Source: a virus. From it: a stretch of DNA of 32,098 nucleotides. Below the pieces are notes generated by a model. That model was not told the origin of the DNA. It ran no database searches and was given only the letters and a program-made list of their open reading frames with translations. The position numbers and the translations under genes were made by a program. Below are positions 1 through 32,098 of this stretch, in pieces (the first letter of the stretch is position 1; every line of letters begins with the position of its first letter). Location of the stretch: IMG/VR virus record IMGVR_UViG_3300034418_005730, positions 1 through 32,098 of that record. The stretch is one strand, 5' to 3'.

Positions 1-54
1 TGGAATGGCAACAGCGACACAGCGTTGCTTCAAACCTAAAACCATTACGGAGTA
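1..54 (+). promoter_or_regulatory. Leader hairpin and ribosome binding site, copy 1
   Basis: This leader precedes the first gene. AATG at 4-7 is followed by a stem of GCAAC (8-12) pairing with GTTGC (24-28), an 11-nt loop, then TTCAAACCTA (29-38) and a GGAG ribosome binding site at 49-52. The same arrangement recurs at 3370-3419 with different stem bases that still pair. Any promoter for this copy would lie left of the window. It is likely a structured 5' end of an mRNA. Confidence 0.55.
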
Positions 55-60
55 ATGAAC

Positions 61-555
61 ATGAGCATTTCGAACCTTCAAAAATCAGAGATTTTCGCTA
101 ACGTTGATGGGAATCGCACAGCATCCACACGACAGCTTTATGCTGTAGCAAAGCACTTTGGCAAGATCGGTGGCAAAACATCGACTGAGTCTTATAGACT
201 CTCCAAAGTCTTCAGCGCCATTCTGTTGAAGTTTCAAACAGAACACGCCGAAACCCCGATAACCCATGCAGATGTGGGCCGCTTCTTCGAAGCTGAGACA
301 GTGCCAAAGAAGTTCCTCAACATGATGACCTCGAAGCCTGTAAAGGCTAAGAAGAACAAGGCTGTTATCAAGGATACTCCGAAGCCAAAGACAACCGCTA
401 AAAAGATTCAAGCAAACACGTCAGAACTCAAAGAGTTCCAAGCACGATTTGATGCCATCACAAAGCGACAGGATGCAACCGACAAGAAACTTGCTACCTT
501 CGAAGCGAAGCTTGACATCATCATGGCTTACCTCGAAACTGACCCAGATGCTTAA
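61..555 (+). CDS. Hypothetical basic protein with C-terminal coiled coil
   Basis: A 164-residue protein of unknown function. The N-terminal two thirds are mixed helical. A lysine- and proline-rich linker around residues 92-115 leads to a charged helix likely to form a coiled coil (about 118-150). The ATG at 61 is preferred over the one at 55 because GGAG at 49-52 lies 8 nt from it but only 2 nt from the earlier one. It stands alone, with a leader hairpin in front and a hairpin terminator over its stop codon, so it appears to be a single-gene transcript. Its base composition looks richer in G+C than the small genes that follow. I do not recognise a family. Confidence 0.75.
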   Translation: MSISNLQKSEIFANVDGNRTASTRQLYAVAKHFGKIGGKTSTESYRLSKVFSAILLKFQTEHAETPITHADVGRFFEAETVPKKFLNMMTSKPVKAKKNKAVIKDTPKPKTTAKKIQANTSELKEFQARFDAITKRQDATDKKLATFEAKLDIIMAYLETDPDA

Positions 556-565
556 TCTGGGTTTT
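542..565 (+). terminator. Rho-independent terminator spanning a stop codon
   Basis: ACCCAGAT (542-549) pairs perfectly with ATCTGGGT (555-562) around a 5-nt loop (GCTTA), and a run of T follows to 565. The TAA stop of the first gene (553-555) overlaps the loop and stem. It would separate that gene from the small-gene cassette starting at 603. Confidence 0.8.
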
Positions 566-602
566 ATAAACTTTTAATTCATCACATACGGAAATAAATA
601 TT

Positions 603-845
603 ATGAGCATATCAAAATCACATGGCGAAGCCATTTCAATCGCAATCACATCGTTAGTGTGTAGTTATATTGACCAAGTAAATGGCGAAGATATTATTAA
701 AGTTTTAGAAGATCGAGACGAAGCGACAAAGCGCTTAATAGAATTAGGTGTTCCACGAAACAAGGGATACTCTGAATGCTCTAAAAGAGGCAAAGATCTT
801 TCGTTTAAAGTTTGGAAAAAAGTAATTAAAACGAACGAGGAATAA
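603..845 (+). CDS. Hypothetical small protein
   Basis: An 80-residue charged, probably helical protein with no family I recognise. It starts at an ATG preceded by a weak GGAAATAAATATT stretch that resembles the repeated junction found three times just downstream. Its last two codons (Glu-Glu) contain the GAGG ribosome binding site of the next gene, and the stop lies 4 nt before that gene's ATG. It is the first gene after the terminator at 542-565, so it may begin a new transcript, though I saw no convincing promoter in 566-602. Confidence 0.6.
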   Translation: MSISKSHGEAISIAITSLVCSYIDQVNGEDIIKVLEDRDEATKRLIELGVPRNKGYSECSKRGKDLSFKVWKKVIKTNEE

Positions 846-849
846 TATT

Positions 850-975
850 ATGGATTATTTTGTATTAGGTTTAATTGCTTTGACATTTATGGTGGCCTAC
901 TTTGTAGGTCATCGAGCTGGTCACGAGCAAGGCTTTAAAGACGCAATAATGTTTATGGCTGAATTTGAGGAATAA
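850..975 (+). CDS. Small single-pass membrane protein
   Basis: A 41-residue protein. Residues 4-20 (FVLGLIALTFMVAYFVG) form one hydrophobic segment, followed by a short polar tail with two His and ending in Glu-Glu. GAGG lies within the preceding gene's last codons, 4 nt from that gene's stop. The tail motif after the helix (GHRAGHEQGFKDA) resembles small phage membrane proteins of unknown role. It was found by reading between larger frames. The support is the repeated junction at both ends. Confidence 0.6.
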   Translation: MDYFVLGLIALTFMVAYFVGHRAGHEQGFKDAIMFMAEFEE

Positions 976-979
976 TATT

Positions 980-1198
980 ATGTATGTTATGTCTGAATGC
1001 AATATGTGTAAATCTTTACAGGCTGTCGATGTTCCCCAAAAAGACTGGGAATATTACAAGACCGACCGAAATGCTTTGGTGCAGAATGTGTTTCCCGATT
1101 TAGATGCAGACGAGCGCGAAATACTTATTGGAGCTGATAGTGGTGTTTATCACTGTCCGCCTTGCTGGGAAAAAATGATACCTTGGGATGAGGAATAA
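980..1198 (+). CDS. Small Cys-rich, zinc-ribbon-like protein
   Basis: A 72-residue protein with two cysteine pairs, CNMC (7-10) near the N-terminus and CPPC near residues 59-62, suggesting a bound zinc ion. The ATG at 980 is chosen because it sits at the repeated 16-nt junction with GAGG at 967-970. An in-frame TTG at 965 lies inside the upstream coding region and has no ribosome binding site. It ends in Glu-Glu, which carries the next gene's ribosome binding site. The function is unknown. Confidence 0.65.
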   Translation: MYVMSECNMCKSLQAVDVPQKDWEYYKTDRNALVQNVFPDLDADEREILIGADSGVYHCPPCWEKMIPWDEE

Positions 1199-1202
1199 TA
1201 TT

Positions 1203-1319
1203 ATGAATACCAACATGATGACCATTGATGATTTGCTAAGTTTTATATCTGCTTGCTCCGACGACCATCATGCGTGGGCAATGTTAAAATATAATTTTAA
1301 AGTTATGGGAGGTCAATAA
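1203..1319 (+). CDS. Hypothetical small protein
   Basis: A 38-residue acidic protein starting at the third copy of the repeated junction. It has no recognisable motif apart from a His pair. Its final codons (Met-Gly-Gly-Gln) contain GGGAGG, a strong ribosome binding site for the next ATG at 1323. Translation is probably coupled through this cassette. Confidence 0.5.
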   Translation: MNTNMMTIDDLLSFISACSDDHHAWAMLKYNFKVMGGQ

Positions 1320-1322
1320 GTT

Positions 1323-1418
1323 ATGTACTATGATCCAACGCTTTTGCTTGCAGGTTTTTTCATGACGGCAATTACGGCATATGCCATAGGTATTATAGTA
1401 GGAGGCTACATTAAATGA
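1323..1418 (+). CDS. Very small membrane protein
   Basis: A 31-residue protein that is almost entirely one hydrophobic helix (residues 7-28). GGGAGGT lies about 10 nt before its ATG, inside the previous gene. Its stop overlaps the next start. It could sit in the inner membrane. The function is unknown. Confidence 0.5.
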   Translation: MYYDPTLLLAGFFMTAITAYAIGIIVGGYIK

Positions 1419-1543
1419 ATTTTGATCCATCGTGGGGAATAATTATTTTAATATCTACAATTATTATTGTCTGTTGGCTAACAATAGATAAAGAAGATTT
1501 TCAAAAAAGATGTGATAAAGCAAATGGCGAGGACTCAGAATGA
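1415..1543 (+). CDS. Small single-pass membrane protein
   Basis: A 42-residue protein with a hydrophobic helix at about residues 8-23 and a polar, charged C-terminal tail. It overlaps the previous and next genes by 4 nt (ATGA) at both ends. GTAGGAGG about 9 nt upstream is a good ribosome binding site. The function is unknown. Confidence 0.5.
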   Translation: MNFDPSWGIIILISTIIIVCWLTIDKEDFQKRCDKANGEDSE

Positions 1544-1812
1544 AAGAATATATTCTTCAGAAACAAAACAAGCTTGGAGATTGGGAAGATATTTTTACAA
1601 CTATATATTATGAAGAGGCCAAGGTCGAGGCAGGGCGTAAAGCGTTAAGAGAAAATGCGCGTTATCGCGTTAAAGAAATTAGAGAAATTATACTGTATGA
1701 ATACTCAGCAATAGAGTTAAAAACTTATACACCCGAAACACGCGAAGCTTTATCAAATATATTTAGGAGAAACCCTGATGAAAAGTTTGAGTGGGAAGAT
1801 GGCTGTTGGTAG
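1540..1812 (+). CDS. Hypothetical protein
   Basis: A 90-residue protein. The first half (MKEYILQKQNKLGDWEDI) looks like a beta-rich module common in small phage proteins, and the second half is helical and ends in an acidic, Trp-containing tail. It is coupled by an ATGA overlap to the membrane protein before it. Its 3' end overlaps the next gene by 35 nt. No family was recognised. Confidence 0.6.
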   Translation: MKEYILQKQNKLGDWEDIFTTIYYEEAKVEAGRKALRENARYRVKEIREIILYEYSAIELKTYTPETREALSNIFRRNPDEKFEWEDGCW

Positions 1813-2017
1813 CCTACAAAGAGTCAAGAAACTGAACTATGAGCGCAAGGTGCGTTACTGTCTTGACGACGACGATTTCTGTGGTATCTTAGTAGAGGCG
1901 TGGGGCAAGAGGCTCAACAATGTTTGGACGATGGTTGATGTCTATGAGTTCCACGAGGCAGTCACAAGTTCAAGTTTAAGTGTAAGTAAATTTTTACAGG
2001 AGTTAAAAGATGTATAA
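1778..2017 (+). CDS. Hypothetical protein
   Basis: A 79-residue protein with a short acidic stretch (Asp 30-33). AGGAG about 8 nt before the ATG at 1778 supports that start, giving a 35-nt overlap with the upstream gene. An alternative ATG at 1799 would shorten the overlap to 14 nt but has a poorer ribosome binding site. It overlaps the following gene by 8 nt. The function is unknown. Confidence 0.6.
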   Translation: MKSLSGKMAVGSLQRVKKLNYERKVRYCLDDDDFCGILVEAWGKRLNNVWTMVDVYEFHEAVTSSSLSVSKFLQELKDV

Positions 2018-2612
2018 CATTCACGGCACAGCAATCCAAAGTTTTTCACAGCAGTCAGCAGACAACCTTGCAGATGTAATACTTATGGTGGCTTTGAGCA
2101 TTCAACAGAATTGGTCAACCGTAGGTTATCAGATGAAAGATGTAAAGGCCGTAGGAGGCGACTCACGCTTCTTGTGGGGCAATAAAAAGAAGACATACAA
2201 TTATCTTCAGGCTCGTAAAGATTTTATGTACGGACAATTTATGGCTGTCGTAAACTCCAAGAAATCTGAAGCTGATAAAGCTGCAACGCTCATGCGAATA
2301 TTTCTTAGGGTGCCGGGGCTTGGACTTGCGAAGGCCGGATTCGTTTGTCAGCTGACGGTAGGGCTGGTTGGTTGTATTGATACTCATAATATTAGAATGT
2401 ATGGGATTGATGAAAAGCACTTGAAACTTTCAAACACTTTGAAGTCTGAAGATCTTCGACGCTCCAAGATCCAACAGTATATTACTATTTGTCATAGTAT
2501 TGGAACCGAACAACTTTGGAACAATTGGTGTAATTTTCTAGGAGATAGAGACAAATCGTGGAACAATGGCTTTGAAGTTTCTGAAGCTCATTATAATTAT
2601 TTAGTACAGTGA
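2010..2612 (+). CDS. Helix-hairpin-helix protein resembling base-excision DNA glycosylases
   Basis: A 200-residue protein. Residues 101-112 (VPGLGLAKAGFV) look like the hairpin of HhH-GPD glycosylases, and 14 residues later comes IDTHNIR with Asp 124 in the place of the family's catalytic Asp. In endonuclease III the hairpin carries the catalytic Lys. Aligned that way, this protein has Ala, with a Lys (108) one position on, so it may be monofunctional or non-enzymatic. The N-terminal 60 residues match nothing I know. It would act on damaged or modified bases. The similarity is a motif match read by eye. Confidence 0.5.
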   Translation: MYNIHGTAIQSFSQQSADNLADVILMVALSIQQNWSTVGYQMKDVKAVGGDSRFLWGNKKKTYNYLQARKDFMYGQFMAVVNSKKSEADKAATLMRIFLRVPGLGLAKAGFVCQLTVGLVGCIDTHNIRMYGIDEKHLKLSNTLKSEDLRRSKIQQYITICHSIGTEQLWNNWCNFLGDRDKSWNNGFEVSEAHYNYLVQ

Positions 2613-2620
2613 GGTGTGAC

Positions 2621-2779
2621 ATGACAACATTATCCGATTTAGTTTATGATATTGAGTTAGAGATTGCTTGTTTGTTAGATGATCTTGAAGTAGATTCTTT
2701 AGAAGAAGATGTAATGCGTTTACAAAAAATGATGGTAACACTTTCAAATGATTTATACCATAGAGGATTAGTAGAATGA
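2621..2779 (+). CDS. Small acidic helical protein
   Basis: A 52-residue, strongly acidic protein, probably one or two helices. GAGGTG precedes the ATG by about 6 nt. It ends in an ATGA overlap with the next gene. No family was recognised. Its size and acidity suit a phage protein that binds a host enzyme, but nothing in the sequence shows a partner. Confidence 0.55.
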   Translation: MTTLSDLVYDIELEIACLLDDLEVDSLEEDVMRLQKMMVTLSNDLYHRGLVE

Positions 2780-2958
2780 AAACATATCAAATATTTATGA
2801 CAAAGATTTATGAAGTTCGAGTGAAAGCTGAAAGTCGAGACCATGCCGAAGAATTGTTTGATGAGTTTGCAGATTGGGATGAGTTTCTTAAAGTTCATAA
2901 TTTAGATATAGAAGTATGTGATGGATATGTTTTAGAGGATGAACCTGATGCAGAGTAG
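2776..2958 (+). CDS. Small protein, possibly DpnD/PcfM-like
   Basis: A 60-residue acidic protein beginning MKTYQIFMTKIYEVRVKAES, a beta-hairpin followed by a helix. This resembles the layout of small DpnD/PcfM-type phage and plasmid proteins of unknown function. The resemblance is weak. It is coupled upstream by ATGA and overlaps the next gene by 11 nt. Confidence 0.5.
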   Translation: MKTYQIFMTKIYEVRVKAESRDHAEELFDEFADWDEFLKVHNLDIEVCDGYVLEDEPDAE

Positions 2959-3151
2959 AAACCTTAAAATTGCTTTAGATATAACTGTAAATTATACTTA
3001 TGACCCTTATGATAAGTTCATAGAGCTTGATGCTGTAAGACTGGATAAGTATCCAGAACTAGGAAATATTTTACCAGTTATTACCGACGAAGATCATGAT
3101 AAGATCATAAACGCTGTTGATAGATTAGGCAAGGAATGGGGCGAACCATGA
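2948..3151 (+). CDS. Hypothetical protein
   Basis: A 67-residue protein with no recognised family. The ATG at 2948 is chosen because AGAGG at 2934-2938 lies 9 nt from it, whereas the in-frame ATG at 2939 touches that site. Its end overlaps the next ATG (ATGA). Confidence 0.55.
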   Translation: MQSRNLKIALDITVNYTYDPYDKFIELDAVRLDKYPELGNILPVITDEDHDKIINAVDRLGKEWGEP

Positions 3152-3342
3152 GAAAAGATCTTAGATTAAGTTTGTTAAAACAAGCGTGGGAGTTTAGCTT
3201 TTCTCACGACAAACAGATAGCTATCGGTGTTGAAAAGATGTATTATAAAAAATATTTTAAAGATGAAATAGACAAGTATCTTGATTATTTGGATGCCTTC
3301 GAGATGCTGTATAGAAAAAAGCATGGGCGTGATTGGGGTTGA
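3148..3342 (+). CDS. Hypothetical small helical protein
   Basis: A 64-residue basic, aromatic-rich helical protein. The start at 3148 gives the ATGA overlap seen throughout this cassette. The in-frame ATG at 3136 directly abuts AAGGA and is less likely. Its stop codon overlaps the TTGACA of the candidate promoter at 3339. It appears to be the last gene of the small-gene cassette. Confidence 0.55.
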   Translation: MRKDLRLSLLKQAWEFSFSHDKQIAIGVEKMYYKKYFKDEIDKYLDYLDAFEMLYRKKHGRDWG

Positions 3343-3367
3343 CAGCCGCCGTCAGTTCTGTTACCTT
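3339..3367 (+). promoter_or_regulatory. Candidate sigma-70 promoter with extended -10
   Basis: A consensus TTGACA (3339-3344) is followed by a 17-nt spacer and TACCTT (3362-3367), with TG one base upstream as in extended -10 promoters. The -10 itself matches only three of six consensus bases. Transcription would start near 3373, placing the leader hairpin (3374-3391) at the very 5' end of the mRNA for the genes from 3426 onward. Confidence 0.5.
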
Positions 3368-3369
3368 GT

Positions 3370-3419
3370 AATGGCCTCGAAGCGATGAGGCTTTCAAACC
3401 TACCAAAACTCACAGGAGA
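3370..3419 (+). promoter_or_regulatory. Leader hairpin and ribosome binding site, copy 2
   Basis: AATG is followed by GCCTC (3374-3378) pairing with GAGGC (3387-3391) around an 8-nt loop, then TTTCAAACCTA (3392-3402) and an AGGAG site. It matches the leader at 4-52 in order and flanking sequence. Two of the five stem pairs differ and both are compensated, which supports a real RNA structure. Confidence 0.6.
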
Positions 3420-3425
3420 GTTGAT

Positions 3426-3632
3426 ATGAACACAGGAAAGTTGTTTAACAAAAGCTACATGATCCGTAAGCGTAAAGTAAAGAACCGCTATGGCATCTCA
3501 AAAGGCGAATGTTTTTACAGCCTTCAAATTGGCAAGTACGGTTTTTACCTCCAGCATTCTAGGTCACGTCCGGTTGGCTTCCGAAAGTTGGTAGATATCC
3601 CACGCCAGTTAATCGTTGAACGTGCAGCTTAA
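3426..3632 (+). CDS. Hypothetical basic protein
   Basis: A 68-residue, very basic, aromatic protein rich in short beta-like stretches (YSLQIGKYGFYLQ). It starts with ACAGGAG about 9 nt upstream. It is the first gene after the candidate promoter and leader hairpin, and its composition is richer in G+C than the cassette before it. The charge suggests nucleic acid binding, but no family was recognised. AAAGGAG directly after its stop serves the next gene. Confidence 0.65.
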   Translation: MNTGKLFNKSYMIRKRKVKNRYGISKGECFYSLQIGKYGFYLQHSRSRPVGFRKLVDIPRQLIVERAA

Positions 3633-3645
3633 AGGAGAATTGCAC

Positions 3646-4590
3646 ATGAATACTGTTGTCAATATGTTTAACTCTAACGCCTCCGATACTTTCGGGGGCT
3701 TTGGCTCCGCAGACTTTGATATCAAAACAACGCCCGTATTGTTTGATGTTGAGGAAGAAGAAGGTATTTTTCAATTACGTGAAGCAGATAAATATGTAAC
3801 CTATCGCACAGATACCGGCGCTTGTTTAGGTATTCATTCGGCCCGTCACAAGGCGGTAGCCCCAAAAGATGTTATCAAAACTGCGCGAGAAATTATATTG
3901 CGTAGTGGCCTGAATACCGATGGCATCAGCGAACAGATCGCAGTCAGTCACGACGGTGCAAGATCTTTTGTAAAGTATAAGTTGCCTGCTCATACTTACG
4001 AAACTCCAGATGGTGATACAGCTTCACTGGGTTTACTGGCTACAACATCTATTGACAGTAGCTTTCCGTTTGTTATCAGTGCGGCGGCAATCCAACAGGC
4101 CTGTACAAATCTTCAAGTATTTATTTCTGGGGAGGTTGCAGTCTTCAAAGGCAACCACACTCTTAACTTAGATCTTGATAAAGCTTCGAGGACTATTGTA
4201 AAGTCTTTGGATTTCTTTGAATCTGAACGTGAAGTTTGGAAGCGTATGTATACAACTTCAATAGAACCTATTAATGCTTGTCTAATGTTTGCAGAAATTG
4301 TTGGAGTTAATGATCAAGTACATGATCTTATTTTTGATGAAGGGATAAGCCCTAATGAAATTGGACGATCGCTCAAAAGAACTAATACAGGTTACAATTA
4401 TTTGTGGAATGCTTATTGTAATACTTATGTACCTCGATTGGGCAACACAGAGTGGGCTGCATACAATGCCGTAACAGATTATACAACTCACGCTGATAAT
4501 GTTCGTAACAAAAATACCCTTGCTTCGGTTCAGTTCAAGCGACAGCAAGATTCTATTTCAATACTTCGTAACTATTTAAAGGCGGCATAA
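3646..4590 (+). CDS. DUF932-like phage/plasmid protein
   Basis: A 314-residue protein resembling the DUF932 family found in many phages and plasmids, whose function is unknown. Features that fit are a segment like YRTDTGACLGIHSARHKAV near residue 65, a SHDGARSFVKYKLP-like stretch near 110, a central beta-rich block with conserved Asn/Gln (AAIQQACTNL) and a helical C-terminal half. The start at 3646 is chosen because AAAGGAG at 3631-3637 is 8 nt away. An upstream in-frame ATG at 3616 lies inside the previous gene. It lies on the putative transcript from 3373. Confidence 0.65.
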   Translation: MNTVVNMFNSNASDTFGGFGSADFDIKTTPVLFDVEEEEGIFQLREADKYVTYRTDTGACLGIHSARHKAVAPKDVIKTAREIILRSGLNTDGISEQIAVSHDGARSFVKYKLPAHTYETPDGDTASLGLLATTSIDSSFPFVISAAAIQQACTNLQVFISGEVAVFKGNHTLNLDLDKASRTIVKSLDFFESEREVWKRMYTTSIEPINACLMFAEIVGVNDQVHDLIFDEGISPNEIGRSLKRTNTGYNYLWNAYCNTYVPRLGNTEWAAYNAVTDYTTHADNVRNKNTLASVQFKRQQDSISILRNYLKAA

Positions 4591-4591
4591 C

Positions 4592-4924
4592 ATGGCTAAT
4601 GTACATATTCAAGAAGACTTCTATGTTCCAGCAGTAGATATTGTAGTAGATACGCCAAGAGATATCTTGGATATTATGGACAACAACAGTATTACTCCTG
4701 TTGAAATCCTAGAAGATCTTGAGTGGGAGCTTCCTGATTTTCAGGCGGCGGCACGACAGTTAGATATTGAGTATCAGCCTGTGTGTACAACAGGGGCAAG
4801 TCTTTTATCTTTATTTAGAAAGATGGAAATTGCAGAACAACGAGAATTTTTATCCATGATTACAGACAGTATTATTAATTACTATAAATCTGATTTAACT
4901 ATTGCTTGGCCTAGCGACCTATGA
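4592..4924 (+). CDS. Hypothetical acidic protein
   Basis: A 110-residue acidic protein with predicted helices (ITPVEILEDLEW) and no recognised family. It starts 1 nt after the previous stop and ends in an ATGA overlap with the membrane protein gene at 4921, so it is part of the run leading to the alternative oxidase gene. Confidence 0.65.
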   Translation: MANVHIQEDFYVPAVDIVVDTPRDILDIMDNNSITPVEILEDLEWELPDFQAAARQLDIEYQPVCTTGASLLSLFRKMEIAEQREFLSMITDSIINYYKSDLTIAWPSDL

Positions 4925-5223
4925 AAGGCAATGAAGGAAAAGGAGACCCAGCAGTTCGCGCTCTGGGTCGCAACAAACCCGACAGAAACTGGTATCCTGA
5001 AAACTTTGATTGGTACTTAAAGTGGTTAGCATCTATTATAGTTCTTTGTAGCTTGGCCTTGAGGTCTGCTGGACCAGAGTATCGTATATATGATCTTATG
5101 TTTGGTGTGGTGGGAATAGCCTTATGGACTTGGGTGTCTGTCATTTGGAGAGACAGGGCTTTGATAATGCTAAACGCTATATCATTTTTTATGTTAAGTG
5201 TAGCCTTGCTAAAGGAGATATAA
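4921..5223 (+). CDS. Three-helix membrane protein next to alternative oxidase
   Basis: A 100-residue inner-membrane protein. A soluble Trp/Asp-rich N-terminus (about 1-30, with WYPENFDWYLKW) is followed by three hydrophobic segments at roughly 32-49, 57-75 and 80-97. It overlaps the gene before it by ATGA, and its TAA directly abuts the ATG of the alternative oxidase gene. The tight pairing suggests it acts with that oxidase or in the same membrane, but no domain proves this. I do not recognise its family with confidence. Confidence 0.65.
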   Translation: MKGNEGKGDPAVRALGRNKPDRNWYPENFDWYLKWLASIIVLCSLALRSAGPEYRIYDLMFGVVGIALWTWVSVIWRDRALIMLNAISFFMLSVALLKEI

Positions 5224-5787
5224 ATGAAAGACTTATTTGCTCGTAGCATGACGAGCTTTTTTAAATGGACAGCAGATACTTTTTTTGCTAAGCGATATGG
5301 GCATCGTGCCGTAGTTCTTGAAACAGTAGCGGCTGTCCCAGCTATGGTGGCTGGAATGATGCTACACCTTAAAAGTTTACGGCGGCTTCGGCGTGGCTAT
5401 GATCCTTACATAGACCAGATGCTTGAAGAAGCTAAGAATGAGCGTATGCACCTTATGTTTTTCTTGGAGATTGCACAGCCCAATGCGTTTGAAAGATTTT
5501 TAATTACTGCGGCACAGTTTGTTTTCTGGCATTTTTACTTAGTTCTTTACATCTGTTCTTCCAAAACAGCGCATCGTATGGTAGCCTACTTCGAACAAGA
5601 AGCAGTTGAAAGCTATACTGAATACTTAAATCTTGTGCAAAGCGGTCAAGTAGAAGATGTTATTTGTCCAACTATTGCCCGTAATTATTATGCACTTGGG
5701 CCAAATGCAACACTGTCAACAATGATTCGTTATGTCAGGGCGGATGAACAGCGTCATGCCGATGCTAATATGAGGATGTCTTTATGA
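5224..5787 (+). CDS. aox: Alternative oxidase (ubiquinol:oxygen oxidoreductase, AOX)
   Basis: A 187-residue di-iron protein of the AOX family, which oxidises ubiquinol and reduces O2 to water at the inner membrane without pumping protons. The diagnostic motifs are present in order: LET with Glu 33, NERMHL with Glu 73 and His 76, the E-x-E-A-V-x-S-Y-T block at 124-132 (with Tyr 131), and RADEQRHADAN with Glu 175 and His 178. The NERMHL form and the first-helix sequence match mitochondrial and bacterial AOX, not the plastid PTOX form (NEMHHL) known from cyanophages. It is short, ending five residues after the last motif, and lacks a targeting extension. AAAGGAGAT precedes the start. AOX in a phage is uncommon. 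Confidence 0.9.
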   Translation: MKDLFARSMTSFFKWTADTFFAKRYGHRAVVLETVAAVPAMVAGMMLHLKSLRRLRRGYDPYIDQMLEEAKNERMHLMFFLEIAQPNAFERFLITAAQFVFWHFYLVLYICSSKTAHRMVAYFEQEAVESYTEYLNLVQSGQVEDVICPTIARNYYALGPNATLSTMIRYVRADEQRHADANMRMSL

Positions 5788-6062
5788 AACAACCAGAAAA
5801 TAACCATACAAAAATGTTTGGTAATGATGGGCCTACTTCTAATGACGCAGAGATAATTGTTTATTATGAATATAACGGACCAGCAGAGCCGGTGTTACGC
5901 ATACCATTTTGGTACTACAAAGAAGAGATGGGAATGTTCGAACACTTTGAAGCTTCAGTACATAGAGCAGCAAAGGCACTTAAAGAGTCGTACACTTATT
6001 GGCCCGAAGGTTACATCCACATCCAAACAATTATCAATGATGATCATGTAAATATTATATAG
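5784..6062 (+). CDS. Hypothetical protein following AOX
   Basis: A 92-residue protein overlapping the end of the alternative oxidase gene by ATGA. It contains a beta-rich segment (EIIVYYEYNGPAEPVLRIPF) and a helix with a His. There are no cysteines or membrane segments. The function is unknown. The coupling suggests co-expression with AOX. Confidence 0.6.
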   Translation: MKQPENNHTKMFGNDGPTSNDAEIIVYYEYNGPAEPVLRIPFWYYKEEMGMFEHFEASVHRAAKALKESYTYWPEGYIHIQTIINDDHVNII

Positions 6063-6070
6063 GAAAAGAT

Positions 6071-6241
6071 ATGTTAGAAACAAAAGAAGTTGAAGATATT
6101 ATTTCAGACTTAGTGTTTGTAAATATTTATTGTAATGATAATCCAGATTATGATTCAATACTTAAAAGTCTTAATGCTTTGGAGTTGAGTTATAATCAAA
6201 CCTATGATATACTGCAGAAAATTCGAAACGGAGAATACTGA
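6071..6241 (+). CDS. Hypothetical small acidic protein
   Basis: A 56-residue acidic helical protein preceded by AGGAAAAG. Its stop shares one base with the next start (TGATG). No family was recognised. Confidence 0.55.
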   Translation: MLETKEVEDIISDLVFVNIYCNDNPDYDSILKSLNALELSYNQTYDILQKIRNGEY

Positions 6242-6531
6242 TGTCTATAAATAATGCAACCCCTGATCAATGGGACGCTATGAAAAAACTTAATGATCTT
6301 TCTATTCGCAAAACTTCTGATCCTGTTATGAAGCCCGATCATTATAACAACGGCGCTATTGAGGCCATCGAAGCTATCAAAGCTTCAATGCCTGAGAATG
6401 AGTTTAGAGGCTATCTAAAAGGCAATGCTCTTAAATATCTTTGGCGTTATGATTACAAGGGTAAGCCCATTGAAGACCTTAGAAAATGTAAGTGGTACGT
6501 AGATCGTTTAATACAAGAGGTGAATTCATGA
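6241..6531 (+). CDS. DUF3310 protein, related to part of T7 gp1.7 nucleotide kinase
   Basis: A 96-residue protein with the DUF3310 signature. KPDHYNNGAIEAIEAI (residues 31-46) is followed by a GYLKGNALKYLWRYDYKGKPIEDLRK block and a WYVDRLI helix. The domain occurs in T7 gp1.7, a phage nucleotide kinase that phosphorylates dGMP and dTMP. This copy holds little more than that domain, so kinase activity is an inference. It leads the replication block, which fits a role in nucleotide supply. Confidence 0.75.
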   Translation: MSINNATPDQWDAMKKLNDLSIRKTSDPVMKPDHYNNGAIEAIEAIKASMPENEFRGYLKGNALKYLWRYDYKGKPIEDLRKCKWYVDRLIQEVNS

Positions 6532-6776
6532 AGGTAGTTAACGGAGACTTTACTAAAAACAAACCAGAGGAGCTAACGCTTTTATCTAAGATTGAAAGGG
6601 CCACTGCAAAAATTACAGAAGAAGTTGGTAATAATGCACATGGTACTTTTATACTATTGACAGAAACAGACGGAGCAATTACCATGTCTTCAGATTTAGG
6701 AGCTGAAGACTTTAACTTTCTTTTAGATACAGTTAAACTCAATGCTCTTATTACGGCAACAATAGCTACGGAGTAA
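6528..6776 (+). CDS. Hypothetical protein
   Basis: An 82-residue protein starting at an ATGA overlap, with AGAGG 7 nt upstream. A TFILLTETDGAITMSSDLG segment suggests a small beta sheet. An upstream in-frame start at 6492 lies inside the DUF3310 gene and has no support. No family was recognised. Confidence 0.55.
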   Translation: MKVVNGDFTKNKPEELTLLSKIERATAKITEEVGNNAHGTFILLTETDGAITMSSDLGAEDFNFLLDTVKLNALITATIATE

Positions 6777-6781
6777 AAGGA

Positions 6782-7000
6782 GTGTATGAATACAATGAAC
6801 TAACGCAAGATGAATTAATAGAAGATGTTATTGCCCGTGCATTCGCAATGATGCTAGGCGTACATATGCCTTCCCCTGAGGCCTTGACATTGATGCAAAC
6901 ATGGATTAAGATGGGGGCTGTTGATCGAGGTACTGATCTAACAGAAGAGTACATACTCAAACAAATACCGAACTTTATTGATTATTTATACAGGAGATAA
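6782..7000 (+). CDS. Hypothetical protein with a GTG start
   Basis: A 72-residue helical acidic protein. The GTG at 6782 is the best start: GGAG at 6770-6773 lies 8 nt upstream and the next in-frame Met is 22 codons in. The AAAGGAG ending at 6782 overlaps the start and cannot serve it. It lies 3 nt before the SSB gene. The function is unknown. Confidence 0.55.
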   Translation: MYEYNELTQDELIEDVIARAFAMMLGVHMPSPEALTLMQTWIKMGAVDRGTDLTEEYILKQIPNFIDYLYRR

Positions 7001-7003
7001 ATT

Positions 7004-7426
7004 ATGGCAGTTGTAGAAGGAAGAGCATACTGGTCGTTTGTTACTACACCAAACACTAAGTACACACCAGCGTATTCTGTAAACCTTGTAGTCGATGACG
7101 AGGTCGCTAACAGTTTCCGCAATCGTGGTTTTACCGTAAAAGATATGGAAGAAGGCCCAGCGCTTATCATCAAGCGTAAGGTCGATGGACCTCGTGGGAT
7201 GGTTCGTGAGGCACCAAAGCTTTACGATAAAAGCAAGCGTGAAATCAACATAACAGTTGGTAATGGTTCCCATGTAAAAGTGCAGTACAAAGAATGGGAA
7301 ACACAGTGGAATGGTCAAGACTTCCGTGGCTTAGATTTTCAAGCTATGCAAGTTTTAGATCTTGTAGAATATGATGCGCCTGATGGTGCTGAGTTTGATG
7401 TTGAAGAAGAGGAGGATGAAATTTAA
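7004..7426 (+). CDS. Single-stranded DNA-binding protein, T7 gp2.5-like in layout
   Basis: A 140-residue protein with a basic, aromatic, beta-rich body (GRAYWSFVTTPNTKYTPAYSV and a later HVKVQYKEWE stretch) and a very acidic tail (EFDVEEEEDEI). This is the layout of phage SSBs, which coat single-stranded DNA and dock polymerase and helicase through the tail. Its position just before primase-helicase and polymerase supports the call. The similarity to gp2.5 is in layout and not in detailed sequence. CAGGAGATAAATT precedes the ATG, and its stop overlaps the next start (TAATG). Confidence 0.7.
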   Translation: MAVVEGRAYWSFVTTPNTKYTPAYSVNLVVDDEVANSFRNRGFTVKDMEEGPALIIKRKVDGPRGMVREAPKLYDKSKREINITVGNGSHVKVQYKEWETQWNGQDFRGLDFQAMQVLDLVEYDAPDGAEFDVEEEEDEI

Positions 7427-7656
7427 TGAGCGTCACTTATGTTCATGAAGGTACTGCATACAATGTAGAATCTTTAGCACCGGAGGGCCAAAAGGCCTTC
7501 CAACTTTTAGTTATGGCAGAGCAGGATGTGCGAGGTCTTGAAGACCGTATGGTTATTGCACAAGCTGCGGCAGTTGCATTACACGCAAAAGTACAAGAGT
7601 TTCTAACTGAAGAAGCTGTTGTTACAGAAGAGGAAACTGAAACAGACGAGGACTAA
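7426..7656 (+). CDS. Small coiled-coil protein, DUF6447-like
   Basis: A 76-residue protein. A short N-terminal strand (VTYVHEGTAYNVESL) is followed by a long helix (about 17-60) and an acidic tail. This layout resembles DUF6447-type phage proteins of unknown function, often found beside replication genes. The identification is tentative. The gene contains a strong GC-rich hairpin at 7482-7501. Confidence 0.55.
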   Translation: MSVTYVHEGTAYNVESLAPEGQKAFQLLVMAEQDVRGLEDRMVIAQAAAVALHAKVQEFLTEEAVVTEEETETDED

Positions 7657-7657
7657 T

Positions 7658-9301
7658 ATGTCTTTTGTTCAAACCCATATCCCCTGCACTGAGTGTGGGG
7701 GTTCCGACTCTGCAGCTATAAATGATGACGGCTCTGTCAAATGTTTTAGCTGCGGAGTTTTTCTTCCTAAACCTAAGCAGGAAAACAATGTGACTTCTAT
7801 CACAAACTTTAAGAAGACACCCATGACTACAAATCAAGGAGAGTTTTACCCACTAACTGATAGGAATATCAGCCTACAAACCGCTAAAAAATACAGGGTT
7901 CGCTCTGTTAAAAACTCTACGGGTCAGATCGTAGAACATATTTATCCTTATTACTCTGACGGTACAGAGGTCGGAGCAAAAGTTCGAAAGCCCAACAAAG
8001 AATTTACTTGGCGTGGTGATGCAAAAAGTTCTGGCCTTTTCGGTCAACAGCTCTTTCAGTCAGGCGGTAAGTACATAACTCTTGTTGAAGGCGAAATAGA
8101 TGCTATGTCAGCTTACGAATTGATGGGGTCGCAATGGCCTGTTGTATCTATCCGTAATGGCGCACAATCAGCAGACCGTGATGTGAAAGAAAACCTAGAG
8201 TTTCTAGAATCTTTTGATAACATTATCATTTGCTTTGACAATGACAAGCATGGTCGTGAGGCTGCAAAGAAAGTCGCAAAGCTTTTGAGGCCGGGCAAAG
8301 CTAAAATTATGGAGCTTCCCGTAGACTACAAAGACGCTAACGATATGTTGCGAGCTTCACAGCACAAAAACTTTGTACACTACTGGTGGAACGCCAAACT
8401 CTACACACCTTCAGGCGTTCTTAATGTTTCAGAAAATGTTGACAACTACCTCAATCGCACACGCAAAGATTCTATTCCTTTTCCTTGGAAGGGTCTTAAT
8501 GAAAAGCTCGAAGGCTTACGTGCTGGCGAGTTAGTTACTTTGACAGGCGGTACAGGTCTTGGTAAGTCTAGTGTTACAAGAGAACTAGAACACTGGCTGA
8601 TACAAAAAACTAAAGATAATGTGGGCGTTATGGCCCTCGAAGAAAACTGGCAGCGTACAATCGACGGTATACTTTCTATTGAAGCTGATGCCCGATTGCA
8701 CCTTGACAGCGTTCGTAATCTTTTTGATCAAGACGATCTTCGCCAGATACACCATCAAATGTTTGGCGGAGAAAACAAAGATCGTGTTTGGGTGTACGGA
8801 CATCTTGGGATGAACGACCTCGAAAGTGTATTTAGTAAACTTCGATACATGATCATAGGTTGTGATTGTAAGTGGATAGTTCTTGACCACCTACACATGC
8901 TAGTTCTTTTATCTGATGACCCCGACGAGCGCAAAGCTATTGATATGATTATGCACAGACTCCGAACCCTTGTAGAAGAGACGGGCTGTGGGATGATTCT
9001 TGTTTCACACTTGCGAAGGACTCAAGGCGATCGTGGTCACGAAAATGGTATTGAGACAGCACTAAATCATTTACGTGGGTCTCAATCTATTGCACAGCTA
9101 AGCGATTGTGTGATAAGCTTAGAGCGCAATCAACAGTCTGATGATCCTATGGTCGCCTCAACAACCAAAGTGCGTGTATTAAAATCTAGATACACAGGCG
9201 ATGTCGGACTTGCAACACACTTGTTTTACGACAAAGAAACCGGACGCTTATCTGAAGTAGATATAGATACTATGATTGATGAGCTTGGAGATGAGATATG
9301 A
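7658..9301 (+). CDS. Bifunctional DNA primase-helicase (T7 gp4-like)
   Basis: A 547-residue replicative primase-helicase. The N-terminal zinc finger has C10, C13, C29 and C32. The TOPRIM domain shows VEGEIDAM (143-150) with Glu 144, and CFDNDKHG (192-199) with Asp 194 and 196. A linker leads to a DnaB/RecA-type helicase with Walker A GGTGLGKS (297-304), a Glu pair at 328-329, Walker B WIVLDHLH (Asp 410), the ILVSHLRR motif (447-454) and a C-terminal basic LKSRYTG segment. The start at 7658 is chosen because the protein then begins just before the zinc finger. An upstream frame extension to 7619 lies inside the previous gene. It overlaps the polymerase gene by 4 nt, so the two are likely made together. 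Confidence 0.93.
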   Translation: MSFVQTHIPCTECGGSDSAAINDDGSVKCFSCGVFLPKPKQENNVTSITNFKKTPMTTNQGEFYPLTDRNISLQTAKKYRVRSVKNSTGQIVEHIYPYYSDGTEVGAKVRKPNKEFTWRGDAKSSGLFGQQLFQSGGKYITLVEGEIDAMSAYELMGSQWPVVSIRNGAQSADRDVKENLEFLESFDNIIICFDNDKHGREAAKKVAKLLRPGKAKIMELPVDYKDANDMLRASQHKNFVHYWWNAKLYTPSGVLNVSENVDNYLNRTRKDSIPFPWKGLNEKLEGLRAGELVTLTGGTGLGKSSVTRELEHWLIQKTKDNVGVMALEENWQRTIDGILSIEADARLHLDSVRNLFDQDDLRQIHHQMFGGENKDRVWVYGHLGMNDLESVFSKLRYMIIGCDCKWIVLDHLHMLVLLSDDPDERKAIDMIMHRLRTLVEETGCGMILVSHLRRTQGDRGHENGIETALNHLRGSQSIAQLSDCVISLERNQQSDDPMVASTTKVRVLKSRYTGDVGLATHLFYDKETGRLSEVDIDTMIDELGDEI

Positions 9302-11058
9302 CAGCTTATGTCTTTGACATAGAAGCAAACGGCTTGCAGCCTACAGAAATATTCTGCTTGGTTGCAATGGACACTGAGACCGGAAAGACTTACGAGTACG
9401 GTCCAGATAAAATCGAAGAAGGAATAAAACTTTTACAAAAAGCAAACAAGCTAATCGGTCATAATATTTTAGGGTATGATATACCTGTAATTAAAAACCT
9501 TACAGGCGTTGATCTTGATGACGGCAGTATTAATATTGTAGATACCCTAGTGCTTTCTCGACTGTTTAATCCAACACGAGAAGGCGGTCACGGTCTTGAG
9601 GGCTGGGGATACAGGCTCCGACACAGAAAGATTGAATACGATAACTTTGAATACTATACACCTGAGATGCTAACGTATTGCAAACAAGACGTGTCTCTTA
9701 ATTATAAAGTTTATCGACATCTTTCACGCACAGAGTCTGTTGGCTTTGGCGCTCAGTGCATCAAATTAGAACACGAAGTGTATCGAATTCTTAATCTACA
9801 ACGTGATAGAGGCTTTAAGCTAAATCAGCAACATGCTATGGGTCTTCTAGCAGAACTAAACGAAAAGATTAGTAAAGCTGAAAAGCGTGTGCATAAAACA
9901 TTCAAGCCACGCGAAACATCTATTACTCTTGTTCCAACACTGACCAAAGCAGGTAAGGTTTCTAAGATGGCGCAAGTCAAAAACGAAACTAAAAAGGTCA
10001 GATTATCTGATGAAGAATACGAAAAAGCGTGTAAGAATCCAGACGAGCATCTTGTTCGTTGTGATTCTGAACCTTTTAACCTTGGTTCTAGAAAACAAAT
10101 TGGAGAGTATCTCTTGGAGTTTGGCTGGAAGCCTACAAAATTTACGCCTACGGGACAGCCAATTGTTGATGAAAAAGTTTTATCGCAAATAAAAGATATA
10201 CCTGAAGCAGCTATCATCGCTGAGTATTTAATGCTTCAAAAGCGCATAGCCCAGATAAACTCTTGGTTTAAAGAAATGCAAGACGACGGACGCATTCGTG
10301 GGTATGTCAATACTATTGGTGCTGTAACAGGTCGAATGACACACAGCAGCCCTAACATGGCACAGATTCCAAGTACAAGCAGTCCTTACGGCAAAGAGTG
10401 TCGAGAATGTTGGACAGTCGAAGACAATTACAAACTGGTTGGTATTGATGCCAGCGGCTTAGAATTACGTATGTTAGCTCACTACATGAACGATGAAGGG
10501 TTTACTTATGAATTACTTAACGGAGACATACACACAGCAAATCAAATGGCTGCAGGACTTGAATCAAGACCTCAGGCAAAAACTTTCATCTATGCCCTCC
10601 TATACGGCGCAGGAGATGCAAAGCTTGGATCAGTGGTTGGAGGAGACGCAAAAGATGGTGGAAGACTTAGACAATCTTTCTTCGATAATCTCCCTGCATT
10701 CAAGGATCTTAAGGACAGAGTTGCACGAGCGTCTAAAAGAGGTTACCTCAAAGGCTTAGACAAACGTAAGTTGTTTGTGCGTTCAGAACACGCTGCACTA
10801 AATACTTTGTTACAAGGCGCTGGTGCAATTGTTATGAAGCAGGCGTTGATTAATTTGCAAAAAAGTATTAAAGACTTAGACGCACACTTTGTTGCTAACG
10901 TCCACGATGAATGGCAGATTGAAGCGCACAAAGATATAGCAGATAAAGTAGGTGAATTAGGTATTGCTGCAATTGAACAAGCTGGTAGGGACTTTAATTT
11001 AAAGTGTGAGTTAACAGGAGAATATAATGTTGGAAACAGCTGGGCTGATACACACTAA
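9298..11058 (+). CDS. Family A DNA polymerase with 3'-5' exonuclease
   Basis: A 586-residue replicative polymerase of T7 type. Exonuclease motifs are FDIEANG (Asp 7, Glu 9), GHNILGYD (54-61) and YCKQD (127-131). Polymerase motif A is GIDASGLELR (Asp 384), motif B is AKTFIYALLYGAG (Lys 428, Tyr 432) and motif C is VHDEW (His 536, Asp 537). Tyr 432 falls at the position called 762 in E. coli Pol I, as in T7. All catalytic residues are present, so it should replicate and proofread. Its length is less than T7 polymerase (704), with the missing part mainly in the thumb region, so a thioredoxin-binding loop looks absent. It overlaps the helicase gene by 4 nt and the next gene by 32 nt. Confidence 0.95.
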   Translation: MTAYVFDIEANGLQPTEIFCLVAMDTETGKTYEYGPDKIEEGIKLLQKANKLIGHNILGYDIPVIKNLTGVDLDDGSINIVDTLVLSRLFNPTREGGHGLEGWGYRLRHRKIEYDNFEYYTPEMLTYCKQDVSLNYKVYRHLSRTESVGFGAQCIKLEHEVYRILNLQRDRGFKLNQQHAMGLLAELNEKISKAEKRVHKTFKPRETSITLVPTLTKAGKVSKMAQVKNETKKVRLSDEEYEKACKNPDEHLVRCDSEPFNLGSRKQIGEYLLEFGWKPTKFTPTGQPIVDEKVLSQIKDIPEAAIIAEYLMLQKRIAQINSWFKEMQDDGRIRGYVNTIGAVTGRMTHSSPNMAQIPSTSSPYGKECRECWTVEDNYKLVGIDASGLELRMLAHYMNDEGFTYELLNGDIHTANQMAAGLESRPQAKTFIYALLYGAGDAKLGSVVGGDAKDGGRLRQSFFDNLPAFKDLKDRVARASKRGYLKGLDKRKLFVRSEHAALNTLLQGAGAIVMKQALINLQKSIKDLDAHFVANVHDEWQIEAHKDIADKVGELGIAAIEQAGRDFNLKCELTGEYNVGNSWADTH

Positions 11059-11533
11059 ACTTAATCATGCAGAGTTCAAAAAGGCCCAAGAGCTTGCTGA
11101 GAATTTAGGGCACATAAAAAATTCTATTACTAAAGGACAAGGAAATGTTGCTGGGTTCAGCGGCGAAATGATGGTAGCCAAGTTTTTAGGTGTTGATTTA
11201 TCACATACTAAAGACTATGATATGCTTTACAACGACCTAAAAGTAGATGTAAAAACTAAACGAACTAACTATCCTCCTAAACCTAACTATGAATGCTCAA
11301 TAGCAAAAACAAGTCTTCATCAAAACTGTGATCTTTATGTTTTTGTAAGAGTATTACCTTCATTCGACGAGGGCTGGATTCTTGGCTACAAGACAAAGAC
11401 CGAATACTTTAAAGAAGCAAAGTTTTGGAAGAAAGGAGAAATAGATCCTTCTAATAACTGGAAAGTTTCTGTAGACTGTTATAATCTAGCTATATCTAGA
11501 CTAAATCCTTTAAAAAACTTAAGGAGTTTATAA
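11027..11533 (+). CDS. PD-(D/E)XK family nuclease
   Basis: A 168-residue protein with a compact nuclease core. SGEMMVAKFLG gives Glu 47 on a helix, Asp 65 follows, and LKVDVKTKR gives the Asp 74-x-Lys 76 pair. This pattern is typical of restriction-like endonucleases, which cut DNA using Mg2+. The start at 11027 follows AGGAGAATATA and lies 32 nt inside the polymerase gene. It may degrade host DNA or process recombination intermediates. The target cannot be told from sequence. Confidence 0.65.
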   Translation: MLETAGLIHTKLNHAEFKKAQELAENLGHIKNSITKGQGNVAGFSGEMMVAKFLGVDLSHTKDYDMLYNDLKVDVKTKRTNYPPKPNYECSIAKTSLHQNCDLYVFVRVLPSFDEGWILGYKTKTEYFKEAKFWKKGEIDPSNNWKVSVDCYNLAISRLNPLKNLRSL

Positions 11534-12069
11534 TGCCAAAAGAAATAACACACACCGAGGAAGAAGCTAGAAACTACAAAACAAACATCTTTGAAGAAAA
11601 CGGAGAAAAGTTTTATCTTGGTTGCGATGGCGGTAGACGGCGACTAGGACCATACATTAAGAAAAACAAAAAGCGTATGTATGTAGACGGGAAATATATT
11701 CCTGCTTCACATCCGCTCCACAAGCCCGGAAGGTACAAAGGTTTTGAAGAAGCTGCGTTTAGCTCTTTACAAAACTATAAGTCTTCAAAAGAAGGTGAAG
11801 TATATATCATTACTAACCCTGCGTTTGAAGGCTGGGTAAAGGTTGGAATGGCCGTAGATGCAATGGACAGATTAAAAGGTTATCAAACTTCTAGCCCTTT
11901 CCGTGATTATGAGTTACAATTCTTTTGTAAAGTAAATGATCGTCGAGCATCAGAGTCTCAAGCGCATCAGTTGCTTGCTGCTAAATTTAATCAACAAGGC
12001 GAATGGTTTCAGTGTTCTATCGAAGAAGCCCGTCAGGTTATTAACCGAGTCAAACTGGAATCAGAATGA
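11533..12069 (+). CDS. GIY-YIG/T5orf172-like nuclease-fold protein
   Basis: A 178-residue protein. The N-terminal 85 residues are basic and unassigned. The C-terminal part fits the T5orf172 branch of the GIY-YIG superfamily: EVYIITNP and VKVGMA (residues 89-107), Arg 113, Glu 141 with His 145, and a closing GEWF at 156-159. Such domains are often DNA nucleases and are frequently found in phages. AAGGAG precedes the start, which overlaps the stop of the upstream nuclease gene (TAATG). Confidence 0.75.
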   Translation: MPKEITHTEEEARNYKTNIFEENGEKFYLGCDGGRRRLGPYIKKNKKRMYVDGKYIPASHPLHKPGRYKGFEEAAFSSLQNYKSSKEGEVYIITNPAFEGWVKVGMAVDAMDRLKGYQTSSPFRDYELQFFCKVNDRRASESQAHQLLAAKFNQQGEWFQCSIEEARQVINRVKLESE

Positions 12070-12926
12070 AAACATTAGACACTTTAATACAAGACATATA
12101 TTCTAGTCTTGAAGGCCTTTCCACTGGGGAGGCTTTAAATATCTCTGAAGAAGAACTAGACTTAACTCTTTCGCGTATGAAAGAAAGCATACTTGCTTGG
12201 TCTAAACCACGAGAAGTTGACAACAGCTTTAGACTTCGAATGTCTAACATTGGTAGGCCTTTGCGACAGCTGTGGTATGAAAGCCAAAGCTCTTCAGATC
12301 CTCACGTTGTTAGTGGCTCAACACAAATCAAGTTTCTTTATGGACATATCCTAGAAGAAATAGTCTTGATGTTAGTACGAATGGCAGGTCACAAAGTTAC
12401 ATCAGAACAAAAAGAAATAGATGTTGACGGCATCAAAGGCCACATGGATTGTAAAATAAACGGTGAAGTTGTAGACGTTAAAACAGCTTCAAAGTTTTCT
12501 TTTAATAAATTTAAAGATGGCTCACTGGTCAACAACGATCCTTTCGGCTATCTTGCACAGTTGTCTGGCTATGAAACTGCTGAAGAAACAAATGCTGGCG
12601 GCTTTCTTGTTATCAACAAAGAGAGCGGCGAGTTGTGTTTGTTTCGGCCTGACGACCTTGAGAAGCCAAACGTAAAAGAAAAAATCGCAAAGGTCAAGGC
12701 AGCAATTGCTGTTGACACGCCTCCCGACAGGTGCTATGCTCCTATACCTGAAGGTAAAAAAGGTAATATGAAACTACCTTCTGGTTGTGCATACTGTCCT
12801 TATAAGTTTGAGTGCTACTCAGACGCTAACGATGGCGAAGGGCTTAGAGCATTCAAATATTCTAATGGCCCTGTGTACTTTACTGAAGTTGCCGTAGAGC
12901 CACGAGTTGAAGAGATTCTTTTATGA
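12066..12926 (+). CDS. RecB/Cas4-type PD-(D/E)XK exonuclease
   Basis: A 286-residue protein with the motifs of RecB-family nucleases: YGHILEE (92-98), GHMDC with Asp 128, VVDVKTAS with Asp 137 and Lys 139, and QLSGY (165-169). Four cysteines near the C-terminus (223, 241, 244, 250) could bind a metal or an Fe-S cluster, as in Cas4 and AddB relatives. Related phage genes act as recombination or host-DNA-degrading exonucleases, in the place of T7 gp6. It is coupled by ATGA to its neighbours on both sides. Confidence 0.85.
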   Translation: MKTLDTLIQDIYSSLEGLSTGEALNISEEELDLTLSRMKESILAWSKPREVDNSFRLRMSNIGRPLRQLWYESQSSSDPHVVSGSTQIKFLYGHILEEIVLMLVRMAGHKVTSEQKEIDVDGIKGHMDCKINGEVVDVKTASKFSFNKFKDGSLVNNDPFGYLAQLSGYETAEETNAGGFLVINKESGELCLFRPDDLEKPNVKEKIAKVKAAIAVDTPPDRCYAPIPEGKKGNMKLPSGCAYCPYKFECYSDANDGEGLRAFKYSNGPVYFTEVAVEPRVEEILL

Positions 12927-13231
12927 ATAGAAAAACAATTAAACAAATCAACAAACAAGTTGGACCTATTCTTGTTGCTTGGTTAAAAACATTAGTCTCT
13001 GAAGAAGAAGCCAAGAAGATCACTTTAGATAATTACAAAGAACTTCTCCCTGATCAGACGCATGTTTTTGCCAACAACAAGTTTTTTCTTAGTACCTTTT
13101 CACCACGGTGGGTACGCAAAAAACTAAAAGGTTTAGTGGCTCGACAGCCTTATAGACCTATAAACTCATACACTCTAGAAGATATTAAAGCTGAGATGCA
13201 AACATGGAAAATGATAAACAGGAACTTTTAG
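12923..13231 (+). CDS. Hypothetical basic protein
   Basis: A 102-residue basic protein of helical character. It overlaps the exonuclease gene by ATGA and the next small gene by 28 nt. No family was recognised. Its place among nucleases suggests a DNA-related role, without direct evidence. Confidence 0.65.
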   Translation: MNRKTIKQINKQVGPILVAWLKTLVSEEEAKKITLDNYKELLPDQTHVFANNKFFLSTFSPRWVRKKLKGLVARQPYRPINSYTLEDIKAEMQTWKMINRNF

Positions 13232-13374
13232 TTCCCCTCGAAGTAATTATTCTTGGTTTTGCTGCACACTTTACTAACGGCAACGATGTCAATAGCGTTG
13301 AAGATGAAGCGCTTTTTGACCTGCAGGCTGCTCTAGAGCTAGAGATAGAACGAAGAGGAGTAGTAATACATTGA
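13204..13374 (+). CDS. Hypothetical small acidic protein
   Basis: A 56-residue acidic helical protein (LEVIILGFAAHF, then an acidic helix). Its stop overlaps the TTG start of the endonuclease gene (TTGA), and its end carries GAGGAG at 13355-13360, which serves that gene. It therefore looks like a translational lead-in for the nuclease. Confidence 0.55.
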   Translation: MENDKQELLVPLEVIILGFAAHFTNGNDVNSVEDEALFDLQAALELEIERRGVVIH

Positions 13375-13847
13375 GTAAAGAACCTAAAATACGGAAGGGC
13401 TATCGCAAGCGGAGGGTTGTGAGGCCACGAGAAAAAGATTTAGAAGTAGGGTATGACTCACACTGGGAATATAAACTACACTCTGGACCTTTATCCGATT
13501 GGGACATACACACGACAAAGGTTGACTATGTTGTTGAACACACGTACCATGCAGACTTTGTTAAAGTAATAGACGGTAAAACAATATTGCTTGAAGCCAA
13601 GGGACGTTTTTGGGATGCACCCGAATACACTAAATATGTATGGATAAACAAATCTTTACCCGAAAACTACGAGCTAGTCTTTTTGTTTTCTGACCCTAAT
13701 GCGCCGATGCCTCAAGCTAAAAGGCGTACAGACGGAACAAAAAGGTCTCACGCAGAGTGGGCAAGCTCAAAAGGATTTAGATGGTATAGTGAAGAATCAC
13801 TACCCGATGAATGGATTGATAAGGACTACAAAGAAGAAGGACTATGA
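13371..13847 (+). CDS. Holliday-junction endonuclease, T7 endonuclease I (gp3)-like
   Basis: A 158-residue protein with the active-site layout of T7 endonuclease I: Glu 33 in DSHWEYKL, Asp 62 in the HADFV strand, and Glu 75-x-Lys 77 in ILLEAKGRF. The family resolves branched DNA during replication and packaging and helps break down host DNA. The basic N-terminus (1-22) resembles the DNA-binding arm of the family. The start is TTG, supported by GAGGAG 10 nt upstream and by overlap with the preceding stop. No in-frame ATG lies near. The gene ends in an ATGA overlap. Confidence 0.88.
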   Translation: MSKEPKIRKGYRKRRVVRPREKDLEVGYDSHWEYKLHSGPLSDWDIHTTKVDYVVEHTYHADFVKVIDGKTILLEAKGRFWDAPEYTKYVWINKSLPENYELVFLFSDPNAPMPQAKRRTDGTKRSHAEWASSKGFRWYSEESLPDEWIDKDYKEEGL

Positions 13848-13978
13848 TAGATCGTAAACAAGAACGCTCTGATAAGTTTAACCGTAAAAAAAAATTTAAA
13901 CGAAAAGGAGAAGCACCTCCTAGAAAAAGAAAAGAAAATGGAATCTCCTTGCGTGAAAGAATGCAAATTAGTGAATGA
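13844..13978 (+). CDS. Very basic small protein
   Basis: A 44-residue protein with Lys or Arg at nearly half its positions, probably binding nucleic acid. It starts in an ATGA overlap with the endonuclease gene and overlaps the following Cys-rich gene by 41 nt in another frame. AAGAAGG precedes it. No family was recognised. Confidence 0.5.
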   Translation: MIDRKQERSDKFNRKKKFKRKGEAPPRKRKENGISLRERMQISE

Positions 13979-14078
13979 TAAATGCTCAGGCTGCGGCAGA
14001 ACAAAAGAGCAAATTATTAATTGGACAAAATACACTAATGAACAAAGGAGAAAAATTATTGAAATGCTACGTTTGTAA
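13938..14078 (+). CDS. Small Cys-rich protein resembling DUF1289
   Basis: A 46-residue protein with four cysteines in the DUF1289 pattern: SPCVKEC (3-9), then CSGCGRT (16-22), a Trp at 29, and a basic ERR-like helix (QRRKIIEML). DUF1289 proteins are small metal-binding proteins common in proteobacteria, with unknown function. The match covers nearly the whole length. It overlaps the basic gene before it by 41 nt and the zinc-ribbon gene after it by 20 nt. Its ribosome binding site is weak. Confidence 0.6.
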   Translation: MESPCVKECKLVNDKCSGCGRTKEQIINWTKYTNEQRRKIIEMLRL

Positions 14079-14211
14079 TTCTGAATTAATTTGGGGAGGC
14101 GACATAGACTCCACAGATATGGACGACAACAACATAATCGAAACAACATTGACCTGCAGTTTTTGTGATGCTACAGTAGTTGTTTTTCAACCAACCGAAA
14201 AGGAAGACTAA
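14059..14211 (+). CDS. Small zinc-ribbon protein, TTG start likely
   Basis: A protein of about 50 residues with two CxxC pairs (CYVC, CSFC) around an acidic loop, the layout of small phage zinc ribbons beginning MxCxxCNSELIWGGD. The TTG at 14059 is chosen because AAAGGAG at 14044-14050 is 8 nt away and the protein then starts at the first Cys pair. An ATG at 14038, in frame and 7 codons earlier, has no ribosome binding site. Its last base is the first base of the RNR start. Confidence 0.6.
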   Translation: MKCYVCNSELIWGGDIDSTDMDDNNIIETTLTCSFCDATVVVFQPTEKED

Positions 14212-16082
14212 TGGACTTGTACCAACAATATATCCACAAATCACGTTATGCTAGATACTTACCAGATGAACAGCGGCGTGAAACGTGGGAAGAAACAATT
14301 GACCGATATCTTAATTTCTGGATTGAAAAGGGCAAGATTACCCTCGAAGAAGCTAATGGAATGTTTGCAGATATCCACGACTTAAATGTTATGCCATCAA
14401 TGCGAGCGCTTATGACAGCAGGAGAAGCCCTTGATCGTGATAACGTAGCAGGATTTAATTGTAGTTATTTACCAATCGACCACCCAAAAGCATTTGACGA
14501 AATGATGTACGTGCTTATGTGTGGAACTGGCGTAGGCTTCAGTGTTGAGCGCCAATATATTAGCAAATTACCAGAAGTAGCAGAGGAGTTCCATGAAACA
14601 GATACCGTTATACATGTCGCCGATAGCAAAATTGGATGGGCTAAAGCTTACAGAGAACTTATTAGCTTGCTCTATTCGGGTCAACTTCCAAAATGGGACA
14701 TCAGTGGAGTACGACCTGCAGGGGCAGCCCTTAAAACCTTTGGCGGTAGAGCGTCTGGTCCAGAGCCTCTTGTCGATTTGTTCAACTTCACAGTCAGCAT
14801 CTTTCGGGAAGCTTCTGGACGTAAACTTAGCTCCATCGAATGCCATGATTTGTGCTGTAAGATTGCACAGATCGTTGTCGTCGGAGGTGTTCGCAGGTCC
14901 GCTCTTATCAGTTTATCTAACCTCACTGACGATCGAATCCGACGAGCCAAATCAGGCCAATGGTGGCAAGATAATCCTCAGCGAGGACTAGCAAACAACA
15001 GTGCGTGTTACACAGAGAAACCTGATTTTGAGGCATTTTTAAATGAGTGGAAAAGTTTATACGAGTCCCGCTCTGGAGAACGAGGAGTTTTCTCTAGGGT
15101 TGCAAGTCAAAAACAAGCTGCAAAAAACGAGCGACGAGACGCTACCTATGATTTTGGAACTAATCCATGCAGCGAAATTATCCTCCGACCCTACCAGTTC
15201 TGCAATCTGTCGGAAGTTGTCGTCAGGTCAACCGATACTTTGTCAGACCTCAAACGAAAAGTACGTGTTGCGACTATCCTTGGAACTTTACAAGCTACCC
15301 TCACAAACTTTAGGTATTTAAGAAAGGTCTGGCAAAAAAACACTGAAGAAGAAGCGTTGTTGGGGGTAAGTCTTACAGGTATTATGGACCATGCAACTCT
15401 ATCAGGAAGGAGAGACAAAGGTGTTCTTAAAACTTGGCTCACAGAACTTAAAGAAGAAGCTATTGAAACTAACAAGCATTGGGCTGCAAAGCTTGGTATT
15501 AATCCTAGCACTGCCATTACTGCTGTTAAACCTTCCGGTACTGTTAGTCAGCTGGTTGATTCTGCAAGTGGTATTCACCCTCGATACTCAGATCAGTATA
15601 TTAGACGAGTTAGAGCAGACGCAAGAGACCCACTCTGCCAAGTCCTTGAACAGGCTGGAATCCCCGTAGAAGACGACATAATGTCACCCACTACCAAGGT
15701 ATTCAGCTTCCCCATAAAATCTCCTGAAGGAGCTGTGGTAGCGTCTGAGATGGGTGCTATGGAGCAGTTAGAACTGTGGGAGATTTATCAAGACTTTTGG
15801 TGCGAACATAAGCCCTCCATGACGTGTTATTATCGTGATGAAGAATTCTTGGAAGTAGGCCAGTGGCTATACAATAAGTTTGATAAGATTAGCGGCATTA
15901 GTTTCTTACCTTACTCTGAACACACTTATCAGCAAGCGCCTTATGAGCCTTTTAGCGAGGAAGAGTACAACGAAATGGTTGTTAATTTCCCCACAGAAGT
16001 GTCTTGGGACATAACAGAAAGCAGTGACATGACTGAAGGTTCACAGACTTTAGCTTGCACAGGCAACAACTGCGAGATATAA
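14211..16082 (+). CDS. nrdJ: Coenzyme-B12-dependent ribonucleoside-triphosphate reductase (class II)
   Basis: A 623-residue enzyme that makes deoxynucleotides from ribonucleoside triphosphates using adenosylcobalamin. It is of the monomeric type like the Lactobacillus enzyme. Key residues: Cys 84 (GFNCSYLP) and Cys 331 (QFCNLSE) form the redox pair, and NPCSE at 318-322 holds the thiyl-radical Cys 320 with its Asn and Glu partners. KPSGT and VGGVRRS loops are present, and the C-terminal CTGNNC (616-621) is the pair that relays electrons from thioredoxin. It is shorter than the 739-residue reference. Being oxygen-independent but needing B12, it ties the phage to a B12-containing host. Confidence 0.95.
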   Translation: MDLYQQYIHKSRYARYLPDEQRRETWEETIDRYLNFWIEKGKITLEEANGMFADIHDLNVMPSMRALMTAGEALDRDNVAGFNCSYLPIDHPKAFDEMMYVLMCGTGVGFSVERQYISKLPEVAEEFHETDTVIHVADSKIGWAKAYRELISLLYSGQLPKWDISGVRPAGAALKTFGGRASGPEPLVDLFNFTVSIFREASGRKLSSIECHDLCCKIAQIVVVGGVRRSALISLSNLTDDRIRRAKSGQWWQDNPQRGLANNSACYTEKPDFEAFLNEWKSLYESRSGERGVFSRVASQKQAAKNERRDATYDFGTNPCSEIILRPYQFCNLSEVVVRSTDTLSDLKRKVRVATILGTLQATLTNFRYLRKVWQKNTEEEALLGVSLTGIMDHATLSGRRDKGVLKTWLTELKEEAIETNKHWAAKLGINPSTAITAVKPSGTVSQLVDSASGIHPRYSDQYIRRVRADARDPLCQVLEQAGIPVEDDIMSPTTKVFSFPIKSPEGAVVASEMGAMEQLELWEIYQDFWCEHKPSMTCYYRDEEFLEVGQWLYNKFDKISGISFLPYSEHTYQQAPYEPFSEEEYNEMVVNFPTEVSWDITESSDMTEGSQTLACTGNNCEI

Positions 16083-16083
16083 T

Positions 16084-16260
16084 ATGAGCGCATGGCATGG
16101 CGGGAAGGGTTCGTCCCCCCGTCAAATTAATAAAGATAAGTTTGACGCTAACTGGGATAAAATTTTTAAGGATAAAAAAGATGTTAAATCCAAACCAAAT
16201 ACTGAAGACAATGAAAAGTTACTACGAAGCAGACATAAAAAAACACGCAATGGCTGTTGA
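16084..16260 (+). CDS. Small conserved phage protein (GGKGS-type)
   Basis: A 58-residue basic protein beginning MSAWHGGKGSSPR, followed by a FDANWDKIF block. This N-terminal pair of motifs recurs in many marine phage proteins of unknown function. It starts 1 nt after the RNR stop and overlaps the next gene by 80 nt in a different frame. Its last 20 residues are Lys/Arg-rich. Confidence 0.6.
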   Translation: MSAWHGGKGSSPRQINKDKFDANWDKIFKDKKDVKSKPNTEDNEKLLRSRHKKTRNGC

Positions 16261-16408
16261 GGTTATTATTAGTAACCCAATGGCCTTCCATGACCACGAC
16301 GCTTTCTATGAAGCAATTGAGTCTCAGCTAAAGTTGTTAATGGAATCTAAAGATTATCTTGACGGACTAGACATTGTTCGTATTGAAATGGAAACACGAA
16401 ATGGCTAG
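16181..16408 (+). CDS. Small conserved phage protein
   Basis: A 75-residue helical protein with a YYEADIKKHAMAVEVIISNP segment and a following acidic helix, a layout I associate with small proteins seen in marine phages. AAGGA at 16168-16172 supports the ATG at 16181. A later Met at 16211 would shorten it to 65 residues and reduce the overlap with the previous gene to 50 nt. Confidence 0.6.
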   Translation: MLNPNQILKTMKSYYEADIKKHAMAVEVIISNPMAFHDHDAFYEAIESQLKLLMESKDYLDGLDIVRIEMETRNG

Positions 16409-16637
16409 TAATAAACAGGAAGGAAACCTTATTGGTTTTAGGATTTTCTTTGACGCTTCTGGAAACTTAATGACAGAGTTCAATAAACTTCCAAAGGATG
16501 AGGTAGGTAAGATATTTAAAGAGCCTGAAGAACATAAAATTATTACAACAGTTCTTGATCAGGCTCTTTATTATTTCGAAGGATTACATGAAAAGATTGA
16601 AAAAGAACTTGATGCGTTAAACACTAAGACTTTTTAG
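16401..16637 (+). CDS. Hypothetical protein, last gene of the + strand arm
   Basis: A 78-residue protein with a short strand pair (LIGFRIFFDASGNLMTEF) and a C-terminal helix rich in Glu and Lys. The ATG at 16401 gives an 8-nt overlap with the upstream gene. A longer in-frame reading from 16374 is less likely. The gene contains a 16-bp stem-loop (16518-16569) that probably ends the opposing late transcript, and its last 14 nt overlap the convergent gene. The function is unknown. Confidence 0.6.
   Translation: MASNKQEGNLIGFRIFFDASGNLMTEFNKLPKDEVGKIFKEPEEHKIITTVLDQALYYFEGLHEKIEKELDALNTKTF
16518..16569 (-). terminator. Long symmetric stem-loop, probable terminator for the - strand late operon
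   Basis: AAAGAGCCTG (16518-16527) pairs with CAGGCTCTTT (16560-16569), and inside it AAGAAC (16528-16533) pairs with GTTCTT (16551-16556). Together they make 16 bp with a 3-nt bulge (16557-16559) and a 17-nt loop. With A on one side and T on the other, it could work in either direction. It lies 55 bp past the stop of the last - strand gene, inside the opposing gene. Confidence 0.6.
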
Positions 16638-16875
16638 ATCTGTATCTTCGAGTTTTTTGGGCAACCTTCTGCGGCTGTTTGCTGTGTTGTTTGCCCTTTT
16701 TTGTGTCTTCGCGTTTCTTGCGGCTAGTAGCAGCGTACTCTTTAGCTGACAAAGCCTTGATAGCTTTTTCAGGCAGATAACGCTCACCTGTTTTACTAGA
16801 CTTTTCGCCTGACTTAGTACGCCACTTTTGTTTTGTCCAAGCCTTAAGAGACTTCTGAGACTTTTTTAGAGCCAT
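16624..16875 (-). CDS. Small basic protein, DUF5872-like
   Basis: An 83-residue, extremely basic protein beginning MALKKSQKSLKAWTKQKWRT with a later YLPEKAIKALS segment. It resembles DUF5872-type phage proteins and may bind DNA or be packaged. It is the last gene of the - strand operon. Its start overlaps the stop of the previous gene (TAATG), and its last 14 nt overlap the convergent + strand gene. The coding sequence contains the + strand terminator at 16659-16702. Confidence 0.65.
   Translation of the reverse strand: MALKKSQKSLKAWTKQKWRTKSGEKSSKTGERYLPEKAIKALSAKEYAATSRKKREDTKKGKQHSKQPQKVAQKTRRYRSKKS
16659..16702 (+). terminator. Rho-independent terminator for the + strand arm
   Basis: GGGCAA (16659-16664) pairs with TTGCCC (16691-16696), followed by six T (16697-16702). 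The loop can form an inner stem (GCGGC with GCTGT, including wobble pairs). It lies 22 bp past the last + strand stop and inside the last - strand gene. The - strand side has A, not T, after the stem, so it works one way only. Confidence 0.6.
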
Positions 16876-17069
16876 TACTTGTAACCTCCGCCTGCAGCCT
16901 TATACTCTTTAGCAAGCATTTGAGCTTTACGGGCTGACCACTGACCAGCTTTACCGCCCTTAGAGCCAGCCTTTATCTTGTTAAAAAGTTGCTTACGCAT
17001 AGTAGGCTTAGTATAATTGCCTGCCTCGTTAACACGAGATTTTGTTTTTGTTTTTTTCTTTGCTGTCAT
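16875..17069 (-). CDS. Small basic conserved phage protein
   Basis: A 64-residue, very basic protein. After a Lys-rich start it contains VNEAGNYTKPTMRK and a GSKGGKAGQWSARKAQMLAKEY block ending AAGGGYK. This pattern is familiar from marine phages, where it is unassigned. It may be a nucleic-acid-binding virion component. Its start overlaps the previous gene by ATGA. Confidence 0.65.
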   Translation of the reverse strand: MTAKKKTKTKSRVNEAGNYTKPTMRKQLFNKIKAGSKGGKAGQWSARKAQMLAKEYKAAGGGYK

Positions 17070-17257
17070 TTTTGGCTCACTGGTTGAGTTGTCATAAATC
17101 GAAGAACAACAATACCGCTTGCAATCACACAGCCTACCATAGCCTGAACAGCTGGATTAGTGGGAAGAAAACCTACAAAGCCTTGGAGAACTGAAAGAAC
17201 AGCAAGAGCTACGCCATACTGTACTGTTCGTGATTTAAGTGCTTGTTTAATTGTCAT
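17066..17257 (-). CDS. Holin-like two-helix membrane protein
   Basis: A 63-residue protein with two hydrophobic segments (about 14-31 and 38-55) joined by a short loop with Pro and Asn (FLPTNPAVQ), a polar N-terminus with KSRTVQYG, and a polar C-terminus. The size and layout fit a class II holin, which makes holes in the inner membrane to release lysozyme. The lysozyme gene is only 740 bp upstream in the same operon. Function is inferred from shape and place. Confidence 0.5.
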   Translation of the reverse strand: MTIKQALKSRTVQYGVALAVLSVLQGFVGFLPTNPAVQAMVGCVIASGIVVLRFMTTQPVSQK

Positions 17258-17484
17258 CTTAGTTCCTCTATTTCTTCTATTCTACAGCGAACTAATCGCC
17301 CTTTATGTTTCATGTGAACTGGTGCGCCTACATGTAAGCGTCTTACCTTTACATCTTTCACATCTTCGAAGATCTGACAGTCTGGTATGACCACGTACTG
17401 TTGATTTCCTTTCTGTATGAGAATACCATTAGCTCCAAATGCTGGAGCAGACAGCAAAACTGCTGTTAATATATATTTATGCAT
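17254..17484 (-). CDS. Small exported protein
   Basis: A 76-residue protein with a signal peptide: Lys near the N-terminus, a hydrophobic stretch (residues 4-12), then SAPAFGA with likely cleavage after Ala 19. The mature part is about 57 residues, basic, with two cysteines that could form a disulphide in the periplasm. There is no lipobox, so it is not a spanin lipoprotein. GGAGATACACA precedes the ATG. It sits between the holin-like gene and the DUF6356-like gene, so it may help lysis or alter the envelope. No family was recognised. Confidence 0.6.
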   Translation of the reverse strand: MHKYILTAVLLSAPAFGANGILIQKGNQQYVVIPDCQIFEDVKDVKVRRLHVGAPVHMKHKGRLVRCRIEEIEELR

Positions 17485-17528
17485 TGTGTATCTCCTAACG
17501 TCATCTCGACGTGCTATAGCCTCACGGC
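17485..17528 (-). promoter_or_regulatory. Intergenic stem-loops before the exported-protein gene
   Basis: This 44-nt gap is the largest in the visible - strand operon. ACGTC and GACGT pair around a 5-nt loop near 17499-17513, and AGCC pairs with GGCT around TCAC near 17518-17529. Neither is followed by a T run on the - strand, so these are more likely processing or stability hairpins than terminators. Confidence 0.4.
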
Positions 17529-17720
17529 TTAGTGTTTAGTGTATAACTTACTCACTATTTTGCTTGCAGTTTGAGTGAATAAAAAAGGAAAGACTGCATG
17601 AACTGCACATACAATACCTCCCAAAAGCAGCCAGCCTGAAAACATAGCCGCTCGCTTTAAGTGCTGCCAATATGTTTCATTAGCAGACTTTGGATGCTTT
17701 GTAAATAAATCTACTACCAT
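17529..17720 (-). CDS. DUF6356-like membrane protein
   Basis: A 63-residue protein with the DUF6356 look: LFTKHPKSANETYWQHLKRA at the start, a hydrophobic helix (about 25-44) and FPFLFTQTASKIVSKLYTKH at the end. This family is frequent in alphaproteobacterial chromosomes and has no known function. In a phage late operon beside lysis genes it may be an acquired host gene acting at the inner membrane. It overlaps the gene before it by 7 nt. Confidence 0.7.
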   Translation of the reverse strand: MVVDLFTKHPKSANETYWQHLKRAAMFSGWLLLGGIVCAVHAVFPFLFTQTASKIVSKLYTKH

Positions 17721-18004
17721 TTTACTTTATCGGCCCAGTAAGCCGCTGACATTTTTCCTTTTGCTATATTTTTAGCATGTCTTGCTTTGAACGATTTTCG
17801 CTTTGCTTTCATTGCTGCTGACTCGCCGGGCTTTGGCTTGCCTGCAGTTTTCGCGCCCTTTTCACCAAAGCGTATTGTTTTAACTTTGTCGCCTTCTTTT
17901 GCCACCACGATGTGTGACTTTGTTTTGTGGTTGGGTGTACGTTTCGGTTTGTTATAGCCACTTACTCCTGCCCTTTCTAGCCTCGAATCTTTTTTCTTAG
18001 TCAT
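17714..18004 (-). CDS. Small basic conserved phage protein
   Basis: A 96-residue, strongly basic protein with a RAGVSGYNKPKRTPNH block, an IVVAKEGDKVKTIRFGEKG strand region, a GKPKPGES turn and a KARHAKNIAKGKMSAAYW helix ending in VKW. The pattern is well known to me from marine phages but unassigned. It probably binds nucleic acid or is a virion component. It overlaps the lysozyme gene by 8 nt. Confidence 0.7.
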   Translation of the reverse strand: MTKKKDSRLERAGVSGYNKPKRTPNHKTKSHIVVAKEGDKVKTIRFGEKGAKTAGKPKPGESAAMKAKRKSFKARHAKNIAKGKMSAAYWADKVKW

Positions 18005-18422
18005 AGATTTCTCCAGTGCGGATCATTTCAGTTACTTCTACTGCACGTTGACCAACTTGAACAGCCCAACGACTGTCCAGAAATTCATCTGCTGCTTCCT
18101 CGTAGTTATGAATTGCCATAGCTGCAAGCGCATTCTCAAATTTTCTAAGGCGTGTAAGGCCTAAGTTAAAACATAGGTTTACCATTGCTTCGCGTCGAAT
18201 TTCAGTAAGATCTTTAAACCATGAAAAGGCTGCATCAAGTTCTTCAATACAACGCTGAATGTCGTTCATCAACAGATAGTCTACTTCGTCGTGTGTAAGC
18301 CCTAAGCCTACGCCCATCTTTATACAGCGCCCTACGCCAATAGTTTCATAGCCAAGGTGGTCTTTGTAGACATAGTATTTAACACCCTCATGACGCTTTA
18401 AAGTATCAATGAGTCTTTGCAT
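17997..18422 (-). CDS. Phage lysozyme (GH24, T4-like endolysin)
   Basis: A 141-residue muramidase of T4 lysozyme type, which cuts the N-acetylmuramic acid to N-acetylglucosamine bond in peptidoglycan. The catalytic triad Glu 12, Asp 21, Thr 27 has the family's E-x8-D-x5-T spacing (HEG...YKD...ETIGVG). A later NLCFNLG and a DSRWAVQVGQRA block match the C-terminal lobe. It has no signal peptide, so release needs a holin, and holin-like genes lie both upstream and downstream in the operon. It starts 2 nt after the stop of the 1498-residue protein gene. Confidence 0.93.
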   Translation of the reverse strand: MQRLIDTLKRHEGVKYYVYKDHLGYETIGVGRCIKMGVGLGLTHDEVDYLLMNDIQRCIEELDAAFSWFKDLTEIRREAMVNLCFNLGLTRLRKFENALAAMAIHNYEEAADEFLDSRWAVQVGQRAVEVTEMIRTGEIYD

Positions 18423-18424
18423 TA

Positions 18425-21400
18425 TTATTTTTCTCCGTCTTGATAGAAGGGGCTAAGACCCTGCTCTATTCTTTGTAAAGCGTGTTGTTTTGCTTTCATG
18501 ATAATAGACTCAGGAATATTTTTAGCGTTTCCTTCAAGCTGCATATTTGCTAAGGCTTCTATTTCTTTTGTAGTAAGAGTAGGAACCATTGTAGGCACTT
18601 CCATTTCTTGACCGTTTATTTCCATGCCTACAGAAACTTCTGTCATAGTGCCGCCTTCAACATTGTTTTTTACCGGCCCTAGAAAACCTTGTGCAGATTT
18701 TTTACTTCCGTCTGATCTATACATGCTAGGATCTTCAACGCTTCCACCAACTTGATAGCCTCGTCTTGACTTGCTTTCTTTAGGCGTGTAGTACAGCACC
18801 TCTTTATTCCTAATCATTTTATCAATTTTTCTTTCAGCATCCTCGTAACTATCTGCTTTAATTTTAAAGCCTTTGTTGTTGTTTGCTATATCCATAGCCC
18901 CGCCTTTAACATCAAGCTCAACAAACTCTCGTAAGTTTGCAAGGAATCTAGTTGCTTCAGGATAGTTAGCTTTTTGAGCAACAACGCCTAGAGCTAAGTG
19001 TCTCGCAGCATCACCACGGCCATCAAGCCGTTCAGCTTCAGGATACTTTTTATCTATGTTCATAGCCCACTCAAGGCCTTCTTTAGGGACTCCTAAGGCT
19101 TCTGCAGCTGCGTCATAGCCTGCTTTTTTAATCCTGTCAACAAAACCGCCTTCGTTAAACAACATGCGCTTTTCGGGGTCTTCTTCGTCTACAAAAGCCG
19201 ACCCAGCTTGTATGTTGTAGGGCAGTCCTGTCATCTTGTCGATACGCTCGTCAGGCTCAGTAGGTGCATTGGGGACAATAACTTCACCGCCTTTTGCAAA
19301 CTTTTTACGGTCTTCTACAAATGCTGCTTCACGCTCTTCAGGCGTTACGGGCATGAGCGGAGTAGCCATCATGTTTCCATAAGCACGATAAATGTCATTA
19401 ATAACTTGGGCTTTTTCTTGACCTTCAAAATCAATTTTTTCAATAAGATCTAAAGTTTTTCCAAAAGAGTATTTTTCTGGTCTAAACTTACCTGACAACA
19501 AAAAGCCAATTTCTTTAACAGGCATGTCATTTTCCCTAAGAAGCATAATAACATCTTTACGACCCAATAAAGTTTCTGCAGCCATTGCATACTCATACAT
19601 ATCTTGTTGTATTTCGTATAATGCTTTTTGACGGTTTATTTGTTTTTCGTATGCGTCGTTTGCCGTCATAGAATAATCAGGTTTTGAAGAAATAATTTCT
19701 CTTTTAAGCCTGTTATACTCTTTAACTTTGTACATTAAAGCATCAGACGGATTAAACTCTGTAAACCTAGCTCCTGTGAGGTTAGTTACAAGTTCAGCAC
19801 CCAAGCTCTTAGGCTTGCCCGTAGTTCTATTAGGCGTTTCAAAATAAGCATCGTACATGCCTTTACCGCTTGAAACACTTCCCGGAACAAAAGGATCTAC
19901 AATAAGTGTAAACGCAGCAATAGCTTTATCAGTATTATTCATGCCTTCTACAAACACAGGAACTCCGGTTGATGTTCTACCATCGCCCGTAGCAGCCCCA
20001 TAAATTTCACGCAAGGATTCTGTTACCATAGACTCGCCTACATAGGGAGTTAAAAGCTTTTTAGTTGCTGACAAAACAGCATCAGCTAAATAGCTTTCTA
20101 ATTCTTCACCCCTAAGCTGTCCAGACTGAATGCTATCTAATGCAGACATAATAGGCTCTTTTAAGGGAGAGTATGAATCAATAAACTGAGTATCGTTTGT
20201 GTAAAGCTTATCGCCCATTCTTACAACATTTTTAGGCGCATCAGACCAAGGAGTTCTTGAAAGGGTTTGTAAGGCTTCTGCTTCGTCATCATTAAACCCT
20301 GCAAACTGCGCTGTCTGACTTGCTACAAAACTAGGTGCTGCAAGCATAGCAGTAAATCCTGCAAGACGTTGTTGGCCCCGACGTACAAGCTCATCATTAC
20401 CAGATGTAATTTCTTTAGAAGACTGCTTAACAATGTTTACACTAGTTCTCCAAATTTCTGTAGGAAACGCAACAAAGTTACCGATTGGTAAATAACGCAA
20501 AGCTTTAATTCCTTTTGGAACCCTGTCATAATTAGGAAAAGTATTTTGAACAATGCGAGCAGCCTCAGATTCTAAAACATCAAGACTTTCATCGGGCATT
20601 GCACGTTTAAGATAATCTAACTCATGCTCAAAAGCGTTGACTTTATAAAAATCATCTACAGCCATATATACGTCTGTAGCGCCTTTATCTAGTTTTTCTA
20701 TAAAACCATAGCCACGTACTTTACTTCCTAGTTTTTGGACAAGCGTATCTGGTCCAGACTCAAAGCCTGTTTCAAGAAGTGCACGAAATTCATTAACCCT
20801 AACGTTTGTATTAATAATTCCTAATCGCAAGTATTTTTCGTACATTGCATCAAGCTCTTCGTCGCCGCCACGAACAATGCTGTTCTTTAACGCTTGTGCT
20901 GTTTTATTTGCTTGATTAAAAGGATTCATGCCATTAGCAATACCAAACTGCGCACCACCAGAAGCGTTACGTAAGTGTGTAACGTGGCTATAAATGGTTT
21001 TCATTTTTTGTGAAGAGCCTTTTATTGCAGCTAAATTTCTAAAAAATCCTGAATCAAATGCTGAAAAATGTACTTCTTTTTCTTTAATAGCTGCAAGCAT
21101 TTCAGGCGTAGTGTACTTACCATCTAGCACAGAATTTGTTCCGCTAATTTTAATGGAGTATGAAACACCATCACGCTCAAGAGGCTTATTAAAAATATAC
21201 TTATTACTGCCCAGCTGATTAAGGTTGTTAAAGAACTGGTTGTTTTCTGTAAGTTTAGCAAGCTTAGATACAGTCAACACAATGTTTTCTGCAGGCTCTT
21301 CGATTTCTCCCATTAATGCACGAATTTCTGCAGGAATATCTTTTTTCTCTTTTAATATTTCTTTATTAACTCTACGAACTTTTGAGTAATAGTCTTCTGC

Positions 21401-22921
21401 AGCAGCTCTATCACCTTGAGATAAAACCTCATCAATTTTGCCACGAGCCACTTCGTAAGCTTCATCATAATTAAGCCCACGTTTTAATTGTTGACCTACA
21501 AGGTAGTCTTCGGCTTGGCGCACAGCAGACTCAGAAGGCTTATAGCCGCTATCTTCAAATAAACGATAAGATCTTCGAATATATTCACCAGAGTTTTCAA
21601 GGATGGTTTCACGAAACTCGCCATTAGGTATGTTAGAATTAGCAAGACGACCAGAAAGCCTGTCAATTAACTGACGAGCATTCAATACTTCTGTAGCAAC
21701 CTCTTCAGTTACATCGTATTTATCCATTACAAAGCGTACACGAGCTTCTTGGGTTACTTGCGGATGAAAGCCTAAGTCTTCGCGTAGTGCGTTTTGAACA
21801 TTTTTGGTTGCAGTTTCTGTAGTTGCTTCATCACCTAGTGAACGTAAAGACTGCTGAAGTCTATTGGAAATATTTTCTGCTTCTTTTACAATTTGACGCT
21901 GTGCATATTGAGCATCATTAAAAGCATTAAAAGCCTGTGGGGTCCAATAACCACGAGAAGTAAATGTTTGTTGCATAAACCGACGAAGCTTGCTACTGTT
22001 TTGTTGCGCAACTTGAGCAACGCCTTGAGGAGTTTCTGAAAAAATAAGGTTAGGCTGCTCAGCCCTTAAGTTAGTAGCTTGTCGAGCATCTTTAAGATAG
22101 TCAGCAATAATTTCTGCTTCTTCAGAGCGTGTAAGTTTTGCATAACCCTTATTAAATAATTGTTTTGCTTTAGATGCTAGTTTAGCAGTCCCCATAATTG
22201 CCTCAGCACCTACGCCTATTGCAACACCTTCAGCTAAAAGTTTTGTACGTTCTTCAAGCGCAGTATCGTCTTCATTTACTGAAAGATATTCAACTAAGTT
22301 TTGAGCCATGCTTTCTGCTTCAAAAAGCTCTGACTCTGATAAAGTGTTTGCTAAAGCGTTATCACCTGTGTATAATAATTGATCAATAGCTACACCGCTT
22401 AAAATACCATTTACAATTCGAGGTGTAGCTGACATTAGTTTAGTCCCGGCAATAGCTGTGCCGCCTACTACATATGGAGCTATTTCTAATGCAGTCCCGC
22501 CCAAAGTTTCTCTAGGTAAGACTTTACCTTCAGCATCAATAACGTCTTCTGTTTTTAATCCGGGAATAAGAGGCGTAAAAGCAGAAACAAATTGGCGTGT
22601 TGTAGCTCGTCTAAAGTCGTCTGTAATAAGATCGCCTTTTTTACCTAAAGCATTAGCTACAATATTTGCAACATCCGAAACTGCTTTAGTTCCAGCAACC
22701 CCTACATTGGTTAACACACGCGCAGTATCCCTTGCAAAATCACCAAGATCCGTAGAGTCATCAGTGTTTTGCTCTATTTCTTGATCTGTGGTTAGTTTTA
22801 CTTCCTCTTCAGGCTCTTCTGTTTGACGAGAAATATGTTTCTGATATACTTCAGAATCTGTAACATCATCAGGTACATTTCGATATGAAGTCCCATCGGG
22901 AAGAGTAACTGTTCTAGGCAT
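18425..22921 (-). CDS. Large internal virion (DNA-ejection) protein
   Basis: A 1498-residue multidomain protein placed like the largest ejection protein of T7-like phages. It begins MPRTVTLPDGTSYRNVPDDV. Hydrophobic stretches near residues 140-180 and 225-245 could contact membrane, and the middle is long and helical. A TGLPYNIQAGSAFVDEEDP block lies near 1230-1250, followed by a domain with RGDAARHLAL (His 1308) and MDIANNN (1343-1349) that resembles DUF6973-type domains. The last 100 residues form a module (SAQGFLGPV, MVPTLTTKEI, GLSPFY) seen at the ends of other phage virion proteins. No transglycosylase motif was spotted. Its start overlaps the previous stop (TAATG). Confidence 0.65.
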   Translation of the reverse strand: MPRTVTLPDGTSYRNVPDDVTDSEVYQKHISRQTEEPEEEVKLTTDQEIEQNTDDSTDLGDFARDTARVLTNVGVAGTKAVSDVANIVANALGKKGDLITDDFRRATTRQFVSAFTPLIPGLKTEDVIDAEGKVLPRETLGGTALEIAPYVVGGTAIAGTKLMSATPRIVNGILSGVAIDQLLYTGDNALANTLSESELFEAESMAQNLVEYLSVNEDDTALEERTKLLAEGVAIGVGAEAIMGTAKLASKAKQLFNKGYAKLTRSEEAEIIADYLKDARQATNLRAEQPNLIFSETPQGVAQVAQQNSSKLRRFMQQTFTSRGYWTPQAFNAFNDAQYAQRQIVKEAENISNRLQQSLRSLGDEATTETATKNVQNALREDLGFHPQVTQEARVRFVMDKYDVTEEVATEVLNARQLIDRLSGRLANSNIPNGEFRETILENSGEYIRRSYRLFEDSGYKPSESAVRQAEDYLVGQQLKRGLNYDEAYEVARGKIDEVLSQGDRAAAEDYYSKVRRVNKEILKEKKDIPAEIRALMGEIEEPAENIVLTVSKLAKLTENNQFFNNLNQLGSNKYIFNKPLERDGVSYSIKISGTNSVLDGKYTTPEMLAAIKEKEVHFSAFDSGFFRNLAAIKGSSQKMKTIYSHVTHLRNASGGAQFGIANGMNPFNQANKTAQALKNSIVRGGDEELDAMYEKYLRLGIINTNVRVNEFRALLETGFESGPDTLVQKLGSKVRGYGFIEKLDKGATDVYMAVDDFYKVNAFEHELDYLKRAMPDESLDVLESEAARIVQNTFPNYDRVPKGIKALRYLPIGNFVAFPTEIWRTSVNIVKQSSKEITSGNDELVRRGQQRLAGFTAMLAAPSFVASQTAQFAGFNDDEAEALQTLSRTPWSDAPKNVVRMGDKLYTNDTQFIDSYSPLKEPIMSALDSIQSGQLRGEELESYLADAVLSATKKLLTPYVGESMVTESLREIYGAATGDGRTSTGVPVFVEGMNNTDKAIAAFTLIVDPFVPGSVSSGKGMYDAYFETPNRTTGKPKSLGAELVTNLTGARFTEFNPSDALMYKVKEYNRLKREIISSKPDYSMTANDAYEKQINRQKALYEIQQDMYEYAMAAETLLGRKDVIMLLRENDMPVKEIGFLLSGKFRPEKYSFGKTLDLIEKIDFEGQEKAQVINDIYRAYGNMMATPLMPVTPEEREAAFVEDRKKFAKGGEVIVPNAPTEPDERIDKMTGLPYNIQAGSAFVDEEDPEKRMLFNEGGFVDRIKKAGYDAAAEALGVPKEGLEWAMNIDKKYPEAERLDGRGDAARHLALGVVAQKANYPEATRFLANLREFVELDVKGGAMDIANNNKGFKIKADSYEDAERKIDKMIRNKEVLYYTPKESKSRRGYQVGGSVEDPSMYRSDGSKKSAQGFLGPVKNNVEGGTMTEVSVGMEINGQEMEVPTMVPTLTTKEIEALANMQLEGNAKNIPESIIMKAKQHALQRIEQGLSPFYQDGEK

Positions 22922-24270
22922 TATGGATTCCTAAAAGTAGTGTTGTAATCAAATGTAGTAGCTGATTGAAGTTCTTCAGCAAAAGAAAGTTTAGAAGCAA
23001 TAAATGTTTGTAGTTCTTGCATTGCAGCGTTTCTTTTTTGTGGATCTGTTTCAACTAAAACACTAGACAGCATTGCTTGTAACTCTTCAGGCTCTCCAAC
23101 AACCAACTCAAAAGTTCGAAGAGTTTTTTGATTGCGATATTCATCACGCAAGTTATCAGAGTTATTTAAATATTTTCGATAAATAGCTTGTAGCTTATTA
23201 TGTTCTGCTACTGTTTTAGGTGCTTGAATATTTAATTGTTCGTTAGTTGCCTCATCTGCAAAATTTGCAAATGCCTCAGGTCTTAATAACTGACGACCAT
23301 CTTTTTCAAAGTTAAAAATAGTGTTTAAACCTTTCATAGTGTCTAAAGAAACAGTATTATTATCAGAATTAGGTTTAAAAATAACACGAGGCTTACCTTC
23401 ATCTGTAACATTAATTTCAGTAGTTTTTTCGCCGGTGTTTATTTCGGTCTTTTCAACCTCTTCATAAACAACAAGACGATCATCAATTTCTTGTAGTTTT
23501 TGAGTTCTATTAATTTTGAATTTTTCATCAGCGCTCATTTCAACTTCAGGAAAAACAACATTTGCAATATCAAACGATCTAACTATATCTCCCGTTCTTC
23601 GATATGTAGACATAAATGTATTTAATTTTTCTGCGTTTTCAGCCATTCTACCTTCAGTAATAGCTATAACGGCTTCAGTTTCTACATCTTTTTGGTTTTT
23701 ACCGCCTATTAAATTTGCACCTGTTCTTGTAACCCATGAACCTAAATTACTTGGCGCAGCTTTTTTAGTATTTAATTCTACCATAGCAGAATAGTCTTCT
23801 TCACTTGCTACTTTTTTAGCTAAAGCAAGAGCAGGCCTATATTGATTTTCTAACCAGTCTTCAGCCATTTTTAATTTTTGTTTTTCTCGCCACTCTTCAT
23901 AAGGCCCAGCTTTGCCTGTAATGTCATCTGGTAAATTTCTTTGGAGGTATTCTTCAAATTGCGGACCCATATTTTTTAAAGTCCAATCAAGCTCGCCACC
24001 CTGTGCAGCCATTTGAGTTTCGGTGTTAAAAAGATCTGCCGTATAAGTTCTAGCTTGTTTTTGAGCAAGATTAGCATTCCAAATAGGTTCTTTTGTTAAA
24101 AAATCATTTGTTTTTGCTGCAAGACGCTCATTACCTATCTTAGCCGCAAGACCAATGCCAAGACCCAATAAAGCATTACGCTCTTCTTGCTTCCGAAGTC
24201 GTCGTGATTCTTGTTCTCTTCTTTTGCGAATGTCCGTTAAAAGAGATTCGCCAAATTGTTCAATAGACAT
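22921..24270 (-). CDS. Putative internal virion protein
   Basis: A 449-residue protein of mostly helical, charged sequence. A strongly basic coiled start (residues 13-32, RKRREQESRRLRKQEERN) is followed by a Gly-rich hydrophobic stretch (LLGLGIGLAAKIG) and then long acidic-basic helices. Its place next to the 1498-residue protein, with a one-base overlap, points to a virion protein ejected into the host, as with gp14 to gp16 of T7. No family was recognised, so this is a call from context. Confidence 0.5.
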   Translation of the reverse strand: MSIEQFGESLLTDIRKRREQESRRLRKQEERNALLGLGIGLAAKIGNERLAAKTNDFLTKEPIWNANLAQKQARTYTADLFNTETQMAAQGGELDWTLKNMGPQFEEYLQRNLPDDITGKAGPYEEWREKQKLKMAEDWLENQYRPALALAKKVASEEDYSAMVELNTKKAAPSNLGSWVTRTGANLIGGKNQKDVETEAVIAITEGRMAENAEKLNTFMSTYRRTGDIVRSFDIANVVFPEVEMSADEKFKINRTQKLQEIDDRLVVYEEVEKTEINTGEKTTEINVTDEGKPRVIFKPNSDNNTVSLDTMKGLNTIFNFEKDGRQLLRPEAFANFADEATNEQLNIQAPKTVAEHNKLQAIYRKYLNNSDNLRDEYRNQKTLRTFELVVGEPEELQAMLSSVLVETDPQKRNAAMQELQTFIASKLSFAEELQSATTFDYNTTFRNP

Positions 24271-24875
24271 TATACTTCTTCCTCTGTAACAGGCTGTGGT
24301 GCAAGCAGGCTTTCTTCAGCAGGCGCTGAGGCTTCTTCAGGTCGTGACATAAGGCTTGACATTTCTGGAACAGGTAACTTTTCAATTGTTTCTACCATTT
24401 CAGGCGTAATAGCACTTGAAGGAGTTTGACCAATTGCTGCAAGCTTTTTAATATTTTCTAGCTTTTCTTTTTCAAGCGTAGCGCCAAATACTCGCTCTTC
24501 AGCTTCATCTTCTTCTTCGCCTTGATAAATTTTTGGGTCAATCCCTGCACGTTCAGCAAGCGCTAAAATCATATAAGCAACAGGCTCAACAAGCATTAAC
24601 ATCAAGTCAGGGTTCCATTTGCCCTCTTTAAATCCAGCAAATAACAACGTTTGTACAATATCCATAACAGGCACATCTTGAACAAGAACGTCCATTATTT
24701 CTTTATAGTTTTGCTCTTCAATAAGACCTTCAAAAATATCTTCAGAAGCCTCATGAACCGAAGTAAACTCAGGAGGCTTTTCATAAGGTGCTGGGTCTGA
24801 AGGATCGCTTGTCAGGCTTTGGCCCGGAATAGGCCTACCGCCCGTTAAAACGATCTGATTATATTCTTCGTTCAT
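24270..24875 (-). CDS. Putative virion-associated protein
   Basis: A 201-residue acidic protein. The N-terminus is Pro-rich and extended (GGRPIPGQSLTSDPSDPAPYEKPP), a helical middle holds one hydrophobic segment (about 88-106), and the end is acidic and Pro/Ala-rich. Genes with this start occur in other marine phage late operons, as far as I recall, without known function. It overlaps the next gene by one base. Confidence 0.5.
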   Translation of the reverse strand: MNEEYNQIVLTGGRPIPGQSLTSDPSDPAPYEKPPEFTSVHEASEDIFEGLIEEQNYKEIMDVLVQDVPVMDIVQTLLFAGFKEGKWNPDLMLMLVEPVAYMILALAERAGIDPKIYQGEEEDEAEERVFGATLEKEKLENIKKLAAIGQTPSSAITPEMVETIEKLPVPEMSSLMSRPEEASAPAEESLLAPQPVTEEEV

Positions 24876-24888
24876 GTATTATTTTCCT

Positions 24889-26121
24889 TTAAGCTAAACC
24901 GTATTTACGCATAGTATTTATGTATGTTGCTTCATTATACATATTAGCATTAAACCCAAACGGCTGCAAACCCATAGATTGTTGATTGTTGGCTACATAC
25001 TGTACAGGATCCATTCCCATAGCTGTTCCTACCATTGGAGCTTCTTGGATTGTTGGAACAACAGTAGCGTAAGATACTTGAGTGTATGTTGGATCTGGAC
25101 TTAAACCTACAAGCTTTTTAGCGTATTGAGATGGAATATCTGTAAGTGTTGACCCTAGTTTGTCCATAGCCCTTTCTGGAAGCTCTGAAAGTTTTTGACG
25201 GCCTAAACGCATTGTTTTATCAATAAACGATTCAGGGTCTGCTGCTTTTGTAATAGAACTAAAATCACCAGAACGCATAGCTTTATTTTCAGCAGCTGTA
25301 AAATCTGGATTAAACTCTTTATCAAAAGCACTATCAAGAGAAGCTTCTGCTTGTATTGCCAGCTTACGGTTACCTACAACAGAAGGATCGCCAACTGTAG
25401 GAGGAGTTAAATCAACGTCTGGTGACAGTAAAGAATCTGGCGCTTTTCCAGTTACTTTAACCTCAGTCATTGAAGCAGGCATATCAGGCGTAGCTAAATC
25501 TGGTTCAGCAAACTGTGGTGTAGGAGGTGTAATGGCTGAAACTTTATCAGGAGTAATGTTTGCAGCTTCAAGGCGGTTTGTTTCGTAAGCACCTGTTGGA
25601 TCAACACCACCTCCAGAGAATGAATCTAAAAATGCTTGACCACTACCTGTAATTTGTTCTCCAATAGATGTAAGATTTGCCTCGCTAATGCTTGTTCCAA
25701 GTTTTGTTAAATACTCTGACCCAAATGTTTCGCCTGCTTTTAAAAGCGCAGTGTCTACACCAAGCGCATTTGCACCAGCCTTAAGTGTTTCACCTACAAC
25801 ATTTTTAACGCCTTCGGTAATTGTGGTAAAAGGTTTTGTAATGTTCGAAGCAATTGTAGTTGCTTTTGCAAGAAAATTACCAGCACCATTTACAATTGAA
25901 GCACCCACTCCAGAATATGCTTGTAATCCTCCTACTACACTTCCCCACATTCCACTTAATGCAGCTCCAATGCCGGGCAACAAAAGCGACAAACCGATTT
26001 GACCAACAATGCCAATCTTGTCCATAAACTTACCAATAGATTTAAAAGCACTTTTAATACCTTTACCAATAGATTTAAAAGCACTTTTAATACCTTTACC
26101 AATTTTAGATAAAAATCCCAT
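24889..26121 (-). CDS. Putative virion protein with N-terminal amphipathic repeats
   Basis: A 410-residue protein. The first 35 residues hold the 11-residue unit GKGIKSAFKSI twice, then a partial third copy, making a basic amphipathic helix followed by a hydrophobic Gly-rich segment (about 39-70). This resembles membrane-active peptides. The rest is Ala/Thr/Pro-rich and likely extended, with a helical stretch near 270-330. Its place between two large virion-type genes suggests an ejection protein that helps breach the membrane. TTGGAGGT precedes the start. No family was recognised. Confidence 0.5.
   Translation of the reverse strand: MGFLSKIGKGIKSAFKSIGKGIKSAFKSIGKFMDKIGIVGQIGLSLLLPGIGAALSGMWGSVVGGLQAYSGVGASIVNGAGNFLAKATTIASNITKPFTTITEGVKNVVGETLKAGANALGVDTALLKAGETFGSEYLTKLGTSISEANLTSIGEQITGSGQAFLDSFSGGGVDPTGAYETNRLEAANITPDKVSAITPPTPQFAEPDLATPDMPASMTEVKVTGKAPDSLLSPDVDLTPPTVGDPSVVGNRKLAIQAEASLDSAFDKEFNPDFTAAENKAMRSGDFSSITKAADPESFIDKTMRLGRQKLSELPERAMDKLGSTLTDIPSQYAKKLVGLSPDPTYTQVSYATVVPTIQEAPMVGTAMGMDPVQYVANNQQSMGLQPFGFNANMYNEATYINTMRKYGLA
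26030..26095 (-). repeat. Exact 33-bp tandem duplication
   Basis: Positions 26030-26062 and 26063-26095 are identical base for base, and the first 8 bases begin again at 26096. Each unit encodes 11 residues, so the reading frame is kept. Lack of third-base differences suggests recent duplication. Confidence 0.9.
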
Positions 26122-26137
26122 TATTAACCTCCAAGAT

Positions 26138-29100
26138 TTAAAGCTTTAATAGCCTTTCAACTACAGCAACAATAGAGCTTGTTGTTGTTGAGTTCTTTTC
26201 ACCACTAGCAGCCGCTTCGTTTCCAATAGCTGTAGCATATAACTGTGTTCGACGAGTCTGATCATTTTCATAGGCCTGTCGTGTATATGCTGCATTGTCA
26301 CGAGCCTCTTGCCATAAGAACTGCATTTCTGCCATACTTAGATTAAAAGCGTTCATAACATTCTGTTGATTGGCTGCATTACGAGCCGCAGTGTTAATCG
26401 TATTGGTTTGTCGTCGCCATGCAATGTCTGCTTGTTCAATAGCTTGCTGATTTGCAGTATTAAACTGTTCGCGTTGCTGATCCATTTGTGTATTAAATTT
26501 ATCAATATCTGTTGCTATTTGTGCATTAGCAAGAGATACTTGTGTAGCGTTTTGAGCATTTTGTGCTGCAATACGATTCTGTTCAGAAGTGTTAAATTGT
26601 GCCATAGCATTTGTCTGAGAAGCGTTGAACTGTTCTGTTTGAGATGCTAAACTTGCCATGAACTGATCAGCTTGTTGTTGGTTTGCAGCGTTAAACTGCC
26701 GTGCTGCATTCTCAGCCGCTTGATTTGACAACATAGTTTGCTGGGCTTGTTGTTGATTCATAACAGCCATTTGTTGTTCATTTGACAAGTTTGTCATATC
26801 CATTTGTAAGAATGCTTGAGCGTTTTGTGCCGCAATGCGTGTACGTGCATCGAGGTTTGCCATGTCCATAGATGCCATAGCCGTAGCGTTTTGCATAATA
26901 GACTGTTGACGAGCATCAAAGTCCTTCATAGTCATTGACTGCATAAATTGACTATTAGCCATTGCAGCCTGCTGGTTAGCATCAAACTGTTTCATGTCAA
27001 GATTTGCATCAATCTGAGCATTAAACATTGCAGCTTGTTGTTGATTGCTAAGATTTGCAAGGCCCATTTGTTGAGCAAGCTGCGCGTTAACTTGTGCTGC
27101 CTGCATACGCTTTTCATACTGCTGAAGCTCTGCAACGTTTTGTGCTGACATAGACTCTGAATCTGCACGATTCTTAGAATCAAGGTTTGCAAGAGAAATA
27201 CGCTCTTCCATGCTAAGACGCGCAAGATCTGCTTGCTGTAACAACTGTTCATTCTGCGACATAACTTGAACATAGTTGTTTAACTCTTGAAGACGGAATC
27301 TGTTTTCTTCAGTAAAGTTTGCAGCATCCGCTGAAGCTCTTTCTTGAAGATTTGCAAGTTCCATTTGTTGTTCATTTGCAAGATTTGCCATGTCCATTTG
27401 CTGAGCAAACTGCGCATCAGTCTTACGGAAATCAACAAGAACATTAAGGTTTGCAAGACGAGTCTGCTGTTCAGCCGTCATGTTTGCACGGGCTGTAGCA
27501 TTACGCTCAGATAATTCTGATAGCTCTACTTTTAACCTAGCATCAAGATTCGCACCTTCAGTTTGTTGATTTAGTTCAGCTTGACGTATTTTTTTATTGA
27601 CTTGTGCATTATATTCTGTTAACTTTGCTTGCTGTTCAGCACTAAGATTTTCAGACCCTGCACGATTAAGAGCTTCAAGATTTGCAAGTTCAGTCTGTTG
27701 ACTTTGACTAAAGTCTTGTGAAATAATTTGCTGACGCATTTGAGCATTTTGACTAGCTTCTTGAAGTCGGGCATTCAAGTTAGCTAACTCAACCTGTTGT
27801 TCTGCGCTAAGATTATCAGCCGATGCTTGGTTCTGTGCAGTTAAGTTTGCAAGAGTAATTTTTTCTTGTGTGCTAAGATTTGCAAGTTCTGCCTGCTGAC
27901 GAAGTTGAGTGTTTTGCGACATAACCTGTGCATAGGTTTGAAGTCTGCTTAACTCAAAACGATTAGCTTCTGTAAAGTTTGCAGAGTCTGCAGCAGCCCT
28001 TTCAGAAAGATTAGCAAGTCGAATTTGTTGATCATTTGAAAGGTTTGCAAGATCCATTTGCTGTGCTAACTGTGCGTTAGTCTTTTTGAAATCTACAAGA
28101 GTATTTAAATTAGTCAACCGCTCTTGGTTTTCAGCCGTCATTGTATCACGAGCAGCTAAGTTTTGTTCAGACAAATTCTTTAGTTCAACCTGAAGCGCTG
28201 TACTGAGGTTTGCTTTTTCCATGTCCTGCTGAAGTTCAGCCTGACGCATAGTACGATTAACTTGAGCTTGATAAGTTGCAAGACGTGTTTGTTGCTCTGC
28301 TGTTAGATTTTGAGTTGCAGAGGCGTTGATAGCCTGTAGGTTTGCAAGCTCCATCTGTTGAGCCGAAGATAAGTTTTGTACAGCTGCTTGTTGTCTTTGT
28401 GCAGACTCTTGTTGTGCTCTTTGCTGCTGAAACTGCACGTCAGCCATGCGAGACTGTTGTTCTTGTTGGGCTGTCAGTATTTGTGCTTGTTGGCGGAATT
28501 CACCTTGCTGTACTTTAATTTGCTGTGCCATCTGTGCTGTTTGAGATGCAGCAGTTTGACGGTTAGCAAGATTCTGCATACGAAGACTTGCAATCTGCTT
28601 AGACTGTTCTAAGTTTGCTTGTTGTTGATTGCTGAGGTTTTGTGATGCACGTTGCTGAAGGGCTTGAGCATTGCTCTGAGCCATTGGCAGCGCACTCTGT
28701 ATGATAGCATTAAACAACGCATCTCGTCCAACAGTAGACGTGCTGAGGCCTCTGGAGGCCATCTGTGCGTTGATTGCGTCTACAGCAGGTCTTGCCCACA
28801 TTGGAACTTCGCCATCTTCCATGCCAGCAAGAAGACCTTCCATCTGTGTAGACACAAGCGCTTCTTCTGGAAGTGCTGCAACAGCCGCTACAACTTGAGG
28901 ATCTTCACCAGTATCAAGCTGGGCTTCAACGGTTGCAGGATCTTCTGAGATTGCAGCCGTAACTTCTGGAGGCATTTCAACAACAACAGCCGCCATGTCT
29001 GCAGCAGCCATTTTACGTGCTTGGCCTGTAACGGCTTGCATTTGTGCAGCCTGTGCAGTTGGAATACCACCAATTTGGGCTGCATCGCCTACTGGCGCTT

Positions 29101-30907
29101 CACCAAGAATAGCTTGACGACCTTCAAGATCTACTGCGGGTTGACCACTTAGTTGGGTAGCAATGCCTTCGGCGGCTTCAGCAACTTGTGCTGTACGCTT
29201 TGCAACCATCTGATACGTGCCAAGTTTATCAAGGTCTGTTTGTTCAGCAATAACCTCAGGAGGCGCATCAGCCGTAATAGCCTCACGACTTGCAGCAGCA
29301 GCTTTACGAACTTCTTCCATTTGTGCAGCTTCAGGAGCATCAACACCTAAAGCCGTATATGCTTCACGCTTTGCAGGACTAAACGAGTCAAACTGTTCTA
29401 TGCGTTGCTGACGGGCTTGTGGCGTTTCATCTGCACCAATAAATGCTGCTTGTGCTGCTTCAGCTTGTGGAGCTTCTCCAAGACGTGAGCGATACTCAGC
29501 AGTAGCTGCTTCGCCTTGTTGAGCTATGCGTTTTTGAATTACATCTTTATATTCTGGAAGGTCTTGAAGGTCTACACCACGTCCTTGAGCTATTTGGCCT
29601 AAACGCTCTACTTCAGCTTTTGAGACTGTAGCGCCTTCGCGTGTAACAACTGCTGGGCCTTCGATGTCTTCTACTTCAATAGTAGTTCCGCTTGTAGCAG
29701 CTTCAGCATAATCACGCGCTTTAGGTCTTTCAGCTGCCATTGCTCTTGCAGCTTGTTCAGCCGCAGTATCTCGTGTAGCTGCAACAGCAGGTTGAGTAAT
29801 GGTGCCTTCTTCGACTTTTGCAATAGCCCTATCACTTACTTGACCTCGTGCGGCTTCTCCGGGCGCAACACCTTCAGCACGAGCAGCTTCCATTTGTGCT
29901 GCCTGAACTTGTTGGGGTGCAGCAGCTTGAGCAGCTTCAACACTAGGTGCAGCAACAGCTTGGGTTACTTGAGCCGTTGTAGCTTGTGCGTCACCTGTAT
30001 CAGCCATTGTAAAGACTTTAGAATCTGGACCAGTTTCCACGTCTTCTGGTTCAATTTGTTCTAGTTCTGGAAGCGGTGGACGAACTATTTCAAGATTTAT
30101 TGGAGCGCCAGCTGGAATACCAGAGCCTGTTCCAGTGCCTGTTCTAGTGCCTGCAGGTGGAACATAAGTATCAGGAATGCCGTCACCATTTGTATCTGTG
30201 TTTGGGTAAGTATAATTAGTAGTTGCCCCGCCTGTTATACTTCGCGCAAACTCTTCCATGTCTGCTCTATATGCTGGATCATTTGCTCCTTGCCGATAAT
30301 CAGCAGGATTAGGCGCTTGTTGTTGTCCTTGTCTTATAGCCGCCTGTCGTGCCCTAGCCTCAGCCGAATTTGCAGGAGGTTGTTCCGATGCTGCAGCCAT
30401 TTGTGCCGCTCTAATGGTAGCTTCCATAGCTGCTGTTTGATCTTGAGTTTCGGCTGTAGCCGCTTGCGCCGCTTGCGCTTGTTGTTCAAAACCGCTTGTT
30501 GCAGCAGCTTGTTGTCGTGCAGCTGTTTCTTCTTGACGACGACGAGTTTCCTCTTGAAGTGCAACTGTAGCGTTTTGAGGCGTTTGTCTTGTAGCCGCCC
30601 CAGTTCCTTGTTGTCGTGCAGCTGTTTCTGCTTGAAGACGACGAGTTTGTTCTTGAAGACGACGAGTTTCTTCTTGAGTTGTAGCAGCTCGTTGCTGAGC
30701 AGCCGTTGCAGCTTGTCGTGCTTTAGTTTCTTCTTGAAGACGACGAGTTTCAGCGGCGCTTTGTTTTACAGTCCCTGTACGCTCATCAAAATTAGACGTG
30801 CCTCCTGCATACATGCGGCCGCCTTTTTGCATTGGCGCTCTAGCTCTTTTAGACGCAGCAGCCTTTTTAAACTTTTTAGAATTTCGTGTCTGTCTTTTCT
30901 TCGACAT
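26138..30907 (-). CDS. Giant hendecad-repeat rod protein, probable virion component
   Basis: A 1589-residue protein rich in Gln, Ala and Asn. Residues 1-35 are very basic. Residues 52-135 carry heptad-like TRRLQEE/ETAARQQ repeats. A calcium-loop-like DTNGDGIPD lies at 238-246. An Ala/Glu-rich region spans about 280-745. Residues 746-1548 are 73 consecutive 11-residue units (consensus N-L-S-x-x-Q-Q-x-x-L-A) without one insertion or deletion. A 41-residue tail ends in a hydrophobic helix. Hendecads form long right-handed coiled coils, and 803 residues of straight helix would span about 120 nm. Roles that fit are an ejection tube, a fibre or a tape measure. Position in the late operon supports a virion protein. 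Confidence 0.65.
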   Translation of the reverse strand: MSKKRQTRNSKKFKKAAASKRARAPMQKGGRMYAGGTSNFDERTGTVKQSAAETRRLQEETKARQAATAAQQRAATTQEETRRLQEQTRRLQAETAARQQGTGAATRQTPQNATVALQEETRRRQEETAARQQAAATSGFEQQAQAAQAATAETQDQTAAMEATIRAAQMAAASEQPPANSAEARARQAAIRQGQQQAPNPADYRQGANDPAYRADMEEFARSITGGATTNYTYPNTDTNGDGIPDTYVPPAGTRTGTGTGSGIPAGAPINLEIVRPPLPELEQIEPEDVETGPDSKVFTMADTGDAQATTAQVTQAVAAPSVEAAQAAAPQQVQAAQMEAARAEGVAPGEAARGQVSDRAIAKVEEGTITQPAVAATRDTAAEQAARAMAAERPKARDYAEAATSGTTIEVEDIEGPAVVTREGATVSKAEVERLGQIAQGRGVDLQDLPEYKDVIQKRIAQQGEAATAEYRSRLGEAPQAEAAQAAFIGADETPQARQQRIEQFDSFSPAKREAYTALGVDAPEAAQMEEVRKAAAASREAITADAPPEVIAEQTDLDKLGTYQMVAKRTAQVAEAAEGIATQLSGQPAVDLEGRQAILGEAPVGDAAQIGGIPTAQAAQMQAVTGQARKMAAADMAAVVVEMPPEVTAAISEDPATVEAQLDTGEDPQVVAAVAALPEEALVSTQMEGLLAGMEDGEVPMWARPAVDAINAQMASRGLSTSTVGRDALFNAIIQSALPMAQSNAQALQQRASQNLSNQQQANLEQSKQIASLRMQNLANRQTAASQTAQMAQQIKVQQGEFRQQAQILTAQQEQQSRMADVQFQQQRAQQESAQRQQAAVQNLSSAQQMELANLQAINASATQNLTAEQQTRLATYQAQVNRTMRQAELQQDMEKANLSTALQVELKNLSEQNLAARDTMTAENQERLTNLNTLVDFKKTNAQLAQQMDLANLSNDQQIRLANLSERAAADSANFTEANRFELSRLQTYAQVMSQNTQLRQQAELANLSTQEKITLANLTAQNQASADNLSAEQQVELANLNARLQEASQNAQMRQQIISQDFSQSQQTELANLEALNRAGSENLSAEQQAKLTEYNAQVNKKIRQAELNQQTEGANLDARLKVELSELSERNATARANMTAEQQTRLANLNVLVDFRKTDAQFAQQMDMANLANEQQMELANLQERASADAANFTEENRFRLQELNNYVQVMSQNEQLLQQADLARLSMEERISLANLDSKNRADSESMSAQNVAELQQYEKRMQAAQVNAQLAQQMGLANLSNQQQAAMFNAQIDANLDMKQFDANQQAAMANSQFMQSMTMKDFDARQQSIMQNATAMASMDMANLDARTRIAAQNAQAFLQMDMTNLSNEQQMAVMNQQQAQQTMLSNQAAENAARQFNAANQQQADQFMASLASQTEQFNASQTNAMAQFNTSEQNRIAAQNAQNATQVSLANAQIATDIDKFNTQMDQQREQFNTANQQAIEQADIAWRRQTNTINTAARNAANQQNVMNAFNLSMAEMQFLWQEARDNAAYTRQAYENDQTRRTQLYATAIGNEAAASGEKNSTTTSSIVAVVERLLKL
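26264..28672 (-). repeat. 73 in-register 33-nt units (11-residue repeats)
   Basis: Residues 746-1548 divide into 73 blocks of 11 with no break in register (2409 nt). Asn begins most blocks, Gln is frequent at positions 6-7 and Leu or Met near position 10. DNA-level similarity between units is moderate, so most duplications are old. Confidence 0.85.
26990..28309 (-). repeat. Two 660-bp superrepeats inside the hendecad array
   Basis: Units 12-31 (27650-28309, residues 867-1086) and units 32-51 (26990-27649, residues 1087-1306) align block by block. Both hold AEQQ, then YxAQVN, VDF(K/R)KT, (D/S)ANFTE and QVMSQN at matching places. A 20-unit segment was evidently duplicated once. Confidence 0.75.
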
Positions 30908-30910
30908 TTC

Positions 30911-31309
30911 TTACTTCTCCCTTGATACGCCCTTGACTTTTTCATAAGAGCGCATAGCGCCTAAGCCTAACATGCCCATAAGAACTGGCATCATAGTTTC
31001 TAAATCTATTAGTGGTATATTAACTTGAACTTCCATTAAAGCTAAAGTAAAATTAGCCATTGGTATTATAAGAAAGTTTCCAGCCATTCCCAACACACAG
31101 CACCAACCAACTGCAGGTCTCCATCCAGCCACGAACATAGAGTTATGTGCAGCTTCTGCTTTGTTTACTTCTAGCTGGGCCTTAGCTAATTCTTGTGCAT
31201 GTCTTTGAGCCATTGTCGCAACTTCGTGCGCCAGTTTAGCTTTTTGATCTTTGTCTTGAATAAATTTATCTAATAGACCTGTTACTGGTCCAATCAGTTG
31301 TTCAATCAT
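30911..31309 (-). CDS. Three-TM holin, gene-transfer-agent type
   Basis: A 132-residue protein. A helical N-terminus (DKDQKAKLAHEVATM) and the hallmark EAAHNSMFVAGWRPAVGW segment (residues 52-69) lead into hydrophobic segments at roughly 67-84 and 86-97, and a third at about 105-118. This matches the family of holins with three transmembrane segments found in gene transfer agents and related phages (Pfam GTA holin 3TM). It would open the inner membrane for the lysozyme. It lies far from the lysozyme gene, at the other end of the operon. It overlaps its upstream neighbour by ATGA. Confidence 0.8.
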   Translation of the reverse strand: MIEQLIGPVTGLLDKFIQDKDQKAKLAHEVATMAQRHAQELAKAQLEVNKAEAAHNSMFVAGWRPAVGWCCVLGMAGNFLIIPMANFTLALMEVQVNIPLIDLETMMPVLMGMLGLGAMRSYEKVKGVSREK

Positions 31310-31491
31310 CGTATGTACTCAGCAAAAACAAGAGCGCCCAGAATAAAAGGGTACAAAGCAAAGACAGCCTGTCGGTTAACAGATATGTCCTTAGCCGCTG
31401 AGTCAAGTTGACGCTGTATCATTTCGTAACGAACTAAACACTCTTTTTCATGGCCCTCTAGACGTGCCAACAAGTCCTCTGCTTTTGTCAT
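31306..31491 (-). CDS. Small coiled-coil protein with C-terminal membrane anchor
   Basis: A 61-residue protein. A charged helix (residues 3-35) is followed by one hydrophobic segment (about 42-58), the layout of XhlA-type proteins that act with holins. The gene overlaps the 3-TM holin gene and the gene upstream by ATGA, which favours a lysis-related role. Sequence similarity to XhlA is not evident beyond layout. Confidence 0.55.
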   Translation of the reverse strand: MTKAEDLLARLEGHEKECLVRYEMIQRQLDSAAKDISVNRQAVFALYPFILGALVFAEYIR

Positions 31492-31952
31492 TTAAAACCA
31501 CCCATAATAAATATTGTTAAAACTGTTATGATGCCTAGTCCAAAAAAAATACCTAGTGTTGCTAGTATTTGTTCTTTCATTTCTTGCTGTCGGTAAACAG
31601 CATCCCGCCTTTGTTTTATTACCTGTTTCTTAATGTCCCGCAGCTCTTGTAAGCCTTGGTTACCATAAGCCATGCCTATGATGCTGTGCAATTCTTTGCG
31701 TTGAGCTTCTATCTTCTTCTTTCTTGCAAAGGCTTCTATTGCCTCAGATTCAGCAGACTTAGCAAACACCAACTTCTTAAAAGGATTTGGGTTGCTCTTT
31801 TTAGACTCATCAAATAGTACGTCACTAGCCGCACCGTACCACTTAGCTACTTGTCCTAATGTGTCTTCGGCAGATCGTCCAGCTTCAACAAATGCCTTAG
31901 TCATCGCAAAGGCTTTCGATGCGGCGGCTATAGCTGTTACTGGATCAATCAT
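31488..31952 (-). CDS. Conserved phage protein with C-terminal membrane segment
   Basis: A 154-residue protein beginning MIDPVTAIAAASKAF, then a long charged coiled region (about 65-130) and a hydrophobic C-terminal segment (about 132-150). Proteins with this start recur in marine and cyanobacterial phages, where they are unassigned. The layout would also suit a membrane-tethered spanin-like protein, but the anchor is at the wrong end for a classical one. It overlaps the partial gene at the right edge by 8 nt. Confidence 0.6.
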   Translation of the reverse strand: MIDPVTAIAAASKAFAMTKAFVEAGRSAEDTLGQVAKWYGAASDVLFDESKKSNPNPFKKLVFAKSAESEAIEAFARKKKIEAQRKELHSIIGMAYGNQGLQELRDIKKQVIKQRRDAVYRQQEMKEQILATLGIFFGLGIITVLTIFIMGGFK

Positions 31953-32098
31953 CTTTATACCTTACGTACTTAGGACAACTATAAATACCTTGCACATACC
32001 ACGTATAACGCTTGTCTGATTCTGAGTTAAGTTCTTTGTATTCACATACGGTGTGGTAAACAACTCGTTTGCCTACGTATGCCGAAGTACCTCCCTCT
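31945..32098 (-). CDS. Partial gene running off the right edge
   Basis: An open frame enters from the right edge and ends in TGA at 31945-31947, giving the last 50 residues or so (ending YVRYKDD). It has two Cys and is rich in Tyr and Val. No start codon fits within the window, so the gene begins beyond it. It overlaps the next gene by 8 nt, as other genes in this operon do. The product is unknown. Confidence 0.55.
   Translation of the reverse strand, partial: EGGTSAYVGKRVVYHTVCEYKELNSESDKRYTWYVQGIYSCPKYVRYKDD

Follow-up and report, generated by a model that had tools for sequence, protein, structure and literature searches.

The window, i.e., the whole stretch of 32,098 nucleotides analysed here (positions 1 to 32,098 of the virus record IMGVR_UViG_3300034418_005730), carries on its minus strand a gene for a 1589-aa protein, which we call the hendecad protein, and a module of neighbouring genes (Table 1). 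The hendecad protein consists of a long N-terminal region, a conserved start anchor, an array of 73 eleven-residue repeats (hendecads), the last three of which form an end anchor, and a short C-terminal tail. In viral contigs, the hendecad, 410-aa, 201-aa, 449-aa and 1498-aa genes keep this order; in the window, the module is bracketed by a holin and a phage lysozyme. The order is also conserved in cultured phages. In the distant HMO-2011, CRP-1, ctYwJ313 (MW202701) and rhizobial phages it is kept, and the 410-aa homologue is not detectable there.

Table 1. The hendecad gene, its parts and its neighbours in the window
Feature	Position	Strand	Basis
Holin (GTA_holin_3TM), immediately upstream of the hendecad gene	30911..31309	(-)	Pfam E=1.6e-21, PHROG 3427 E=2.4e-37
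Hendecad protein gene, 1589 aa	26138..30907	(-)	ORF and relatives
N-terminal region, residues 1-702	28802..30907	(-)	
Start anchor, residues 703-744 (MWARPAVDAINAQ...GRDALFNAIIQSALPMAQ)	28676..28801	(-)	anchor comparison
73-hendecad array, residues 746-1548	26264..28672	(-)	periodicity and profile
Internal unit of ~220 residues (20 hendecads), copy 1, residues about 867-1086	27650..28309	(-)	lag 220
Internal unit of ~220 residues, copy 2, residues about 1087-1306	26990..27649	(-)	
End anchor (last three hendecads), residues 1516-1548 (NVMNAFNLSMAEMQFLWQEARD...)	26264..26362	(-)	
C-terminal tail, 41 residues, hydrophobic segment at its end (SIVAVVERLLKL)	26141..26263	(-)	
410-aa protein, directly downstream of the hendecad gene	24889..26121	(-)	synteny, weak PHROG match
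33-bp (11-residue) perfect tandem repeat within the 410-aa gene, 2.2 copies	26030..26103	(-)	tandem-repeat search
201-aa partner protein	24270..24875	(-)	synteny, co-occurrence
449-aa protein, fourth gene of the module	22921..24270	(-)	synteny
1498-aa large late protein, end of the module	18425..22921	(-)	PHROG 22602 virion structural protein, E=3.8e-28
Phage lysozyme (probably endolysin)	17997..18422	(-)	Pfam PF00959 E=9.7e-14

The gene module and its distribution

In nearly all the viral-contig relatives (L001-L051), the hendecad gene is followed immediately by the 410-aa gene, whose product is homologous to gp45 of HTVC115P. The N-terminus of this protein forms a cationic amphipathic helix, which corresponds to the 11-residue repeat GIKSAFKSIGK, and continues with a hydrophobic stretch; to judge from its sequence, it looks like a membrane-active peptide module. 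The protein also displays a weak match to a PHROG tape-measure family (E=1.2e-5). In HTVC115P, the 410-aa homologue is separated from the hendecad gene by gp46 (L053, 17486-17935), a gene annotated as toxin-activating lysine-acyltransferase. The 201-aa protein contains the conserved motif PIPGQSLT..P...PP, and the phages that encode it match almost exactly those that encode the hendecad protein; it is possibly a chaperone or a binding partner. The 449-aa protein ranges from about 400 to 960 aa among relatives and gave no family match in Pfam, PHROG or NCBIfam. The original prediction saw ejection proteins in these neighbours. The conserved neighbourhood, the order and the sizes of the genes are compatible with this, and the likeness is one of order and size only, with no homology to T7 gp14-16.

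A short motif of the K-G-G-x-V/M type is found in the hendecad protein (QKGGRMYAGG, residues 26-36, about 30800-30832) and again in the C-terminal part of the 1498-aa protein (FAKGGEV, NEGGFV, QVGGSV). It also recurs in many relatives, and is perhaps a processing or docking signal. Elsewhere in the window, a 187-aa ORF (5224-5787) weakly matches the PHROG family of plastoquinol terminal oxidase (E=1.3e-5) and could possibly be an auxiliary metabolic gene.

Scans of viral contigs gave 51 and 65 loci, partly overlapping, with relatives of the hendecad protein. Such relatives were also found in 25-27 records of cultured or assembled phages and in 7 contigs of metagenome-assembled genomes. Among the cultured carriers are the Pelagibacter phages HTVC103P, HTVC104P, HTVC115P and HTVC033P, Puniceispirillum HMO-2011, several Roseobacter CRP phages, Vibrio CHOED, Pseudoalteromonas Slicky01, Aeromonas MQM1, Rhizobium RHph_N3_19 and Sinorhizobium phiM6. 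The proteins of this family measure from 460 to more than 2116 aa. The window protein matched nothing in Pfam, PHROG, NCBIfam or the PDB sequences, and the relatives scanned gave no tape-measure match; this giant protein of marine short-tailed phages represents a family undescribed in the libraries searched.

An array that changes length by whole hendecads

The original prediction divided the protein, from residue 746, into 73 blocks of 11 followed by a tail of 41 residues ending at residue 1589, with no insertion or deletion across 803 residues. We reproduced this division exactly and likewise found no indel. Indeed, the Fourier power at 11/k reaches 106 in the array, against a maximum of 11 in shuffled sequences, which rules out a chance periodicity arising from composition, and no comparable 11/k peak is found in residues 1-745. 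The register was also scored out of sample, using a position profile built from distant relatives only, with the window protein excluded. By this way, the summed log-odds is +459 in register and -553 or worse in the ten other phases; the in-register phase is the best one for 65 of the 73 blocks (6.6 expected) and for all 69 five-block windows. The same profile places the edges where they had been predicted. Blocks ahead of the array have negative scores, -5.3 for the one adjoining residue 746, against +8.3 for the block starting at that residue; at the other end, the score is still +3.5 at block 1538 and no more than +0.8 at block 1549.

Higher-order periods of 55, 110 and 220 residues, which the original prediction had missed, are superimposed on the hendecads. 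The best self-match is obtained at lag 220, with up to 68% amino acid identity over 110 residues. A tandem-repeat search at the nucleotide level does not detect the array, which is too diverged in DNA; this excludes a DNA-level repeat artefact and means that the register is kept at the protein level. As had been noted, the composition is helical (no Pro and 4 Gly among the 803 residues of the array) and the protein is devoid of strong hydrophobic segments, the highest Kyte-Doolittle mean over 19 residues being 1.13.

To follow the register through the family, we used the distance between the two conserved anchors flanking the repeats. Conservation of the start anchor reaches as far as HMO-2011 and the Rhizobium phages, and both anchors are present in a set of 80 distinct relatives, which leaves out the truncated L010 and includes L054, in register by the anchor test. 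Cultured Pelagibacter, Puniceispirillum (HMO-2011), Roseobacter, Vibrio, Pseudoalteromonas, Rhizobium and Sinorhizobium phages are represented in this set. The inter-anchor distance varies from 208 to 1143 residues, and the differences are exact multiples of 11 in 80/80 relatives. Expressed as an offset from the window protein, it runs from -55 to +30 hendecads, integer throughout, and defines 17 length classes. The original prediction had named relatives with an often broken register as the finding that would speak against it, and relatives with different repeat numbers as those to look for; the latter were found, and none of the 80 has a broken register. That all 17 length classes conform is far beyond what chance would give.

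The N-terminal region provides a control. In the window protein, it starts with a basic stretch containing the K-G-G motif and continues as a low-complexity sequence rich in Ala, Gln, Thr and Pro. Its length among complete relatives varies from 145 to 973 aa without quantisation, and the start-to-anchor distances (75 proteins) are spread evenly over all 11 residues modulo 11. The longest one, 1463 residues ahead of the array, is found in the truncated relative L016 (IMGVR_UViG_3300032083_000419). In pairwise alignments, the gap length is a multiple of 11 for 1081 of 1954 gaps within the array, compared with 236 of 3867 in the N-terminal control, both figures being descriptive since the pairs are phylogenetically non-independent.

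Between close relatives, the array changes by steps of 110 or 220 residues, and one relative carries a recent 220-residue duplication, the best stretch of which shows 91% identity at the protein level and 80% at the DNA level. Differences of a single hendecad are also present (classes -55, -54, -53 and -52), and the quantum is therefore 11 and not 55. Hence, in this family, 11-residue units are gained and lost as units. The 73-hendecad repeat and the absolute conservation of its register are established.

Helix shape, models and physical size

On an 11/3 helical wheel, the hydrophobic positions of the array fall on two sides, positions 2 and 10 on one and positions 4, 8 and 11 on the other. 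The first harmonic of hydrophobicity is 0.06 and the second 0.71. Permutation of the 11 positions gives P=0.14, so that the pattern is only suggestive and descriptive; it recurs in all relatives tested, and the second harmonic is larger than the first in 90% of windows. Charges are concentrated at positions 5 and 9, and positions 1, 3, 6 and 7 carry the amides, with N/Q contents of 71%, 39%, 65% and 57%, respectively. Of the right-handed hendecad coiled coil originally proposed, the sustained 11/3 periodicity is retained, and the single continuous hydrophobic seam is replaced by two opposite stripes. Such stripes would be expected of a helix contacting neighbours on both sides, i.e., in a helical barrel, a sheet or a bundle.

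AlphaFold2 predictions do not establish the single straight helix of 120 nm that had been proposed. Modelled as a monomer, the window array obtains a pLDDT of 52 and a pTM of 0.27, and part of it is broken into a 55-residue helical solenoid in which a helix starts each 55 residues (pLDDT 65-80). A shorter relative (-30 class; 33 aligned sequences) is predicted with long continuous helices, and its C-terminal array with an unbroken helix of 168 residues (pLDDT up to 88). In both models the tertiary packing is of low confidence and is not to be trusted, and a continuous helix needing partners and a folded-back solenoid are both possible. A fold search against the PDB gave no match below E=0.1; in the viral fold search, the only significant matches were uncharacterised proteins resembling relatives.

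The carrier phages have short tails and 70 nm heads (PMC10410586, PMC6918029, PMC8528129); in MQM1, the head measures 70.6 nm and the tail 9.2 nm (PMC10410586). With a rise of 0.15 nm per residue, straight helices running from anchor to anchor would be about 31-171 nm long. As most of them exceed the head, a straight rod would have to be formed or extended on release, unless the chain folds back.

Possible roles of the hendecad protein

The change of length by whole repeats only suggests, from sequence comparison, helices lying side by side and held exactly in step, as in a rod or a tube, which is probably part of the DNA-injection machinery. More precisely, we infer that the hendecad protein serves in genome ejection as an oligomeric helical component locked in register, a proposal to which we give even chances. 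The array would form a long alpha-helical rod segment, packed side by side with its own copies or with its own returning segments. Since three turns of the helix take up almost exactly 11 residues, both hydrophobic stripes stay in line only if indels comprise whole hendecads, which would explain the length steps of 11. The protein would most likely belong to the ejection module of the virion; it would be stored in the head and leave it together with the 201-aa partner, the large 1498-aa protein and the 410-aa protein, which looks membrane-active. Once released, it could become an elongated helical conduit or spacer that prolongs the short tail up to the envelope or through it, in the manner of the phiX174 H tube or the T7 gp15 tunnel but without homology to them.

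The amide-lined hendecads of phiX174 H, in a DNA-conducting helical tube, are a precedent (PMC7354561). Both proteins contain hendecads with many Gln and Asn, and DNA passage has been proposed for H (PMC7354561), whose hendecads have a strong second harmonic and are intermediate between those of our family and those of the TP901-1 tape measure. H differs, however, by having 3 hendecads followed by heptads, by its size of 328 aa and by belonging to an ssDNA microvirus, and a profile search of the PDB sequences gave no match at E<=10. The T7 gp14-gp15-gp16 system (PMC8954989) resembles the module by gene order and sizes, and by a short tail that needs extension. The T7 proteins show no 11-residue periodicity and no Pfam or PDB sequence match with the hendecad protein, which is an additional component. 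Several points count against the ejection role: the absence of homology to any ejection protein, the missing 11-residue periodicity in T7 gp14, gp15 and gp16, the low confidence of the AlphaFold2 models, one of them with a 55-residue solenoid, the two-stripe pattern being suggestive only, and the straight length of about 31-171 nm, which in most relatives is greater than any periplasm.

This length is also an argument for the main rival, which we consider possible, if rather unlikely, i.e., an internal folded protein whose array makes a helical solenoid or bundle of 55-residue hairpins, a compact core or cargo of the head rather than a long rod or tube. Indeed, a straight rod of 72-171 nm is longer than the 70 nm head (PMC8528129), the predicted helices of the window array start every 55 residues, and the array resembles itself at lags 55, 110 and 220. 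On the other hand, the length quantum is 11 rather than 55, the relative of the -30 class is modelled with long continuous helices, the solenoid model is poor (mean pLDDT 52, pTM 0.27), and no solved structure matches its fold. The relative's model does not reproduce the 55-residue solenoid and the one-hendecad length steps speak against it, so that we keep it as a rival only.

That the array is a right-handed hendecad coiled coil standing outside the virion as a fibre or stalk, comparable to a tail fibre or to the stalk of tetrabrachion, is improbable. Right-handed coiled coils are classically built on hendecads, and those of the tetrabrachion type keep this periodicity along a long helix. 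Outside the virion, a length greater than the capsid diameter would be no obstacle, and the N- and C-terminal flanks are possible attachment points. Unlike these coiled coils, however, the array has a polar, amide-rich and two-striped core. Moreover, both anchors are conserved from phages of SAR11 and SAR116 to those of Roseobacter, Rhizobium and Vibrio, which sets them apart from receptor-binding tips, and the gene adjoins ejection-like genes, with no recognised fibre gene beside it within the window.

Eleven-residue repeats have, as the original prediction noted, precedents in the tape-measure proteins of siphophages (Belcaid 2011, PMC3271669; TP901-1 TMP, PMC5099701), and the array could be regarded as a ruler of tail or internal-tube length. 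Like them, the hendecad protein is a long late protein with dozens of 11-residue units, whose length evolves through duplication and loss of units, as described for tape measures (PMC3271669); a weak tape-measure match exists for the 410-aa neighbour, and the TP901-1 protein is the only control with a comparable 11-residue periodicity (z=17 versus 20 for the hendecad protein). On the contrary, the hendecads of TP901-1 are one-faced (Trp/Val/Ile; first harmonic 1.24, second 0.13), opposite to the two stripes of our family, which is found in short-tailed phages, lacks the Trp/Phe markers and the 18-residue units, is without strong hydrophobic segment and shows no sequence match to any tape-measure family. 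With tails of about 9 nm (PMC10410586), even the shortest arrays, about 31 nm, are too long for tail rulers. The tail size and the one-faced pattern of TP901-1 together rule out a tail-length ruler, and we regard the tape-measure reading as very improbable. Least credible of all is a lipid-binding 3-11 amphipathic helix coating membranes during infection: polar uncharged residues in 11-residue repeats are typical of perilipin, synuclein and LEA proteins, and the reading is ruled out by the lack of a single hydrophobic face on the 11/3 wheel (first-harmonic moment of 0.06 versus 1.24 in the one-faced TP901-1 repeats).

The family has its place between tape-measure repeats and helical DNA conduits, belonging to neither by any tested homology. 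Going beyond the role of ejection component, one may imagine a new class of DNA-entry conduit in short-tailed phages, a wide barrel or sheet of parallel hendecad helices encoded by a separate, tape-measure-like gene, with its membrane-inserting part in the next gene. Its length would be given by the number of hendecads and tuned to host envelopes by steps of 110 residues; we hold this extension to be unlikely. In all cases, array lengths that vary more than five-fold and yet are absolutely quantised in units of 11 residues offer an unusually clean natural experiment on the constraint that a helical assembly imposes on evolution. As cultured phages carry arrays of different lengths, the spanning of the envelope by short-tailed phages becomes testable.
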